DNA from: an uncultured Mediterraneibacter sp.
GTDB lineage: Bacteria > Bacillota > Clostridia > Lachnospirales > Lachnospiraceae
Length of the DNA stretch: 64,000 nucleotides
Reading direction: 5' to 3'
NCBI GenBank assembly: GCA_944381495.1
Contig: CALWLJ010000007.1
Location: 1-64,000, forward strand
Below the pieces are notes generated by a model, which was not told the origin of the DNA, did not search any database, and saw nothing but the letters and a program-made list of their open reading frames with translations. Position numbers and translations under genes: made by a program. Shown in pieces: positions 1-64,000 of the stretch (positions are counted from its first letter, which is position 1; each line of letters starts with the position of its first letter).

Positions 1-127
1 ATCCGCGGCAGAGCCGCTTCTTCGCGCTGTAGGGCATCCGCCCTATGAAAAGCTCCAGTCTGCCAGCTCCTTGCGTGCAAGCCCGCAAACGCTGCCAGTC
101 TGTATCTTTTCGCACGGCTGACTGGTG
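1..127. other. Intergenic stretch with short hairpins after the V-ATPase K gene
   Basis: No gene is seen here. The stretch lies between the minus-strand K-subunit gene and whatever follows beyond the left edge (expected: another V-ATPase subunit). It contains small perfect hairpins: GCGGC-AGA-GCCGC at 5-17 and TAGGGC-ATCC-GCCCTA at 30-45, plus a repeated CTGCCAG word. It resembles in style the nested hairpin element at 20375-20516. It may be the cut end of such a repeat or an intercistronic structure. Confidence 0.35.
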
Positions 128-562
128 TTACAGGTTTCCGAGTATCATGAAGGAGATGATCAGGCCGTAGAGGCAGACACCTTCGGCAAGTCCTACGAAG
201 ATCAGGGATTTACCAAGGATACTGGAGTCTTCGCTGAGGGCTCCCAGCGCAGCACTGGCGGCGCTGGCTACGGCGATACCGCCTCCGATACAGGAAAGGC
301 CGGTTACGAGAGCTGCCGCGATGTAACCGAGCCCCTCTGCAATGCCTGCTCCGGATGCAGCGGCTTCGGCAGCCTGTGCGTCTGGTCCGCCCAGCATCAT
401 AATGGACGCCAGAGCGAAAGCGCCGAAGAAGAAGAAGGCGTTGACTCCGATAGTGCGTTTATAACGTTTCTTGTTTTTCTCTCCGATCAGATAGTATCCG
501 AAAGGAATAATAATGCTCAGTATCAGTGCTGCGATTAAAATGATTTTGGTTGCTAATGTCAT
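128..562 (-). CDS. atpK: V-type ATPase subunit K (membrane rotor ring)
   Basis: This 144-residue protein is the proteolipid that forms the membrane ring of the V-type ATPase and carries the transported ion. After an N-terminal membrane helix and a short basic loop (residues 1-50) comes a two-helix hairpin. It is rich in Gly/Ala (about 70-110) and is followed by a second helix with the ion-binding glutamate in the motif GLAEGVCLYG near residue 125. Only one hairpin is present, unlike the doubled 16-kDa form of Enterococcus NtpK. A GGAGGG ribosome site precedes the ATG. It lies 12 bp after the I-subunit gene in the same operon. I do not see a clear Na+-ligand glutamine, so ion specificity is left open. 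Confidence 0.9.
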   Translation of the reverse strand: MTLATKIILIAALILSIIIPFGYYLIGEKNKKRYKRTIGVNAFFFFGAFALASIMMLGGPDAQAAEAAASGAGIAEGLGYIAAALVTGLSCIGGGIAVASAASAALGALSEDSSILGKSLIFVGLAEGVCLYGLIISFMILGNL

Positions 563-574
563 GGTAGAACCCTC

Positions 575-2515
575 CTACTTTTTATTCGTTTTCTTTTTGG
601 TATATGGATCAAACGCACGGCCGCTGCCTTTGTAGAAGCGGCTGAACATTTCATAGTATTCCAGACGAAGGACCTGGATGCCTACGATCAGTCCTTCGAA
701 TCCGCATACGAACAGGTTGCCGAATATTACGCCCAGCCAGTTGGGATGTCCGCTCTCCGCTCCGGCCAGCTGCAGCACCACTTCCATGATGGCTGCATGG
801 CTGACGGCGAAAGCGCCGATACGGATGAAGGAGATGGTGTTGGAGAAATAACTCAGCAGCGTCTCAAACATCTCGAAAAATCCCTGGACAAGGAACATGG
901 CCTTGCTTTCCTCCATCTTGTCGGAGCGTTTCTGAATCATCTTTGTCAGCGGCTCCTTGAAGAGGATCAGCAGCAGCGGAACTCCGAACATAACTGCCAT
1001 TACAATCCCTGCAGGAAGCGGGTTGCCTGTCATGAACAGAACAATGGTGATCACAACGGCGGCGTAGAAGATAAGTCCTGCCACACCGTTGGCATCGAAC
1101 CAGGCGCCGCCTACGTCCTTTTCCTTAAAGGCATTGATGATATGAAGCACCATGGCTACCATGATGAGCAGCATTCCGAAGGCAACGGCAACGATAAACA
1201 CGGTGTTTAGCTTGCCGAGGAACGGAAGGGTGGTCATATGGTCGATCGGCCGGATCCACAGAGCCGGGATCACATCTTCGAATCCAAAGATACTTCCGAA
1301 AAGAAAGCCGAATATGGTGGAGAAGATTCCGGCTGTGGCTATAATCCCTGCCAGTGGAGCCTTCTTAAAGTGGTAGATCAGCGCGCCGCCGATCAGAAGC
1401 AGAAGTCCCTGGCCTACATCGCCGAACATGGCTCCGAAGATAAAGGAGTAAGTCAGTCCTACAAATACAGTGGGATCCATTTCATTGTGTGCAGGAAGAC
1501 CGTACATCTGGACGAACATTTCAAATGGTTTGAAGATCTTTGGGTTCTCCAGCTTGGTGGGAGGCTCTCCGAAATAGGCGTCGTGGTCGTCTTCCACTAC
1601 GACGAATACTTTGTCGTCATCCTTTACTTCCTCCAGAAATTTCTCCACGTCGTCTTCGGCCATCCAGCCGCATAAGATGTAGTAGTCCTCCTTATTGTCC
1701 TCCATGCGTGCGGCAAGTTTCCGGACGTCGAAATTATTGCACAGCTCTTCCAGACGGTTCTTTGCCGCCACCAGCTGCGAAGCCCGGTCGGACAACATCT
1801 CGCCGGCCTGTTTATCCAGATCATTGATTTCCAGATTCACCCGTGCAATCTCGCGTTCCAGCGCCTGATAGGCGTAGGCAGGCGTACCTTCGAATTCGTC
1901 CTTCAGTTCGATCCGCTCAAAATGGAGAGAACGGAAGACGGCATCTACTTTCTGCGTTTCAGCAGGAGAGACAAAATAAGCTCCGTAGACAAAGCTCTCG
2001 TCACGTTCGCCTTCCACAAAGATGGCACCCAGATCATCCATCAGATATTTCTGCATTTTCTGGTAAAACTCCACAGCAATGCGGCCAAAACGATATGTGA
2101 TGTAGTGGTAATGCAGAACTTTGTGGAGATCGCAGTCAAGGGGCCGGAAAGGCGCGATGATAAGCTGCTTTGCACGAAGCTCTTCGGTTTTTTTCTTTAA
2201 TTTTTCTTTTTTCTCCTGAAGTGACTGATAGTCTTCATTTGCCTTGCGTACTACCTCGAACATATCATCCAGACCAAGGGTGGTGTCAGGAGTCACTTCA
2301 TCGGCATTCGGGAGATATCCTACGAACTCGGCCGCTTTGTTCAGTGCGTCCCGGTATGGGTTGATCTCCACGAAAGGTCTTAAGTTGTCTACGGTCTTCA
2401 GTTCGGACAGAGCAGACTCAAGCTGTATCTCATAGCGGGAGAGGTACAGGTCTGTTACACGGTCAATGTCGTTTCTGGGACCGGAGATATTGATAAATTT
2501 CATTTTTACGATCAT
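575..2515 (-). CDS. atpI: V-type ATPase subunit I (stator membrane subunit)
   Basis: This 646-residue protein is the large stator subunit that forms the ion half-channels next to the K ring. It corresponds to NtpI and the eukaryotic a subunit. Residues 1-320 are hydrophilic with coiled-coil stretches (about 90-120 and 215-265). Residues 345-620 are strongly hydrophobic with about seven membrane helices, including the family-typical FGAMFGDVGQGLLL segment and the NTISFIRIGAFAVSHAAI segment that carries the conserved arginine. Its ATG overlaps the stop of the C-subunit gene (ATGA), so translation is probably coupled. Length is normal for bacterial NtpI. Confidence 0.95.
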   Translation of the reverse strand: MIVKMKFINISGPRNDIDRVTDLYLSRYEIQLESALSELKTVDNLRPFVEINPYRDALNKAAEFVGYLPNADEVTPDTTLGLDDMFEVVRKANEDYQSLQEKKEKLKKKTEELRAKQLIIAPFRPLDCDLHKVLHYHYITYRFGRIAVEFYQKMQKYLMDDLGAIFVEGERDESFVYGAYFVSPAETQKVDAVFRSLHFERIELKDEFEGTPAYAYQALEREIARVNLEINDLDKQAGEMLSDRASQLVAAKNRLEELCNNFDVRKLAARMEDNKEDYYILCGWMAEDDVEKFLEEVKDDDKVFVVVEDDHDAYFGEPPTKLENPKIFKPFEMFVQMYGLPAHNEMDPTVFVGLTYSFIFGAMFGDVGQGLLLLIGGALIYHFKKAPLAGIIATAGIFSTIFGFLFGSIFGFEDVIPALWIRPIDHMTTLPFLGKLNTVFIVAVAFGMLLIMVAMVLHIINAFKEKDVGGAWFDANGVAGLIFYAAVVITIVLFMTGNPLPAGIVMAVMFGVPLLLILFKEPLTKMIQKRSDKMEESKAMFLVQGFFEMFETLLSYFSNTISFIRIGAFAVSHAAIMEVVLQLAGAESGHPNWLGVIFGNLFVCGFEGLIVGIQVLRLEYYEMFSRFYKGSGRAFDPYTKKKTNKK

Positions 2516-3558
2516 TGGGTTCTACCTCCAACGTACGCCAGCGTCTCGCCGGGAGTCAGACTGTAACGTATGCATTCCATGGCGGTCGTCAGCTTTTTGA
2601 TCTCTTCCTCCTTCAGAAAGAGGTATGTGTTGACTGCGGCGATCGAATAGGGATTGCGCCGCCGGTCTATCGTATACAGGTGATGCAGGCAGTCCGCATA
2701 CATCTGTTCTATCGTCAGATCCTGCCGGAAATTGTAATGGCGGGAGTAGGAAGTCCTGCCTACTACAGCCTGGAACTCTTCCAGCCCCGGAGCCTCTACC
2801 ATCTCCTTGACGAGATCTGTCGAAATCTTGTAATGAATGGGAATGAGCAGCAGATAAATATCCGCCGGCTTCATATTGTAATATTTTTTGGCCCGGTAGA
2901 TCCACTGCATGTTGAGCAGATCAATCTTAGAGCCGCAGTCCCGTTTGAAAAGTTCGAGATCATCCTTTTTCAGAACCTTTTTCTGCTGACGCCAGACTGA
3001 TGTGAAATAATACAGGTCAAGGGTCAGATCATAATCATACAGTGTTACGTTCTGATTGTCCTTCAGCTTTTTCAGCGGAGCATAATACTCAGTACCCTTC
3101 AAATTTTCAATCAGTTCATCTGTAGTCCTTGAAGTGATCAGCTTCTCAATGGATATCTGCGAGTACCGGTCGAAAAAAGGCTTTTTGTAATTCAGGTCAA
3201 AAGGCTGCCGGTAATGATTGATCACGATCCTGAGACAGTAGTTGATCAGATTGATTTCGTAGGACTTCATGATCAGCTTCATAAAACGGCGCTGTTTCTG
3301 CCCGCAGAAGCGGTAAATCTTCGTATAATCGTGATACAGCGACTGGATCAGGACTTTCTCTATATTTCCTCTGTGGATCTGGTCGTCTTCAAGCGTATTC
3401 AGAACCTCGGAGTAAGCTGAATTCCTCTTGAGATAATCCACAATCTCAGGGACGCTGCCCAGAGCGGCGATGGCCTCAAACTGTTCTGGAGTGAGCAGCT
3501 TGCCCTCCATGGCCCGGATCTTGGTCACGATCCCGCTGTAAGCAAGTAAATTTCCCAT
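2512..3558 (-). CDS. atpC: V-type ATPase subunit C (central stalk/ring connector, d-type)
   Basis: This 348-residue, mostly alpha-helical soluble protein matches the V-type ATPase C/d subunit, which caps the K ring and links it to the central shaft. It starts MGNLLAYSGIVTKIRAMEGKLL, typical of the family, and the length is normal. It starts 3 bp after the end of the G/H gene and its stop codon overlaps the start of the I gene. The whole G/H-C-I-K set therefore reads as one transcript. The V-type gene symbol used here follows NtpC naming and should not be confused with F-type AtpC. Confidence 0.88.
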   Translation of the reverse strand: MGNLLAYSGIVTKIRAMEGKLLTPEQFEAIAALGSVPEIVDYLKRNSAYSEVLNTLEDDQIHRGNIEKVLIQSLYHDYTKIYRFCGQKQRRFMKLIMKSYEINLINYCLRIVINHYRQPFDLNYKKPFFDRYSQISIEKLITSRTTDELIENLKGTEYYAPLKKLKDNQNVTLYDYDLTLDLYYFTSVWRQQKKVLKKDDLELFKRDCGSKIDLLNMQWIYRAKKYYNMKPADIYLLLIPIHYKISTDLVKEMVEAPGLEEFQAVVGRTSYSRHYNFRQDLTIEQMYADCLHHLYTIDRRRNPYSIAAVNTYLFLKEEEIKKLTTAMECIRYSLTPGETLAYVGGRTQ

Positions 3559-3561
3559 AGG

Positions 3562-3873
3562 CTACACCTCGGTGATACGTCTTAAGATTTCCCTGGCGTA
3601 TTCGGTATGCTTTTCTTCATATTCCTTCTGCAGAGCTTCTATGGAAGCGGTATTCTCCCCGCTCTGCGTATCAAGAGTCCGGGCGGTGTCCTTCTCCAGC
3701 TGTTCCCGAATCGCCTGAATACGGGCCTGCGTATCCGCCTCAAGAGCCGCGTCAAAGTCTCTGCGCTTTTTGTCATATTCGCTGTCGAGCACGGCTTTCT
3801 GGTCTTCAGCGTGCGCTACAATCGCTGAGGCTGCATCTTCAATTTCCGTCAATTTGTTTATAATAGAGTCCAT
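3562..3873 (-). CDS. V-type ATPase subunit G/H (peripheral stalk)
   Basis: This 103-residue protein is almost entirely a charged coiled coil: long heptad-like stretches of Glu, Lys, Arg and Ala with no hydrophobic core segment. First position in a V-type ATPase operon and this composition identify it as the peripheral stalk G/H-type subunit, which pairs with subunit E to hold the catalytic head still. A GAGGAGG ribosome site precedes the start. Coiled-coil stalk subunits diverge strongly, so the call depends on context as much as on sequence. Confidence 0.82.
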   Translation of the reverse strand: MDSIINKLTEIEDAASAIVAHAEDQKAVLDSEYDKKRRDFDAALEADTQARIQAIREQLEKDTARTLDTQSGENTASIEALQKEYEEKHTEYAREILRRITEV

Positions 3874-3912
3874 ATAGCGCCTCCTCTTTGTGAGAAAATC
3901 ATAATATACTAT

Positions 3913-3940
3913 ATCATAACACCTTTTAAAGAAAATGCAA
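3913..3940 (-). promoter_or_regulatory. Promoter of the V-ATPase operon
   Basis: On the minus strand TTGCAT (3940-3935) is followed after 16 bp by TATGAT (3918-3913), a good sigma-A type promoter about 40 bp before the G/H gene start. Confidence 0.6.
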
Positions 3941-3955
3941 GTTAAGATTCGTTAA

Positions 3956-4064
3956 GATTGGGGACGTAGTAAAATGCGATTTTACTACGTCCCCAATCGC
4001 AATTCAGTGTGTCCCAAATCGAATTTCACTATGTCCCAAATTGAGTTTTGACCTGTCCCTTTTT
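3956..4064. repeat. Perfect 20-bp palindrome with degenerate tandem copies of its arm
   Basis: A perfect 20-bp stem (3956-3975 with 3979-3998, loop GCG) built on the words GGGGACGTAGT and ACTACGTCCCC lies between the divergent V-ATPase and trmB genes. It is followed by three degraded copies of the right arm at about 4001-4020, 4022-4042 and 4046-4064. Each copy keeps a GTCCC core at a spacing of about 21-23 bp. This looks like a decayed short palindromic repeat array; a bidirectional terminator role is possible but no gene ends here. Confidence 0.7.
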
Positions 4065-4081
4065 GCGTGGTATGATGGAAA

Positions 4082-4102
4082 AGGCTGGTTTCGGGCCAGC
4101 CT
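4082..4102 (+). promoter_or_regulatory. Leader hairpin before trmB
   Basis: AGGCTGG-TTTCGGG-CCAGCCT forms a 7-bp stem with a 7-nt loop 36 bp upstream of trmB. There is no following T-run, so it is not a terminator. It may stabilise the transcript. Confidence 0.3.
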
Positions 4103-4138
4103 ATTAACGATATTTGCGCAAAACGGGGAGGACTATAT

Positions 4139-4789
4139 ATGCGTCTTAGAAATATACCAAGAGCAGAGGGGACAGTTCAGGCTCACAAAACGGTGATCAA
4201 ACGTCCGGAAGACCAGAGGGGATGCTGGAGACAGGTGTTCGGGAATAAGAATCCGCTCTATATCGAGATTGGGATGGGAAAGGGGCAGTTTATCCTGAAT
4301 ATGGCGGCGAAGTACCCTGATATTAATTTCGTCGGGATAGAGCGGTATACGAGCGTGCTGCTGAGAGCAGTGGAGAAGTTTGATACGGAGGAGTTCAGGG
4401 AACTAAAAAATGTAAGATTTGTCTGTATGGATGCCCGAAATGTGGAAGATGTCTTTGCGCCCGTCGAGGTGGACAGGATATACCTGAACTTTTCTGATCC
4501 CTGGCCCAAGGCAAGGCACGCCAGGAGACGTCTGACATCCACAGAATTTCTGGCAAGATATGAGAGGATACTTGTGGAGTCAGGGCATGTGGAATTCAAG
4601 ACGGATAATACGGAGCTTTTTAACTTTTCACTGGAGCAGGTAAAGGAAGCCGGCTGGGCACTGGAGAGCTTTACCTATGACTTGCATCATAATGAAGAAA
4701 TGAACAGGGATAACATTATGACAGAGTATGAAGAGAAATTTTCGAAAAAAGGAAATCCGATCAATAAATTGATTGCAGTTAGAAAATAG
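4139..4789 (+). CDS. trmB: tRNA (guanine-N7)-methyltransferase TrmB
   Basis: This 216-residue SAM-dependent methyltransferase makes m7G46 in the variable loop of tRNAs. The Rossmann-type SAM motif EIGMGKGQFIL lies at about residue 43, and the family-specific YLNFSDPWPKARHARRR segment lies at about 116-133. The C-terminal part contains FKTDN, also typical. Length is normal for bacterial TrmB, and a GGGGAGG ribosome site lies 9 bp before the ATG. It is a single-gene unit upstream of a tRNA gene. Confidence 0.95.
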   Translation: MRLRNIPRAEGTVQAHKTVIKRPEDQRGCWRQVFGNKNPLYIEIGMGKGQFILNMAAKYPDINFVGIERYTSVLLRAVEKFDTEEFRELKNVRFVCMDARNVEDVFAPVEVDRIYLNFSDPWPKARHARRRLTSTEFLARYERILVESGHVEFKTDNTELFNFSLEQVKEAGWALESFTYDLHHNEEMNRDNIMTEYEEKFSKKGNPINKLIAVRK

Positions 4790-4880
4790 TGTGTCTCAGA
4801 GGAACGTTTTCCATTACCGGGCATATAGTAGTAAAAACTGCCAGGGGCAGAACCTGGATATGTCCGGAGGAAAATAGAAA

Positions 4881-5051
4881 ATGAGAAGATGCTGGAAGTC
4901 ATGTCTGGGGCAGATATTTTACTGTAATCCCCGCCTGAACAGGAAGCTGCTGTGCATCAGCAGCTCCTTCGATGAGGTGTGCAAAATACTGAATGCAGAC
5001 ATTTGTCATGAAAAAAACAGAAAAAAAGACAATTGTCGAAGAAAAAAATAA
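4881..5051 (+). CDS. Possible Cys-rich micro-protein (56 aa)
   Basis: An ATG at 4881 preceded by CCGGAGG (10-bp spacing) opens a 56-codon frame ending at TAA 5049-5051. The product would be basic, with seven cysteines (residues 4, 8, 15, 25, 34, 42, 52) and a very Lys/Arg-rich tail. I recognise no family. The good ribosome site and short gap after trmB argue for it. The A-rich 3' end, which generates the lysines, and the lack of a known relative argue against. Treat as hypothetical. Confidence 0.3.
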   Translation: MRRCWKSCLGQIFYCNPRLNRKLLCISSSFDEVCKILNADICHEKNRKKDNCRRKK

Positions 5052-5060
5052 AAAAAGTAC

Positions 5061-5089
5061 TTGCATTTCTTCGAATACTGTTATATAAT
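5061..5089 (+). promoter_or_regulatory. Promoter of tRNA-Lys
   Basis: TTGCAT (5061-5066), a 17-bp spacer and a consensus TATAAT (5084-5089) lie 43 bp upstream of the tRNA. Confidence 0.8.
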
Positions 5090-5132
5090 AACCCTTGCGT
5101 CAGGGAGAAAACCTTACGAAACAAAAGAAAAT

Positions 5133-5205
5133 GCGCGATTAGCTCAGCTGGCAGAGCACCTGACTCTTAATCAGGGTGTCCAGGGTTCGAACCCCTGATC
5201 GCGCA
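5133..5205 (+). tRNA. tRNA-Lys (anticodon CTT)
   Basis: The 73-nt cloverleaf has acceptor arms GCGCGAT and ATCGCGC, a D-arm AGCTCAGCTGGCAGAGC, and an anticodon stem CCTGA/TCAGG with loop CTCTTAA (anticodon CTT). The T-arm has GTTCGAA. The discriminator base is A and CCA is not encoded. It has its own promoter upstream and a terminator just downstream. Confidence 0.97.
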
Positions 5206-5236
5206 CTTGAAAATCGCTGTTTTTGCGGACATTGTG

Positions 5237-5260
5237 AGCCGCGGGGACGGCGGTTTTTTT
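5237..5260 (+). terminator. Intrinsic terminator of tRNA-Lys
   Basis: CCGC-GGGGACG-GCGG hairpin (5239-5253) followed by seven T residues, 32 bp after the tRNA. Confidence 0.75.
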
Positions 5261-5285
5261 GTGTGCAGTAATTGAACAACGGGGG

Positions 5286-5359
5286 ACAGGAAGAAAGAAC
5301 CAGAGGGATGTTTACATTTTTCTGGTTCTTTCTTCCTGTTCTTATGTGGCGAAAGCCAC
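5286..5359. repeat. 19-bp perfect purine/pyrimidine hairpin plus GNRA hairpin
   Basis: A perfect 19-bp stem with an all-but-pure purine left arm (5286-5304) and pyrimidine right arm (5321-5339), with a 16-nt loop, is followed 6 bp later by GTGGC-GAAA-GCCAC (5346-5359), a stem closed by a GNRA tetraloop. It sits upstream of the NlpC/P60 gene and after the tRNA terminator. It could be a 5'-leader structure or a mobile palindrome; no T-run follows. Confidence 0.55.
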
Positions 5360-5503
5360 GGACCTCAAATGTGAATCCTCTGTGAAAATACCGTGAATTT
5401 GCCGGTCTGAAACTTTTTTTGTGTTATACTTACCCACAGTGTAACAGGATGCAAATGTTTTTTGCAGAGAAAACAGCTGTAAATTACGAAAGAAGGAGAA
5501 AAA

Positions 5504-6802
5504 ATGAATCGGATCAGACGACTGGCCGGGATGATTACGGCGGCTGCGATGGTTCCATGTGTTATGGGGACCACAGTTTTTGCGGCTCCGTCCACGGATG
5601 AGCTGAAAGCACAGAAAGCCGAGGCGCAGCAGGAAGCGGAAAGCCTCCAGAAGCAGCTTACAGAGCTTTTAAATAAAGTGGGAGAGATGGAGGAACAGCT
5701 TATTGAGACCGGAGAGAAGATCACGGAAACAGAGGCAGATCTTGAGACGGCTCAGGCGAAAGCAGAAGATCAGTATGCGAAAATGAAGCTGCGCATTAAG
5801 TACATGTATGAAGACGGTGGCACAGATCTTTTTGGAGTGCTTTTGTCATCTGAAAATTTTTCTGATTTTCTGAATCAGGCCGAATACATAAGTAATGTAA
5901 ATTCGTATGACAGGCAGAAGCTGAATGAATTGAAAGAAACCAAGGAAAAGATTGCCGCATTAAAAGAGACGCTGGAGACAGAACAGACGAATCTTGAAAA
6001 GATGCAGAAAGAATATCAGGCAGAGGAAGACAGTGTTAATGAAGAGCTGGAAGAAAAAAGCAAAAAAATAGATAACTTTGATGTACAGATCCAGGCGGCT
6101 GCAGAAGCAGCGGCGGCGGAAGCAGAGGCAAGGGCTGAAGAGGAAGCTCAGGCGGGGGATCCCGGGGAAGGCACGACCGGAAAACGGAGTACAGATGCTG
6201 CGGACGTTCCCTCAAATGGATCTTCTTCTGGCAGTCAGACCAGTGGGAACACAGGCGGCTCTTCAGGAACCAGTTCGTCAGGAAGCGGAAATTCAGGCAG
6301 CAGTTCTTCAGGAACCAGTTCTTCCGGCAGCAGCTCATCCAGCAGCAGCTCGTCGGGAAGCGGTTCATCAGGAAGCGGCTCGTCGGGAAGCGGTTCATCA
6401 GGAAGCAGCTCGTCGGGCAGCAGTTCTTCAGGGAACAGTTCTTCCGGCAACGGTTCATATGGAACGAATACCTCTGCGGCACAGAAGATTGTAGCAGCTG
6501 CTTACAGTCAGCTGGGGGTTCCATATGTGTATGGCGGAACGACTCCGGGAGTAGGACTGGACTGTTCCGGTCTGGTTCAGTATTGTTATGCGGCGGCGGG
6601 AATTTCGCTTCCAAGGACTTCGACGGCGCAGGGCGGATCAGGAATTGCTGTTACGGATCCTCAGCCTGGAGATATTGTATGCTATAGTGGTCATGTTGGA
6701 ATTTATATCGGAAATGGACAGATGATCCATGCACCGCAGACAGGCGATGTCGTTAAGATTGCTGACGTATATGGATCGCCCTGGTACAGGCGATGCTGGT
6801 AA
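5504..6802 (+). CDS. Secreted NlpC/P60 peptidoglycan hydrolase with coiled coil and Ser/Gly linker
   Basis: This 432-residue exported cell-wall endopeptidase probably cuts stem peptides (gamma-D-Glu bonds). A signal peptide (residues 1-28, cleavage after VFA-A) is followed by a PcsB/CwlO-like coiled coil (about 30-205), a low-complexity Ser/Gly linker (about 235-320) and a C-terminal NlpC/P60 domain. The catalytic residues are visible: Cys354 in LDCSGLV, His397 in GHVGIYIG and His409 in MIHAP. A GAAGGAG ribosome site precedes the ATG. The coiled coil suggests control by an FtsEX-like partner or self-inhibition, as in CwlO-type enzymes. It is a single-gene unit with a strong terminator. Confidence 0.93.
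   Translation: MNRIRRLAGMITAAAMVPCVMGTTVFAAPSTDELKAQKAEAQQEAESLQKQLTELLNKVGEMEEQLIETGEKITETEADLETAQAKAEDQYAKMKLRIKYMYEDGGTDLFGVLLSSENFSDFLNQAEYISNVNSYDRQKLNELKETKEKIAALKETLETEQTNLEKMQKEYQAEEDSVNEELEEKSKKIDNFDVQIQAAAEAAAAEAEARAEEEAQAGDPGEGTTGKRSTDAADVPSNGSSSGSQTSGNTGGSSGTSSSGSGNSGSSSSGTSSSGSSSSSSSSSGSGSSGSGSSGSGSSGSSSSGSSSSGNSSSGNGSYGTNTSAAQKIVAAAYSQLGVPYVYGGTTPGVGLDCSGLVQYCYAAAGISLPRTSTAQGGSGIAVTDPQPGDIVCYSGHVGIYIGNGQMIHAPQTGDVVKIADVYGSPWYRRCW
6349..6406 (+). repeat. Tandem 30-bp repeat in the Ser/Gly linker
   Basis: Two copies with 28 identical bases (6349-6376 and 6379-6406), period 30 bp, sit inside the Ser/Gly linker of the NlpC/P60 gene. They are flanked by shorter imperfect copies. Such exact in-frame repeats allow linker length change by slippage. 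Confidence 0.75.
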
Positions 6803-6839
6803 ACGATAGAGAGATTAATTTTATATTTGTATTTTAAAT

Positions 6840-6921
6840 AAAGCAGAAGAATCTGACGGAAGTTGATCCGGAGTCTTTTTATGGGAAGTCCGGAGAGAAT
6901 GCCAGTTCTTCTGCTTTTTAT
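6840..6921. terminator. Bidirectional terminator between NlpC/P60 and GT8 genes
   Basis: AAAGCAGAAGAA (6840-6851) pairs perfectly with TTCTTCTGCTTT (6906-6917), with an inner CCGGA/TCCGG stem. A T-run follows on the plus strand and an A-rich left flank serves the minus strand, matching the convergent genes on either side. Confidence 0.75.
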
Positions 6922-6941
6922 GTCAGCATATATTTAAAGTT

Positions 6942-7784
6942 TTACAGAGCCTGTCTGGATGACAGGATGCGCTCTGTCAGGTGCATGTAATGTTTATACA
7001 GTATGCCGAAGCGATGAATATATCCGGACTGCCAGGGTTTTGATCTGCCGCAGAAATGGAGTACTGCCGTCTGAGCCATTACCTGGTCCATGTTGCAGAC
7101 CCCTGCGCTGCGGAGCAGATAGTTGTTGTAGTTCCGTGCATCGTAGTTCCAGAGAAAATCATCAATCTCGAGAGTACGGCTGCCGTACATGGCGTTCAGC
7201 ATATCCTGATCCGGAAGGAGAAGTTCTCTTGCGTGTTCTTCAGCATATCGGAAAACTTCCTCTGGTATGATCTCCTGTCTTCCTCGATCCAGATCCATCA
7301 GGAGTACGCCGGAATTGAAATAAGGATGGTCGGTTCCCAGACGGACCTGGTTGATATTATTTGCCAGTTCAGTTTTCCCTGTATGAGCTGCTGCGGCGAG
7401 GATATTGCCCTGCAGATCTGTTTCCCACAGCGGACGGAGCGGGTTGATGACCAGGGTGTCCGGGTCCAGATACAGGATCCTGTGTACACTGTCCGGCAGG
7501 AGATGGGGCGCCAGGAGACGGTAGTACATTTCCTGGGGATACTGGCGGGTGACGGGCGCGTTTTCGAAATAGGAAGGATCAATCTTCAGGGGTGAGAGCT
7601 GAAAGCTGAACAAGCTGCACTGTTCCTGTATTTTATCCAGCCATGTCTGAGAAATACCGCTGTGGATCAGCCATATATCGAAAGATTCGCCGGGATTATT
7701 GATGTGAAGTGACGTAAGCAGGACCTGAAGCCGGGGCATATAATTATCGTCCAGTGTTACCAGCAGATTTATTTTATCATCCAT
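6942..7784 (-). CDS. Glycosyltransferase family 8 protein
   Basis: This 280-residue retaining glycosyltransferase of the GT8 (LgtC-like) fold transfers a sugar from a nucleotide donor, probably for cell-surface glycans. The metal-binding DPD motif is Asp107-x-Asp109 in LYLDPDTLV. The C-terminal HFCGRSKPW block that contacts the donor is also present. The start was set at 7784 because GGAGG lies 8 bp upstream and the protein then begins MDDKINLLVTLDDNY, typical of the family; the longer frame to 7892 adds an unrelated tail. It stands alone, so the acceptor cannot be inferred. Confidence 0.88.
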   Translation of the reverse strand: MDDKINLLVTLDDNYMPRLQVLLTSLHINNPGESFDIWLIHSGISQTWLDKIQEQCSLFSFQLSPLKIDPSYFENAPVTRQYPQEMYYRLLAPHLLPDSVHRILYLDPDTLVINPLRPLWETDLQGNILAAAAHTGKTELANNINQVRLGTDHPYFNSGVLLMDLDRGRQEIIPEEVFRYAEEHARELLLPDQDMLNAMYGSRTLEIDDFLWNYDARNYNNYLLRSAGVCNMDQVMAQTAVLHFCGRSKPWQSGYIHRFGILYKHYMHLTERILSSRQAL

Positions 7785-7982
7785 TTTATTTTCCTCCATG
7801 TGATCAAAGATTGCTCCCGCATTTGTGAATTTATCTGTGCCAATTGATGCAGAATAGAAATATATAGGATATGCTGCATTTCCCGGGAGCATATAACAGA
7901 CACTACTATATTACCAGTATATATGAAGTTTACCAACTGATAATTAAAGAAACATGTAATTACATTTTGGAAAATCTGTCAT

Positions 7983-8008
7983 AAAAAACAGGGGGCGGCG
8001 CCCCCTGT
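7983..8008 (-). terminator. Terminator of the DUF308 gene
   Basis: ACAGGGGGC-GGC-GCCCCCTGT (7988-8008) is followed on the minus strand by a run of T (7987-7983). It lies 28 bp past the stop of the minus-strand membrane-protein gene. Confidence 0.85.
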
Positions 8009-8036
8009 CTGTAATCGGTAATATAGAGCTGCTTGA

Positions 8037-8618
8037 TTAACGTTTCATAGAAATTGCTTCAATCAGAACTACAATGCCGCCCAGCAGCAGATAGGCTGCG
8101 ATGATGTAATTCATGGCCAGTGCTGTTGTGAAGGGCAGCAGAAGAAAGATCACTGCCAGGATAATGTCAAGCACTCCGCCTACAGTCAGAAATCCTGTGT
8201 GCTGCATCCGGAAATACCGGAGTCTTGACCCGAAGGAGAGTTTCTGTGCTCCGCTGAATAGCAGCAGGAACGCCAGCATAAATGTGATCACTTCTACGGT
8301 CAGCGCCACAGGCATGAACAGAATCATGATACCGATCAGGATGTTGAGGATTCCTGTCACCAGCAGCATGCTGTCCCGGAAATAATAGGTCATAGATCCA
8401 TAAGAAACCAGATGGTATATTCCCATGATGATCATTGCCGCAGCGGCGACATATTGGATGACCGCAAAGATACGGATCGGGAATGCCACTGTCAGGATAC
8501 CGGCCGCGATCAGCAGCGCTGCAAGGATAAAGCAGGATATACGAACCTTTTTCCGTTTTTTGTTCCAGCTGTCGATCATTTCCTGTACATAATCAAAATC
8601 TGAATCAAACCATCTCAT
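8037..8618 (-). CDS. HdeD/DUF308-family membrane protein
   Basis: This 193-residue integral membrane protein has a soluble N-terminal stretch (1-27, basic at the end) followed by six predicted membrane helices in three similar pairs. That is the repeat layout of the HdeD/DUF308 family. HdeD in E. coli is linked to acid resistance, but the biochemical role is unknown and I do not extend it here. It starts MRWFDSDFDYVQEM with a GGGAGG site upstream and ends in a strong terminator, so it is a single-gene unit. Confidence 0.8.
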   Translation of the reverse strand: MRWFDSDFDYVQEMIDSWNKKRKKVRISCFILAALLIAAGILTVAFPIRIFAVIQYVAAAAMIIMGIYHLVSYGSMTYYFRDSMLLVTGILNILIGIMILFMPVALTVEVITFMLAFLLLFSGAQKLSFGSRLRYFRMQHTGFLTVGGVLDIILAVIFLLLPFTTALAMNYIIAAYLLLGGIVVLIEAISMKR

Positions 8619-8865
8619 ATAAATGCCTCCCTGATAAATTGGAAACTTTGTAAATATCTTTTATCATTTTATCTTACAGCAAGGGCTTCTAAAACTCTCC
8701 CCTTCTGATATTAGATAATATAGCTCGAATTATTAGCAGAGTAAAGAGGTGAGTGCTAAAAAGTTATCCTGAGCTGCTGTCTCCAGCCATATGACAGACA
8801 TTATGGCGGACGTCCGAGAGGGGCTGAACAATAACCAACGTCCAGGATCTGCAGTTAAGATTCAC

Positions 8866-8897
8866 TTGACATCAGAAGTTAATGTGATTACTATAAT
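8866..8897 (+). promoter_or_regulatory. Promoter of the thiT transcript
   Basis: A consensus TTGACA (8866-8871) is followed after 17 bp by TACTAT (8889-8894), which overlaps TATAAT (8892-8897, 20-bp spacing). It lies about 30 bp before the TPP aptamer. Confidence 0.65.
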
Positions 8898-8923
8898 ATC
8901 CGGACATAAATTTACATAAGATT

Positions 8924-9016
8924 GATGACAAGGGGAGCTTGTGTACAGGCTGAGAGGAAGTTGAGAACTTCGACCCACAACCTGATTTGGATAATGCCAA
9001 CGTAGGGATGCGTTTA
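8924..9016 (+). ncRNA. TPP (thiamine pyrophosphate) riboswitch
   Basis: The THI-box core is present: GGGGAGC near 8932, CTGAGA at 8950-8955, CCTGATTTGG at 8981-8990, then ATAATGCCAACGTAGGGA at 8991-9008. These are the conserved pyrimidine- and pyrophosphate-binding helices of the TPP aptamer. It lies about 60 bp upstream of thiT and should switch it off when thiamine pyrophosphate is plentiful. No clear intrinsic terminator is seen before the gene, so control may act on the ribosome site. Confidence 0.95.
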
Positions 9017-9074
9017 ATATAGGAAAGTCTTTTGCCTTCTTGTTTTCAGTCTTGAGAACAGGAGGAATTTTTTT

Positions 9075-9740
9075 ATGTTTGATTTTCTTGTAAACAGTGA
9101 AGGAGGCCTTACGACAGCAGGCTATGCGGTATGTGTGATCGCAGGGGTTATCCTGCTCGTGGCGGCTCTTGTCTTTGCCGGGAAGGTTTCCGAGAAGAAA
9201 AAGATGGGAACCAAGCAGCTTGTATTCTGCGCAGTTGCCATGGCGCTGGCATTCATCACTTCATATCTGAAGATCTATGAGATGCCGTGGGGCGGAAGCG
9301 TTACTCTCTGCAGCATGCTCTTTATCGTGCTCGTTGCAAACTGGTACGGCCCTAAGACAGGGATTATGGTAGGACTTGCCTATGGAATTCTTCAGTTCCT
9401 TCAGGAGCCTTTTGTGCTGTCTTTCTTCCAGGTGTGCTGTGATTATGTGCTGGCGTTCGCCGCGCTGGGACTGGCCGGATTCTTTGCAAAAAGCAAACAC
9501 GGTCTGGTGAAAGGCTATATTGTGGCTGTGATCGCCAGAGGCGCGTTCCATGCCCTGGGCGGATATCTCTACTGGATGGACTCTATGCCGGATAATTTTC
9601 CGCAGGCGCTGAGAAGTCTGTACCCGATCCTGTATAATTACAGCTACCTGTTGGTAGAGGCAGTGATCACGATCATCATCATCACTCTTCCGCCAGTGGC
9701 GGCAGGGCTGGCAAGAGTCAAAAGGATGGCGCTGGAGTAA
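9075..9740 (+). CDS. thiT: Thiamine ECF transporter substrate-binding subunit ThiT
   Basis: This 221-residue membrane protein is the S-component that binds thiamine and docks with a shared ECF energising module (not in this window). It has about six helices. The family-typical WGGSVTL stretch (about residue 71) and the region YGPKTGIMVGLAYGILQF are present, as is the GYLYWMDSMP loop that in ThiT contributes ligand contacts. It carries an extra N-terminal helix (1-40) compared with the shortest ThiT proteins. The TPP riboswitch directly upstream confirms the substrate. AGGAGG precedes the ATG. Confidence 0.95.
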   Translation: MFDFLVNSEGGLTTAGYAVCVIAGVILLVAALVFAGKVSEKKKMGTKQLVFCAVAMALAFITSYLKIYEMPWGGSVTLCSMLFIVLVANWYGPKTGIMVGLAYGILQFLQEPFVLSFFQVCCDYVLAFAALGLAGFFAKSKHGLVKGYIVAVIARGAFHALGGYLYWMDSMPDNFPQALRSLYPILYNYSYLLVEAVITIIIITLPPVAAGLARVKRMALE

Positions 9741-9822
9741 GGCAGGCTCCGTGCCGCGTATGTGTTATCTTCTTGTGTAAGATCAGATAAATATAGGTCG
9801 TGTTTCAGAAAGGTGGGATTGT

Positions 9823-10647
9823 ATGCAGCTGCAGGAATTATATGAGAAAATTGACCTTCAGCCGGAAGTGAAGGAAAAGCTGGAGGAGATAAGCGGTAAA
9901 GTTTCACTTAGCCGGTGGGAAACTTATCTGAAAGGTATGTCAGATCCGGAAACAGCGGAGGCATCCTATCAGGAGTTAAGCGCTGCCCTGCCTGAGGATC
10001 CGGGAAAATTTATCATGCTGTACTGTCAGCTGGAATGTGCCCGGAGGGCGGCGGACAGATATGCAGAGAAGGAGATACCGGAAAGCATTTTTGTTGACAC
10101 GATGAAATGTTTTTCGAGATTTCTGGATGAGTGTAAAAGAAAAAACGGACAGATGTATTTTGACCGAGGGTGGTGGACTTACCGCCAGATCAGTATGAGC
10201 CTGTTCCGTATCGGCGAACTGGAGTATGAACTGCAGCCCTTTAATGACAAAAACGCTATCGGGATCCATATTCCCTCAGACGCAGATCTGACGCCTTCGA
10301 AAGTGGATCTTTCGATGAAAGAGGCGGTGGGATTTATGGAAAAATATTATCCTGATCCGGCACGCGGCAGATTTATATGCGAGTCATGGCTTTTGTCTCC
10401 TGTGCTGAAAGAGCTATTGCCAGAGAACTCAAAGATCCTGGCATTTCAGAACCGTTTCGAGATTATTTCTGAAAACAGGGAGGACAGAGATTATATCGAA
10501 TGGGTGTTCCAGGCGACGCCGGGTACGGAGATCCGGCAGCTGCCGGAAAAGACCAGCCTGCAGAGAAATGTGAAGCGTCTCCTTCTGGAAGGCGGCAATG
10601 TGGGGGCAGCCTGCGGGATCATCAGATTTAGTGATATGGCTGTTTAG
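9823..10647 (+). CDS. GNAT-like acyltransferase-domain protein (DUF5596 type)
   Basis: This 274-residue cytoplasmic protein matches, as I recall the family, the two-part NAT_N/GNAT_C architecture formerly called DUF5596, found mostly in gut Clostridia. The N-terminal half is helical (1-115). The C-terminal half holds the conserved DRGWWTYRQISMSLFRIGELEYEL block (about 108-131) and the HIPSDADLT motif (about 149-157). The substrate is unknown, and acyltransferase activity is inferred from the fold only. It starts with a weak AAGGTGG ribosome site. Long inverted repeats follow its stop immediately. Confidence 0.7.
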   Translation: MQLQELYEKIDLQPEVKEKLEEISGKVSLSRWETYLKGMSDPETAEASYQELSAALPEDPGKFIMLYCQLECARRAADRYAEKEIPESIFVDTMKCFSRFLDECKRKNGQMYFDRGWWTYRQISMSLFRIGELEYELQPFNDKNAIGIHIPSDADLTPSKVDLSMKEAVGFMEKYYPDPARGRFICESWLLSPVLKELLPENSKILAFQNRFEIISENREDRDYIEWVFQATPGTEIRQLPEKTSLQRNVKRLLLEGGNVGAACGIIRFSDMAV

Positions 10648-10675
10648 TGCACTAATTTCGATGATTAAACATTCG

Positions 10676-10938
10676 AAAACAGCGGGATTTTCAAAACGTA
10701 TTCTGCGGGGAGGGAGATGGCATCCGGGCTCCGCTCCAGGGATATAAGTTGAACTACAAGGTTCCGGGGACAGACTAAATGCAAGGAATGGCGGTGAACA
10801 ACTCGCCTGCGGCTCAAACAATTTCACCGCCATTCCTAACGTCTCTCCCCGGAACCTCAAGTTCAACTAATATCCTTTCGAAGTCACCCGTCCGCCATCT
10901 CCCTTCCCGCAGAAAGGTTTTCAAAATCAGCTGTTTTT
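10676..10938. repeat. About 263-bp imperfect palindrome (arms of about 120 bp)
   Basis: Left arm 10676-10798 is matched by right arm 10823-10938 read in reverse complement. Shared blocks in order from the outside are AAAACAGC, ATTTTCAAAAC/GTTTTCAAAAT, TTCTGCGGG, AGGGAGATGGC, AGTTGAACT, AGGTTCCGGGGA and GGAATGGCGGTGAA. The loop is about 24 nt. Mismatches and small gaps are spread along the arms. No convincing gene lies in it. RNA from either strand would fold into one very long hairpin. Confidence 0.85.
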
Positions 10939-10987
10939 CTGGTCTGTTCATGACGGAAGTTAGTGGCTATACAGCCTGGAAACCAGA

Positions 10988-11034
10988 GGCGCGGCCTGGA
11001 AGTCTTACATATGGTAAGTTTTCCAAGCCGCGCC
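10988..11034. repeat. 47-nt hairpin
   Basis: GGCGCGGC (10988-10995) pairs with GCCGCGCC (11027-11034), then TGGAA with TTCCA and CTTAC with GTAAG around an ATATG loop. It sits between the two larger inverted repeats and may be part of the same composite element. Confidence 0.65.
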
Positions 11035-11071
11035 GATTTGTTTCTGCCTGTTCGGTTGTTTCCGGTATCCA

Positions 11072-11213
11072 GCTGTCAAGGCAGTGTGTTGTCACGAAGG
11101 CCCGTAGTGGAGCGACCGGCACTTAGGCCGCGTCCTTTGCGGCCTTACGTGTCCGCTGCGCTCCACTCCCGAGCGCAAGCGCGGCCGCCGTGACAACACA
11201 CTGCCTTGACAGC
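11072..11213. repeat. 142-bp nested inverted repeat with a perfect 25-bp outer stem
   Basis: The outer arms 11072-11096 and 11189-11213 are perfect reverse complements over 25 bp. Inside them AGTGGAGCG (11106-11114) pairs with CGCTCCACT (11159-11167). Innermost are AGGCCGC/GCGGCCT (11125-11131 with 11139-11145) and a separate GCGC-AA-GCGC hairpin near 11172-11182. This regular three-level nesting looks like a defined structural element rather than chance. It lies 115 bp before the HipA-like gene. Confidence 0.85.
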
Positions 11214-11328
11214 GGCCTTCCTGAAACAAATGAACAAATGAACTGCCATCATGATGCTCTGTCTGTGGCATTCCGGATGGGATTATGATAGAATGAGTTG
11301 AACGGAACAGCAGATTGGAGGGTGAGCA

Positions 11329-12597
11329 ATGCCAAATGAGGATATATATGGTGAATATCATATAGACGGCGGCGAAAATGCCGGCCTTTTTGTCCTGAAG
11401 CACAAGGATCTGGATGTGGCTATGGTCCAGATGGATGTCATGACCGGGGCGTTGGAGACAGTGGTCGCTGTATATCTTCCGGAAGAGATGCCGCCCGGTA
11501 TCCGCAGAGACGGCAGAAATCTCAGGGACTGGTGGAAACTCCGCGGCATCCCGGACTCCCGCGCAGGGTTCCGTCAGGTGCTGGACTGCCTGGATGAGCC
11601 TACAGGACAGTCACTGATGCTTGCTTCTTATGGGCTGAGTCTGACAGATCATTACTGGATGCAGCCGCTGGGGCAGGAACTGTACTGGAAGGATCTGAAC
11701 TTTTATGACAATGATTTTTCCGATGATCTTGGAAATCTGCTGACAGATTCTGCTGAGGCGGGGGCAGAAGATAAGTATGAGCCTGTGAAAATATCTGTTT
11801 ACTCGCCTGCCTCTTCGGTCAACGGCGATATGAAAAAGAAGTGGGTGATACGCGGCGGATCAAGATACCTGATGAAGGTAAGCACAGGCTGTTACGGGCA
11901 GCAGGCGGTTAATGAGTTTATTGCCGGCATGCTTCACAAAAGGCTTGGATGGACAAACTATGTAACGTATAAAGTGGAAAAGGTGCGGACAGCTGACGGA
12001 GAGGCTGTCGCTTCCCTCAGTCCCCTTTTTACATCTGCAAAGCTGGAATTTGTATCTGCCTATCAACTGCTTAAGGATCATAAGGTGCCGAATGAAAGCT
12101 CTTTGTTTCATGAATTGATAAGGCAGGCAGAGTTCTGGGGGGCAGATGCCGATATGGTAAGGAGACAGCTGGAGTATACGATACTTGTGGATTTTATTCT
12201 GTCAAATACAGACAGGCACCTGAACAATATGGGTTTTCTGTATGATTCGGAGGAACGCAGGATCGTCAAAATGGCTCCTGTCTTTGATTCGGGAAATTCC
12301 CTGTTCTTTGACAGAGAAGTGATTCCACATGGAGACAGTCTTCTGGATATCCGGGTGAACTCATTTTGTAAAAGGGAAGTGGATATGCTTCGATATGTGG
12401 AAGAAGAAATGATATCAGAATGGGATCTGGACAAACTGGACGGCTTTTCTGATGAGGCATATATTTCTCTGACAGAATATACCGGTATGCCGCAGCAGCG
12501 GGCGCGAGAGATTGCTGAGACAATTGAGGAAAAGATAGAGTATCTCAGGAAATTCTCTGCCGGGAAAAAGATCTGGAAACGGGTGAAGTACTGGTAG
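11329..12597 (+). CDS. HipA-like serine/threonine kinase-fold protein
   Basis: This 422-residue protein has the C-terminal catalytic signature of HipA-type kinases: NTDRHLNN (catalytic Asp295) and the metal-binding APVFDSGNSLF (Asp320). The ATP-binding part is probably around 165-200, with IRGGSRYLMKVS (Lys). The N-terminal 140 residues do not look like the HipA N-1 domain. HipA relatives phosphorylate a protein or tRNA synthetase and are often toxins, but the target here is unknown. No HipB-like helix-turn-helix gene precedes it; instead a small gene follows 20 bp downstream. A GGAGGG ribosome site precedes the ATG. Confidence 0.8.
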   Translation: MPNEDIYGEYHIDGGENAGLFVLKHKDLDVAMVQMDVMTGALETVVAVYLPEEMPPGIRRDGRNLRDWWKLRGIPDSRAGFRQVLDCLDEPTGQSLMLASYGLSLTDHYWMQPLGQELYWKDLNFYDNDFSDDLGNLLTDSAEAGAEDKYEPVKISVYSPASSVNGDMKKKWVIRGGSRYLMKVSTGCYGQQAVNEFIAGMLHKRLGWTNYVTYKVEKVRTADGEAVASLSPLFTSAKLEFVSAYQLLKDHKVPNESSLFHELIRQAEFWGADADMVRRQLEYTILVDFILSNTDRHLNNMGFLYDSEERRIVKMAPVFDSGNSLFFDREVIPHGDSLLDIRVNSFCKREVDMLRYVEEEMISEWDLDKLDGFSDEAYISLTEYTGMPQQRAREIAETIEEKIEYLRKFSAGKKIWKRVKYW

Positions 12598-12617
12598 GGA
12601 CAAAAGGAGGTGTCGGG

Positions 12618-12902
12618 ATGACGGAGATGAGACAGGAAGGGGAAATGCTTTATATAGGAAAGGAACCTCAGCTGATTGTCGACCTGAAGACCCAGGAGAA
12701 CTATATCAGGACAGCTGACAGGATGATTGCCTATCGAACAGCTGTGGAGCTCAGTCCGGATCTCCTGAAGGGAAAGCGGCCGAATGTGTTGGAGACTGCG
12801 CTGGACTATCATTACAACAAGGCATGCCGGGTCGCAGAGGCTGTGGAGATCGCAGAAGCCTATCGGGAGAAGGCTAACACAACAGTCCGGGAGTTCCGGT
12901 GA
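12618..12902 (+). CDS. Small protein paired with the HipA-like kinase
   Basis: This 94-residue, probably helical and acidic/basic mixed protein begins 20 bp after the HipA-like gene with a strong AAAGGAGG site. That suggests one transcript and matched function. I recognise no family. It has no helix-turn-helix pattern that I can see, so it is not an obvious HipB-type antitoxin. A role as partner, regulator or substrate of the kinase is inference from position only. Confidence 0.6.
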   Translation: MTEMRQEGEMLYIGKEPQLIVDLKTQENYIRTADRMIAYRTAVELSPDLLKGKRPNVLETALDYHYNKACRVAEAVEIAEAYREKANTTVREFR

Positions 12903-12921
12903 AATACAACAGGAGAAAATT

Positions 12922-13881
12922 ATGGAATATTCAGAGATAAAATATGTAAAAAATCCCGTATCACGTATCTTCTACGGGACCGCATCGGAGCCGTTTATGA
13001 GCGGCGGGGACGGAACAGAGCTTTTTGACGCTGTCTATGCTATGGGGATCAATGCCTTTGATACGGCGCGGGTCTACCAGGGAGCGGAAAAGTCACTGGG
13101 CAGCTGGATTGAAAAAAGGGGAATCCGGGATAAAGTGGTGATTCTTTCAAAATGCGGGCATCCCACGCCGCTTGGAAGAAAACGGGTAAATGAGAAGGCT
13201 ATGCGAAAGGATTTTGAGACGTCTTCCAGATATCTCAGGACGGACTATATTGATATCTATCTTCTTCATCGGGATAATCCGGAAGTGGATGCGGGGGAAG
13301 TCGTTGAGATCTTTAACGCCATGCACGCGGAGGGCAAGATTGGAGCCTTCGGCGGATCCAACTGGACGCATGAGCGGATCATGCAGGCAAATGAATACGC
13401 CTATAAACACGATCTGATTCCTTTCACAGTATCCAGTCCTAATTTCGGGCTGGCGGATCAGGTCAGGGATCCCTGGGGCGGAGGCTGCGTCACCATATCA
13501 GGCCCGGCGAATAAAGAGGCGAGAGAATGGTATCGGAAGACGGATATGCCGGTGATCGCCTACTCCAGTCTGGGGCATGGATTCTTTTCGGGAAGGCTGA
13601 AGAGCAGCTGCCCGGACGAGGCCAGGAAACTGCTATCAAAGGAAGCGGTGAAAGGATATGTCTGTCCGGAGAATTTTGAGCGGCTCAGGCGATGTGAAGA
13701 GCTGGCGGAAGAGAAAAACTGTACCGTGCCTCAGATTGCCATGGCATGGATCTATGGACAGAAGCTTAATACATTTGCAGTGGTCAGCTCTTCCAGCGCT
13801 GAAAGAATGAAGGAGAATATCCAGGCGCTGGAGATCCGGCTGACGGAGGAAGAGCTCCGCCGGCTGGATCTGGAAGCATAA
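12922..13881 (+). CDS. Aldo/keto reductase
   Basis: This 319-residue NAD(P)H-dependent oxidoreductase of the aldo/keto reductase superfamily has a TIM barrel. The catalytic tetrad can be placed: Asp and Tyr in FDTARVYQGAEKSLG (about 46-60), Lys in VVILSKCGH (about 80) and His in YLLHRDN (about 116). The C-terminal VSSSSAERMKEN cofactor-phosphate loop is present. The start was set at 12922, with AGGAG 7 bp upstream, rather than the overlapping longer frame. Substrate unknown. It follows the HipA-like pair by 19 bp, so it may be co-transcribed. Confidence 0.9.
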   Translation: MEYSEIKYVKNPVSRIFYGTASEPFMSGGDGTELFDAVYAMGINAFDTARVYQGAEKSLGSWIEKRGIRDKVVILSKCGHPTPLGRKRVNEKAMRKDFETSSRYLRTDYIDIYLLHRDNPEVDAGEVVEIFNAMHAEGKIGAFGGSNWTHERIMQANEYAYKHDLIPFTVSSPNFGLADQVRDPWGGGCVTISGPANKEAREWYRKTDMPVIAYSSLGHGFFSGRLKSSCPDEARKLLSKEAVKGYVCPENFERLRRCEELAEEKNCTVPQIAMAWIYGQKLNTFAVVSSSSAERMKENIQALEIRLTEEELRRLDLEA

Positions 13882-13950
13882 ATGAAAATGGAAGACAGGT
13901 CTTCATGTTTGTGTATACATATATATCCTGTTGAAGCAGGCTTTGGCGGG

Positions 13951-13988
13951 ACGGATCGTATCTGTGATGATATCAGATCCGTCTTTTT
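13951..13988 (+). terminator. Terminator after the aldo/keto reductase gene
   Basis: ACGGATC (13951-13957) pairs with GATCCGT (13976-13982), with an inner TATC/GATA pairing, followed by CTTTTTG. It overlaps the last codons of the convergent esterase gene. Confidence 0.7.
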
Positions 13989-14701
13989 GCGCCTTTATAA
14001 GCATCTGTCCTTGGAATCCAGTCAAGGAAACGTTCCACGGCAAGATCCCAGAATCTCCATTCATGTTCGTATCCCGGTTCACTGACCCAGGTATAGTCTA
14101 TCTTGTTTTCATCCAGGTGCCGAATGAAGGTCTGATTATTTTTATACAGAAAATCATCTTCTCCGCATGTAATGTAGAGTGCGGGACAGCATTTCGGGGA
14201 GAGAGGGATGTCCGACAGATCGTATTCCTTCAGTTCCGGTACGCCCACGGCGGCAGAAAAGGCTCCGATCGCTCTGTATTTCTCCGGATTCTTCAGGCCG
14301 TGGTACAGAGCGCCGAAACCGCCCATGGAAAGGCCGGCGATATAAGTATCTTCCGGACGGGATGAGATGGGAAATGTATTGGTTATGAATTCCGGAAGTT
14401 CTGTCTCGATAAAATCATAAAAAAGATCTTCTCCCCAGTTCAGATAAAACTTGTTTTCCCCTGAGATCATGACTACGGCGATCTGCCGCTCTTCGGCGTA
14501 TCTTTCCAGATTGGTATACCCGCACCACTGCTGATGATTATTCCCCATGCCATGCAGCAGGTACAGCACCGGATAGGGGTGAGGATATACATGATGGGCG
14601 TCTTTTGTACATCCGGGAATCGTTACGGTGGGGAGGACGATCGTCATGTCCACGGTCCGGTGTAAAATGTAGGATATTACGTTGCATTGTATTCTTGCCA
14701 T
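13973..14701 (-). CDS. Esterase (putative esterase / FrmB-like alpha/beta hydrolase)
   Basis: This 242-residue alpha/beta hydrolase is of the putative-esterase family (acetyl esterase/FrmB-like). The nucleophile elbow GLSMGGFGA lies at about residue 120, an oxyanion-type LLHGMGNNHQQW segment at about 48-59, and the catalytic His is probably in GYEHEWRFWD near 210. Related proteins deacetylate xylo-oligosaccharides or hydrolyse S-formylglutathione; the substrate here is not evident. The start at 14701 has AAGGAG 10 bp upstream. The longer frame to 14761 lacks a ribosome site. No signal peptide, so cytoplasmic. Confidence 0.85.
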   Translation of the reverse strand: MARIQCNVISYILHRTVDMTIVLPTVTIPGCTKDAHHVYPHPYPVLYLLHGMGNNHQQWCGYTNLERYAEERQIAVVMISGENKFYLNWGEDLFYDFIETELPEFITNTFPISSRPEDTYIAGLSMGGFGALYHGLKNPEKYRAIGAFSAAVGVPELKEYDLSDIPLSPKCCPALYITCGEDDFLYKNNQTFIRHLDENKIDYTWVSEPGYEHEWRFWDLAVERFLDWIPRTDAYKGAKRRI

Positions 14702-15092
14702 CTGTTCAGCACTCCTTTTTGTTAGAAATAGTTTGTGGAAAAGAAAATAGATAACATCCACGTAGTTATATGGTATCGTTTCTGTTCATTTGTTCTCAGA
14801 TATCCGTTATGGCTGGATACCGAGACACGTCTGGACAGTAATATTGTACCATATGTCAGATGGGGCGGAGAAGATTTTATTCTTGAATAATTAATATATG
14901 TGTGTTAATATAAATGCAAAGCATATTTTCTACATGTTCATATGGGAATTGTGTCCCTGAATCTTTAGACAAATCTAAACGGTTTTTTGAAAACCGCCAG
15001 TTCGGAAAATTCATGCTTTTATTCACTTTTCATAGAAGCAGGAATTTCCGGAGGGCGGGAATTTCCTGTATTTACTCAAGAAGGAGGTATTC
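14702..15092. other. Intergenic region between divergent esterase and PD-(D/E)XK genes
   Basis: No gene is seen in this 391-bp stretch. It holds a small hairpin CGGTTTT-TTG-AAAACCG (14980-14996) and, just before the next gene, an imperfect hairpin with CAGGAATTTCC and GGGAATTTCCTG arms (about 15050-15074). Promoters for both flanking genes should lie here, but I could not place them with confidence. Confidence 0.5.
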
Positions 15093-15992
15093 ATGCAGGA
15101 AGATTCAAAGAGAAAAACTGTAAGATGGCATCAGGCGTTTTATGCAGGGATGCAGATTGAGTTGAATGAGGACGCTGATAGACTCGAGTTTGCCCAGGAG
15201 CTGATATTAGGCAACGAGCCGGTGAGGTTGGACATGCTGGTGATTAAAAACGAGGATGATATGCCGACCAGCAAAAGTATCGGGCAAATATTTCGAAAGT
15301 ATAATATACTTGAATACAAGAGCCCGGGAGATTCTCTGTCAATAGATGATTTTTATAAAAGCTTCGGATACTTATATCTTTATAAAGCTATTACAGGAAA
15401 TGTCGATGAAGTTCAAATCACAGAAATGACACTTACATTTGTATGCAGCCGATATCCGCGAAAACTGATCGGCCACTTGAAGAGTGTGAGGAAATATTGT
15501 GTGGAGGAAAAGGAGCCGGGAATTTATCTGGTGAGCGGGGCGATCATTCCTGTACAGATTGTTCTGACAAAGGCACTTCTGAGATCAAATTATTTTTGGC
15601 TGACCAGTCTGTCGGACGATCTTGATAATTTTCAGGAGATTGAGGAAATACTGAAAAGCTATGAGCCGCATAAATCGGATACAAAATATAGAACAGTGAT
15701 GGACGCAATAGTAAAAGCAAATTGGAAGAAGTTTACGGAGGTGCATAAAACTATGTGTGATGCTTTGGAAGAACTGATGAAGGAAGAACTGGATCAGAGA
15801 GCGGCCGAGGGAAGGACAGAGGGAAAAGCGGAATCCATCCTTGAACTTTTGTCAGATCTGGGTGAGGTCTCTCTTCAGCTGAGCAACAGGATCATGAAAG
15901 AGGATAACGCAGAAATTCTCAGTAAGTGGCTGCGGCTGGCGGCAAAAGCGGAGAGTGTTGAGGCGTTTGAAAAACAGATAGGCGATTTGTAA
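15093..15992 (+). CDS. PD-(D/E)XK nuclease-like protein (Rpn/transposase-nuclease type)
   Basis: This 299-residue protein of the PD-(D/E)XK superfamily belongs to the group often annotated as Rpn family or PDDEXK transposase. The nuclease core is RLDMLVIKN (Asp at about 47) followed by ILEYKSPGD (Glu-Tyr-Lys at about 71-74), the D-ExK pattern. The C-terminal part has the usual charged helical tail with EGRTEGKAESILELL. Rpn relatives cut DNA and promote RecA-independent recombination, but chromosomal copies are often orphan. AAGGAGG precedes the ATG. A second, different member is at 46127-46981. Confidence 0.8.
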   Translation: MQEDSKRKTVRWHQAFYAGMQIELNEDADRLEFAQELILGNEPVRLDMLVIKNEDDMPTSKSIGQIFRKYNILEYKSPGDSLSIDDFYKSFGYLYLYKAITGNVDEVQITEMTLTFVCSRYPRKLIGHLKSVRKYCVEEKEPGIYLVSGAIIPVQIVLTKALLRSNYFWLTSLSDDLDNFQEIEEILKSYEPHKSDTKYRTVMDAIVKANWKKFTEVHKTMCDALEELMKEELDQRAAEGRTEGKAESILELLSDLGEVSLQLSNRIMKEDNAEILSKWLRLAAKAESVEAFEKQIGDL

Positions 15993-16059
15993 TGAAGAAG
16001 AGAAATTATACAGATAGAATATGATTCACGCTTTTGAAGAATGTGAGCGGTAAATAAGG

Positions 16060-16091
16060 AATCCTGTCGTGGTAACATGGCAGGATTTTTG
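16060..16091 (+). terminator. Terminator after the PD-(D/E)XK gene
   Basis: AATCCTG (16060-16066) pairs with CAGGAT (16081-16086), followed by a T-run to 16091. Confidence 0.75.
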
Positions 16092-16114
16092 CTAAGAAAT
16101 TTTTAAGATTTATG

Positions 16115-16143
16115 TTGAGGTTTTCTTAACCCCTCTCTATTAT
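16115..16143 (+). promoter_or_regulatory. Promoter of the OmpR-type two-component system
   Basis: TTGAGG (16115-16120), 17 bp, TATTAT (16138-16143). The surrounding TTTTTAAG and TTTTCTTAAC words, near one helical turn apart, could be binding sites for the response regulator itself. Confidence 0.55.
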
Positions 16144-16187
16144 GGTAAGTATGAAAACAAAAGCAGAGCAGAAAGAGGGGATATAAG

Positions 16188-16898
16188 ATGGACAGCGAGA
16201 CGATTCTTGTGGTGGATGACAACGAGGAGATCGTATATTCCATCGGCGAGCTTCTGAAATATGAAGGGTATCAGGTGGTGAAGGCCTATGACGGGATGCA
16301 GGCGCTGGAAGCGCTGGAGAAGAACAGGATCGATCTGATCCTGCTGGATGTGATGATGCCAAGGTTAAACGGCCTGTCGGCGCTGATGAAGCTGCGGGAG
16401 AAGTACAGGATACCGGTGATCATCCTGTCGGCGAAGACAGAGGAAAGCGACAAAGTATCAGGGCTTATGCTGGGGGCGGACGATTACGTGGAGAAGCCCT
16501 ACAACCCGGCGGAACTGATCGCCAGGGTGAAGGCTCACCTGCGGAGATACCGGGCCTGGGGACCGCAGGCGCCGGAGCCGGATGAAGACCGGATCGTAAA
16601 CGGCGGACTGATACTGGACAAGAAGCAGAGACTTGTGGTCGTGGACGGGGAAGAGGTCCGGCTGACAGCTACGGAGTACAAGATCCTTGAACTTCTTATG
16701 GAACATCCCGGTCAGGTGTTCTCAGCGGAGCAGATCTATGAGAGTGTGTGGAATGAATCCGCGAGCTTCACCGTGGAGAATACAGTTATGGTGCATATCA
16801 GGCACATCCGGGAAAAGGTGGAGATCAATCCGAAAAAACCAAGATATGTAAAGGTGGTGTGGGGAATTGGATACAAAATGGAAAAATACAGCGGATGA
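16188..16898 (+). CDS. OmpR/PhoB-family response regulator (VanR-like)
   Basis: This 236-residue response regulator has a receiver domain (1-120, phosphoacceptor Asp54 in LLDVMMP, Lys in EKPYNP) and a winged-helix DNA-binding domain (about 140-234; RLTATEYKILELL and the final KVVWGIGYKME). It should bind direct repeats and activate or repress after phosphorylation by the kinase encoded next. The genes overlap, so production is coupled. VanR-like by overall type only; there are no vancomycin-resistance genes nearby. GAGGGG precedes the ATG. Confidence 0.92.
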   Translation: MDSETILVVDDNEEIVYSIGELLKYEGYQVVKAYDGMQALEALEKNRIDLILLDVMMPRLNGLSALMKLREKYRIPVIILSAKTEESDKVSGLMLGADDYVEKPYNPAELIARVKAHLRRYRAWGPQAPEPDEDRIVNGGLILDKKQRLVVVDGEEVRLTATEYKILELLMEHPGQVFSAEQIYESVWNESASFTVENTVMVHIRHIREKVEINPKKPRYVKVVWGIGYKMEKYSG

Positions 16899-18171
16899 GT
16901 ATGACAGGATCCTGAATGAACATTGGAAGAAAATAATCGGTGCGGCTGCTATGGGCGGGGGGACTTTTATTTTGCTTGCGGTACTGGTCTATGGTTACTA
17001 TTATTACAGTTCCAGTACGGTGCTTATGGCGTTTTTCCTGGGCAATCTCTTATTTGCCGGAGGGATGGCCGTCCTTATGTATGACTATTACAGCAGAAAA
17101 GTCGGTTTTTGGAAAGAAGATGAGGCAGCCTACGAAGAATGGAAAATGTGGTGGAAGAGAAAGGGCCGCCGGCTCAGAGGGATTGAGGGCGCTCTCCTGG
17201 TCATTTTCGGCCTGCTTTTTACAATTACCGGGCCGTATATGGGGATCGTTTTTTCTGCGGTCCTGCAGGTTGTGGTATGCGAGATCCTGTTCCGATATTA
17301 CAGACAGAAAGATCTGGATGCGTATATAAAATATACAGAAGAACTGAACGGACATAAGATTGAGGAAGCTCTTGAGAACGAGCGGCGCAGTATGGAGAAG
17401 GTGTCCAGGAGCGACCAGCTCAGGATCGATCTGATCACCAATGTATCTCATGACCTGAAGACCCCGCTGACTTCCATGGTCGGGTATATCGAACTGATGA
17501 AAAAGGAAGAGCTCAGCGATGTGATGAGAGACTATATTGAGATCATCTCCCAGCGGGCGGAGAAGCTGAAGGAAATGATAAACAGCCTCTTTTCCCTGGC
17601 GAAGGCCAGCAGCGGCAATGTGGAGCTGAAGCCGGAGAAGTTCGAGGTGAACCGGCTGATCCAGCAGATCTTCGCGGACATGGATGACCAGATCAAAGGC
17701 AGCGGACTGGAGTTTGTTACCCGGTATGCGAAGGAAAGTACGGAGATCATTTCAGATAATATGTATTTTTATCGGATCATCCAGAATCTGGTTGAAAACG
17801 CTCTGAAATATTCCGCAAAGGGGACCCGGGTCTTTGTGAAGACATCCGTTTCTGAAGAAGACGATAACAGGGTTCACATCGAGATTACGAATACGGCGGG
17901 ATATCTGATGGACTTTGAAACAGAGGATATCCTGGAGCGGTTTGCAAGGGGGGACAAGGCGCGGACCACAGAAGGAAACGGTCTGGGACTTGCCATCGTC
18001 AGCACATATACAAAAGCTCTTGGAGGGGAGTTTGAGATAAGGACGGACTGTGATCAGTTCAAGGCGTGCCTGGAGATCGGCTCTCTGAAGGTGAATGGAA
18101 GTCCTGAGCCGTCTGCCGCGAGGACGGCGGAGATATCCGGAGAACAAGACGCTGTGAAAAGCGGATCGTGA
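16867..18171 (+). CDS. Sensor histidine kinase (VanS-like)
   Basis: This 434-residue membrane histidine kinase partners the upstream response regulator. It has two N-terminal hydrophobic pairs (about 17-65 and 100-140), then a DHp domain with phosphorylated His195 in NVSHDLKTPLTSMVGY. The HATPase domain follows, with N box (QNLVENALKYS), the G1-like region and GNGLGLAIV. There is no large extracellular sensor domain, so it probably senses through the membrane. The only in-frame start near the family position is TTG at 16867, overlapping the regulator gene by 32 bp. The C-terminal 35 residues are Ser/Glu-rich and variable. Confidence 0.9.
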   Translation: MDTKWKNTADEYDRILNEHWKKIIGAAAMGGGTFILLAVLVYGYYYYSSSTVLMAFFLGNLLFAGGMAVLMYDYYSRKVGFWKEDEAAYEEWKMWWKRKGRRLRGIEGALLVIFGLLFTITGPYMGIVFSAVLQVVVCEILFRYYRQKDLDAYIKYTEELNGHKIEEALENERRSMEKVSRSDQLRIDLITNVSHDLKTPLTSMVGYIELMKKEELSDVMRDYIEIISQRAEKLKEMINSLFSLAKASSGNVELKPEKFEVNRLIQQIFADMDDQIKGSGLEFVTRYAKESTEIISDNMYFYRIIQNLVENALKYSAKGTRVFVKTSVSEEDDNRVHIEITNTAGYLMDFETEDILERFARGDKARTTEGNGLGLAIVSTYTKALGGEFEIRTDCDQFKACLEIGSLKVNGSPEPSAARTAEISGEQDAVKSGS

Positions 18172-18321
18172 ATGATGTCGGCGAAAATCAAATACCCCGA
18201 TGCAGGCATATCCGTCTGGCGCATCGTTCGTGGGAATAAAACGCAGATTGTAAAAAAATGTCGAAACGTTTATAATATTCTCTATAAACCATAAATCAGA
18301 CAGGAAATGGAGAGAGTGATC

Positions 18322-19032
18322 ATGAGAGTCGCCGTGGTAGACGACACGAGGGAAGATGCGGAATTGCTTGTAAATGCCCTGGAACGGTTCGGCAGAGAAC
18401 AGAATGAAGAGATGGACGTCACGCTATATGACAGCGGGGCGTCTTTTCTGCGCTCATATGAGGAAGCAAGACCGGAGCTGGTGATCCTGGATATCGATAT
18501 GCCCGGGATCAACGGGATGGAAGCGGCCCATAAGCTGCGGGAAAAGGATGAAAATGTAGCCCTCTTTTTTGTCACAAACATGAAGCATTATGCTCTGGAA
18601 GGATATTCTGTGGACGCACTGGACTATCTGATTAAGCCGGTCACCTATGAAGACCTGGCTCTGCGTCTTCAGAAGGCGAGGCGATATATCCTGCGCAACC
18701 GGGATGAGAATGTGGTGCTTCGTATCGGGGGAAGCATCGTCACTCTCAAGGTTTCTGATATTTATTATGTGGAATCCATGCTGCATAACCTGATATATCA
18801 TACGAAAAATGGAGACTATAAAGTACGGGACTCTATGTCGAAGGCAGAGGAAATTTTCCGTATGTATTCTTTTGCGTCCTGTAATAAAAGCTTTCTTGTA
18901 AATCTCAGGTATGTGGAGTCGATCAATAAGGATGAGGTGACGGTTGCCGGTACCCCGCTGAAGATCAGCCGGGGGAAGAAGGCGGAGTTTATCAACCGGT
19001 ATACGAGATATCTGGGAGGAATGCGATTATGA
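18322..19032 (+). CDS. LytTR-family response regulator (first copy)
   Basis: This 236-residue response regulator has a receiver domain (phosphoacceptor Asp57 in LDIDMPG, Lys in YLIKPV) and a C-terminal LytTR DNA-binding domain (about 125-236). The start at 18322 has GGAGAG 6 bp upstream; the slightly longer frame at 18307 has none. Its stop overlaps the next gene's start (ATGA). It is clearly paralogous to the regulator at 38102: both end in GG-Met/Ile-Arg-Leu across the overlap. Likely target: the downstream GH3 gene or itself (inference). Confidence 0.92.
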   Translation: MRVAVVDDTREDAELLVNALERFGREQNEEMDVTLYDSGASFLRSYEEARPELVILDIDMPGINGMEAAHKLREKDENVALFFVTNMKHYALEGYSVDALDYLIKPVTYEDLALRLQKARRYILRNRDENVVLRIGGSIVTLKVSDIYYVESMLHNLIYHTKNGDYKVRDSMSKAEEIFRMYSFASCNKSFLVNLRYVESINKDEVTVAGTPLKISRGKKAEFINRYTRYLGGMRL

Positions 19033-20366
19033 CGGATACAGTAACTGCGGTATCAGTCTTTGAAGAACTGCGTTTTGTGTGGGAACTGTTTGCGGCGGAG
19101 CTGATCCTGCTGTTCCCTTTTGCGAAGGCGAAATCCGGAATCGTAAAGCGCATCCTGATCTGCGGGGCTGTGATGGGAGTGAGCTCCCAGTTTTATTTCG
19201 CAGTACTGTTTTTGTCAGGAATGGTGCCGGATTTCCTTCACGAATGGGTGGTGGTCGCCTGGTATATGATCCTTGTCCTTATGTCCCTGTTTGCCTCCAG
19301 ATACTGTTTTTCACTGACATTTACAGATGGATTATATATCGTAATATCCGGATATACAGCCCAGCATATGGTCTATGTGACAGTACATGAGGTGCTGGCC
19401 CGGGGAATCTGGATGGGGATGACGGAATGGCTGTCGATATATGTAATCATTTCTGTCCTTTTCTGCAGTATCCTTTATCTTATGATCTATCTGCTTTTTA
19501 ACAGATCGCTGAGCCTGTGTGGCGGAACCATTGCGGCCTACAGCGGAAAAGTAACATTCAGCCAGATTTTTGTTCTGGCGGTGCTCATGGTCAGTACCTT
19601 TACCTGTCAGCATATTTTTGAAAGCTCTGAAGAGCTCAGGTATTATGGGGCGCTTGTGGACTGCCTGCTCTGTGTGCTCATCCTGGCGAACCAGTACAGT
19701 ATGTGCAAGGTGACTCTTGATGCAAAAGAAAAGGCAATACTTTCCCAGATGCAGCACGACAGTGCCCGCTTCTATACGATATCCAGGGAACTGATCGAGA
19801 CGGTCAACAGGAAAAGTCATGATATGAAACATATCCTTAATGCTCTGGAGAGAGCGGACGGGGCGGAAAAGAAACAGTTTATCGAAGAAACGCGCAGGGA
19901 GATCGAGGAATATCGTCAGATCGTACAGACAGAGAATGAAGATCTGAACACGATACTGGCGGAAAAGGCGGTATCCTGCAGGAGCAGAGGAATCCGGCTG
20001 GAGTGTACGGCAGGAGATATACCGGAAGGCTTTGTACGGCCGCAGGATCTCTATGTAATGCTGGGCAATGCGCTGGATAATGCAATGGAGAGTGCGATGA
20101 AGCTCAGGGATGAGAAAAAGAGAGTGATCACTGTCGATGTGGATCGAAGAGGGGCCATTATCAGTCTCCAGGTTAATAATTATTATGAGGGAGAACTTAA
20201 GATGCAGGAAGGACTGCCGGTCACTTCAAAAAGTGAAAAATACGATCATGGATTCGGATTGAAAAGTATAAGGCTGATCGCCGGAAAGTATGGAGGAGAT
20301 ATGAGCGTGCAGGCGGAGGAGGGGATCTTTACGCTTCAGGTAATGATACCGGTGGGAAAGAAATAA
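19029..20366 (+). CDS. GHKL (AgrC-like) sensor histidine kinase (first copy)
   Basis: This 445-residue kinase has six or so N-terminal membrane helices (1-215), a short coiled coil, His264 in RKSHDMKH as phosphorylation site, and a GHKL ATPase domain with LGNALDNAMES and GFGLKSI. This layout is that of AgrC/SpoB-type kinases that often sense peptides, but no pheromone gene is adjacent. It is translationally coupled to the LytTR regulator and paralogous to the kinase at 38809. Confidence 0.9.
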   Translation: MTDTVTAVSVFEELRFVWELFAAELILLFPFAKAKSGIVKRILICGAVMGVSSQFYFAVLFLSGMVPDFLHEWVVVAWYMILVLMSLFASRYCFSLTFTDGLYIVISGYTAQHMVYVTVHEVLARGIWMGMTEWLSIYVIISVLFCSILYLMIYLLFNRSLSLCGGTIAAYSGKVTFSQIFVLAVLMVSTFTCQHIFESSEELRYYGALVDCLLCVLILANQYSMCKVTLDAKEKAILSQMQHDSARFYTISRELIETVNRKSHDMKHILNALERADGAEKKQFIEETRREIEEYRQIVQTENEDLNTILAEKAVSCRSRGIRLECTAGDIPEGFVRPQDLYVMLGNALDNAMESAMKLRDEKKRVITVDVDRRGAIISLQVNNYYEGELKMQEGLPVTSKSEKYDHGFGLKSIRLIAGKYGGDMSVQAEEGIFTLQVMIPVGKK

Positions 20367-20374
20367 AAACGTCC

Positions 20375-20516
20375 GTTCACACATGCCAGCTCGAATCCGC
20401 TGCGTTGCAGCTCCTTCTCGCTGATGGCGTTCGCCATATATCGAAAAGAGAGAGAATCTGTCTTTGCAAGCAAGCTTGCACGTCAGGTCCTCTCTCTTTT
20501 CTCTGCATATGTGAAC
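20375..20516. repeat. 142-bp nested inverted repeat with internal small hairpins
   Basis: Outer arms GTTCACACATGC (20375-20386) and GCATATGTGAAC (20505-20516) pair with one mismatch. Inside, AAAAGAGAGA (20444-20453) pairs with TCTCTCTTTT (20491-20500) and TGCAAG-CAAG-CTTGCA (20465-20480) caps it. The 5' half has two more perfect small hairpins, GCTGC/GCAGC (about 20399-20411) and ATGGCG-TT-CGCCAT (20424-20437). Total length equals the 11072-11213 element, although sequences differ. It separates the two-component genes from the GH3 gene. Confidence 0.8.
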
Positions 20517-20579
20517 TGGTGCACATCCTGCCGCATAACGTGCAGATTCTGCCGGGGATGTTTATTTTTTGCCACCTTT

Positions 20580-20597
20580 TTGTTAAGGTTTTGTTAA
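20580..20597 (+). promoter_or_regulatory. Direct repeat TTGTTAA x2, possible response-regulator site
   Basis: Two TTGTTAA words start 11 bp apart (20580 and 20591), 43 bp upstream of the GH3 start. Direct repeats one helical turn apart are typical of OmpR- and LytTR-type sites, and two such regulators are encoded upstream. Binding is inference. Confidence 0.4.
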
Positions 20598-20639
20598 CGC
20601 GAAAGGGAAACCTTGAGGAACAAAAAGGAGGAATGGATT

Positions 20640-23600
20640 ATGGATGCAAAGAAGAAACGTATCCTGCGGGCTGTGCTGGCCTGGATCGTTGTGATCGCTA
20701 CAGCTGCGGCGCTGATTCTGGCGAATTTTATGGCATCCCGCTATGCAAATCTGATCTCGGTATATCTGAACATGCCGAATCAGAAGATCGTGGAGGCTGA
20801 AGATGAGGAAACGGAGCATTTTACTTCAGATTACGGCAGCCAGGAGGAGATGACAGCGCATCTGAAGGAGATTGGAAAACAGATTGAAGCCGAGGGAGCG
20901 GTACTGTTGGAGAATAATGGTACTCTGCCGCTTTCCGATGCGGCGAAGATCACGATCCTGGGACAGGATAGTGTTGATCCTGTCTATGGAGGCGGCGGAG
21001 CCGGATCGGTAGATACTTCTGCAGCGGTAGATCTGTACACGGGGATCCAGGAAGCAGGATATCAGACGAATGATACCGTGCGTGAATTTTACACAGAGGG
21101 AGCGGGAAGCTCCTATCGAAAAACAGTACCTGACGCATACGGAGAAGGTGTTTTTGGAGTAAATGAGGTCCCGGTTTCCGAGTTTACGGACGATGTACTA
21201 AACAGTTTTGAGGAGTATAACGACGCAGCAATCGTAGTGATCGGACGCAGCGGCGGTGAGAGCTCGGATCTTCAGAGCACACCTCTGGACAATGGCTGTT
21301 ATTATCTGGAACTGGATAATAATGAAATGGATCTGATAAATCTGGCGTGCCGCAATTTTGACAATGTGGTAGTGCTCCTGAATACTCAAAATCCTGTGGA
21401 ACTTGGCGAACTTGAGAATACAGATGTTGATGCTGTCCTCTGGATCGGAGCTCTCGGCGAGACCGGTGCGGAAGCTGTAGGCGATCTCCTGTGCGGCAAC
21501 ATATCTCCGTCGGGAAGACTGACAGACACATACGCATATGACAGCTTCAGCGCTCCTGCAATGGCGAATTTCGGAAGCTATATGATCGCCAACAGCCAGG
21601 TTATGTTTGGCAATTCCTACATGGTATATAGTGAAGGCATCTATGTCGGATATCGGTACTATGAAACCAGATATGAAGACGTTGTCCTTGGCAATGAAGA
21701 CCCGGCTAATTATAATTATGCAGAAACGGTGCAGTATCCTTTCGGATATGGACTGTCCTATACAGAGTTTGCATATTCTGATTTCACTCTGACAGAAGAC
21801 GGGGATCAGTATATTGCAGAAGTCACAGTGACCAATGCCGGAGATGCGGCAGGCAAGCATGCGGTTGAGATCTACATGCAGTCTCCGTATACGGATTACG
21901 ACCGTGAGAACAACATTGAAAAATCTTCAGTGGAGCTTGTAGGATACGGCAAGACAGATACTCTTGAAGCAGGAGAATCCGAGACCGTTTCCATCGAGAT
22001 CCCGAAGGAAATGATGAAGGTCTATGATCGGTATGGGGAAGGAACCTATATTGTTGACGCAGGAGATTATTACTTTACAGTGGGCGCAGACGCTCATGAT
22101 GCTGTAAATAATATCCTTGCAGCAAAAGGCTGCACAACAGCTGACGGCATGGACGCAGATGGAAATGCAGATCTGGCGGCAAAAGTAACTCAGGAGGAAC
22201 AGGATAATACGACTTATGCGCTATCCCAGGCGACCGGATATGAGATCCAGAATCAGTTCGAAGATGTAGATATCAATACATATGATACGGAACATGTTTA
22301 TCTGAGCAGAAGCGACTGGACAGGAACATGGCCTGCAACCTATGCAGATGGTTCCTGGACGGCTCCGGAAGATTTTGTGGCGGCGCTGGAAATCCCGGCT
22401 GTAGAAGATACCGTGGAAACGGCTCCGGTGACAGGAACAACAGATGAAGAAGTCGGTTCTCTGACAACAGCTATGATGATGGATCTGGATTATGATGATC
22501 CAATGTGGGATACTCTGATCCAGCAGATGAGCGTTGATGAGCTGGATACTCTGGTACGTGTGGGCGGATATGCCACAATGGGCATTGATTCCATTCAGCT
22601 GCCGTCTACTCAGGACAAGGATGGCCCGGCAGGCATCTCCAGCACCCTGGTTGGAGGTGAGAACGGTACATCTTATCCGCCGGAGATCGTGCTGGCGGCT
22701 ACTTGGAACGATGAACTGGCAGAAGAATTCGGACGCTGCATCGGAGAAGACAGCCTTGCACTTGGCGTTACAGGATGGTACGCTCCGGCAATGAACATCC
22801 ATCGTACACCTTACAGCGGACGTAACTTTGAGTATTATTCAGAAGACAGTTATCTTTCCGGAATGATGGGCGCAGCGACTGTACGGGGCGCACAGGAAAA
22901 GGGGGTTCTCGTATATATCAAGCATTTCGCGCTGAATGACCAGGAAACTAATCGTATGGGCGTATCTGTATTTGCAAATGAGCAGAGTGTGCGTGATCTG
23001 TATCTGAAACCGTTTGAGATCACAGTCCGCGACGGCGACGCTCACGGAGCAATGGTCAGTATGAACCGGATTGGTTCCCGATGGACAGGAGCGCATTATG
23101 GCCTGATGACAGAAGCCCTTCGAAATGAGTGGGGATTTGAAGGCCTTGCTATTACAGACCAGGCGTCCTTTGAAGTATTCGCATATGAGGATATGAGGGC
23201 CGGATTGGAGGCAGGAACAGACCTCTGGCTGAATACAGATACAGAACTCTGGAAACTGAGCGATGCGGATATGAATGATACGATCGTTACCTCTATGCAG
23301 AGAGCGGCAAAGAATATTGTATTCGCAGTCTCACGGAGCAATGCCATGAACGGCCTGTCAAGCAGCAGCAAGATCGTACAGATCACTCCGCTGTGGCAGA
23401 TGGCTCTTTATGTGGCGGATGCGGTATTTGCAGTTATTGCACTTCTTGGAGCAGTATTCGCTACACTGGACGCAGTAAAAGGAAATGACCGGAAAAGAGT
23501 ACTTAGCGCTGTACTGTCCGGGATCTGCTGCGTGCTTCTTTTTGGAGGCGGACTGTCAATATGTATCCTGGCAGGAAGCGATTACTACAATATGGGAATC

Positions 23601-23675
23601 CCGCTGGGAGTTGTGGGATTGATACTGTGTGTCCTGAATGTCGCAGTTTCAGTCGGGAAGACGAAAACAGAATAA
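20640..23675 (+). CDS. Membrane-anchored family 3 glycoside hydrolase with inverted domain order
   Basis: This 1011-residue GH3 protein is probably a beta-glucosidase/xylosidase-type exo-enzyme facing outward. The order is unusual: membrane helix (8-30), then the alpha/beta sandwich domain normally at the C-terminus (about 70-330), a fibronectin-III-like domain (about 365-480), and last the TIM barrel. The barrel carries the substrate motif GRNFEYYSED (Arg728) and nucleophile Asp840 in AITDQASFE. Three membrane helices close the protein (about 925-1005). Inverted GH3 enzymes are known from Ruminococcus albus and Butyrivibrio. The start at 20640 has AAGGAGG 8 bp upstream. Probably regulated by the LytTR pair upstream. 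Confidence 0.88.
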   Translation: MDAKKKRILRAVLAWIVVIATAAALILANFMASRYANLISVYLNMPNQKIVEAEDEETEHFTSDYGSQEEMTAHLKEIGKQIEAEGAVLLENNGTLPLSDAAKITILGQDSVDPVYGGGGAGSVDTSAAVDLYTGIQEAGYQTNDTVREFYTEGAGSSYRKTVPDAYGEGVFGVNEVPVSEFTDDVLNSFEEYNDAAIVVIGRSGGESSDLQSTPLDNGCYYLELDNNEMDLINLACRNFDNVVVLLNTQNPVELGELENTDVDAVLWIGALGETGAEAVGDLLCGNISPSGRLTDTYAYDSFSAPAMANFGSYMIANSQVMFGNSYMVYSEGIYVGYRYYETRYEDVVLGNEDPANYNYAETVQYPFGYGLSYTEFAYSDFTLTEDGDQYIAEVTVTNAGDAAGKHAVEIYMQSPYTDYDRENNIEKSSVELVGYGKTDTLEAGESETVSIEIPKEMMKVYDRYGEGTYIVDAGDYYFTVGADAHDAVNNILAAKGCTTADGMDADGNADLAAKVTQEEQDNTTYALSQATGYEIQNQFEDVDINTYDTEHVYLSRSDWTGTWPATYADGSWTAPEDFVAALEIPAVEDTVETAPVTGTTDEEVGSLTTAMMMDLDYDDPMWDTLIQQMSVDELDTLVRVGGYATMGIDSIQLPSTQDKDGPAGISSTLVGGENGTSYPPEIVLAATWNDELAEEFGRCIGEDSLALGVTGWYAPAMNIHRTPYSGRNFEYYSEDSYLSGMMGAATVRGAQEKGVLVYIKHFALNDQETNRMGVSVFANEQSVRDLYLKPFEITVRDGDAHGAMVSMNRIGSRWTGAHYGLMTEALRNEWGFEGLAITDQASFEVFAYEDMRAGLEAGTDLWLNTDTELWKLSDADMNDTIVTSMQRAAKNIVFAVSRSNAMNGLSSSSKIVQITPLWQMALYVADAVFAVIALLGAVFATLDAVKGNDRKRVLSAVLSGICCVLLFGGGLSICILAGSDYYNMGIPLGVVGLILCVLNVAVSVGKTKTE

Positions 23676-23705
23676 AAGAGAACTGAAAAACAGGTTCTGA
23701 TTTTG

Positions 23706-23744
23706 AAGAGGGATCTCTGGCCGTTGGGCGGAGATCCCTCTTTG
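23706..23744 (+). terminator. Terminator of the GH3 gene
   Basis: AAGAGGGATCTC (23706-23717) pairs with GAGATCCCTCTT (23731-23742) with a short T tail. Confidence 0.85.
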
Positions 23745-23888
23745 GCGCAGTATGCAGGATTTTCTCCGGCTTGTTATTTCTCTGTGACAATGCTAGAATA
23801 AAATTTGTATATGCGAAATTAGCAGTATTTGTGTATTCAACAAATTCAGTAGTTGCATAGTGTAAAATACTCAGAATGGGGCATGAAA

Positions 23889-24350
23889 ATGGCAATTATG
23901 ACAGTATATCACGGAGGATATACTCCGATACAGAATCCGGAAATCCGTATTGGACGTAATACGAAGGATTTTGGAAATGGGTTTTATTGTACGATCATAA
24001 AAGAACAGGCACAGCGCTGGGCAAAAAGGTATAATACAAAGATTGTCTCCATCTATGATGTGCGGATGAACAGCAACCTGAACGTAAAAGAATTCAGGGA
24101 AATGTCGGAAGAATGGCTGGATTTTATTATTGCCTGCCGCAGCGGGAAGCCGCATCAGTACGACATTGTGATCGGTGCGATGGCAAATGATCAGATATAT
24201 AATTTTATTTCTGACTACATTGACGGAGTGATTACCAGGGAACAGTTTTGGGTTCTGGCGAAATTTAAGTACCCGACCCATCAGATTAATTTCTGTACAG
24301 AAGAAGCGTTAAAATGTCTGAAATATCGGGGATACGAGGTGGTTGAATGA
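23889..24350 (+). CDS. DUF3990 protein (possible ADP-ribosyltransferase-fold toxin)
   Basis: This 153-residue protein matches the DUF3990 family: TVYHGG at the start, then KDFGNGFYCT, the YDIVIGAMANDQIY block and a closing THQINFCTEEALKCL. As I recall, the family falls in the ADP-ribosyltransferase clan. The His (YHG), Tyr (GFY) and Glu (TEEA) would be its H-Y-E residues. It is usually found with small partner genes, as here. The start is uncertain: ATG 23889 is chosen because GGGG lies 8 bp upstream; ATG 23883 is also possible. Toxin function is inference. Confidence 0.75.
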   Translation: MAIMTVYHGGYTPIQNPEIRIGRNTKDFGNGFYCTIIKEQAQRWAKRYNTKIVSIYDVRMNSNLNVKEFREMSEEWLDFIIACRSGKPHQYDIVIGAMANDQIYNFISDYIDGVITREQFWVLAKFKYPTHQINFCTEEALKCLKYRGYEVVE

Positions 24351-24814
24351 TGAACAGGCAGAATGGAAGAGAAGATCCAAAAGATAATGATCTGTTTTTT
24401 ACCTGCAGTCTGATCGATTATATTGCAAGAAAAACGAAAAATAAAAGAGCGGACGTAGTAAATGCCCTTGGGAAAAAAAGAATTGAGAAGATCTATGATC
24501 TGGCCGATATTTACCACAGCGATAATATTGACCGGGTGAGTCAGGATTTTATCGAAGAGGCTGATATACGGCAGGGAAACTTTGATAATGTGGGAGACTG
24601 CGGCTATTCGATCCCGACGCACTGGGATATCGGAAAGGTATATAAGAGACTTATCAAAATGGTTGCCGAAGATGAACAGATCAGTGTTGTGGATGCCCTG
24701 ATCGAAGTGTACAATTCTTTTATAAGCGATAAGATAGATGACTATAACAGCAGCGTTTATTATGAAAATCCGTCCTATATTTTTGAATGTTATAGAGAAG
24801 GGGAAATGCTGTAA
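24347..24814 (+). CDS. Partner protein of the DUF3990 gene
   Basis: This 155-residue, soluble and mostly helical protein starts inside the stop of the DUF3990 gene (ATGATGA overlap), so its production is coupled. The segment LFFTCSLIDYIARKTKNKRA to DLADIYHSDNIDRV (about 16-60) resembles the small DUF3791-type proteins that accompany DUF3990. Residues 100-155 are extra. It is a candidate antitoxin or targeting partner. No helix-turn-helix is evident. Confidence 0.6.
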   Translation: MMNRQNGREDPKDNDLFFTCSLIDYIARKTKNKRADVVNALGKKRIEKIYDLADIYHSDNIDRVSQDFIEEADIRQGNFDNVGDCGYSIPTHWDIGKVYKRLIKMVAEDEQISVVDALIEVYNSFISDKIDDYNSSVYYENPSYIFECYREGEML

Positions 24815-24845
24815 AGCATAAGATGACTCAAAGGAGAAAAAGCAA

Positions 24846-25406
24846 ATGAAAAAACAGAACCAAATACTGACGATACCCAACCTGATGTCTCTGTTCCGGC
24901 TGTGTCTGATCCCGCTGATCATATGGCTCTATCACGGAAAGCATATGTATGGTCTGGCAGCAGTGGCGCTGATCATTTCAGGGATCACGGACGTAGCAGA
25001 CGGCTATGTTGCCCGGCACTTTAATATGGTGAGCGACTTCGGGAAGGCGCTGGATCCGGTGGCGGACAAGCTGACCCAGTTTTCCATGCTCATCTGCCTG
25101 GCGATCCGGTTCCGGTGGATCATGGTCCCGGTTGTGCTGATCTTTCTGAAGGAACTCACGACCGGCATTCTGAAGATGGTGGTCATCCGAAAGACGGGCG
25201 TTGTAGAAGGCGCTGAGTGGCACGGAAAGTTGACTACAGTGCTCCTTTATCTGACGATTTTTATCCATATCGTCTGGTATGATATCCCGAAGACCTGGTC
25301 AGTGGCGCTGACAGTTGTCTGTACGACGATGATGTTGATCTCATTTATCCTGTATGGGGTTCATAATGTGAAGATGCTGAAAGATGGGAAACAGGCAGAA
25401 CAATAG
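24846..25406 (+). CDS. pgsA: CDP-alcohol phosphatidyltransferase (PgsA-like)
   Basis: This 186-residue membrane enzyme links a CDP-diacylglycerol-derived phosphatidyl group to an alcohol, probably glycerol 3-phosphate, giving phosphatidylglycerol phosphate. The full catalytic signature D-G-x2-A-R-x8-G-x3-D-x3-D is present as DGYVARHFNMVSDFGKALDP, followed by VADK (about 55-78). About five membrane helices are visible. A second, housekeeping pgsA may exist elsewhere, so the acceptor is not certain. It is 31 bp downstream of the DUF3990 pair with its own AAAGGAG site and ends in a strong terminator. Confidence 0.85.
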   Translation: MKKQNQILTIPNLMSLFRLCLIPLIIWLYHGKHMYGLAAVALIISGITDVADGYVARHFNMVSDFGKALDPVADKLTQFSMLICLAIRFRWIMVPVVLIFLKELTTGILKMVVIRKTGVVEGAEWHGKLTTVLLYLTIFIHIVWYDIPKTWSVALTVVCTTMMLISFILYGVHNVKMLKDGKQAEQ

Positions 25407-25432
25407 ATATTGAATAATGAAAACATGATGGA

Positions 25433-25475
25433 AATGTGGTACACTGATAGAAATAGACAGTGTATCACATTTTTT
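25433..25475 (+). terminator. Terminator between pgsA and the tungsten operon
   Basis: AATGTGGTACACTG (25433-25446) pairs with CAGTGTATCACATT (25458-25471, one G-T pair) and is followed by T residues to 25475. It isolates the tup operon, whose promoter must lie in or just after this region. Confidence 0.85.
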
Positions 25476-25528
25476 ATGGAAAGAGGAAAAACAAAACAGC
25501 ACAGCTGCCAGGGGAGAGGAGGATCATT

Positions 25529-26443
25529 ATGAAAAAGTTACTGGTATCAGCGCTCTGCGTATCGGCTATTCTGCTCTGCGCGTGCTCTGCGGGAGGAGGC
25601 GCCGGCACAGGAGCGGAAGATGAAACTGCGGCCGGGGAGGAGAACAGCGCTCAGAACAGCGAAGAGGCTCAGGGAGGCGGCGAGATCATCCTTGCCACTA
25701 CTACCAGCACTCAGGACAGCGGTCTTCTGGACTATATCCTGCCTGTATTTGAGGAGGAGAGCGGCTACAGTGTGAGTGTGGTGTCTGTGGGATCTGGAGA
25801 GGCCATGACTATGGGGGAGAACGGAGAGGCGGATGTGCTTCTGGTGCATTCTCCCGAGGCAGAGGCAGAGTTCGTGGCCGGGGGCCATGCGGATGAAGAC
25901 GGCAGGATGGACGTAATGTACAATGATTTTGTCCTGATCGGGCCGAAGGATGATCCGGCAGGAATCTCCTCAGCTGCACCGGATGACGCAGAAGAAGCAT
26001 TTCGGATGATCGCTGACACGCAGTCTACTTTTATTTCCCGAAGCGACAAGTCAGGAACGCATCAAAAGGAACTGGCTGTCTGGGAAGCCTGCGGCATCCA
26101 GCCGGAAGGAGACTGGTATGTGGAGGCAGGAGCCGGGATGGGAGCAGTCCTTGAGATGACCAACGAGATGCTGGGGTACACTCTGTCCGACCGTGCCACC
26201 TGGCTGAACCTGGGGCTGGACGAGGATCTGATGATCGTCTGCGAGAAAGATCCCAGCGGGATCCTCTATAATCAGTACGGAGTGATCTGTGTGAACCCGG
26301 ACAAAAATGAAAATATAAACCACGAAGGCGCAAAAGCATTTCAGAAATGGATCGTATCCGAAGAAACTCAGGAACTGATCGGAGAGTACGGTGTGGAGGA
26401 GTACGGGAAACCTTTGTTCACACCCAATGCGGTTCAGAGCTGA
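25529..26443 (+). CDS. tupA: Tungstate-binding lipoprotein of ABC transporter
   Basis: This 304-residue periplasmic-type binding protein is anchored as a lipoprotein (signal 1-18, lipobox LCAC with Cys19). After an acidic linker, the mature part opens with LATTTSTQDSGLLD (about 53-66), the oxyanion-binding signature of TupA, and continues with SRSDKSGTHQKE and the GYTLSDRATW block, all family hallmarks. It captures tungstate for TupBC and is first in an eight-gene operon ending in a tungsten enzyme. The start at 25529 has GAGGAGG upstream. Confidence 0.93.
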   Translation: MKKLLVSALCVSAILLCACSAGGGAGTGAEDETAAGEENSAQNSEEAQGGGEIILATTTSTQDSGLLDYILPVFEEESGYSVSVVSVGSGEAMTMGENGEADVLLVHSPEAEAEFVAGGHADEDGRMDVMYNDFVLIGPKDDPAGISSAAPDDAEEAFRMIADTQSTFISRSDKSGTHQKELAVWEACGIQPEGDWYVEAGAGMGAVLEMTNEMLGYTLSDRATWLNLGLDEDLMIVCEKDPSGILYNQYGVICVNPDKNENINHEGAKAFQKWIVSEETQELIGEYGVEEYGKPLFTPNAVQS

Positions 26444-26476
26444 GACGGAACGGAAATCGGATGGAGAGTGGTACAG

Positions 26477-27175
26477 ATGGAGATTATCGTTGACGGTATC
26501 AGGGAGGCGGTCCGGCTGATCCTGTCCCTGGACGGAGAAGTGTTTGAGGTGGTGCTGCTGTCCTTGAGGGTCTCTCTTCTGTCCCTTCTGATTGCAGTTG
26601 TTTTGGGAATCCCGGCAGGACTGGCATTGGCGGGACATGAGTTCCGCGGAAAGCATGTGGTGATGAGACTGATCTATACCCTGATGGGGATGCCGCCTGT
26701 GCTCTGCGGGCTTCTGGTCTATATCATCCTGATGCGTCGGGGGCCGCTGGGCAGTCTGCGTCTGAACTATACAGTTACGGCTATGATCATTGTCCAGACG
26801 CTGCTCATTCTGCCGATCATCACGGGGCTTACCTTCAGCGCCGCAGGGGAGCGGCAGGAGAAGATCCGGTGTCTGGCCGTGACCCTGGGGGCGGATCATA
26901 TGCAGACTATGGGGCTTTATCTTTATGAACTGCGGTTTGGGCTGACCACGGCAATTGTTTCTGGCTTTTCCAGAGGAATTTCAGAGGTGGGGGCTGTGAT
27001 GATCGTTGGCGGAAATATTGACGGGAAGACACGGACTATGACCACATATATCTCTCAGCTGAAAGGCATGGGAGAGTTTGAGCGGGCGGTGGCAGTGGGC
27101 CTGATCCTTCTGGTCATTTCTTTCTTGGTAAACACACTGCTCTATAATTTTCAGAAGGAAACGGGGCGGAGATAA
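26477..27175 (+). CDS. tupB: Tungstate ABC transporter permease
   Basis: This 232-residue permease has about five membrane helices and the cytoplasmic coupling motif for the ATPase around GFSRGISEVGAVMIVGGNIDGKTRTMTT (EAA-type loop, about 163-190). It forms the tungstate channel with TupA and TupC. GTG at 26468 is an alternative start, but ATG 26477 has GGAGAG at ideal distance. The TAATG overlap with tupC couples translation. Confidence 0.92.
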   Translation: MEIIVDGIREAVRLILSLDGEVFEVVLLSLRVSLLSLLIAVVLGIPAGLALAGHEFRGKHVVMRLIYTLMGMPPVLCGLLVYIILMRRGPLGSLRLNYTVTAMIIVQTLLILPIITGLTFSAAGERQEKIRCLAVTLGADHMQTMGLYLYELRFGLTTAIVSGFSRGISEVGAVMIVGGNIDGKTRTMTTYISQLKGMGEFERAVAVGLILLVISFLVNTLLYNFQKETGRR

Positions 27176-27879
27176 TGGAGCTGGCAGTACAGAACCTGAA
27201 GAAGATCTATGGCACGCATACTGTGCTTGATATCGGGAAACTTATGCTGCCTTCCGGCAGGATCACTGCCATAGTGGGGCCAAATGGCGCGGGCAAGTCT
27301 ACATTGCTCAGTATCCTGGCAGGTCTGCTGGAGGCAGATAACGGGCAGGTCTTCTACGACGGGCAGGAGGAGATCCCGCGGGAAAGAATGACAATGGTGT
27401 TCCAGGAGCCATATCTGATCTCTTCTACTGTAGAGAAAAATATCGCCTGGCCCCTGAAGATCAGAAAGATTCCCGGACAGGAGATCAGCCGGCGGGTGAA
27501 AGGACTGGCAGGGGAACTGGGACTTGTTCCGCTCCTGAAGAGGAGAGTCAGGGGACTGTCCCTGGGAGAAGTACAGAAGACCGCCCTTGCCAGAGCCCTT
27601 TCCTTTGATCCGGAGATGCTGTTTTTGGACGAGCCATGTGCCAGCATTGATCCCAGCGCCACTCTTGAGATCGAGAGACTGCTGGCGAAACGAAAAGAGG
27701 AGTCAGGCACTACGATAGTCATTGTGACCCATGACCTGGCACAGGCCCGGAGACTGGCGGATCAGGTTGTGCTGCTCCATCGGGGGAAGGTGCTGGAAAG
27801 TGGGGAGGCGGAGAAATTTTTCTCCAGTCCCGACAGAGAAGAGACGAGGAAGTTTACGGAAGGAGGCCTGCTGATCTGA
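27175..27879 (+). CDS. tupC: Tungstate ABC transporter ATP-binding protein
   Basis: This 234-residue ABC ATPase drives tungstate uptake. Walker A GPNGAGKST (about 38-46), a Q-loop in VFQEPYL, signature LSLGEVQ (slightly different from LSGGQ) and Walker B MLFLDEP are all present, with the switch His in VTHDLA. There is no C-terminal regulatory domain like that of ModC. It overlaps tupB by one base and is followed one base later by moeA. Confidence 0.93.
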   Translation: MELAVQNLKKIYGTHTVLDIGKLMLPSGRITAIVGPNGAGKSTLLSILAGLLEADNGQVFYDGQEEIPRERMTMVFQEPYLISSTVEKNIAWPLKIRKIPGQEISRRVKGLAGELGLVPLLKRRVRGLSLGEVQKTALARALSFDPEMLFLDEPCASIDPSATLEIERLLAKRKEESGTTIVIVTHDLAQARRLADQVVLLHRGKVLESGEAEKFFSSPDREETRKFTEGGLLI

Positions 27880-27880
27880 T

Positions 27881-29167
27881 ATGAAACTGCTGAATACAGA
27901 CACATTGGAAGAAGCAAGGGAGAAGCTCTGGAAGGAAACCGCAGATATGGAGCTTGAGACATGTGAGGCGGAACTCAGGGAAGCACGGGGGCGTATCAGC
28001 AGCCGGGATATCTTCTCAGAGGAGAATATCCCGCCATTTGACAGGTCCACCATGGATGGATATGCCCTGGCGGCAGAAGAGACCTATGGAGCCGGGGAGT
28101 CGTCCCCGGTCTTTCTGCATGTATGCGGGAAGGTCAGGATCGAGGAACAGGCCGGTGCGAGCCCCGGTCCGGGAGAGGCGGTGCAGGTGCAGACTGGCTC
28201 TATGATCCCGAAGGGAGCAGATGCGGTGGTCATGGCAGAGTATACAGAGGAATATGCTCCTGGCCGGATCGTCTGCTACCGTCCGGTCAGCCCCGGGGAA
28301 AATGTGATCCGTGCAGGAGAGGACGTATATACTGGTGAGCGTATCATCTGCCGGGGGCAGCAGATTGGCGTGGGAGAGACTGGTATGCTGGCAGGCATTG
28401 GTATCCGTCGGATCCAGGTGTACCGGAAGCCAGTGGTGACCGTGATTTCTACCGGGGATGAGCTGGCAGGTGCAGGTGAGCCTCTTACAGCCGGAATGAT
28501 CCGGGATATCAATACGGATGCGCTGACAGCAGCTGCGGAATCATGTGGAATGGATGTCAGAGCGCAGATACGGATCGGAGATGAGAGGGAGAAGATATGC
28601 CATGCAGTACAGGAGGCTTCGGGAAACAGCGATATCGTTCTGATCTCCGGGGGAAGTTCCAAGGGCAGCCGGGACTTTACAGAACAGGTGCTGGAGAAAG
28701 TGACTGGTAATGTATTTACTCATGGGATCGCGCTGCGGCCCGGCAAGCCTACGATCCTTGCGTATGACAGAGAACGGAAGACTGTGATCACAGGACTTCC
28801 CGGGCATCCCATGGCTGCCGTACTGGTATTCCGGCTGGTGATCGCCCACTGGTACAGGCGGAAGACAGGGATGGACGAGCCGCTGTCTGTTCCTGCTGTG
28901 ATGGGACAGAATGTATCCAGCAATCAGGGAAGGGAGACGTGTCTGCCGGTCCGTCTGATCCGGTCATGCGAAGCGGAAAGTAATCCGGCGGAAACGGCAG
29001 CAGAAGGTCAGGACAGTCAGAAAGGTCAGGATGGATATACCGCTCTGCCGGTCTATGCCAAGTCGGGCAGTATCTCGGCGCTTGCCGGGGCGGACGCGTA
29101 TGTGATGATCCCTAGAGACAGAGAAGGATTGAAAAAAGGAGAAAGGATCTGGGCGGAACTGTTATGA
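27881..29167 (+). CDS. moeA: Molybdopterin molybdenum/tungsten-transferase MoeA
   Basis: This 428-residue MoeA/gephyrin-E protein inserts the metal oxyanion into adenylated pterin. The N-terminal FDRSTMDGYAL (about 51-61) and QTGSMIPKGADAVVM are conserved. The central MogA-like domain has STGDEL, DINTDAL, SGGSSKGSRDFTE and the RPGKP/GLPGHP motifs. Its place between tungstate uptake and a tungsten enzyme argues that it loads tungsten. An insertion of about 20 polar residues (364-385) interrupts the C-terminal domain. Start one base after tupC. Confidence 0.93.
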   Translation: MKLLNTDTLEEAREKLWKETADMELETCEAELREARGRISSRDIFSEENIPPFDRSTMDGYALAAEETYGAGESSPVFLHVCGKVRIEEQAGASPGPGEAVQVQTGSMIPKGADAVVMAEYTEEYAPGRIVCYRPVSPGENVIRAGEDVYTGERIICRGQQIGVGETGMLAGIGIRRIQVYRKPVVTVISTGDELAGAGEPLTAGMIRDINTDALTAAAESCGMDVRAQIRIGDEREKICHAVQEASGNSDIVLISGGSSKGSRDFTEQVLEKVTGNVFTHGIALRPGKPTILAYDRERKTVITGLPGHPMAAVLVFRLVIAHWYRRKTGMDEPLSVPAVMGQNVSSNQGRETCLPVRLIRSCEAESNPAETAAEGQDSQKGQDGYTALPVYAKSGSISALAGADAYVMIPRDREGLKKGERIWAELL

Positions 29168-31125
29168 AACGAAATCTGTATCTGGATGTGCAGGACAAAG
29201 AGACTGCACTGGAAAATTTTCTGAATGCGCTGGAAGGAGCCGTGCCGGACAGCGAAACCATCCCGGTCACGGAGAGTCTGGGACGGGTGACGGCGGAAGC
29301 GGTCTTTGCAAAGTGGTCCAGTCCTTCTTATAATTCATGTGCCATGGACGGGATCGCGGTGATCAGCTCTCATACAAAGGGGGCATCGGAGAACAGCCCT
29401 CTGCTGCTGAAGGAAGGGGAGGACTATCTGGAAGCGGATACCGGGGACATGATCCTGCCGCCCTATGACGCGGTCATCATGGCGGAGGAACTGATAGAGA
29501 CAGAAGAGGGGTATCAGATCATCGCACCGACACATCCCTTTGCCCATGTGCGGGCGGTGGGGGAGGATATCGTAGCCAGCGAGATGGTGCTGCCCTCCGG
29601 ACATAAGATCCGGGCTGTGGATATCTCCGCACTTCTGGCAGCAGGCGTGGGGACAGTGCTGGTGATACGGAGACCGGTGGTGGGAATCATCCCTACCGGT
29701 GACGAGATGATCAGTTATAAGGATATTACAGAGCAGGGGGAGGTAACCGGTCCCGAGGACGGTCATATCGTAGAGACCAACTCCTGGCTGTTCGAAGGAC
29801 TGGCCAGAGAGAATGGAGCTGTCGGACGGAGATACGATATTGTGCCGGACAGGCCGGAGCTTCTGGAAGAGGCTGTGATGCGGGCAGTGGAAGAGTGCGA
29901 TATCATCATAGTTAACGCCGGGTCCAGCGCAGGACGGGACGACTATGCGGTCCATGTGATCCGGAAGCAGGGGGACGTGCTGACCCACGGCGTCAGCATC
30001 AAGCCGGGCAAACCGGTGATCCTCGGAAAGGTGCAGGGAAAGCCGGTGATCGGACTCCCCGGTTATCCGGTGTCAGCGTATCTGACATTTATGGAATTCG
30101 TTGTTCCGGTGATCAACCGGTTCCTGACAGGAGAGAGTCAGCCTGCCGAGAAGGTACGGGCAAAGCTGACGAAGACAGTCATGTCCGGACTGAAATACGA
30201 GGAGTACCTGCGTGTGAAACTGGGAATAGTGGATGGAGAACTGATCGCTGCGCCGCTGAGCAGAGGCGCGGGAGCGTCCATGTCGCTGGTGAAAGCCGAC
30301 GGGTTCTGCCTGATCCCGAAAAACAGCGAAGGCGTCATGGCCCACGAAGAGGTGGAAGTCCGGCTGCTGGAAAAGCCGGAACAGATCGGGAAGACGCTTG
30401 TGGTGATCGGGAGCCATGATATCATCCTGGATGTGCTGAACGACCTGATAACTGAGGAGCACACCGGTATGCGGCTGTCCTCTACCCATGTGGGATCCAT
30501 GTCCGGTCTGATCGCTCTGAAGAAGCATGAGACCCATCTTGCGCCGTCCCATCTGCTCTGTGAGGAGGACGGAAGCTACAATGAAGCTGTGGTAAGAGAG
30601 ATATTCCCCGGGGAAAAGATGGTCATTATCAAGGGTGTCCGCCGGAGACAGGGATTTATCGTGAAGAAGGGCAATCCTCTCCACATCCGGAAGATCGCTG
30701 ACATTACGCCGGAGATCCGGTACATCAACCGGCAGAAGGGTGCCGGGACACGGGTCCTCTTTGATTATCTGCTGAAGAAGGAAAGTGTTTCCCCGGAAGA
30801 GATTCAGGGATATAAACACGAGGCAGCCACCCATATGGCAGTGGCGGTGGCGGTCCAGAAGGACAATGCGGATGTGGGTATGGGAATCTATTCCTGCGCG
30901 AAGGCGCTGGATCTGGATTTTGTGGATGTTGCCTTTGAGGAGTATGATTTTGTGACCAGAGAGGAATATCTGGATCTGCCTCTGGTACAGGAGTTCCTCC
31001 GGGTACTCAGGAGCAGTGAGTTCCGGAGAAAGCTGGAGGAACTTGGCGGATATACGGCAGAGGAGATTGGAGAAATCCAGTATATCAGATGGGGGATGAC
31101 TCCCGCCTCTACAGGCGGTGAGTGA
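29164..31125 (+). CDS. MoeA fused to a periplasmic-binding-protein-like domain
   Basis: This 653-residue protein is a second MoeA (1-410; YNSCAMDGIAV, PTGDEMI, NAGSSAGRDDY and KPGKPVILG motifs) with an added C-terminal PBP-like domain (about 420-640; VVIGSHDIILDVLNDLI, RQKGAGTRVLFDYLL, ATHMAVAVAVQKDNADVG). The added domain resembles a cytoplasmic oxyanion or pterin-binding module without signal peptide. Such fusions are common beside tungsten/molybdenum enzymes in Clostridia. The two MoeA proteins could act in sequence or separate tungsten from molybdenum (inference). ATGA overlap with moeA. Confidence 0.9.
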   Translation: MKRNLYLDVQDKETALENFLNALEGAVPDSETIPVTESLGRVTAEAVFAKWSSPSYNSCAMDGIAVISSHTKGASENSPLLLKEGEDYLEADTGDMILPPYDAVIMAEELIETEEGYQIIAPTHPFAHVRAVGEDIVASEMVLPSGHKIRAVDISALLAAGVGTVLVIRRPVVGIIPTGDEMISYKDITEQGEVTGPEDGHIVETNSWLFEGLARENGAVGRRYDIVPDRPELLEEAVMRAVEECDIIIVNAGSSAGRDDYAVHVIRKQGDVLTHGVSIKPGKPVILGKVQGKPVIGLPGYPVSAYLTFMEFVVPVINRFLTGESQPAEKVRAKLTKTVMSGLKYEEYLRVKLGIVDGELIAAPLSRGAGASMSLVKADGFCLIPKNSEGVMAHEEVEVRLLEKPEQIGKTLVVIGSHDIILDVLNDLITEEHTGMRLSSTHVGSMSGLIALKKHETHLAPSHLLCEEDGSYNEAVVREIFPGEKMVIIKGVRRRQGFIVKKGNPLHIRKIADITPEIRYINRQKGAGTRVLFDYLLKKESVSPEEIQGYKHEAATHMAVAVAVQKDNADVGMGIYSCAKALDLDFVDVAFEEYDFVTREEYLDLPLVQEFLRVLRSSEFRRKLEELGGYTAEEIGEIQYIRWGMTPASTGGE

Positions 31126-31150
31126 CAAATCAGTAAAGGAGGTGAAGACC

Positions 31151-33088
31151 ATGGCAACAGAATACGGAGGTTATATGGGGAAAGTCCTGCAGATTAATCT
31201 GACGAAACAGGAAGTGTCCGAGTATCCGTTTACCGATGAGGAGCGAAGACTTTTCATCGGCGGGAAGACTATGGCAGCGAAGATACTTGGGGATCATCTG
31301 ACGGGAAAGGAGAAGGCATTTTCCGAGGAGAACCTGCTGGTGATCACCACCGGCCCCATGACCGGATCCGGGGCGCCCAGTTCAAGCAGATTTAATATTT
31401 CTACCCTGTCGCCCCAGACCGGATATATCACATCATCCAACTGCGGCGGGCATTTCGGATACTATCTGAAGAAAGCGGGGCTGGACGCTCTGATCCTGAC
31501 GGGAAGGTGCGACCGGCCCACATGGATCGAGATCAATAATGAGAAGGTGATCTTCCATGATGCAGATGGTATCTGGGGCATGAAGACAGGAGAGACTCAG
31601 GCGGCGCTGGACGACAAACTGCGCCTGAAGAACGGCCGGGTGCGCAAGAACGGGAAGATATGCATCGGCCCGGCGGGGGAGAATCTGGTGCTCTATTCCT
31701 GTATTGTCTCCAATGAGCGTGTCTCCGGAAGAGGGGGCACGGGAGCGGTCATGGGCTGGATGCGGCTGAAGGCGGTATGCGCTTCTGGAAATAAGGAAGT
31801 ACAGGTCCATGATAAGGAGAAGATGGTGCGGCATACCCAGAAATGGTTCCGCTATCTGAGAAAGCACCCCCTGACCGGAAGCCAGCTGCCGAAGCTGGGA
31901 ACCGCAGGGCTTGTCAGCGCCATGCAGATGAAGCATATCCTCTCCACGAAGAATTACACATACGGCCAGTATGATGATTTCGAGAAGGTGAGCGGGGAGG
32001 AACTGGCGGAGAAGTATAATATCGTAAACAAAGGATGCCTGACCTGTCCCATCCGATGCGCCCGCACGGTGGAAGTCAACGGGCAGCAGGTCAAGGGACC
32101 GGAGCTGGAGACCCTGGTCCTGCTGGGCGGAGGGATCCTGAACAATGATCTGGAGTCCATTTTCAAGTGGAACTATGAACTGGACGAACTGGGACTGGAT
32201 ACCATTTCCTGCGCCAATACCATTTCCTATGCCATGGAAGCCAATGAGAAAGGGCTGTGGGATAACGGATTGAAGTTTTCGGAGACAGAAGACCTTTCAA
32301 AGATATTTGAAGACATTGCATACCGCAGGGGAATCGGTGATGAACTTGCCCAGGGGAGCAGGCGCCTGTCGGAGAAATACGGCGGAAAGGATTTCGCCAT
32401 ACATGCAAAAGGAATGGAGCTGGCAGCCTATGAGCCGAGAAAGGCTGTGGGACTGGGGCTTGGGTACGCCACCAGCAACCGGGGCGGCTGCCATCTGAAC
32501 GGCGGCTATCTGGTCATCCTGGAGGGTCTGGGGCTATCCATGGATCAGACCACTTACCATGCGAAAGGAGATCTGACTATGCTGTTCCAGGATCTGATGG
32601 AGATGATCTCCGCATCGGGACAGTGCCTGTTCACCAGCTACGCATTCTTCCCCACGCCGCTGATGAATCACCCCAACGCATGGTACACGAAGATGGTAAA
32701 CCGGATCCTGCCCTATACGGGACCGGTAGTCCGGATCATCAACAAGTTTCCGGAGATTGCCTGTTTCCATCTGCCGGTGTTCCACCACACGAAGGGGTTC
32801 GAGTACACCACCGGGATGAAGATGACATTTGGAGATTATATCCGGTGCGGAGAGCGGGGATTTAATCTGGAGCGGGAGGTGAACCGCAGGTTCGGCGTCA
32901 ACGCCAACAAGGACGCACTGCCGAAGCGGCTGACGCAGACCCTGCAGGATCCGAAAGATCCGGACTCTAAAGTTCCGCTGGAGAAGCTGAAGAAGGTGTA
33001 CTATCACGCCAGAGGCTGGGACAAGGACGGGCTTCCTGCCAAGAGACTTCTGAAGAAACTGAAGATCAGCGAGGGGGCGGATATATGA
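31151..33088 (+). CDS. aor: Tungsten-dependent aldehyde:ferredoxin oxidoreductase
   Basis: This 645-residue enzyme of the AOR family carries a tungstobispterin and one [4Fe-4S] cluster and interconverts aldehydes and carboxylic acids with ferredoxin. The cluster ligands are visible: Cys296, Cys299 and Cys303 (C-x2-C-x3-C in CLTCPIRC) and distal Cys492. The N-terminal pterin-binding part shows GGKTMAAKIL and TGPMTGSGAPSSSRFN. It is slightly longer than Pyrococcus AOR. The start at 31151 has AAAGGAGG 8 bp upstream; the ORF reaches back to 31118 but without support. Its ATGA-type overlap with the next gene couples the two. Confidence 0.93.
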   Translation: MATEYGGYMGKVLQINLTKQEVSEYPFTDEERRLFIGGKTMAAKILGDHLTGKEKAFSEENLLVITTGPMTGSGAPSSSRFNISTLSPQTGYITSSNCGGHFGYYLKKAGLDALILTGRCDRPTWIEINNEKVIFHDADGIWGMKTGETQAALDDKLRLKNGRVRKNGKICIGPAGENLVLYSCIVSNERVSGRGGTGAVMGWMRLKAVCASGNKEVQVHDKEKMVRHTQKWFRYLRKHPLTGSQLPKLGTAGLVSAMQMKHILSTKNYTYGQYDDFEKVSGEELAEKYNIVNKGCLTCPIRCARTVEVNGQQVKGPELETLVLLGGGILNNDLESIFKWNYELDELGLDTISCANTISYAMEANEKGLWDNGLKFSETEDLSKIFEDIAYRRGIGDELAQGSRRLSEKYGGKDFAIHAKGMELAAYEPRKAVGLGLGYATSNRGGCHLNGGYLVILEGLGLSMDQTTYHAKGDLTMLFQDLMEMISASGQCLFTSYAFFPTPLMNHPNAWYTKMVNRILPYTGPVVRIINKFPEIACFHLPVFHHTKGFEYTTGMKMTFGDYIRCGERGFNLEREVNRRFGVNANKDALPKRLTQTLQDPKDPDSKVPLEKLKKVYYHARGWDKDGLPAKRLLKKLKISEGADI

Positions 33089-33318
33089 TCACGGTAAAGA
33101 TATTCGGCGTGGCCCGGCTTAGGGCAGGCACCGGCACCTTTGAGTGCGATGAAAATGATGTGAAAAATGTAGACGAACTGTTGAACAGGATCCCCAATAC
33201 GACAAGGAAAGAGGCCAGGGATCTGGTCCTCCTTGTCAACGGGAAACCTGCCGGCAGAAGACACCGTCTGGAAGACGGGGATGAGGTGGTTCTGCTGGCG
33301 CCGGCGGGAGGCGGTTGA
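33085..33318 (+). CDS. MoaD/ThiS-like ubiquitin-fold sulfur carrier
   Basis: This 77-residue beta-grasp protein ends in Ala-Pro-Ala-Gly-Gly-Gly, so it has the C-terminal di-glycine tail needed for thiocarboxylation. It matches the MoaD-like proteins encoded beside AOR genes, which supply the dithiolene sulfur of the pterin. The ending has an additional Gly after GG, so it may need trimming or use the last two. Start overlaps the aor stop. No MoaE or MoeB gene is near. Confidence 0.85.
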   Translation: MITVKIFGVARLRAGTGTFECDENDVKNVDELLNRIPNTTRKEARDLVLLVNGKPAGRRHRLEDGDEVVLLAPAGGG

Positions 33319-33320
33319 AG

Positions 33321-34784
33321 ATGAAGAAGAAAAAGGAAATACCCCGGATCGATCCGGAGGCATGCGCGGGCTGTTCCGTCTGTGTGGAGAACTGTCCTAT
33401 GGACTGCATTGCTATTGAGCCTCCGAAGTTCCACGGAGATATCCGGACGATCGCCCGGGTAAATACGGCGAAATGTATCGGGTGCGGCATCTGCGCGAAG
33501 GTATGTCCCATCCGGGCCATAGAGATGCGAAGAGAAGGGAGCGTGGAGGATGCCATGAAGACAAAATGGACTGCAAAGAAAGTATTCTGCAGGGCTTTCC
33601 AGTATGTGATGAAATATGGAATGTATGTGCTGCCCTGGAGTGTGCCGAAGGTGCTGAGAGGTCCCGGATGTGTGAAGAAACTTCCTGTGTCTGTAAAGCA
33701 CAGGGGATTTCGGAAGGTGCTGATCGTGACAGACAGTACCCTGATGGATCTGGGGCTTCTTGACGGTCTGCTGGAGTCTATGAAAGAGGCGGATCTTCCC
33801 TATGTGATCTATGACGGTGTAGCCCCCAATCCTACCGATGAAAATGTAGAGTCGGGTACTGCGATCTTTAAATATAATGGCTGTGACTGTATGATCGCTT
33901 TTGGCGGAGGATCCCCGATGGACTGTGCAAAGGGAATCGGGGCGCGGATTGCCCGGCCGCGGAAAAAAGTGCGGAATCTGCAGGGGCTGTTCCGTGTGCT
34001 GAGGCCCATACCGGTGATCTTCGCCGTGCCTACGACGGCGGGAACCGGTTCGGAGACTACCATCGCCGCTGTGATCACAGAGGCGGAGACGCACCATAAG
34101 GCGTCTATGAACGATCTTTGTCTCATGCCCAGATATGCGGTGCTGGATCCGGAGCTGACAAAGGGACTGCCGCCCCAGGTGACTGCCACTACCGGAATGG
34201 ATGCGCTCTGCCATGCAGTGGAAGCCTATACAAACAATACTTATAACAGTGCGCTTGAGAAGAAAATGTGCCGGAAGGCAGTCCGTCTGATCTATGATAA
34301 TCTGTACCGGGCGTACACAGACGGCGCTGATATGGAGGCGCGGCAGAATATGCAGGAGGCGGCCTTCCTGGCGGGCCGGGCGTTTACCCGGGGATCGGTG
34401 GGATATGTCCACGCCATTGGGCATACCCTGGGCGGACTGTACGGCACCCCGCACGGGCTGGCCATGTCCATCCTTCTGCCCCATGTCATGCGGGCATATG
34501 GAAAAGCGGCTCATAACAGGCTGGCGGAGCTGTGCGATGTATGCGGCCTGGAAGCGGCAGATGACAGCGCGGCTGCAAAGGCAGAGGCATTTATCCGCTG
34601 GATTGAGGATCTGAAGGAGCAGATGAACATTCCGGACCGGCTGGATATGATCCGGGAGGAAGACATTGATCAGATTGTTGAGTGGGCGGAAAAGGAAGGC
34701 AATCCCCTCTATCCGGTGCCTGTGATCTGGAGCAGGCAGGAGTTTAAGGAGTTTATCCTGTCTCTGCGGGAAGAAGATAAATAA
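33321..34784 (+). CDS. Ferredoxin-iron alcohol dehydrogenase fusion
   Basis: This 487-residue protein joins a two-[4Fe-4S] ferredoxin domain (1-70; Cys15/18/21/25 and Cys52/55/58/62, both C-x2-C-x2-C-x3-C-Pro) to an iron-type alcohol dehydrogenase (about 95-487). The latter shows GGGSPMDCAKG, TTAGTGSE, GMDALCHAVEAY and HAIGHTLGGLYGTPHG, which carry the Asp and His metal ligands and the NAD site. The last gene of the tungsten operon, it could accept AOR electrons in its clusters and reduce the aldehyde or NAD. ATG 33321 is preferred; TTG 33315 is possible. Confidence 0.88.
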   Translation: MKKKKEIPRIDPEACAGCSVCVENCPMDCIAIEPPKFHGDIRTIARVNTAKCIGCGICAKVCPIRAIEMRREGSVEDAMKTKWTAKKVFCRAFQYVMKYGMYVLPWSVPKVLRGPGCVKKLPVSVKHRGFRKVLIVTDSTLMDLGLLDGLLESMKEADLPYVIYDGVAPNPTDENVESGTAIFKYNGCDCMIAFGGGSPMDCAKGIGARIARPRKKVRNLQGLFRVLRPIPVIFAVPTTAGTGSETTIAAVITEAETHHKASMNDLCLMPRYAVLDPELTKGLPPQVTATTGMDALCHAVEAYTNNTYNSALEKKMCRKAVRLIYDNLYRAYTDGADMEARQNMQEAAFLAGRAFTRGSVGYVHAIGHTLGGLYGTPHGLAMSILLPHVMRAYGKAAHNRLAELCDVCGLEAADDSAAAKAEAFIRWIEDLKEQMNIPDRLDMIREEDIDQIVEWAEKEGNPLYPVPVIWSRQEFKEFILSLREEDK

Positions 34785-34802
34785 AGATCAGGATCGGGCT
34801 AC

Positions 34803-34833
34803 GCCCCCGCTGCATATTGCGGCGGGGGCATCT
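34803..34833 (+). terminator. Terminator-like hairpin after the tungsten operon
   Basis: GCCCCCGC (34803-34810) pairs with GCGGGGGC (34822-34829), followed by only a weak T-containing tail, 18 bp after the operon end. Confidence 0.6.
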
Positions 34834-35029
34834 TCGTTCCGGAATCCATACCGTTTTGATGCAATGCCAGGGCAGAGCTGTTGAAACCATGGGGCCGGGC
34901 AGTGCAGGGGGAGGCGACAGAACATGTCCCCGGAAATGACAGAATATGCACAGCCGGTTGTAATTCCTGATGAAAACATTACAATAGATTCAAAAGAATT
35001 GCAGAGCAGATGCAGGAAAGAGGACGAAT

Positions 35030-37408
35030 ATGGAGAAATTATCTTTGAACAAAGATTGGATCTGTTACAGGAGCGGACACCGGGAGGAGGCTTTTCAGAC
35101 CGATGTGCCCCATGACGCCATGCTGTTGGACAGCAAGAGCGAGAACAGCCCCGGAGGGGTGAATACAGGCTGGTATGACGCGCAGGATTACAGTTACGAG
35201 AGAAAGCTGATGATTCCGGAAGAATGGAAAGGGAAAAAGCTGATCCTGGAATTTGAAGGCGTATACCGGAAAGCTACCGTGACAGTCAACGGGCAGAAGG
35301 CAGCCTTTCATGATTACGGTTATACCGGGTTTTATGTAGATATCACGGAACTTGCTGCCTATGGAGCGGAGAATACAGTGCAGGTGGATGTGATCAACCA
35401 TGACCAGCCCAACAGCCGCTGGTATTCCGGAACCGGGATCTATCGTCCGGTATGGCTTTATGTTCTGCCGGAGCGCCACATCGTGCTGGACGAAATCCGG
35501 GTTACAACGCTGGACTGGAAGACGAGAAAGCTGAATGTTACAGTTGAGACATCTGGAGACGGCGAGATCCGGGCACAGATCCTGGATCCGGAAACCATGG
35601 GAATTGCAGCAGAGCAGGAAGGAAACAGTGACAGCGGCCGGTTTGTCTGGGAGGTTTCCATACCGGAGGCGAAGCTCTGGTCTCCTGAGTCTCCGAAGCT
35701 TTATATCTGCAGAGTCACATTTGGAGAAGATATCCAGGAAGTCAGATTCGGGATCCGTGTTGTAACGTGTACGCCGGAAGAAGGCTTCTGCATCAATGGA
35801 CGCCGGGTCATTCTGAGAGGGGCATGTATCCACCATGACAATGGCCTGCTGGGGGCATGTGCCTATGACTTTGCGGAGAGAAGAAAGATCCATATTCTTC
35901 AGGACAATGGATATAATGCAGTGAGGAGCGCCCATAACCCCTGTTCTAAAGCTATGCTTGACGTATGCGATGAGACAGGTATGCTGATCATGGACGAATA
36001 TATCGACGCCTGGTATATCCATAAGACAAAATATGACTATGCGGATGAGATGGAGAAAAACTACAAGAAGGATCTGGCTGATATTGTGGCGAAAGATTAC
36101 AACCATCCTTCTGTGGTCCTTTACTCTACAGGAAATGAGGTTTCCGAGACAGCTCAGCCAAAAGGGATCGGTCTGTGCGGCGATCTGACAAAGCGGTTTC
36201 ATGAGCTGGATCATACACGGCCGGTTACCTGCGGCATCAACATATTCTTTAATTTCCTCAGCTCTATGGGATTTGGAGTATACAGTGATAAGAAAGCAGA
36301 TCAGGCAGTGGAAAACGCGAAGAAGAAAAAAGCGGTGGGCAGCGAATTTTTCAATAAGCTGGCCGGCCTGTTGGGGGCGGACTTCATGAAATTCGGCGCG
36401 ACTCTGTATCCTTGTGATGTGAAGACAAGAGACGCCTTCGCAAATATGGATGTGGCAGGATACAACTACGGGATCAACCGTTATCTCCACGACCTGAAAA
36501 AATATCCGGACCGTCTCATCCTGGGAAGCGAGACGTTCTGTTCGGATGCATATCATTTCTGGATGCTGGCGAAGAAGCATAAGAGGATCATCGGTGACTT
36601 TGTATGGGCCGGCATGGATTATCTCGGAGAAGTGGGGATCGGCTCCTGGGAATACAAGGATTATGCGCCCCGGTTTGACAACGGGATGGGATGGGTCAGC
36701 GCCGGTTCCGGAAGGATCGACCTGACCGGAAAGCCGCTGGCTGAAATGACTTACACAAAAGTGGCCTTCGGGCTTCAGAAGATCGGCATAGGTGTGATCC
36801 CGGTGGACAATACATCCAGCCCTCATTCTCCGTCGGCGTGGAAGATGACAAACGCAGTGGAGAGCTGGTCCTGGAACGGATGCGACGGAAAAGACGCAAA
36901 AGTAGAAGTATATGCCCGCGCACATCATGTATCCCTTTACGTAAATGGAAACTGTGTGGGAACAAAAGAGTTGAAAAAGGACTGCCGCGCAGTATTTAAA
37001 ACAATCTATCAGCCGGGAGAGCTGAAGGCGCTGGCTTTTGACGCACAGGATCAGAAAACCGCGGAATGCGTACTTCAGACAGCAGGAGAGGAGACTCGTC
37101 TGACACTGGAGCCGGAGCTGAACAAAGTATCCGGAAATGACCTGCTCTATGTCCGGATGAAATATACAGATGACAAAGGTACCGTGAAACCTCTTGCAAG
37201 AGGCGAGATCAAGGTAAAAGCAGAGGGCGGAAAGATCCTGGGAATCGGAAGCGCCTGCCCCTATTATGTGAAGAGCTATCTGGGAGATACGGCGGATACT
37301 TATTACGGCGAGGCCATGGTCATCATACAGCCGGAAAAGGCCGGAAAGATTACCGTAACAGCGGAAAGCGGATATGGGAATGCAAGAGTTGAGGTGCCGG
37401 CGGAATGA
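35030..37408 (+). CDS. Family 2 glycoside hydrolase (beta-galactosidase-type)
   Basis: This 792-residue GH2 enzyme has a sugar-binding jelly roll (1-150), an immunoglobulin-like domain (150-245), and a TIM barrel with acid/base Glu370 (STGNE) and nucleophile Glu501 (LGSETF). Two C-terminal beta domains (about 600-792) follow, including a Big-type/DUF4982-like part. There is no signal peptide, so it is cytoplasmic. Beta-galactosidase is the most common activity, but beta-glucuronidase, mannosidase or others cannot be excluded. Start at 35030 with AGAGGACG weakly upstream. It overlaps the GtrA gene (ATGA). Confidence 0.85.
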   Translation: MEKLSLNKDWICYRSGHREEAFQTDVPHDAMLLDSKSENSPGGVNTGWYDAQDYSYERKLMIPEEWKGKKLILEFEGVYRKATVTVNGQKAAFHDYGYTGFYVDITELAAYGAENTVQVDVINHDQPNSRWYSGTGIYRPVWLYVLPERHIVLDEIRVTTLDWKTRKLNVTVETSGDGEIRAQILDPETMGIAAEQEGNSDSGRFVWEVSIPEAKLWSPESPKLYICRVTFGEDIQEVRFGIRVVTCTPEEGFCINGRRVILRGACIHHDNGLLGACAYDFAERRKIHILQDNGYNAVRSAHNPCSKAMLDVCDETGMLIMDEYIDAWYIHKTKYDYADEMEKNYKKDLADIVAKDYNHPSVVLYSTGNEVSETAQPKGIGLCGDLTKRFHELDHTRPVTCGINIFFNFLSSMGFGVYSDKKADQAVENAKKKKAVGSEFFNKLAGLLGADFMKFGATLYPCDVKTRDAFANMDVAGYNYGINRYLHDLKKYPDRLILGSETFCSDAYHFWMLAKKHKRIIGDFVWAGMDYLGEVGIGSWEYKDYAPRFDNGMGWVSAGSGRIDLTGKPLAEMTYTKVAFGLQKIGIGVIPVDNTSSPHSPSAWKMTNAVESWSWNGCDGKDAKVEVYARAHHVSLYVNGNCVGTKELKKDCRAVFKTIYQPGELKALAFDAQDQKTAECVLQTAGEETRLTLEPELNKVSGNDLLYVRMKYTDDKGTVKPLARGEIKVKAEGGKILGIGSACPYYVKSYLGDTADTYYGEAMVIIQPEKAGKITVTAESGYGNARVEVPAE

Positions 37409-37992
37409 AAGAGAAGTGGACAAAGTTTCAGGAAAAACATCCGAAGGCGGCAAAACTGCTCTACCAGATCTTTTATTTCTGGGTGTTCAGTATGGGAGTG
37501 ACGATCCTTCAGTATCTGATGTTTACATTTTTCCCATACTTGTTCGGCCTTAAGCTTGCAGGAACAGAATTTATGTGGCCGCAGATCCCCATACATTTTG
37601 CCGGATTTGATTATAAATGGAATATCCTGGGATATGAAGTGGCGAGAAATGCCGCCGGGGAAGTGGTGATCGGAGGAGGACTGGGATACTTTATCAGTTA
37701 TGAGCTGGGAACTTTCCTGGCCCAGTGTGTAAACTTCCCGCTGCAGAGAAATATCACTTTCAAGAGCCACGGCAATATCGCATGGCAGATCCTCTGGTAT
37801 CTGATCGCATGGGTCCTGATCTCCCTTGTATGCAACGGCGTGAACGGTCTGTGGATGCCGGTCGCCCAAAATTTCTTCAGTCCGGCAGTGTATAATATCC
37901 TTGTGACATTTATCACAGGCGGCGTATCCATGGTGATATACTTTTTCGTATACAAGATCATCTTCCCGGAAGGGGAAGCGAAAAAAGCATAG
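37405..37992 (+). CDS. GtrA-like membrane protein
   Basis: This 195-residue protein has four hydrophobic helices of the GtrA family (LLYQIFYFWVFSMGVTILQY; CVNFPLQRNITFKSH is the family-typical loop). GtrA proteins are thought to flip lipid-linked sugars or assist glycosyltransferases. It is translationally coupled to the GH2 gene, an unusual pair, since one would expect a glycosyltransferase. An insertion of about 30 residues lies between helices 1 and 2. Function here unknown. Confidence 0.8.
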   Translation: MKEKWTKFQEKHPKAAKLLYQIFYFWVFSMGVTILQYLMFTFFPYLFGLKLAGTEFMWPQIPIHFAGFDYKWNILGYEVARNAAGEVVIGGGLGYFISYELGTFLAQCVNFPLQRNITFKSHGNIAWQILWYLIAWVLISLVCNGVNGLWMPVAQNFFSPAVYNILVTFITGGVSMVIYFFVYKIIFPEGEAKKA

Positions 37993-38013
37993 AAGCTTAC
38001 AGAGAAAGCTTGA

Positions 38014-38052
38014 ACGGACACCTGGCAGGGCTTTAACCGGCCAGGTGTCCGT
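38014..38052 (+). terminator. Terminator-like hairpin after gtrA
   Basis: ACGGACACCTGGC (38014-38026) pairs perfectly with GCCAGGTGTCCGT (38040-38052). Only a short T tail follows. A TATAAT at 38055-38060, right behind it, may be the -10 of the next genes. Confidence 0.75.
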
Positions 38053-38101
38053 GTTATAATCAGAAAGAAATACGATAACAAGATTCGGAGTTACAGAAGT
38101 A

Positions 38102-38812
38102 ATGATAAAGATAGCGCTTGTAGATGATGAGAGAGAAGAGAGAGAATGTCTGCTGGGATACTGCCGGGATCTCCGCAAAGAAGTCATGGATGAACTGGAT
38201 GTGCGGACTTTCGCGTCCGGAGATGAGTTCCTGAGCAGGCAGGGAGAGTCTTATGATCTTATCTGCCTGGATATTGACATGGAGGGCAGGGACGGGATCA
38301 GTACGGCAAAGGAGATCCGGAAGACAGACAGCCAGGTGATCATTATTTTCGTCACAAATATGGCCCAGATGGCCATAAAAGGGTACGAAGTAAGAGCGCT
38401 GGACTTCGTGGTGAAGCCGGTCAATTACTATTCCTTTGCCCTGAAGATGAAAAACGCTCTCAGCATGATCGAGAACAGGAAGACCATGGAGATCGTCCTC
38501 CCTACACCGGGCGGAATGCAGAAGTTTTCTTCTGATGAACTTTATTATGTAGAAGTGTCGGGACATTATCTGTCTTATCATACAAAAGACGGCGTGTTCC
38601 GGCAGAAGGCATCCATGAAAGAAATAGAGGACAGGCTGGGAGGGCTGTCTTTCAAGCGCTGCAATAACTGCTATCTGGTCAACCTGAAGCATGTGAGCAG
38701 CGTGGACAGGGATGAGATCCGTGTGGGCGGCGACCGGCTGAAGATCAGCAGACCCAGGAGGAAGGAGTTCCTTCAGTCTCTGGCAAACTATATGGGAGGG
38801 ATCCGTCTATGA
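38102..38812 (+). CDS. LytTR-family response regulator (second copy)
   Basis: This 236-residue regulator has a receiver domain (Asp57 in LDIDMEG, Lys in VVKPV) and a LytTR DNA-binding domain (about 125-236). The usual MP after the phosphoacceptor is ME here. It is the same length as, and clearly related to, the regulator at 18322. The stop overlaps the kinase gene start (ATGA). Located just after a GH2 gene, while the first copy precedes a GH3 gene. Confidence 0.92.
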   Translation: MIKIALVDDEREERECLLGYCRDLRKEVMDELDVRTFASGDEFLSRQGESYDLICLDIDMEGRDGISTAKEIRKTDSQVIIIFVTNMAQMAIKGYEVRALDFVVKPVNYYSFALKMKNALSMIENRKTMEIVLPTPGGMQKFSSDELYYVEVSGHYLSYHTKDGVFRQKASMKEIEDRLGGLSFKRCNNCYLVNLKHVSSVDRDEIRVGGDRLKISRPRRKEFLQSLANYMGGIRL

Positions 38813-40137
38813 CAGATATGATGAGGGTATGGGACAGCATTTCATATATGGCGGAACTGATCGCTGCATGTCTTATTTTTATGATCCCTCTTAGAAAGAG
38901 AAAAGACTTTGCGCTGAGGACGGGGGCGGCAAGCTGCATTTTTCTGTTGGGATCCTGGACGGTCAATGCGCATCTTCGCATCCCTCCGTCAGGGGCTCTG
39001 TATCTTGTCTACTGGGCCGCATATCTCCTGCTCAGTGTGGGCTATGTATGGATCTGCCTGGGCGGCAGGCTGCTCCAGGCAGTCTACTGCGCGGTGTTTG
39101 CCTGCGCGGTGCAGCATATTGCCTATGACGTCTATCTGATCTATACCATACTTGGCGGAGAAAATTACATTATATTCGTGCTGATCTTTGCGGCTGTTTA
39201 CAGTGTCTCGTACTGCTTTATCGCCAGAAAGATCCCGGACAACGGAAGGGTTGCGGTGAGCAGGAGATCTCTCTTTCCCATCGCCACCCTGATCGTCCTT
39301 GTCTGGGTACTCAGCATTATGGATGATTCCTTTATCGCGGGGTTCGAGTCCGGAGCCTGGCACCGGGTGATCTACCGTATCATTGACGCTCTGTGCTGCA
39401 TCTATGTGCTCTGGGTCCAGATCAGCCAGAAGGAACTGCTCCGGCTCCAGAGGGAGCTGGCTGGGATTGATTCGGCTCTGCGGACTCAGAGGCAGCAGTA
39501 TGAGATGACCGGAGATACCATTGAGAATATCAACCGCAAATGCCACGACCTGAAACACCAGATCCGGGAACTCAGGAAAATGGATGACGGCGAAGAAAGG
39601 GAAGCCTATCTGAAAGACCTGGAAAACGATATTATGATCTATGACACTGCGCTTCAGACAGGAAACCGCGCGCTGGACGTAGTGCTCATGGAAAAGGCGC
39701 TGTTCTGCAAGAACCACGGCATTGACTGGACTTGTATGGCTGACGGCAGCAGACTGGGATTTATGCGGGTGGAAGATATTTACGCAATATTCGGCAATGC
39801 GCTGGACAATGCGGTCCGCGCAGTTATGGATCTGGAGGATAAGGCGAAGCGGGTGATCAGCGTTAAGGTACTGGCGCAGGACAGTATTCTTGTGATCCAG
39901 ATCCAGAATTATTATGAAGGAAGTCTGAGTTTTGACAGAGGACTTCCCGTTACTACAAAGAAAGATAAAAGAGACCACGGCTACGGGATGAAGAGCATCC
40001 GCTTTACTGCTGAAAAATATAACGGGACCATCACAGTCAGCGGGGAAAACCAGATCTTTACGCTTCAGATACTTGTGCCTGTCCCGGAAGCACAGAGGCC
40101 GGTGCAAAAGGATCCGGAGAAGCAGGAGACTGGATGA
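38809..40137 (+). CDS. GHKL (AgrC-like) sensor histidine kinase (second copy)
   Basis: This 442-residue kinase has six N-terminal membrane helices (to about 205), His246 in RKCHDLKHQ and a GHKL ATPase domain (FGNALDNAVRA, HGYGMKSIRF). It is paralogous to the kinase at 19029: both share the NYYEG...GLPVT-Ser/Thr-K core near the C-terminus. The signal is unknown, and no peptide pheromone gene is visible beside it. Confidence 0.9.
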   Translation: MTDMMRVWDSISYMAELIAACLIFMIPLRKRKDFALRTGAASCIFLLGSWTVNAHLRIPPSGALYLVYWAAYLLLSVGYVWICLGGRLLQAVYCAVFACAVQHIAYDVYLIYTILGGENYIIFVLIFAAVYSVSYCFIARKIPDNGRVAVSRRSLFPIATLIVLVWVLSIMDDSFIAGFESGAWHRVIYRIIDALCCIYVLWVQISQKELLRLQRELAGIDSALRTQRQQYEMTGDTIENINRKCHDLKHQIRELRKMDDGEEREAYLKDLENDIMIYDTALQTGNRALDVVLMEKALFCKNHGIDWTCMADGSRLGFMRVEDIYAIFGNALDNAVRAVMDLEDKAKRVISVKVLAQDSILVIQIQNYYEGSLSFDRGLPVTTKKDKRDHGYGMKSIRFTAEKYNGTITVSGENQIFTLQILVPVPEAQRPVQKDPEKQETG

Positions 40138-40243
40138 GGCAAAAACAGAGAGGGGAAAAGAGACGGCAATATAGTAAAAAACGAAAAGGCAGAAAAGAGA
40201 AAAATATACAAAACAGAGAAAATAAAAAATTCAGTAAAACAGC

Positions 40244-40272
40244 TTGCTATTGTATATTCTCAGACCTATAAT
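40244..40272 (+). promoter_or_regulatory. Promoter of the MATE gene
   Basis: TTGCTA (40244-40249), 17 bp, TATAAT (40267-40272), 35 bp before the start codon. Confidence 0.75.
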
Positions 40273-40307
40273 AAACCCTTGACAAAAAATGAAAGCGAGG
40301 GGATATT

Positions 40308-41684
40308 ATGGCATCAGATTCAACACGTGACATGACCACCGGCAGCCCGGCAGGCATGATCATACGTTTTATGATCCCGGTGTTTCTGGGAAATATATTT
40401 CAGCAGTTTTATAATGTGGCTGACTCCATCGTGGCCGGCCAGTTTATCGGAGTGAAAGCACTGGCAGCCATCGGGAGTACCGGATCGCTTATGTTCTTCG
40501 TAACGGGATGGCTCAACGGACTGAGCAGCGGATTCGCTATCCTGGTATCTCAGTGGTTCGGAGCCCGTCAGTATGACCGGATGAGGCATTATGTGGCTAT
40601 GTCTGTTTATCTGGCGGCGGGATTCGCCATCCTTATGACAGCGGTCCTGATGATCGCCAATGTACCCATTCTCAGGATGATGAACTTTTCCGATGAGATC
40701 ATGCCGGATGTAAAGGCGTATATGGAGATTATTTACGCCGGACTGATCGTTACAGCGGCTTACAATGCGCTTGCATCCTTTCTGAGAGCGTTGGGCGATT
40801 CCAGATCGCCGCTCTATTTTCTGATCATATCGGCGGCGATCAACGTGGTGCTTGATATTGTATTTATCGTAAATTTCGGAATGGGAGTGGAAGGCTGCGC
40901 ATATGCAACCGTCATCGCTCAGGGAATTTCAGCTGTACTCTGCTTTATATACATATTGAAGAAGTTCCCCATCCTGCATCTTAAGAAAGAGGATTTTGTT
41001 ATCTCCTTTGGCAGTTTCGGACGGCTGCTGGCGCTGGGCATACCAATGGGACTGCAGTTCTCTATCACCGCGATCGGAACGATCATCGTCCAGGGGGCGG
41101 TCAACGTGTACGGAGAAGTCTATATGGCGGGGTTCTCTGCGGCAGGCAAGCTGCAGAACATCCTTTCCGCAGTGTTTACCGCGTTCGGCGCGACCATTGC
41201 CACCTATGTAGGTCAGAACAGAGGCGCAGGCCGTATGGACAGAGTCAAGGTCGGAGTGAAGTATACTCAGATTATGATCCTTGCATGGAGCGTAGTAGTC
41301 ATGATCGCCATGTATTTTGGAGGAAAATATATGACATGGCTCTTTGTCAGCCCCTCTGAGACAGAAGTGGTGGATGCGGCGGTAACTTATTTCCATACTG
41401 TGTTCTGGTGCTACCCGTTCCTGGGAAGCATCTTCCTGTATCGGAATACACTTCAGGGGATGGGATACGGACTGGTCCCCATGCTGGGCGGTGTCTTTGA
41501 GCTTGTGGCCAGGACGGTCATCGTGACTATCGTTGCGGGAAAAACCAGTTTTGCCGGGGTGTGCCTGTCGGATCCGGCGGCGTGGATCGCAGCGCTGATC
41601 CCGCTGGTTCCGTACTATTTCTATACCATGCATAAGTGGGAGAAGAAATATGGGGCAAAACAGCTCTCGGATGTTAGTAAATAA
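40308..41684 (+). CDS. MATE-family efflux transporter
   Basis: This 458-residue, twelve-helix exporter of the MATE family (DinF/NorM-type) is driven by a cation gradient. It starts with DMTTGSPAGMIIRFMIPVFLGN, and IFQQFYNVADSIVAG is the family-typical first-helix sequence. Length is normal. It is a single-gene unit with its own promoter and shared terminator. The substrate cannot be told from sequence; multidrug, flavin and siderophore exporters share the fold. Confidence 0.9.
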   Translation: MASDSTRDMTTGSPAGMIIRFMIPVFLGNIFQQFYNVADSIVAGQFIGVKALAAIGSTGSLMFFVTGWLNGLSSGFAILVSQWFGARQYDRMRHYVAMSVYLAAGFAILMTAVLMIANVPILRMMNFSDEIMPDVKAYMEIIYAGLIVTAAYNALASFLRALGDSRSPLYFLIISAAINVVLDIVFIVNFGMGVEGCAYATVIAQGISAVLCFIYILKKFPILHLKKEDFVISFGSFGRLLALGIPMGLQFSITAIGTIIVQGAVNVYGEVYMAGFSAAGKLQNILSAVFTAFGATIATYVGQNRGAGRMDRVKVGVKYTQIMILAWSVVVMIAMYFGGKYMTWLFVSPSETEVVDAAVTYFHTVFWCYPFLGSIFLYRNTLQGMGYGLVPMLGGVFELVARTVIVTIVAGKTSFAGVCLSDPAAWIAALIPLVPYYFYTMHKWEKKYGAKQLSDVSK

Positions 41685-41727
41685 GCGACTGGTCCGGTTA
41701 TTGGACGAACAATATAAAGAAAACAAA

Positions 41728-41786
41728 AAAGCTGCCGGATACGGATTCTGATCCATATGATACAGAATCCAGTATCCGGCAGCTTT
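41728..41786. terminator. Bidirectional terminator between MATE and L25 genes
   Basis: AAAGCTGCCGGATAC plus GATTCTG (41728-41750) pair with CAGAATC plus GTATCCGGCAGCTTT (41763-41786), with one internal bulge. T-runs on both strands fit the convergent genes. Confidence 0.9.
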
Positions 41787-41824
41787 GACTTTACAGATTA
41801 TACCAGAGAACAGATGACTCTGTT

Positions 41825-42415
41825 TTACTCTGCTGTCTCTTCAGCATCCTCTGCTTCTTCATCAGCAGGAGCAGTATGAACCTCTGTGATAGTAACAACA
41901 GTTGCCTCTGGGTCTGTTGTAAGATTCAGCCCTTCTGTATGAGCAATCGGCAGATCAGCTACTCTTAATGTATCGCCGACTTTCATCTCACCTATATCAA
42001 TCTCAACTTTGTCAACAAGAGCAGACGGAAGAGCCTTGAATGCGATCTCATGCAGCATCTGCTGCGGAACGCCTGCAACAAGTTTATCCTCATTCAGCAG
42101 ATGAACTTCAGCAGTTGAGTGAACCTGCTCGCCGCTTACCAGCGCCTGAAAATCAATTTCGTCAACCCAGCCCTTCAGCGGATTATAATCAACTTCCTTG
42201 ATCAGTGCGTCGTATGTCTGACCTTCGACTTCCAGCATGACCTGTCCGCCTTTTCCTTCTTCTTTCAGCAGACGCTCGATCGCGCCTTTCTCAAACTGAA
42301 GCGGAATCGTCTCTTTCATCTCACGGCCGAAAATACTGCCCGTAACAAATCCTTCACGTCTAAGTTTCTTGGCTTTGGTTTTCATGTCTCTTCTTTCAGC
42401 TTTTAAAGTATTCAT
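41825..42415 (-). CDS. ctc: 50S ribosomal protein L25 (Ctc type)
   Basis: This 196-residue L25/TL5/Ctc protein binds 5S rRNA. The N-terminal L25 domain (1-95) starts LKAERRD and includes GFVTGSIFGREM. The C-terminal Ctc domain (about 100-180) has GVPQQMLHEIAFKALPSALVDKVEID. The acidic tail (EEAEDAEE) is usual. In Bacillus the homologue is a general stress protein; whether that holds here is unknown. GGAGG-type site upstream. Confidence 0.93.
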   Translation of the reverse strand: MNTLKAERRDMKTKAKKLRREGFVTGSIFGREMKETIPLQFEKGAIERLLKEEGKGGQVMLEVEGQTYDALIKEVDYNPLKGWVDEIDFQALVSGEQVHSTAEVHLLNEDKLVAGVPQQMLHEIAFKALPSALVDKVEIDIGEMKVGDTLRVADLPIAHTEGLNLTTDPEATVVTITEVHTAPADEEAEDAEETAE

Positions 42416-42584
42416 TTATCTTTTCCTCCAATCACTGAATCACGCTTAGCAGCCTTCAACTTTGCATAACAAAGAGGTTTTGTTAAGTGTTCTTTATTTG
42501 TTACAACTATAGTATAGCACCGGTGTCAAGAGGAAAAAATTAATCTGATTCTCAAAAAAATTGACTGATTTTGTTTTTTGAAAG

Positions 42585-42712
42585 TCATTTTTTGGGCGTG
42601 ATAATATATTTTCCCTTTTCCCGCATCTTCGGATCACCCAGTATCTGCTCCAGTTTATCCAGTACGTATACTTCACAGACCATGCTGCTGACGGCAATCA
42701 AGCCCGGTCAGC
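42585..42712. other. Hairpin and possible remnant micro-ORF in the L25-MFS gap
   Basis: The 486-bp gap 42416-42901 has no firm gene. GCTGCTGAC (about 42684-42692) pairs with GTCAGCAGC (about 42705-42713). On the minus strand a 32-codon frame (ATG 42683 to stop 42585) reads a protein-like peptide with sense-like composition. It lacks a ribosome site and may be a gene remnant. Confidence 0.25.
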
Positions 42713-42836
42713 AGCGGGCTGTTTTGTACGACAATCTTTTAGATGGATCATGAAAGGCTGAGAAAAGGCCTGGGGATCGGGCAGCGGAAAATAAAAGCAT
42801 AGGAATTGGCTATGGAAAAGTATTCAGTATAAATAT

Positions 42837-42865
42837 TTGCTATCATATTACGGCGATGCTAGACT
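42837..42865 (+). promoter_or_regulatory. Promoter of the MFS gene
   Basis: TTGCTA (42837-42842), 17 bp, TAGACT (42860-42865), 36 bp before the start. Confidence 0.5.
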
Positions 42866-42901
42866 GATATCGTAAAAATACAGAAGGAGGTTGCATTAGT
42901 A

Positions 42902-44077
42902 ATGAATAAAGGCTTAATCCTGATCCTGACAATCGGCGTTTTCAGCATAATCAATACAGAGATGGGAGTAGTGGGAATCCTTCCGCTGGTCTCAGAAGAG
43001 TATGGCGTGGGGGTAGCTGCAGCGGGACTGCTGGTCAGTATGTTTGCGCTGGTAGTAGCCGTATCCGGTCCCACCATGCCGCTGTTTTTTTCCGGAATCA
43101 ACAGAAAGAAAGCGATGATTCTGGTGCTGAGCGTGTTTACTGCATGTAATGTAATATCGGCATTTGCGGAGAGCTTTCCGATTGTTCTGATCACCCGGGT
43201 GATCCCGGCGTTTTTCCAGCCGGTGTATGTATCTATGGCAATGTCTGTAGCGGGATCATCTGTACCGCCGAAAGATTCGCCGAAGGCAGTGTCTAAAGTT
43301 ATGATGGGAGTTTCCGCCGGTATGGTACTTGGCGTGCCGATTGTCAGTTATATCGCAAATATGACGTCACTGAGGGTCGGCATGCTATTCTTTGCAGCAG
43401 TTAATGGGGCGGCGCTGATCGCAACGGTTTTTGCGGTGCCGGACCTTCCGGTCAGAGAGAAACTGTCCTATGGTGCCCAGTTGAAAGTACTGAAAGAGAG
43501 AAAAACCTGGCTTTCTATTTTGGGAGTGATGTTTCTGAATGGGTCTGTATTCGGCGTATACAGTTATCTTTCGGAATATATGGAGACGGTAACAAAACTG
43601 TCGGCCGGACTGATCAGCATCCTACTCCTTGTATATGGACTGTCAAATATGATCGGCAATCTGATAGCGGGAAGGATGCTCAGCAGCCGTCCCCTTGGAT
43701 TTGTGGTGACATTTCCGTTTCTGCTCGCAGCGCTGTACGTGGTCTTGTTTTTCCTGGGTTACTTTACTGTCACTATGGCTGTACTTACATTTATCTGGGG
43801 CGTACTCGCCGGAGCTGCTGCGAATATCAATCAGTACTGGCTTGCAACGGCAGCGCCTGAGGCGCCTGACTTTGCCAATGGCCTGTTCCTGGCATCCACC
43901 AATCTGGGAACAACAGCAGGAACTTCTGCCTGCGGATTTATCCTTGACAAAATGGGAGTACAGCATATTGTCCTGGGAGGTATCCTCTTCATTGCCTGTG
44001 CGTTTGTGCTGATCGCGATGAGAGTATATGGCGAAAATAAGGCTCATAGTGCAGATAAGAGTTTAACAGCAGCCTGA
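42902..44077 (+). CDS. MFS transporter (arabinose/chloramphenicol efflux type)
   Basis: This 391-residue, twelve-helix major-facilitator protein is of the drug/sugar-efflux subgroup related to AraJ/YdhP. It shows INTEMGVVGILPLV in helix 1 and the cytoplasmic GINRKKAMIL loop, a degenerate form of motif A. AAGGAGG lies 11 bp before the ATG. The exported compound is unknown. The small gene at 44120 follows 42 bp downstream and may be co-transcribed. Confidence 0.87.
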   Translation: MNKGLILILTIGVFSIINTEMGVVGILPLVSEEYGVGVAAAGLLVSMFALVVAVSGPTMPLFFSGINRKKAMILVLSVFTACNVISAFAESFPIVLITRVIPAFFQPVYVSMAMSVAGSSVPPKDSPKAVSKVMMGVSAGMVLGVPIVSYIANMTSLRVGMLFFAAVNGAALIATVFAVPDLPVREKLSYGAQLKVLKERKTWLSILGVMFLNGSVFGVYSYLSEYMETVTKLSAGLISILLLVYGLSNMIGNLIAGRMLSSRPLGFVVTFPFLLAALYVVLFFLGYFTVTMAVLTFIWGVLAGAAANINQYWLATAAPEAPDFANGLFLASTNLGTTAGTSACGFILDKMGVQHIVLGGILFIACAFVLIAMRVYGENKAHSADKSLTAA

Positions 44078-44119
44078 GCTCAGGTATCAAAGCAAAAAGA
44101 AGAAAAGGAGGCTGAGACT

Positions 44120-44362
44120 ATGAGCAGTGAGGGAATGAAGTTCGGAACAAGGGCAGAGATAGAACAGAATCTAAAAGACGCCGGCTGCAGCGGAAGGACC
44201 ATACAGGAGTTCTTTTCTTATTCCGGCAATGATGAAGAGGATAAGCGGATCACGCTTCTGGAAAGACACAGGGAGGCGCTGCTGGATGAGGTCCACAATG
44301 AAGAAAAGAAAATATCCTGTTTGGATTATCTGATCTATAGAATGCGGATGGCGGAAAAGTAA
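44120..44362 (+). CDS. Small helical hypothetical protein
   Basis: This 80-residue soluble, helical protein has a charged N-terminal region and a C-terminal helix KKISCLDYLIYRM that resembles the dimerisation helix of MerR-type regulators, but without a DNA-binding domain. A strong AAAGGAGG site precedes it. Position right after an MFS exporter gene suggests a linked role or a remnant of a regulator. No firm family. Confidence 0.55.
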   Translation: MSSEGMKFGTRAEIEQNLKDAGCSGRTIQEFFSYSGNDEEDKRITLLERHREALLDEVHNEEKKISCLDYLIYRMRMAEK

Positions 44363-44368
44363 AATCAT

Positions 44369-44656
44369 GTGGATCCGGCAGGAAAGAGTGACAGACGGTT
44401 CCCCGGAGAAGGTGTATCAGCCCAGGCAGGGGAAAAACTGAAGGCGATGGGCGGAACAAAGTGTATGGTGGTAACGGACCAGGGAGTGATCAAGACGGGG
44501 CTTGTAGATCCGATCTTGGAGACGCTGAAGGAAGCCGGGCTGGAGTATGTGATCATGTTCCTGTTCATCCTGTTCAGCGCGGTGATCCTGCAGACAGCCT
44601 ATATGATCATCAAAATAAAAGATCGGCAGAATCTGCCGGAAAAGGCAAAAGCTTAG
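44369..44656 (+). pseudogene. Chimeric remnant: iron alcohol dehydrogenase start joined to transporter end
   Basis: The frame reads as two unrelated pieces joined in frame. About 44400-44550 encodes the N-terminal part of an iron alcohol dehydrogenase (GEKLKAMGGTKCMVVTDQGV then KTGLVDPI and LKEAGLEYV). About 44551-44656 then encodes a membrane helix and basic tail (FLFILFSAVILQTAYMI...) like the C-terminal end of a symporter. A deletion of roughly the rest of both genes explains this. There is no good ribosome site. Its partner SDR gene downstream also has an internal deletion. Confidence 0.7.
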
Positions 44657-44735
44657 CCGGGAGAATGGCCTGTATCAAAAACAGTTTATGGGGGACCGGA
44701 TATGGCAGATCCGGCCTGCGGAAAGGAGAAATATT

Positions 44736-45194
44736 ATGGATGCGAAAATGTTAGACGGAAAAACAGCGATAATAACAGGCTCCAGTTATGGCATGGGCAG
44801 GTCCATGGCGGAGCTCTTTGCAGAGGAAGGCGCCAATGTGGTGCTGACTGCAAGGGGAAAAGAGAAACTGGACGAAGTAGTCGATGAGATACGCGGAAAA
44901 GGCGGCAAAGCCATCGGAGTTGTGGCGGACGTATGTTCAACAGAAGACACAAAACGTGTTATGGAAGAGACGTTGAAAGCATTCGGTGATCTGGATATCC
45001 TGATCAACAACGCAGGGATCGGAGAACAGCCGGGTGGCGCCAAGATGCTTCAGTACAGCGGACATTACGTTTATTTCCCCGGCCCGGAATGTGATCCCAT
45101 GGATCAGGCGTATGCATGTCTCTATCTGGCCAGCAAGATGGGAAAAGCAGTCCGCGGACAGGTGCTGCAGGTATGTAACGGCGCTTTCCTGTAA
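44736..45194 (+). pseudogene. Short-chain dehydrogenase with internal deletion
   Basis: This 152-codon frame starts at a well-supported ATG (AAAGGAG upstream). It encodes the SDR nucleotide-binding half (TGSSYGMG at 14-21, NNAG at 91-94) and then jumps at about residue 98 to the C-terminal end (DPMDQAYACLYLASKM, GQVLQVCNGAFL). The catalytic Ser, Tyr-x3-Lys and about 100 residues are missing; an intact SDR is about 250 residues. It cannot be an active reductase. In-frame deletion, not frameshift. The intact ancestor resembled hydroxysteroid-dehydrogenase-like SDRs, but that is weak. Confidence 0.8.
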
Positions 45195-45238
45195 TGGAAA
45201 AAGTCTGATTGGAAAGAGAAACAGGATCATTGGACGCT

Positions 45239-45685
45239 ATGAAAAGAATGATAAAATACCTGCCTGTGCTCCTGCTGGTATTTTCTCTGGCGGGATGCAG
45301 CGGACAGCAGACGGCAGAACAGGAGGAAGACACGATGACAGATATTGTGATTACGATTGGGGAAAGACAGTTCATGGCAAAACTTTATGATAATGAGACG
45401 GCGCGGGCATTTGCAGAGCAGCTTCCGTTGACCATTGATATGAGCGAGCTTAACGGCAATGAAAAGTATTATTATATGCCGGAGGAACTTCCTGCGGACG
45501 CAGAACGCCCGGGAAGGATCAAAACCGGCGATCTGATGCTGTTTGGATCAGACTGCCTTGTGCTCTTTTATGATACATTTTCCACACCTTACAGCTATAC
45601 CAGGATTGGATATGTGGAAGATCCGGATGGCCTTGCTCAGGTCCTGGGCAGCGGGAGCGTGAAAGTAAATTTCAGGGCTGTTTAG
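45239..45685 (+). CDS. Lipoprotein with cyclophilin-like domain
   Basis: This 148-residue exported lipoprotein has a signal of about 20 residues with lipobox LAGC. The mature part (about 35-148) matches the cyclophilin-like family of small beta-barrel proteins (often annotated cyclophilin-like fold protein): ARAFAEQLPLTIDMSELNGNEKYYY, then GDLMLFGSDCLVLFYDTF and YTRIGYVEDPDGLAQVLG. Prolyl isomerase activity has not been shown for this group. In many Clostridia it sits beside flavodoxins or SDR/aldo-keto genes, fitting the decayed patch upstream. Ribosome site is weak. Confidence 0.8.
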   Translation: MKRMIKYLPVLLLVFSLAGCSGQQTAEQEEDTMTDIVITIGERQFMAKLYDNETARAFAEQLPLTIDMSELNGNEKYYYMPEELPADAERPGRIKTGDLMLFGSDCLVLFYDTFSTPYSYTRIGYVEDPDGLAQVLGSGSVKVNFRAV

Positions 45686-45802
45686 ATACGACAGGAAAAT
45701 CAACTAATTGTGGATAAAAAATCATAACTCATGTAAGTTTGCTGATAAGTTGTATTTTTACACACAAGTCATTGCTTTTGAAAAATGAATATGATATGGT
45801 GA

Positions 45803-45861
45803 GGGCATCTGAAGCGGAGTCTCCCTGGAAAGTAACGCCGGGAAATATTGCTTTGGATGCC
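45803..45861 (+). promoter_or_regulatory. 59-nt leader-type hairpin upstream of the PD-(D/E)XK gene
   Basis: GGCATC..AAGC (45803-45814) pairs with GCTT..GATGCC (45850-45861), enclosing TCCCTGG/CCGGGAA. A TTGCTT...17 bp...TATGGT promoter-like pair just precedes it, so the RNA could start with this structure. The remainder of the 441-bp gap 45686-46126 holds no gene that I trust. Confidence 0.4.
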
Positions 45862-46126
45862 TTTCCTGTAAGATAGGGGCAATTCTAATTATTTGTCTGA
45901 GTGATGAGCTGGGCGGATATATTTGCATCGGGTTCTTCGTCGTGAAAACATGTCTGAGGTCCTGAGCCGGTTCGAAACGGACTGTTCGCTCTGCAATAAT
46001 CTGAAACCGTCTGAGATATCGAAAAATCATGGGACAGATCTGTCCGGAAATCTCAAAAAGCAGGAAATGAACACAGAGGCCGCTTTCCTGTGCAAAGGGA
46101 ACGTGGTAAGATAAGGAGGAGAACAT

Positions 46127-46981
46127 ATGGAGAAACGAAACAAAGATAACTTTATCATGCTTCCCACCGTGGATTTCTGCTTCAAGGAGCTGATGAGGAA
46201 TCCGAAGGTACGAAGAGGATTTATCGCGGCAGTCCTGGGAAAGAATCCACCAGAGATCCGAAAGACCACTCTGGTCTCAACTGAGCTGGACAAAGGATCT
46301 GAAGACGCCAAGCAGGGCATTCTGGATGTAAAGGTGGAGATGGAAGATAAGACTAAGATCAACATGGAGATGCAGGTAACTTATTTCCAGTTCTGGCCCA
46401 ACCGGATTCTGTTTTATCTGAGTAAGACCTATACGGGGCAGATTAAGACAGGTGAGGACTACGACGCATTAAAGAAATGCATCCATGTCAGCATTTTGGA
46501 CTTCATCCATTTTCCGCGGGATAAGAGATGTTACCGCAAGATCACCCTATGCGACGCAGACACCGGCGAGCAGTATACGGATTTGCTGGAGATTCATATC
46601 CTGGAGCTGCAGAAGCTGCCGACGGAAGATCAGAGTGAAGAAGGAATCATCCGCTGGATGCGTTTCTTCGGAGGGAAGAGCCGGAAGGAGTTTGAAGATA
46701 TGGCAAAGAGAGACGAATATATCGAAGAGGCATATGATGAGCTGAAGAAGCTGAGCGCGGATGAGAAGAAACGTCTGGAGTATGAGGCCAGGGAGCGGGC
46801 AGTGCTGGATTATAATACCCAGATGAAGAGTGCCAGGATGGAAGGCGAACAGCATGGAAGACGCCAGGCGCAGGCGGAAATCGTGGGAAAACTGTCGGCC
46901 AGGGGTATGAGCAGGAAAGAGATAGCGGAGCTGCTGGAGGTGGATCCAAACGAGATACAGTTGATGATGAAAGGAGATTAA
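46127..46981 (+). CDS. Rpn/PD-(D/E)XK transposase-nuclease family protein
   Basis: This 284-residue protein is of the PDDEXK_2/Rpn group. The start DNFIMLPTVDFCFKELMRNPKV is family-typical, with the nuclease core GILDVKVEMEDKTKINMEMQ (Asp about 62; Glu-x-Gln about 74-76, E-x-Q replacing E-x-K as in many members). The C-terminal part ends in a helical region with KLSARGMSRKEIAELLEVD, a probable helix-turn-helix. AAGGAGG precedes the ATG. Five bases later a small gene follows. Function in gut bacteria unknown. Confidence 0.85.
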   Translation: MEKRNKDNFIMLPTVDFCFKELMRNPKVRRGFIAAVLGKNPPEIRKTTLVSTELDKGSEDAKQGILDVKVEMEDKTKINMEMQVTYFQFWPNRILFYLSKTYTGQIKTGEDYDALKKCIHVSILDFIHFPRDKRCYRKITLCDADTGEQYTDLLEIHILELQKLPTEDQSEEGIIRWMRFFGGKSRKEFEDMAKRDEYIEEAYDELKKLSADEKKRLEYEARERAVLDYNTQMKSARMEGEQHGRRQAQAEIVGKLSARGMSRKEIAELLEVDPNEIQLMMKGD

Positions 46982-46985
46982 TGCT

Positions 46986-47219
46986 ATGATCTATACTGTG
47001 ATGAAAATAGAAGAAGATCTTGACTATGGATGCGAAGAGAAAAGTGAGAACCAGCCGGTTATGGCTGTGGTTACACTCCGATCAGAAGAGGGAGAGGAGC
47101 ATATCTGCAGGATGCCGGACGCCCGTCTGTATGATAATAATATCACAGAGGGAGTCCGGGTCATTTTTAATGAAGAAAATCTGCTGCAAAAACCTCTGGA
47201 TGTGAAGCATTCCAATTGA
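46986..47219 (+). CDS. Small conserved hypothetical protein
   Basis: This 77-residue, acidic, probably beta-rich protein begins MIYTVMKIEEDLDYGCEE. I have the impression of similar small Lachnospiraceae proteins, but no function. It starts 4 bp after the Rpn-type gene, so it is likely co-transcribed. It has no signal peptide. Confidence 0.6.
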   Translation: MIYTVMKIEEDLDYGCEEKSENQPVMAVVTLRSEEGEEHICRMPDARLYDNNITEGVRVIFNEENLLQKPLDVKHSN

Positions 47220-47241
47220 ACAAATTAAGCAGCCAGGAAGT

Positions 47242-48879
47242 TTACTCTCCGAAGAACAGTTTCAGATCCTCCTCAACTGTGCCAATACCGGCAATTCCGA
47301 AGTTGTCTGTCAGAACTTTCGCTACGTTCGGAGAGAGGAACGCCGGAAGTGTGGGACCGAGATGGATATTTTTCACACCAAGATGAAGCAGCGCCAGCAG
47401 CACGATGACCGCTTTCTGCTCATACCATGCGATGTTGTAGATAATAGGCAGATCATTGATGTCATCCAGCCCCAGCACTTCTTTCAGCTTCAGTGCGATG
47501 ACTGCCAGGGAATAGGAGTCGTTACACTGACCGGCGTCCAGTACACGGGGAATTCCGTTGATGTCTCCCAGATCTAGTTTGTTATATTTGTATTTGGCAC
47601 ATCCTGCCGTGAGGATAACCGTGTCTTTCGGCAGTCTTTCGGCAAACTCGGTGTAATAGTTTCTGGATTTTGCGCGGCCGTCGCAGCCTGCCATTACTAC
47701 GAACTTCCGGATTGCGCCTGACTGGACGGCATCAATGATCTTGTCGGCAAGAGCCAGCACCTGCTCATGGGCGAAGCCGCCGATGATCTCGCCCTGTTCC
47801 AGTTCCTCCGGAGGAGTGCAGCGCTTGGCATGTTCGATGATCTCTGAGAAATCTTTGGTTTCCCCGATCCCGCCGGAAATATGTCGGCAGCCCGGATAAC
47901 CGGCGGCGCCGGTAGTGTACAGTCTGTCACTGTAGCTCTCTGCAGGAGGAACGATACAGTTTGTGGTCATGAGGACGGGGCCATGGAATTTTTCAAATTC
48001 GTCTTTCTGTCTCCACCAGGCATTCCCATAGTTTCCGGCAAAATTTTTGTATTTCTTGAAAGCTGGATAGTAGTGTGCCGGCAGCATTTCAGAATGAGTG
48101 TATACATCTACACCGGTACCCTGAGTCTGCTCCAGCAGCATTTCCAGATCCCGGAGATCATGCCCGGACACAAGGATGCCGGGACGGGGGCCCGCGCCCA
48201 GCCTGACTTTTGTGATCTCCGGGTGTCCGTAGGTCTCTGTGTTGGCACGGTCGAGCAGCGCCATACCTTCCACGCCATATTTTCCTGTTTCCAGAGCGAG
48301 AGCGGTGAGATCAGCCGTGGTGAGTGTGTCATCTAGTGTGGCTGCCAGAGTCTGTTGGAGAAAAGCGTCCAGTTCTTCATTGTCATGAAGCAGGGCGTTC
48401 GCGTGTTTTGTATATGCCGAAAGTCCTTTCAGGCCATAAGTGATCAGCTCACGCAGGCTTCGGATGTCTTCATTCTCTGTTGAGAGAACGCCGACGGAAG
48501 CCGCTTTTGCCTGGAAATCGGAGGCTGGTCCGTTCCACAGAGCGGCTTCCGGAAGGCCGGAAGTATCCGCCAGGTCCGTCAGCAGACGTTCTTTGACTTC
48601 CAGTGTTTCACGGATGCCTGTGAGGATGGCGTCTATATCAAAGTTTGCGTTTGTGATTGTGGCAAACAGATTCTGTGATATCAGGTGGTTGACTTCCGGA
48701 GCAATCTTAACTCCTCTGCTGCGGAGCTGTGTTGTCACTGCCGCCAGCCCTTTTGTCGTATATACGAGCAGATCCTGCATTGCCGCCAGGTCCGGCTTCT
48801 TCCCACAGACTCCGGAAACAGTGCATCCCCTGCACCCCGCTGTCTCCTGGCACTGATAACAGAACATTTTATTTTCCAT
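47242..48879 (-). CDS. hcp: Hydroxylamine reductase / hybrid-cluster protein
   Basis: This 545-residue hybrid-cluster protein reduces hydroxylamine and, in other bacteria, nitric oxide. N-terminal cluster cysteines are Cys7, Cys10, Cys19 and Cys25 (C-x2-C-x8-C-x5-C). The hybrid-cluster ligands lie in the C-terminal half (e.g. [12 protein letters not shown] and [12 protein letters not shown]). Start at 48879 has GGGAGG upstream; the frame extends to 48936 without support. A palindrome GTTGT-CAGA-ACAAC sits in its promoter region. It is expected to respond to nitrosative stress. Confidence 0.95.
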
Positions 48880-48952
48880 ATGAAATATTCCTCCCTGTAA
48901 GTATTTTTTTCGGTCAACAGGGCGAGTATAAATCATCAGCCGGGAAAAATCC

Positions 48953-48966
48953 GTTGTCAGAACAAC
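48953..48966. promoter_or_regulatory. Candidate operator upstream of hcp
   Basis: GTTGT-CAGA-ACAAC is a 5-bp inverted repeat 74 bp upstream of the hcp start and 21 bp upstream of the fba -35 on the other strand. A CRP/FNR-type regulator such as HcpR is the natural candidate, but I cannot match a defined consensus. Confidence 0.35.
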
Positions 48967-48986
48967 AGATCGGAAAGAAATTAAGA

Positions 48987-49015
48987 TTGTCTTTTTGTCT
49001 TCTATAGGCTATAAT
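48987..49015 (+). promoter_or_regulatory. Promoter of the aldolase gene
   Basis: TTGTCT (48987-48992), 17 bp, TATAAT (49010-49015), 86 bp before the start codon. Confidence 0.75.
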
Positions 49016-49101
49016 GAATAAGGGTTTATACAAATCAAATAATCCCGGCGTATGCCTGCACTGCAGGCGGGGCAGGGAGTCAGAAGTGGAGGAAAAAAGA
49101 T

Positions 49102-49965
49102 ATGTTAGTATCAGCAACAGAAATGCTTCAGAAAGCAAAGGCAGGCCATTATGCAGTAGGACAGTTCAACATCAACAATCTTGAGTGGACGAAGTCAATT
49201 CTTTTAACAGCTCAGGAGTGCAACTCTCCGGTTATCCTCGGAGTTTCCGAAGGCGCTGGAAAATATATGACAGGATTCAAGACAGTAGCAGCTATGGTCA
49301 AGGCTATGATCGAGGAGCTGGGAATCACAGTTCCGGTTGCTCTTCACCTGGATCACGGCACATACGAAGGATGCCTGAAGTGTGTTGAGGCAGGATTTTC
49401 ATCCATTATGTTCGATGGGTCACACTATCCGATCGACGAGAATGTTGAGAAGACAAAAGAACTGGTAAGGATTGCTCACGAGCACGGTATGTCCATCGAG
49501 GCTGAGGTTGGATCCATCGGCGGAGAGGAAGACGGAGTGATCGGAAAAGGTGAGTGTGCAGATCCTCAGGAGTGCAAGATGATCGCTGATCTTGGAATCG
49601 ACTTCCTTGCAGCTGGTATTGGTAATATTCACGGAAAATATCCGGCTAACTGGGAAGGACTGAGCTTCGAGACTCTGGACGCTATCCAGCAGCTGACAGG
49701 CGATATGCCGCTGGTACTTCATGGAGGTACAGGTATCCCGGAAGATATGATCAAGAAGGCAATCAGCCTTGGCGTTGCAAAGATTAATGTTAATACAGAG
49801 TGCCAGCTTTCATTTGCTGATGCTACACGTAAATATATCGAGGCAGGAAAAGACCTTGAAGGCAAAGGATATGACCCGCGTAAACTTCTGAAACCGGGTG
49901 CAGAGGCTATCATGGCAACAGTTAAAGAGAAAATGGAACTGTTCGGTTCTGTAGGAAAAGCCTGA
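49102..49965 (+). CDS. fba: Class II fructose-bisphosphate aldolase
   Basis: This 287-residue zinc-dependent aldolase splits fructose 1,6-bisphosphate in glycolysis. The catalytic Asp and Zn-binding His are in LHLDHGTYEGC (about 82-92). EAEVGSIGGEEDG (about 134-146), the His in NIHGKYP and the closing VLHGGTGIP are also present, along with the phosphate-binding KINVNTE. The length of 287 and this motif set also occur in tagatose-bisphosphate aldolases, which would fit the galactose locus further right, but housekeeping FBA is more likely with a strong own promoter. Confidence 0.92.
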   Translation: MLVSATEMLQKAKAGHYAVGQFNINNLEWTKSILLTAQECNSPVILGVSEGAGKYMTGFKTVAAMVKAMIEELGITVPVALHLDHGTYEGCLKCVEAGFSSIMFDGSHYPIDENVEKTKELVRIAHEHGMSIEAEVGSIGGEEDGVIGKGECADPQECKMIADLGIDFLAAGIGNIHGKYPANWEGLSFETLDAIQQLTGDMPLVLHGGTGIPEDMIKKAISLGVAKINVNTECQLSFADATRKYIEAGKDLEGKGYDPRKLLKPGAEAIMATVKEKMELFGSVGKA

Positions 49966-50023
49966 GAAGGACATGCCTGAAAATAATTCAGGTGGACCAA
50001 AATAACTTTTTGCAAAATTTTAC

Positions 50024-50052
50024 TTGCCTTTTTCATTTGATTGAGGTATACT
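50024..50052 (+). promoter_or_regulatory. Promoter of glnN
   Basis: TTGCCT (50024-50029), 17 bp, TATACT (50047-50052). RNA would start near 50059, leaving a leader of about 150 nt. Confidence 0.7.
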
Positions 50053-50073
50053 GTCACACGTAGACAAGAACAA

Positions 50074-50107
50074 GGGCGTTCCAACATAGCTTGGAGTGCC
50101 CTTTTTT
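50074..50107 (+). terminator. Intrinsic terminator in the glnN leader
   Basis: GGGCGTTCCAA (50074-50084) pairs over 11 bp with TTGGAGTGCCC (50091-50101, two G-T pairs) around a six-base loop CATAGC, followed by six T residues. It lies after the glnN promoter and about 100 bp before its start, so it should act as an attenuator. A plain terminator of fba is the alternative. Confidence 0.7.
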
Positions 50108-50206
50108 CATTATCAGGAGGTTCTGGGAGTTTCCTGTATCGTGAAAAGGTCTGCCGGTGAGCCAGAGGCCTGCCGGAATGGAAACAAGAAAAGGAAGGGA
50201 TCTAAT

Positions 50207-52321
50207 ATGAGCAAAGAATTGATCAACGTAGCTGAAATCTTTGGGGAGAACGTGTTCAATGATACAGTGATGCAGGAACGTCTCCCGAAAAAGGTTTATA
50301 AAAACCTGAAAAAGACGATCGAAGAAGGTAAAGAGCTGGATCTTGAGACGGCTGATGTGATCGCCCATGAGATGAAAGAGTGGGCAATCGAGAAGGGCGC
50401 AACTCACTATACACACTGGTTCCTGCCGCTGACAGGTGTTACGGCAGAGAAGCAGGACTCCTTTATCTCGGCTCCGCTTCCAAGCGGAAAGGTCCTGATG
50501 AGCTTCTCAGGAAAAGAGCTGATCAAAGGTGAGCCGGACGCATCTTCATTCCCATCAGGAGGACTGAGGGCTACATTCGAAGCCAGAGGATATACAGCAT
50601 GGGACTGCACATCTCCCGCATTTGTCAGACAGGACGCAGGCGGAGCTACACTGTGCATCCCCACAGCTTTCTGCTCCTATACAGGAGAAGCTCTGGACCA
50701 GAAGACACCGCTTCTGAGATCCATGGAAGCTATCAATAAGCAGGCGCTGAGACTTCTCAGACTGTTTGGAAATACAACATCCAGGAAGGTGACTCCGTCC
50801 GTTGGACCGGAGCAGGAATACTTCCTCGTTGATGCTGAGAAGTTTGAGCAGAGGAAGGATCTGATCTACACAGGCCGCACGCTTTTCGGAGCTATGCCGC
50901 CGAAGGGGCAGGAACTGGATGACCACTATTTCGGAACGATCCGTCAGAGGATTGCTTCCTTTATGAAAGACGTGAACGAAGAACTGTGGAAGGTTGGTGT
51001 TACTGCGAAGACACAGCACAACGAAGTGGCTCCTGCACAGCATGAGCTGGCGCCTATATATGAGGAGGCTAATATAGCAGTGGATCACAATCAGCTTGTT
51101 ATGCAGACACTGAAGAGAGTAGCATGCCAGCATGGGCTGAAATGCCTTCTTCATGAGAAACCTTTTGCAGGAGTGAATGGTTCCGGAAAGCACAACAACT
51201 GGTCTATTACTACGGATGACGGCATCAACATGCTCGATCCGGGTAAGACACCTCATGAGAACACTCAGTTCCTTCTTGTACTTACCTGTATCTTAAGGGC
51301 TGTGAACATGCATGCGGATCTGCTGAGAGAGTCAGCTGCCGATCCCGGAAATGATCACAGACTCGGGGCAAATGAGGCACCGCCGGCTATTATCTCGATC
51401 TTCCTTGGAGAACAGTTGGAGGATGTGCTGGAGCAGCTGATCAGCACAGGAGAAGCAACCCACAGCCTGAAAGGCGGAAAGCTGGAGACCGGAGTGAGTA
51501 CGCTGCCGGATCTGGAAAAGGATGCAACAGACAGAAACCGTACATCGCCGTTTGCGTTTACCGGAAACAAGTTCGAGTTCCGTATGGTAGGATCCCGTGA
51601 TTCTATCGCGTCTCCGAACATTGTACTGAATACCATTGTGGCAGAAGCTTTTGCAGATACATGCGATGTGCTGGAGAAAGCAGATGATTTCGATAAGGCC
51701 GTGCATGATCTGATCAAAGAATATGCAACAGAGAACCAGAGAATCGTCTTCAACGGTGACGGATACTCTGAGGCATGGGTAGAGGAAGCTGAGAGAAGAG
51801 GACTTCCGAATATCCGCTCTATGGTAGAGGCTATTCCGGCTATGGTCACAGATACGGCAATCAAACTGTTTGAGCGTTTCGGCGTGTTTACAGAGGCTGA
51901 GCTGAGATCCCGTGCGGAGATTCAGTATGAGACATATGCGAAAGCGATCAATATTGAAGCGCGTACGATGATCGACATGGCCAGCAAACAGTTTATGCCG
52001 GCATTTATCAAATATACAAAGACTCTTGCAGATACGATCAACGCAGTTACAGCGGCAGGCGCGGACGCAAGCGTACAGCGTGAGTGTCTGGATAAAGTGA
52101 CAGTACTCATGAGAGAGACAAAGGACGCGCTGGATGAGCTGATCAAGGTGACAGATGAAGCAGCAGGAAAAGAAGAAGGAGCTGTACAGGCGAACTTCTA
52201 TCATTCGGATGTAGTACCGGCTATGGAGGCGCTCCGCGCTCCGGTTGATAAGCTGGAGATGATTGTGGATAAAGAGGCGTGGCCGATGCCGTCCTACGGA
52301 GATCTGATCTTCGAAGTGTAA
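50207..52321 (+). CDS. glnN: Glutamine synthetase type III (GlnN)
   Basis: This 704-residue GSIII makes glutamine from glutamate, ammonia and ATP. The family N-terminal domain ([13 protein letters not shown], about 67) is followed by the catalytic core with [11 protein letters not shown] (about 204), [19 protein letters not shown] (about 267), GSGKHNNWS (about 327) and [16 protein letters not shown] (about 442-457). The C-terminal helical domain is typical of GSIII. Start at 50207 has AAGGAAGGG upstream; an earlier TTG at 50096 would lie in the leader. Expression likely depends on the attenuator upstream. Confidence 0.96.
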
Positions 52322-52343
52322 GTAAAAAATAAAGACTAAAAAG

Positions 52344-52384
52344 TGGCAGATGCCTGGAGCAATCCGGAGGCGTCTGCCATTTTT
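52344..52384 (+). terminator. Terminator of glnN
   Basis: TGGCAGATGCC (52344-52354) pairs with GGCGTCTGCCA (52369-52379), followed by TTTTT. It abuts the first LacI operator. Confidence 0.85.
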
Positions 52385-52399
52385 GCGCCAGTTGCGCAA
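52383..52399. promoter_or_regulatory. LacI-type operator upstream of the repressor gene
   Basis: TTGCGCCA-G-TTGCGCAA forms a dyad TTTGCGC-n5-GCGCAAA directly upstream of the repressor's -35 box. The same octamer recurs at 53565, 53685 and 53705, so it probably binds the repressor encoded next (autoregulation). Confidence 0.75.
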
Positions 52400-52404
52400 A
52401 ATCA

Positions 52405-52433
52405 TTGACAGAATAAGAAAAATCATTCATACT
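52405..52433 (+). promoter_or_regulatory. Promoter of the lacI-type gene
   Basis: Consensus TTGACA (52405-52410), 17 bp, CATACT (52428-52433), 30 bp before the start. Confidence 0.75.
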
Positions 52434-52463
52434 GGTAAAAAAGATGGAAGGAGAACGGCAGTT

Positions 52464-53486
52464 ATGTCTGACACAGGGGAAAAAAGTGCGGAATCTGAAA
52501 AGATAACGGTCAATGATGTGGCAAAGGCGCTCGGGGTATCTGCCAGTACAGTGTCCAGGGCAATTTCCGGAAAAGGGCGTATCGGGCTGGCCACCAGAAA
52601 AAGAGTACTGGATTATATCAAGGAGCATGATTATCATCCCGGAGGTATCAGTACAAGCCTGATTCGGGCAAAAACGAATAATATCGCTATGATTATTCCG
52701 GAGGTAAAGGAGCTGGTGGACCTGCCCTTTTTTTATACCTGCATGTATGGTGTGAATGAGGTGGCGCTGGCCAACGGATATGATATGTTCGTGGTGGCTA
52801 CGAACGGAAAGGATACCACTCATCTGAAAAGCCTGATTGATAATAATAAGGTGGATGGCATGATTCTGGGACGAACATACAGGAATGACGTGTTTGTAGA
52901 GTTTTTGAAAAAGAAAAAAGTACCTTTTGTTACGATCGGCCTGACTGATGACGATGATGTAGTTCAGGTGGACCATGATAACAAGAGTGCCTGCCGGGAT
53001 CTGACTGCAATCCTCCTTTCAAAAAAATGGAAAAATATCGCCTATCTCGGAAACAGCAAAGGCCAGGTTGTCAATGACAACCGGCTGGCAGGATTTCTTC
53101 AGGCTTATCAGGATGCGGGAATCGAGGTGGACTGGAGTCTGATCAGCACGGAGATCAGTACAGAGTCAATGCTCCGCAGGAAGGTGGATGAGCTGCTGGA
53201 GCGAAAAGTAGACTGTATCCTTTGCCAGGATGATTCGGTGTGCAAGATTGTGCTCCATGAGCTGAGGAGCGAGCACGCACGTATCCCGGAGGATATAAGG
53301 GTGGCCTCCTGCCATAACAGTGAAGTGCTTGACAGTTATCCGGTGTCCATCACTTCTCTGAAGTTTGGAGTGCTGGAGATTGGCCGGGAGTCCTGCGGTA
53401 TCCTGCTGGATATGCTGGCGGGGAAGGAAGTCCCCCACCGCACATTGCTGGATTACGAGGTGGTGTTGAAGGAATCGACCAAGTAG
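52464..53486 (+). CDS. LacI-family repressor of the galactan locus
   Basis: This 340-residue LacI/GalR-type regulator has an N-terminal helix-turn-helix (ITVNDVAKALGVSASTVSRAISGKGRI, about 15-40) and hinge, followed by a sugar-binding periplasmic-type domain (about 72-340). The start ATG 52464 has AAGGAG upstream. Its TTGCGCAA-type operators lie before its own promoter and around the promoter of the downstream ABC transporter operon. Inducer is probably galactose or a galactooligosaccharide (inference from the enzymes). Similar in role to GanR of Bacillus. Confidence 0.92.
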   Translation: MSDTGEKSAESEKITVNDVAKALGVSASTVSRAISGKGRIGLATRKRVLDYIKEHDYHPGGISTSLIRAKTNNIAMIIPEVKELVDLPFFYTCMYGVNEVALANGYDMFVVATNGKDTTHLKSLIDNNKVDGMILGRTYRNDVFVEFLKKKKVPFVTIGLTDDDDVVQVDHDNKSACRDLTAILLSKKWKNIAYLGNSKGQVVNDNRLAGFLQAYQDAGIEVDWSLISTEISTESMLRRKVDELLERKVDCILCQDDSVCKIVLHELRSEHARIPEDIRVASCHNSEVLDSYPVSITSLKFGVLEIGRESCGILLDMLAGKEVPHRTLLDYEVVLKESTK

Positions 53487-53540
53487 CCCATTGGAGCGCG
53501 CAATACCGGACCTAAAAGGGAAAAAAGACATTATTTCATT

Positions 53541-53590
53541 AATAGAGCTTTTTTGATGCGCAAATTGCGCAAAGGAAAAGCTCTATTTTG
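53541..53590 (+). terminator. Terminator of the lacI-type gene with an operator in its loop
   Basis: AATAGAGCTTTT (53541-53552) pairs perfectly over 12 bp with AAAAGCTCTATT (53576-53587), followed by TTTTG. The 23-nt loop contains the operator at 53556-53572. Confidence 0.8.
53556..53572. promoter_or_regulatory. Operator inside the terminator loop
   Basis: ATGCGCAA-A-TTGCGCAA contains the perfect palindrome TGCGCAA-A-TTGCGCA, the same 9-bp spacing as the operator at 52383. It lies 67 bp upstream of the -35 of the transporter operon. Confidence 0.75.
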
Positions 53591-53638
53591 TTGTTAAAAT
53601 GCACAAAATCCTAACAAAAATAATGTAAAATATAACAA

Positions 53639-53667
53639 TTGCAAAAGAAACAACGGAGTGCTATAAT
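53639..53667 (+). promoter_or_regulatory. Promoter of the galactan ABC transporter operon
   Basis: TTGCAA (53639-53644), 17 bp, TATAAT (53662-53667). Operators lie both upstream (53556-53572) and just downstream (53685-53712). Confidence 0.8.
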
Positions 53668-53684
53668 TCAAACAGAACAAAAGA

Positions 53685-53712
53685 TTGCGCAAAAATAAAA
53701 CAAATTGCGCAA
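53685..53712. promoter_or_regulatory. Two downstream operators
   Basis: TTGCGCAA occurs at 53685-53692 and 53705-53712, 20 bp apart (two helical turns), just after the transcription start. A repressor bound here would block elongation or loop to the upstream site. Confidence 0.75.
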
Positions 53713-53751
53713 AGAAAGACCGGCACTAAATACCGGAGAAGGAGGATAACG

Positions 53752-55050
53752 ATGAAGAAAAAGTTAGTATGTGTATTGCTGTCAGCAGCAATGGTTGCAA
53801 CTCTGGTCGCAGGCTGCGGAAGCAAGGGCTCTGATGAAGGGGGATCGAATGAAGGAGCAGGTTCCGGAGAAAAGCAGACGGTAGCATTAAGAATGTGGGG
53901 AGCTGAGGAAGATCAGAATTTCCTGAAACAAATGGCAGAATCATTCTCTGAAGAATATGCGGATGTGGCAGATATTTCTGTTGAAGTAGGCGTAGAGAGT
54001 GAGTCTACAGCAAAGGATACTGTGCTTACAGATGTTGAGGCAGCGGCAGATGTTTATTCATTTGCTTCTGATCAGCTTCCGGATCTGGTAAATGCCGGCG
54101 CTCTGCAGTCTATCGATGATATGGACGAGGCACTTCAGGCATATGCAGATAAGAGCGTAGATGATATAAAAGAAGCAAATACGGCTGATTCTGTAGAAGC
54201 ATGTACATACAATGACACACTGTATGCGTTCCCCAGAACAGCGGATAATGGATACTTCCTGTTCTACGATTCATCTGTACTGTCAGAGGATGACGTAGCA
54301 ACCTGGGATTCTCTTCTGGCAGCGGCAAATGATGCAGGCAAGAAAGTTGGTATGACGCTGGCATCCGGCTGGTACAATGCTTCTTTCTTCTACAGCGCAG
54401 GATTTTCAACCGGCCTGAATGACGACGGATCTACATCTATGGACTGGAATGGCAAGGCTGATTACACAGGTGTGGAAGTTACACAGGCTATGCTGAATAT
54501 TGCAGGCAACCCGGCGTTTATGGCAGTTGCTGATGGTGATATCTCCAATCAGCTTGCATCCGGTCAGCTTTGTGCGGCAGTATCCGGAACATGGGACGCA
54601 AGCGTGGCACAGCAGGTATTCGGCGACGGATATGCAGCAACAAAGCTTCCTACATTTACGATCGCAGGAGATCAGTTACAGCAGGCTTCTGTATCCGGTT
54701 ATAAGATGGTCGGCGTAAACGCTCACTCTGAGAATGCAGGATGGGCAGCTCTTCTTGCAGACTGGATCACAAATGAAGATGCGCAGAGAACACAGTTTGA
54801 GGAACGTCAGATCGGACCTTCCAACAAAGTTGTTCTTGAGTCTGACGAGGTTCAGTCAAACGTAGCTCTTTCCGCACTGGCAGCACAGAATGAATATGGC
54901 GTTGTACAGTTCGCAGGACAGAACTTCTGGGATCCGGCAGCTACATTTGGTGAGATGGTTGCAAAAGGCGAACTTGATGTAAATGATACAGCAGGAATCC
55001 AGGCAGCGCTTGATACACTTGTAGATGGTGCAACTGCTCCGATCAACTAA
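53752..55050 (+). CDS. Sugar ABC transporter binding lipoprotein (galactooligosaccharide/maltose type)
   Basis: This 432-residue extracellular binding protein of the MalE-like CUT1 class has a lipoprotein signal (lipobox VAGC, Cys22) and a Gly/Ser/Glu-rich linker. The binding domain begins VALRMWGAEEDQ. Its partners and the GH53/GH42 enzymes downstream suggest galactan-derived oligosaccharides as ligand (inference; MalE-like proteins also bind maltodextrins). First gene of the operon, with AGAAGGAGG before the ATG. A terminator-like hairpin follows and may limit downstream transcription so that the binding protein is made in excess. Confidence 0.9.
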   Translation: MKKKLVCVLLSAAMVATLVAGCGSKGSDEGGSNEGAGSGEKQTVALRMWGAEEDQNFLKQMAESFSEEYADVADISVEVGVESESTAKDTVLTDVEAAADVYSFASDQLPDLVNAGALQSIDDMDEALQAYADKSVDDIKEANTADSVEACTYNDTLYAFPRTADNGYFLFYDSSVLSEDDVATWDSLLAAANDAGKKVGMTLASGWYNASFFYSAGFSTGLNDDGSTSMDWNGKADYTGVEVTQAMLNIAGNPAFMAVADGDISNQLASGQLCAAVSGTWDASVAQQVFGDGYAATKLPTFTIAGDQLQQASVSGYKMVGVNAHSENAGWAALLADWITNEDAQRTQFEERQIGPSNKVVLESDEVQSNVALSALAAQNEYGVVQFAGQNFWDPAATFGEMVAKGELDVNDTAGIQAALDTLVDGATAPIN

Positions 55051-55102
55051 AGGAACAAGAAGCAATAGAGATAATGATCGACAACAGTGACGTTCGATCA
55101 GT

Positions 55103-55144
55103 CGGCCGGCCACATGAAATACAGCAGTGAGCCGGCCGGTTTTT
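55103..55144 (+). terminator. Intercistronic attenuator hairpin
   Basis: CGGCCGGC (55103-55110) pairs with GCCGGCCG (55131-55138), followed by TTTTT. Placed between the binding-protein and permease genes, it probably stops part of the transcripts. Confidence 0.75.
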
Positions 55145-55195
55145 GGAAGAAGACCGGATAAAGTGCTTTTTGTCTGGTTTGGGAAGGAGAGAAAT

Positions 55196-56641
55196 ATGGA
55201 AAAATCGAAAGCCAAAGTCGTTGGATTTTTCAGCGCAATCGGAAGATTTTTTCGGGATTTCGGAGAAGCTGTAGCAAAGGGCGATCTGTTCGTAAAGCTC
55301 TCTCTGATTTGGATGGGGGCAGGATATTTCCGCAGAAAACAGTATGTGAAATCTGTCTTGATCACCAGCTTTGAAGCGTTGGTCATCGTTTTCAGTGTCC
55401 TGTGTTCATCACAGTACATACCGAAGTTTGGTACGCTGGGGACCGTGCAGAGGGAAGCGGTATTTAATCCGGTGACCATGAAAAATGAGATCAATGATTA
55501 TGATAATTCCTTTATGATTCTTTTGTTTTCTGTTGTGAGCATCGTGATCTGGGCTGTATTTCTCGTGGTCTGGATCTCAAATGTAAAACATGCTTATAAA
55601 CTTCAGAAAATGGCAGAAAATGGTGAACATATCAATACGTTCCGTGAGGATCTTAATACTTACCGCAATGAGAATTTTTATAAAACACTGCTGGCTCTTC
55701 CTGTAACAGGAGTTGTAGTTTTTACAGTTGTGCCTCTGCTGATCCTGATACTGGTAGCGTTTACCAATTATGATCAGCAGCATATGCCTCCCTCAGCGCT
55801 TTTTACATGGGTAGGACTTGACAACTTTATCAGCCTGTTCGGAGGCGGCGGACTGACCATTACATTTGGTTATTCCTTTGTCCGGGTTCTTGCATGGACG
55901 CTGATCTGGGCTGTATTCGCTACATTTACGAACTACATCGGCGGTATTCTCTTATCACTGCTGATCAATCATAAACGGGTAAAGCTGAAAAAGATGTGGC
56001 GTACTCTGTTCATGGTCACGATCGCAGTTCCGCAGTTTGTATCCCTGCTGCTGGTAAGGAACTTCTTTGCTGACGGCGGTATCGTTAATACGATCTGTGC
56101 AAATATCGGGCTTACCGGTTTCCTGAGAGACGTGGGGCTGATCAGTACATCTTATATCCCGTTTCTTTCATCTCCGGGATGGGCGCATGTAATGATTATC
56201 CTGATTAATATCTGGGTAGGTGTGCCATATCAGATGCTGATCGCCACAGGTGTCCTGATGAATCTTCCGACGGATCAGGTGGAGAGTGCGCGTATCGACG
56301 GTGCGTCATCATTCCAGATATTCCGTCATATTACCATGCCGTATGTGCTCTTTATTACAGGCCCTGCGCTGGTGACGGATTTTGTAAAGAATATCAACAA
56401 CTTTAACGTAATTTACCTGTTGACGCAGGATGTGTATACGACGACGAACCAGGCTCTGGCAAACTCCCAGGCAAAAGAAGTGGATCTGCTTGTTACGTGG
56501 CTGTTCCGTCTGACGCAGGAGTACTATAACTATAAGATGGCTGCTGTTATCGGTATTGTAGTCTTTGTACTCTGTGCAGCGTTTACACTGGTTGCGTTTG
56601 GCCGTATGACCAGAGGAGACCGAGAGGAGGTATATCAATAA
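55196..56641 (+). CDS. Sugar ABC transporter permease (MalF/GanP-like)
   Basis: This 481-residue CUT1 permease has about eight membrane helices. An N-terminal soluble stretch and two helices (1-150) precede the core, as in MalF/GanP. The coupling EAA loop is SARIDGASSFQIFRHITMP (about 363-381). ATG 55196 is chosen (GGGAAGGAG upstream); the frame reaches back to 55127 without a site. It overlaps the next permease gene by one base (TAATG). Confidence 0.9.
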   Translation: MEKSKAKVVGFFSAIGRFFRDFGEAVAKGDLFVKLSLIWMGAGYFRRKQYVKSVLITSFEALVIVFSVLCSSQYIPKFGTLGTVQREAVFNPVTMKNEINDYDNSFMILLFSVVSIVIWAVFLVVWISNVKHAYKLQKMAENGEHINTFREDLNTYRNENFYKTLLALPVTGVVVFTVVPLLILILVAFTNYDQQHMPPSALFTWVGLDNFISLFGGGGLTITFGYSFVRVLAWTLIWAVFATFTNYIGGILLSLLINHKRVKLKKMWRTLFMVTIAVPQFVSLLLVRNFFADGGIVNTICANIGLTGFLRDVGLISTSYIPFLSSPGWAHVMIILINIWVGVPYQMLIATGVLMNLPTDQVESARIDGASSFQIFRHITMPYVLFITGPALVTDFVKNINNFNVIYLLTQDVYTTTNQALANSQAKEVDLLVTWLFRLTQEYYNYKMAAVIGIVVFVLCAAFTLVAFGRMTRGDREEVYQ

Positions 56642-57483
56642 TGAAGATCAAAGTTTCGGATATCCTAAGGCATGCACTTCTGGCGTTTCTTGCTGTGGTA
56701 TGGCTGGTACCGATCGTATGGCTGCTCGCTACATCATTCAGCAAATACACCGGTATGAACACCTCTACGTTTTTCCCGAAAGAGTGGGCGCTTGACAGTT
56801 ACAAGAATCTGCTGTTCGGGTCAGATACAGTAGCGCAGTTCCCGCAGTGGTTCTGGAATACATTTATTATCGCCTGCTTTACCTGTATTATTTCAACTGC
56901 CTTCGTACTGATGGTGGCATATGCCACTTCCTGTATGAGGTTCAAGGGAAGAAAGACGCTGATGAATATTGCTGTTATCATCAACCTTTTCCCAGGAGTT
57001 CTGGCGATGATCGCTGTGTACTTTATCTTAAAGAGCATCGGCCTGACAAACAGTCATCTCGGTCTGATCTTTGTATATTCAGCGTCATCCGGACTGGGCT
57101 ATCTGATCGCAAAGGGCTTTCTGGATACCGTTCCGGCATCCCTGCGTGAGGCTGCCTATCTGGACGGTGCAAGTGAGGCGAAAGTGTTTTTCAAAGTTGT
57201 TATGCCGATGAGTAAACCGATCATCGTGTATACGGTTATCAGTTCTTTCCTCGTACCGTGGATGGACTTCGTATACGCGAAGATGATGCTGAACTCTGGT
57301 GTGGCTTCTCAGTGGACGGTTGCCATCGGACTTTATAATATGCTTGAGAAGAGCCTGATCAATACATACTTTACACAGTTCTGCGCCGGCGGCGTGATCG
57401 TATCGATCCCGATCTCGATCCTGTTTATCATCATGCAGAAGTTCTATGTGGAAGGTGTGACAGGCGGAGCAGTGAAAGGCTGA
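56641..57483 (+). CDS. Sugar ABC transporter permease (MalG/GanQ-like)
   Basis: This 280-residue partner permease has six membrane helices and an EAA loop REAAYLDGASEAKVFFKVVMP (split here as REAAYLDGASEA then KVFFKVVMP, about 173-194). Translationally coupled to the MalF-like gene. No ATPase gene is present in the window. As in many Clostridia, a shared MsmX/UgpC-type ATPase encoded elsewhere is expected. The GH53 gene begins 21 bp later. Confidence 0.9.
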   Translation: MKIKVSDILRHALLAFLAVVWLVPIVWLLATSFSKYTGMNTSTFFPKEWALDSYKNLLFGSDTVAQFPQWFWNTFIIACFTCIISTAFVLMVAYATSCMRFKGRKTLMNIAVIINLFPGVLAMIAVYFILKSIGLTNSHLGLIFVYSASSGLGYLIAKGFLDTVPASLREAAYLDGASEAKVFFKVVMPMSKPIIVYTVISSFLVPWMDFVYAKMMLNSGVASQWTVAIGLYNMLEKSLINTYFTQFCAGGVIVSIPISILFIIMQKFYVEGVTGGAVKG

Positions 57484-57504
57484 TATTACGAAAGGAATTA
57501 TTAT

Positions 57505-58608
57505 ATGGCACCATTTATTAAAGGAATGGACGTCTCCTCTCTGAAGGAACTGGAAGAGCTGGGGGCAAAATACTACATGGACGGACAGGAAAAAGGCCTC
57601 CTGGAGATCCTGAAGGCGTATGGGGTGAACTCCATACGTCTCAGGCTCTGGAACGATCCATACAGTGAGTCCGGAGTACCCTACGGCGCGGGGACCAGTG
57701 ATCTGAATACTACAGTGGAGCTGGCCAGGAGAGTGCTGGATATGGGATTCGGTTTCCTGCTGGATATTCATTACAGTGATTTCTGGGCAGATCCGGGGAA
57801 ACAGCGGATCCCAAAAGCCTGGAGGGGAATGAGCGTGGAAGAACTGGAAGCGGCGGTCTATGACTTTACCCGCAGTACGCTGCTGACCATGCGCAGCGAG
57901 CATGTGTTCCCTACGATGATTCAGGTGGGAAATGAGCTGAGCAACGGACTTCTCTGGCCTTATGGAAAAGTTCCGAATTACGATAATATTGCCCGGTTTA
58001 TCAATGCTGGTATCCGGGCGGTGAGAAGCGTGGATCAGGAGATCCCTATTATGCTTCATCTGGACAATGGAGGAAACAATGCTCTCTACAGGGAGTGGTT
58101 TGATGAATTCATGAAGCGGGGAGAGGATTTCCAGATCATCGGGCTGTCCTATTATCCGTTCTGGCATGGAACTCTGCAGCAGCTGGAGGACAACATGCGG
58201 GATATTTCCGGGCGCTACGGGAAAGAACTGATCGTAGCGGAGGTGTCCATGGGACATACCCTGGAGGATTATAAGGATTATGAGAAACTCAGCGATGAAC
58301 AGCGCAAGGGGATGGCTGCAAAACCGGAACTGGCCGCTAAGATCGAGTATCCCATGACCCATCAGGGACAGTGTGATTTTATGCAGGATTTTCTTACCAG
58401 GATTGCCGGGATCAAAGGGTGCCGGGGATTCTACTACTGGGAGCCGGGCTGGCTGCCGGTACCGGGAAGCGGCTGGGCCAATGAAGAGGCGCTTGCTTAT
58501 ATCGAGGAAAAAGGCCCCGGCGGAAATGAATGGGCGAACCAGGCGCTGTTTGACTATGACGGCAACGCACTGCCTGCCCTGGAGACAATAAGAGATTTTC
58601 AGCCCTAG
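57505..58608 (+). CDS. ganB: Endo-beta-1,4-galactanase, glycoside hydrolase family 53
   Basis: This 367-residue GH53 enzyme cuts beta-1,4-galactan (pectic arabinogalactan type I). The TIM barrel shows KGMDVSSL at the start, RLRLWNDP, acid/base Glu144 in VGNELSNG and nucleophile Glu246 in IVAEVSMG. It has no signal peptide and the fold begins at residue 5, so it acts in the cytoplasm on imported oligosaccharides, unlike the secreted GanB of Bacillus. Part of the LacI-controlled operon. A galactan-specific activity is very likely because GH53 is nearly monospecific. Confidence 0.92.
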   Translation: MAPFIKGMDVSSLKELEELGAKYYMDGQEKGLLEILKAYGVNSIRLRLWNDPYSESGVPYGAGTSDLNTTVELARRVLDMGFGFLLDIHYSDFWADPGKQRIPKAWRGMSVEELEAAVYDFTRSTLLTMRSEHVFPTMIQVGNELSNGLLWPYGKVPNYDNIARFINAGIRAVRSVDQEIPIMLHLDNGGNNALYREWFDEFMKRGEDFQIIGLSYYPFWHGTLQQLEDNMRDISGRYGKELIVAEVSMGHTLEDYKDYEKLSDEQRKGMAAKPELAAKIEYPMTHQGQCDFMQDFLTRIAGIKGCRGFYYWEPGWLPVPGSGWANEEALAYIEEKGPGGNEWANQALFDYDGNALPALETIRDFQP

Positions 58609-58703
58609 TCCGAGATTGGGGTGAAGAGAAGGAGAAGGCCGACGGGACCGCAGGATATGCGGACTGGAAAGGCAACGGAAAAGAAAGGTTTGGGCAACAG
58701 AAT

Positions 58704-60557
58704 ATGGACAAATTTATTGTTAATATCATTCACCGTCCGGAGATGGTTCCGGAATATGCGGAAAAAGTGACAGGACATGGAAAAGAGGAGGACCTGGGAA
58801 GGGAATCTCTTCTGACAGAGTCTCTTGACATTTTTAAATTCCAGCAGGAAACTGCGCACAAGAATGGGCTGAAGACAACGATCCAGATTACTTATGCGGC
58901 GCTTTTCAATGAAGAGGCTGTGCGGATCACAAAAGAGCATCATGATAAATACGGAGATGAGATCGCACTCTCTCTGCTGGGACTTCCATGTGAGCAGTTC
59001 CGTGAGAAGTACAAGACGAAGGATTTTTGTATCTGGATGTTTTCCATGGAGGAGAAGAAATCTATCGTAGACGATGTGTTCGGAAAGTTTTATGATGCAT
59101 TCGGATTTTATCCGGAATCAACCGGATCCTATTACATGGATGCGGACCTGATTAATTATATCAAAGAAAAATATCCGTCTGTAAAATGTGCGATTGCCAC
59201 ATGCTGGGAGGAAGGACCAAAGGCTTACCATACATGCAACAATTCATGGTACACGCTGTTTGACGGCGGCCCGTGGAATCCCTGGATTCCTTCCAAACAG
59301 AACACCCACGCTCCGGCGGCAAATGAGGCGGAAGACAGCGGTATCGTTGCGATCCCTCATCTGTCCCGTGATCTGCTGGCATGTTATGACGGAAACGGTT
59401 CTAATTTTGGAACGCATCCGCAGAATGTGCTCCGCGGCATGATCTATGATACAAAGACATGGGAGTATCCGTATCTTTACAATCTGATCGATCAGTACCG
59501 TGCTCTGGAAAAGTACAATAACGGATATGCATATAACATGATGTTCGTCGGACCGGGCTGGCTCAACAAGATGGGACGTTGGGAAGCTCCTTATGAGCTG
59601 CTGAAGAAATCTTATGAGGACGGCATGGCCTACTATGGAAAGCTGAAAAAAGAAGGAAAGCTGACGGATATGACCATGTCCGAGTTCGCGGACTACTACC
59701 GTCAGAAGAAGACGTATACTGAGCCGGAATGTGCCCTGTGGCGCGACATTCTTTACGGATCAGACAAACAGATCTTCTGGTACTGCGATCCCTATATGAG
59801 AGCATGCGTCAACATGGACCAGGGCGGCGCGATCGTAGATCTCCGCCCCTATGCAGCTAAGCTGAAATGGGAAGTAGGCATCGGAACGAAGCATGTACAG
59901 GATGCGTCTTATCCGTTCCTGATCCAGGAAAAATACCGCGCAGGATACTTTACCCATTATGCAGGAGAAGGAACTGTCCGCAGCGCTAAGCTCAGCTATA
60001 AGGGAGAGGAAGTCGATCTGTGTCTGTGCAGGACAAAGGCTTCATTCTCCGAAGAGGATATGGGAGAAGGAAAGAAGAAACGTATCCTGACGCTGGATCC
60101 GGTTGAGATCGAGTTCCACGACCTGACCGTAAAACTGCAGACAAGAGTGATATTTGCAGAGGGCAGCTCGGATATTCAGATCGAGAGAAATATTCTTGAG
60201 ATGAGCGATCCTTCTGCTAAGGTGGAACTGAACGAGTACATGGTGGCTTGCTATGGTACAACCGAGTATCCCGAGGACATGACAGGAATCACGCTTGCAT
60301 GCACAAAGGGAGATGAGGAGAAGACCATCAGCTACGAATACAAGTGCAGAGAGGAAGATATGGAGGGCGCGGACAGTGTCAGCGCTGTGATCCCTGCTAT
60401 TGAGACGAAAGTATCCATGAGCATGAGCACAAAAGACTCCAAGGGATATGTACGCGAGGGATATGCGTTCTCACCGATGTTTACACTTGGTTATACAACA
60501 GAAGTTTCTGATAAGGAGGTAGTATCCACATGGCTCAGGCTGGAAAAGGCAAATTAA
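58704..60557 (+). CDS. Uncharacterised 617-residue protein in the galactan operon
   Basis: I do not recognise a named family. The N-terminal half (1-340) looks like an alpha/beta barrel of the NodB/GH57/GH38 kind: IIHRPEMVPEYAEK, then FGFYPESTGSYYMDADLINY (about 133-152), CAIATCWEEG (about 162-171) and the Trp/Pro-rich GPWNPWIPSKQN (about 189-200). The C-terminal part (about 350-617) is beta-rich, like the sandwich of such enzymes. It has no signal peptide or membrane segment, so it is cytoplasmic. Flanked by GH53 and GH42, it is probably a carbohydrate-active enzyme on galactan fragments. The ribosome site is weak (AAAGG). Confidence 0.6.
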   Translation: MDKFIVNIIHRPEMVPEYAEKVTGHGKEEDLGRESLLTESLDIFKFQQETAHKNGLKTTIQITYAALFNEEAVRITKEHHDKYGDEIALSLLGLPCEQFREKYKTKDFCIWMFSMEEKKSIVDDVFGKFYDAFGFYPESTGSYYMDADLINYIKEKYPSVKCAIATCWEEGPKAYHTCNNSWYTLFDGGPWNPWIPSKQNTHAPAANEAEDSGIVAIPHLSRDLLACYDGNGSNFGTHPQNVLRGMIYDTKTWEYPYLYNLIDQYRALEKYNNGYAYNMMFVGPGWLNKMGRWEAPYELLKKSYEDGMAYYGKLKKEGKLTDMTMSEFADYYRQKKTYTEPECALWRDILYGSDKQIFWYCDPYMRACVNMDQGGAIVDLRPYAAKLKWEVGIGTKHVQDASYPFLIQEKYRAGYFTHYAGEGTVRSAKLSYKGEEVDLCLCRTKASFSEEDMGEGKKKRILTLDPVEIEFHDLTVKLQTRVIFAEGSSDIQIERNILEMSDPSAKVELNEYMVACYGTTEYPEDMTGITLACTKGDEEKTISYEYKCREEDMEGADSVSAVIPAIETKVSMSMSTKDSKGYVREGYAFSPMFTLGYTTEVSDKEVVSTWLRLEKAN

Positions 60558-60745
60558 ATTACCGCTGCCCGATGTGCTTTATGCGCGATCTGGACATTGA
60601 TATGTTTTATGATAAAGAAAAGGATGAGTATTACTGCATCCGCTGCCAGTATGTAGGAAATGAGGAGGACGTGCTCAAGAGAAATGAGGTTGTCCGAATG
60701 AAATACGGCGCAATGATGAAGCGTTTTACAGTGGACGACTTCTAA
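60530..60745 (+). CDS. 71-residue zinc-ribbon protein overlapping the unknown gene
   Basis: This 71-residue protein has Cys13, Cys16, Cys36 and Cys39 (C-P-x-C ... C-I-x-C), a rubredoxin/zinc-ribbon-type pattern, with a charged helical tail. It starts 28 bp inside the end of the 617-residue gene in another frame, with a strong AAGGAGG site inside that gene. The two are thus expressed together and may bind each other. No enzymatic motif. Confidence 0.75.
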   Translation: MAQAGKGKLNYRCPMCFMRDLDIDMFYDKEKDEYYCIRCQYVGNEEDVLKRNEVVRMKYGAMMKRFTVDDF

Positions 60746-60782
60746 GCAACCAGTGAGCCCGCTTGGAGGATGGAAACTGCAG

Positions 60783-60845
60783 ACAGGTGCGGCACGGATG
60801 CCGGGGACAGAATCCCGGTGTCCGGGCTGTACCTGTTTTATTTTA
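60783..60845 (+). terminator. Terminator of the galactan operon
   Basis: Outer ACAGGT/ACCTGT arms (about 60783 and 60831-60836) enclose CCCGG-TGT-CCGGG and further GC pairs, followed by a T-rich tail. It separates the zinc-ribbon gene from GH42. The rest of the 310-bp gap holds a TACAAT -10-like word near 60973 but no -35 that I trust. Confidence 0.65.
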
Positions 60846-61055
60846 TGGGAAAGTTTGGCAAATGTTCCTGGTAAAATAAAAGTTTTTCGGGCGAGATCGG
60901 CAAGACGTTTTTTGTTTCGAAATGTTATATTCTTTAGTCAGACATTTCATACAAATTTGATCCGTGACAGGTTACAATAGAACGGAAATAAATGAAACAT
61001 AAACAATATTGAAATCTAGTATGAGAACAGAAGATTTTTGAACAGGAGGAAAAAA

Positions 61056-63080
61056 ATGATCGGAGGACGTATACTTCACGGAGGAGACTACAATCCGGAG
61101 CAGTGGCTGGAATGCCCTGAGATCCTGGAGGAAGATATAAGGCTTATGAAGGAGGCTGGAGTAAACTGCGTGACCCTGGGGGTTTTTTCCTGGGCTGTGC
61201 TGGAGCCGGAGGAAGGAAAATATGAGTTTGGCTGGCTGGAAGATATTGTGGACAGGCTGGGGAAGGAAGGCGTCCAGGTGATCCTTGCGACTCCATCCGG
61301 TGCTATGCCCCACTGGCTGACCCAGAAGTATCCGGAGGTTATGCAGGTGCAGGCGGACGGCAAGAGAAATCTGCCGGGCAAGAGGCATAATTTCTGTTAT
61401 ACTTCACCGGTAATGAGACAGAAGATACATGCCCTTGACCGGGAACTTTCCAGAGTGTTCGGCAGAAAAGAAAATGTGATCTTATGGCATATTTCCAATG
61501 AATTTGGCGGAAATTTTGGCGATTCCACCTGCCACTGCGAACAGTGTCAGGAGGCGTTCCGTCAGTGGCTGAAGAAACGGTATGGAACTCTGGAGGCGCT
61601 GAATCATGCATACTGGGGCAGATTCTGGAGCCATGTTTATTCTGACTGGAGCCAGATTCACAGTCCGGCGCCTAATGGAGAATATACAGTGACGGCGCTG
61701 AAGCTGGACTGGCAACGATTCTCCACTGAGCAGATCAGCGATTTCTGCGCAGAGGAGATCCGCGCGGTAAGAGAATTTTCCGACCTTCCCGCTACAACGA
61801 ACTTTATGGATTTTTTCAAAGGACTGGATTATCACAGACTGGGGAAAGAACTGGATATCATATCATGGGACAGCTATCCGTACTGGCACGAGAAGAAGGA
61901 TGAAGTACCTGCGGCTGTGCGGGCTGCCGCATGTCACAATATGATGCGCAGTATGAAAAAGCAGCCCTTCCTTCTGATGGAAAGCGTACCCTCCAGTGTC
62001 AACTGGCGGCCCTTTAATCCGGTGAAGAGGCCGGGCATGCATATGCTTTCTTCCATGCAGGCCATTGCTCACGGTTCCGATTCTGTCCAGTATTTCCAGT
62101 GGAGAAAGGGCAGAGGTTCCTATGAAAAATTCCATGGAGCAGTGCTGGATCATAAAAACGGAAGCAATACAAGAACGTTCCGTCAGGTGGCGGAAGTAGG
62201 CGAAAGACTGGCGGGACTTACAGAAAAACTGAACGGAACCGTGAATCAGCCGAAATCTGCGATAATCTTTGACTGGGAGAACTGGTGGGCTGTGGAGGAT
62301 ACCACCGGACCAAGACTGGATCTGGATTATGTATCCTGTGTCCTCTCTCATTATCAGGCGTTCTGGGAGGCTGGAATTGAGGCAGATCTGGTAGGAATGG
62401 ATGCGGATCTGGACGGATACCGGATCGTTGCTGCGCCGCTGAACTATATGTATAAGAACGGATACGCGGAAAAAGTGAGAAAGTTTGTAGAGAACGGCGG
62501 CATTTATGTGACTACATATTTCAGTGGAATGGTGGATGAGACGGATCTGTGCTTTATCGGACATCACCCATTGGAGGATGTGCTGGGGATCGTTCAGGAA
62601 GAGATTGATGCACCGTCACCGGAATTTACCAATTCATTCTGCTATGACGGAAATGAGTATCCGGCAGGAGGAATGCGGGAGATGATCCATGCTGTTGACG
62701 GAACAGAGGTCCTGTCTGTTTATGAAGAGGACTATGTGAAAGGAATGCCTGTGGTAACAGCTGCGGCTTATGGAAAAGGAAAGGCGTATTATATTGCGGC
62801 GGAACCGGAACAGAGGTTTCTGAGCGCGTTTTATGCCGATCGGTTCCGAGAGGCGGACCTGGTGAATCCGCTGGGAGTTGAGCTTCCTTATGGAGTAACA
62901 GTTACAGCGCGGAATGGGGAGGACGGAAAACAGATCGTATTTGTCATGAACTTCCGGAACGAACCGGTAAGGGTAGACGGCATCGGAACATGGACTGACG
63001 TTGAGAACGGAACGATATATACAGACAGTCTGGAGATGGGCTCTTTTGGCTGTGTGCTGCTCAGACGGCAGATTCGATAG
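61056..63080 (+). CDS. Beta-galactosidase, glycoside hydrolase family 42
   Basis: This 674-residue GH42 enzyme removes terminal beta-galactose, completing galactan oligosaccharide breakdown. Acid/base Glu149 is in ISNEFGG and nucleophile Glu309 in LLMESVPSS. The zinc site typical of GH42 is Cys114, Cys159, Cys161 and Cys164. The trimerisation domain (about 400-610) and a small C-terminal beta domain follow. The start at 61056 has AGGAGG 6 bp upstream; an in-frame TTG at 61038 is unlikely. No signal peptide, cytoplasmic. It may have its own promoter. Confidence 0.95.
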   Translation: MIGGRILHGGDYNPEQWLECPEILEEDIRLMKEAGVNCVTLGVFSWAVLEPEEGKYEFGWLEDIVDRLGKEGVQVILATPSGAMPHWLTQKYPEVMQVQADGKRNLPGKRHNFCYTSPVMRQKIHALDRELSRVFGRKENVILWHISNEFGGNFGDSTCHCEQCQEAFRQWLKKRYGTLEALNHAYWGRFWSHVYSDWSQIHSPAPNGEYTVTALKLDWQRFSTEQISDFCAEEIRAVREFSDLPATTNFMDFFKGLDYHRLGKELDIISWDSYPYWHEKKDEVPAAVRAAACHNMMRSMKKQPFLLMESVPSSVNWRPFNPVKRPGMHMLSSMQAIAHGSDSVQYFQWRKGRGSYEKFHGAVLDHKNGSNTRTFRQVAEVGERLAGLTEKLNGTVNQPKSAIIFDWENWWAVEDTTGPRLDLDYVSCVLSHYQAFWEAGIEADLVGMDADLDGYRIVAAPLNYMYKNGYAEKVRKFVENGGIYVTTYFSGMVDETDLCFIGHHPLEDVLGIVQEEIDAPSPEFTNSFCYDGNEYPAGGMREMIHAVDGTEVLSVYEEDYVKGMPVVTAAAYGKGKAYYIAAEPEQRFLSAFYADRFREADLVNPLGVELPYGVTVTARNGEDGKQIVFVMNFRNEPVRVDGIGTWTDVENGTIYTDSLEMGSFGCVLLRRQIR

Positions 63081-63095
63081 TGTGATATTGTGATA

Positions 63096-63126
63096 CCGGG
63101 ACAGAAAACGGACTTCTGTCCCGGGT
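63096..63126 (+). terminator. Terminator of the GH42 gene
   Basis: CCGGGACAGAA (63096-63106) pairs perfectly with TTCTGTCCCGG (63114-63124), then GGTTT. Confidence 0.75.
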
Positions 63127-63268
63127 TTATGTTAACTGCCGTTTTATATATCGGCTGTGTATTTTAATATAAATATTGTTTTTTTACATTTGAAGAAATG
63201 ATGATGTGGTGATATGGTTAAAAAATGTATTTTGACAGAAAAGTATAATTTGACAGGAGAAATGCAAC

Positions 63269-64000
63269 ATGGAAAACGGAAGAAAAACTCTGAGACAGCT
63301 ATTTGTTCCTATCTGTCTGGAAACATTATTTCAGATGCTTTCAGGAATGGTGGACACGCTGATGCTGTCTTCTGTAGGAGACGACGCTGTCGGCGCCGTG
63401 GGAACTGCTAATACATACATCAGTATTTTTATTATTACTTTCTCGATCATATCATCCGGTATGGTGGCGGTAATGACACAGTATATCGGGGCGGACAAAG
63501 TAGGCGTTGCCTATCAGGCAAGACAGGTGGGGCTGGCCTTTAACGGAGCAATCGGCGTTGTACTCTCTGTCCTTCTGTTTTGCTTCTCGGGGCAGGTGGT
63601 AACAGCCGTAGGTATCGCTCCTCAGCTGAAGGAATATGCGTCAACTTATTTCAGGATTGTGGGAGGCGGCTGTATCCTGAATGCGATGATTCCTATTTTT
63701 TCAAGTTATCTCCGCGCATTCGGATATACGAAAAATCCGCTGGTTGGAACGATCACAGGGAATATTGTGAACCTGATCCTGAATTCGGTATTCCTGTTCG
63801 GCTTTAACATGGGGGTGGCGGGTGTTGCCATTGCAACCGTAATATCAAGAATCGTAAACCTGCTGATGGTGGCAGGTGCATCTGCCCGGCTTATTAAGGC
63901 GAAAGACGCTCCGGAGAGAATTCCTAACCGGGAAGTGTTCCGCAATATCATCAGAGTCGGCCTGCCCTCGGCTATGGAGACGGGCCTGTACAATCTGGCG
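63269..64000 (+). CDS. MATE-family efflux transporter (cut by window end)
   Basis: The frame from ATG 63269 (AGGAGA upstream) stays open to the right edge, giving 244 residues. It begins MENGRKTLRQLFVPICLETL with FQMLSGMVDTLMLSS in the first helix, then VMTQYIGADK and FRAFGYTKNP-like segments (SSYLRAFGYTKNPLVGT), typical of MATE exporters. It is a different subgroup from the MATE gene at 40308. The 3' half is missing only because the window ends. Confidence 0.88.
   Translation, partial: MENGRKTLRQLFVPICLETLFQMLSGMVDTLMLSSVGDDAVGAVGTANTYISIFIITFSIISSGMVAVMTQYIGADKVGVAYQARQVGLAFNGAIGVVLSVLLFCFSGQVVTAVGIAPQLKEYASTYFRIVGGGCILNAMIPIFSSYLRAFGYTKNPLVGTITGNIVNLILNSVFLFGFNMGVAGVAIATVISRIVNLLMVAGASARLIKAKDAPERIPNREVFRNIIRVGLPSAMETGLYNLA

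Follow-up and report, generated by a model that had tools for sequence, protein, structure and literature searches.

Two overlapping genes in a locus for galactan use, one encoding a protein of 617 residues (the main protein) and the other a zinc-ribbon-like protein of 71 residues (ZNR), look like an undescribed two-part sugar-processing enzyme. They lie in an uncultured Mediterraneibacter sp., in the 64,000-nucleotide stretch of DNA that was analysed here as a whole and is called the window. Clostridial gut bacteria ferment the galactans of plant pectin, and the intracellular steps have been credited to GH53 enzymes and beta-galactosidase. A conserved unit without a match in Pfam or NCBIfam, carried by 40 of the 299 genomes that represent the window's family, would supply this scheme with a step that it lacks and with a novel kind of enzyme architecture. 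The reading preferred here, at a probability of about 0.5, is that the pair makes up a carbohydrate-active enzyme of the cytoplasm with two subunits. It would probably be a glycosidase, its target being either the products of GH53 or a side group that stands in the way of GH53 or GH42. Going by its predicted structure, such an enzyme would combine a familiar class of fold with an unfamiliar partner.

The gene pair and its surroundings

The original prediction described a 617-residue frame and a 71-residue CxxC...CxxC frame overlapping by 28 bp, the second served by a strong ribosome site inside the first and both lying between GH53 and GH42 genes; all of these features were recovered (Table 1). 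The window carries a gan-type set of genes, in which GH53 and GH42 were recognised by Pfam and the importer and LacI-type regulator by eye. Inspection by eye revealed no evident signal peptide on either the main protein or the window GH53. The Shine-Dalgarno-like motif stands 10 nt from the ATG of ZNR, and the cysteine knuckles of the window ZNR read CPMC...CIRC.

Table 1. Features of the window around the overlapping gene pair
Feature	Position	Strand	Basis or remark
LacI-type regulator, longest ORF	52350..53486	+	By eye; recurs in related loci
Lipoprotein-like sugar-binding protein of ABC importer	53752..55050	+	By eye; recurs in related loci
ABC permease, MalF-like	55127..56641	+	By eye; recurs in related loci
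ABC permease, MalG-like	56641..57483	+	By eye; recurs in related loci
GH53 endo-beta-1,4-galactanase	57505..58608	+	Pfam E 1.9e-112
Main protein ORF, 617 aa	58704..60557	+	ORF list; predicted barrel-like N-terminal and super-sandwich-like C-terminal part
AAGGAGG, Shine-Dalgarno-like site for ZNR, within main reading frame	60513..60519	+	Sequence
ZNR, 71-aa CPxC...CxxC zinc-ribbon-like protein	60530..60745	+	Motif; 28 bp overlap with main
Terminator-like hairpin, hand-picked, then U-rich run	60785..60834	+	MFE -37.7 kcal/mol, z -5.88
GH42 beta-galactosidase (longest ORF), possibly separate transcript	61038..63080	+	Pfam E 1.5e-147

The hairpin was found in a stretch chosen by eye 3' of ZNR (60785-60850), and none of 200 shuffled sequences was as stable. 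It may mark the end of the main/ZNR transcript, and given the strength of the hairpin and the U-rich run behind it GH42 is possibly transcribed separately. A scan of the window for consensus terminators returned 10 against 8.6 expected, the hairpin not being among them, and a promoter scan was at chance level (15 found, 15.7 expected), so that no promoter is claimed. Elsewhere in the window Rfam places a TPP riboswitch at 8921-9025 and a tRNA gene at 5133-5205.

Conservation of the pairing, the overlap and the ribosome site

The pairing was followed through 87 loci, made up of 80 kept relatives, the window locus and six from a further genome search, and ZNR adjoins the main gene in 85 of them. 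Of the two exceptions, one lies where its contig ends (L021) and the other is a remote match to the DIST family considered below (L087). In 84 of the 85 the two genes share exactly 28 bp, and in the remaining one they share 25 bp. Among the family genomes, sampled at one per genus, ZNR and a strong match to the main protein were found in the identical 40; this number leaves aside G669 and G712, which had only weak remote matches and would have made 42, and includes G691 and G855, in which the main gene is in two pieces. ZNR without the main protein was not found in any of the 299, and the expectation that the small CxxC protein would travel with its larger neighbour was thus borne out. Diverged relatives of the main protein, 33-38% identical and represented by nine loci in eight genomes (three of one genus), have ZNR directly 3' in all nine, with an overlap of 19-34 bp; in L119-L121 its presence was established by a direct motif search.

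A more distant and unannotated family of about 494-814 residues, DIST (L103-L112, L126-L130 and L132), is remotely homologous to the main protein, profile comparison giving an hhalign probability of 99.8 and E 6.7e-28 over 409 columns. No CxxC...CxxC ORF was found within 700 bp downstream of DIST at any of eight distinct places (13 loci, L107 and L112 being left out). In the samples examined, ZNR goes with the main family and not with DIST.

Of the 84 close loci 81 retain the internal AAGGAGG, as against the 31% predicted from the use of Lys and Glu codons in the same genes, figures that come from related and so not independent loci and yield no clean probability. The ribosome site of ZNR is under selection because its retention so exceeds what codon use predicts, with the same relatedness to be borne in mind. 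When the 30 bases 5' of the ZNR start were inspected by eye in 14 further loci (the nine diverged and five intermediate ones) mostly purine-rich sites were seen, for example GGAGA and GAGGAG, those of L118 and L115 being weaker. A chance overlap of the two frames was rejected on the constancy of the 28 bp together with the conservation of AAGGAGG, and the pair is both real and old.

In ZNR itself C13, C16, C36 and C39 are invariant in 31 of 31 aligned sequences (31 of the 80 available, diverged relatives being left out) and form two CxxC knuckles, presumably for zinc. Searches of Pfam and NCBIfam gave only sub-threshold ribbon matches, and Foldseek returned nothing at E<=0.001, the weak likenesses below that level being to TFIIB, RNA-polymerase and ribosomal ribbons. 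These likenesses are what might be expected if ZNR were an independent small regulator, or a small protein that binds nucleic acids, and had no more in common with the enzyme than an operon. We consider this unlikely, however, for a protein that is never seen apart from the main protein in the family sample and that stays with it in every diverged locus, where the other neighbours differ.

Family assignment and distribution

The main protein had originally been described as fitting no known family, and searches agree: on its own it gave no match at E<=10 in Pfam, NCBIfam or PDB sequences, and a profile of its close relatives (A1) found none among PDB sequences. When 14 diverse members of the family were scanned singly, one matched PRiA4_ORF3 (E 0.0007), one GH57 (PF03065; E 0.084) and one DUF6664 (E 0.15), none of which is matched by the window protein at E<=10. 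There was in short no confident match to a characterised family. At least 560 relatives were confirmed in GTDB genomes, and among the best 80, which were kept, the nearest titles name Mediterraneibacter along with further Lachnospiraceae. Matches at E<=0.001 occur in 42 of the 299 family genomes, in 7 of 295 genomes of the order (with a single-protein query) and in 24 of 391 of the class, some of these last being only remote DIST matches, and in the phylum sample the single match in 249 genomes was the window's own genome. The main family seems not to extend beyond a part of the class. A scan of viral contigs for relatives produced 16 stretches, none of which was confirmed.

Identity of the main protein to that of the window averages 85% over the 80 loci and that of GH53 68% in 68 of them, a comparison that is biased because the loci were picked by similarity of the main protein, from which part of the high identity arises. 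Strong conservation, to the extent that it survives this bias, would also be in keeping with a protein that has no catalysis of its own and serves the galactan enzymes of the cytoplasm as a sensor, a chaperone or a scaffold. Such a role is hard to credit for a protein whose barrel part (residues 1-340) contains 12 of the 18 invariant residues that are charged or histidine and whose diverged relatives occur at loci in which GH53 was not observed.

Predicted fold and candidate residues

The AlphaFold2 model of the main protein was built with 78 of 81 sequences, all close ones with the diverged relatives left out, and has a mean pLDDT of 68.7 and a pTM of 0.69. Residues 1-340 are modelled as alternating helices and strands and the C-terminal part as mostly beta. 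Confidence is mostly good in the C-terminal sandwich and falls below a pLDDT of 50 over much of 166-294 and 383-423, and the barrel is the weakest and least certain part of the model. AlphaFold2 and Foldseek agree, at the level of prediction, with the barrel-like N-terminal and beta-rich C-terminal halves that had been proposed from the sequence.

The best whole-chain Foldseek match is the GH57 4-alpha-glucanotransferase of Thermococcus litoralis (1k1x; E 9e-13), which aligns along the whole main chain with a TM of about 0.3 and an rmsd of about 20 A, so that the agreement is confined to the order of elements. The GH57 fold is a (beta/alpha)7 barrel followed by a beta-sandwich, and the main protein is predicted to follow this order, with that same low TM and with low pLDDT in the barrel; as given above, it does not match the GH57 profile. 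We know of no zinc-ribbon subunit in GH57. Next comes 3lm3 (BDI_3119 of Parabacteroides distasonis), at E 8e-11, a TM of 0.43 by query and 0.59 by target, and 16% identity; it is titled a putative glycoside hydrolase/deacetylase, has to our knowledge no tested function and goes under the Pfam names DUF3863/DUF3864. The sequence match between 3lm3 and the main protein is non-significant alone: in a search of PDB sequences with the A5 profile it came second at E 0.12, the aligned part including YPS...PA...D, behind the repeat protein v31Bagel8, no stretch of which passed, and only just ahead of an unrelated-looking ToxA protein (E 0.27). The profiles of close relatives (A1) and of DIST (A4) retrieved neither 3lm3 nor any other PDB sequence. 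A PDB search with one DIST protein gave chance-level matches only, and Foldseek against viral structures gave nothing useful. Taken as a model, the evidence suggests a GH57/3lm3-like barrel joined to a super-sandwich rather than membership of GH57.

Lower Foldseek matches of the main protein were to YidC, mutarotase-like proteins and other sandwiches, among them those of cellobiose/cellodextrin phosphorylase and galactose mutarotase. With a glucanotransferase as the best whole-chain match and six invariant arginines (222, 244, 366, 381, 412 and 495) that could bind a charged group, these point to the main rival of the preferred reading, namely that the protein works on the same oligosaccharides without being a hydrolase, as a transglycosylase, a phosphorylase or a sugar epimerase/isomerase. 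The sandwich is common to many families, YidC included, and carries no function by itself, and the alpha/alpha barrel of cellobiose/cellodextrin phosphorylases is not among the predicted elements of the main protein; we regard this rival as somewhat unlikely.

The original prediction had also spoken of a glycosidase/deacetylase-like enzyme. The first half is consistent with the 3lm3 title and the GH57 match; the second would make the main protein a NodB-like carbohydrate de-O- or de-N-acetylase, removing acetyl groups from the fragments after their import. In its favour the 3lm3 title again and a lower match to the putative peptidoglycan deacetylase 3qbu (E 1.8e-5) could be cited. Polysaccharide deacetylases of the NodB type have an Asp-His-His metal triad with an H-x3-H pattern, whereas the only histidines invariant in the 14 members of the main family (10, 52, 219 and 238) form no H-x3-H, and there is no deacetylase among the three families to which any of these members gave a match at E<=10. 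The absence of the metal pattern led to rejection of the NodB deacetylase, which is improbable.

The residues that are invariant and polar in the 14 members include H10, E86, C167, E169, E170, H219, R222, D223, H238, R244 and D263. D146 is present in 13 of the 14, being Ser in the main protein of L122 (9319-11037). The nucleophile of GH57 is a Glu at the end of strand 4, and D146 may lie near the corresponding place. Eight aligned DIST proteins have an invariant GSW..D near D146, and an invariant GQEN that is missing from the main protein; C167 aligns with a Cys in DIST, and D223 with an Asp in both DIST and 3lm3. On the grounds of invariance and of these alignments, D223 and E169/E170 are the first candidates for catalysis.

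The galactan link and a possible route

GH53 was found in 71 of the 87 main loci, some of which are short. In 79 of the 80 kept loci (L056 was dropped by clustering) the next same-strand ORF of at least 150 aa, a count that rests on picked ORFs, is GH53 in 42 cases downstream of the main gene and in 16 upstream. A strong GH53 match is present in 35 of the 40 main genomes as against 32 of the 259 others (Fisher p 8.6e-22), the number of GH53 genomes having been reduced from 74 to 67 by dropping seven whose best match was weaker than E 1e-30. Three of those dropped (G118, G126 and G738) exceed the Pfam cut-off, by which the counts are 35 of 40 and 35 of 259. In the five other main genomes (G681, G692, G718, G804 and G908) GH53 was not found in the searched assemblies. 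The pair thus co-occurs strongly with GH53.

The window's own genome also encodes a 1052-aa GH53 (L163:4729-7887) that begins like a signal peptide and ends in a PKTG-like wall anchor, both identified by eye, and that is likely to be the extracellular galactanase. A secreted-type GH53 alongside a window GH53 without a signal peptide would make sense of a route of outside cutting, import and inside cutting. Galactan would be cut outside the cell by the secreted GH53, the fragments would enter through the ABC importer, and the intracellular GH53, the main/ZNR pair and GH42 would finish them. ZNR would be translated from the ribosome site inside the end of the main gene, so that the two would be made together, and would bind the main protein as a metal-ribbon subunit, obligate and either structural or regulatory in role. 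The active site is probably in the (beta/alpha) barrel, near E169/E170, D223, H219/R222 and the nearly invariant D146. It may even be the case that the main protein founds a new glycosidase family in which the obligate zinc-ribbon subunit, encoded by the overlapping gene, forms or controls the active site; this more specific proposal is a tentative one. We know of no glycosidase family that is two-part with a zinc-ribbon subunit. A literature search that covered the smaller part of subscription papers and no bioRxiv preprints found neither a glycosidase of this kind nor a description of the main family.

The gan operon of Bacillus subtilis (ganSPQAB, with GanR) resembles the window in having a LacI-type regulator, three importer genes, GH53 and a beta-galactosidase, but as far as the account in PMC5472308 goes it is a five-gene operon, and so without the main protein and ZNR, and its GH53 is secreted, unlike that of the window as judged by eye. 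GanA alone is reported there to break the products of GH53 into galactose (PMC5472308), so that no missing step is obvious and an extra enzyme should have a target beyond the reach of GanA, for example a substituent, or else work with different energetics. The GH53 loci of Roseburia and Eubacterium rectale, to the extent that PMC5320581 sets them out, are likewise described without such a pair.

Relatives in other glycan loci

The original prediction confined the pair to imported galactan fragments. The association with GH53 agrees with this for a large part of the family, but the role is drawn too narrowly, and a galactan-only function for the whole main family was rejected, since diverged pairs sit in other glycan loci. 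One such pair lies with GH31, a GH78-type rhamnosidase and GH42 (L118), another adjoins PL8 (L119), and others are accompanied by a raffinose-synthase-like (GH36-like) and a GH88-like gene (L122), by a melibiase-like gene and a mannitol-type dehydrogenase (L123), or by GH2, GH63-like and GlcNAc 2-epimerase-family genes (L131); in L124 no glycan gene was found among the two neighbours scanned. Glycan genes thus adjoin the diverged pair in most of the loci whose neighbours were examined. From these varied neighbours the pair looks like a general glycan module, one large branch of which is tied to galactan, and a spread of relatives over other polysaccharide loci is what a family of enzymes differing in specificity should show.

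The genome that carries L122 (G370) has a second copy of the main gene, that of L123. Beside the pair in L122 (13050-18798) there are also two glycyl-radical-enzyme-like genes with activating-enzyme-like genes, recognised mostly by eye, one of the former being confirmed by Pfam as PFL-like with a Gly_radical domain.
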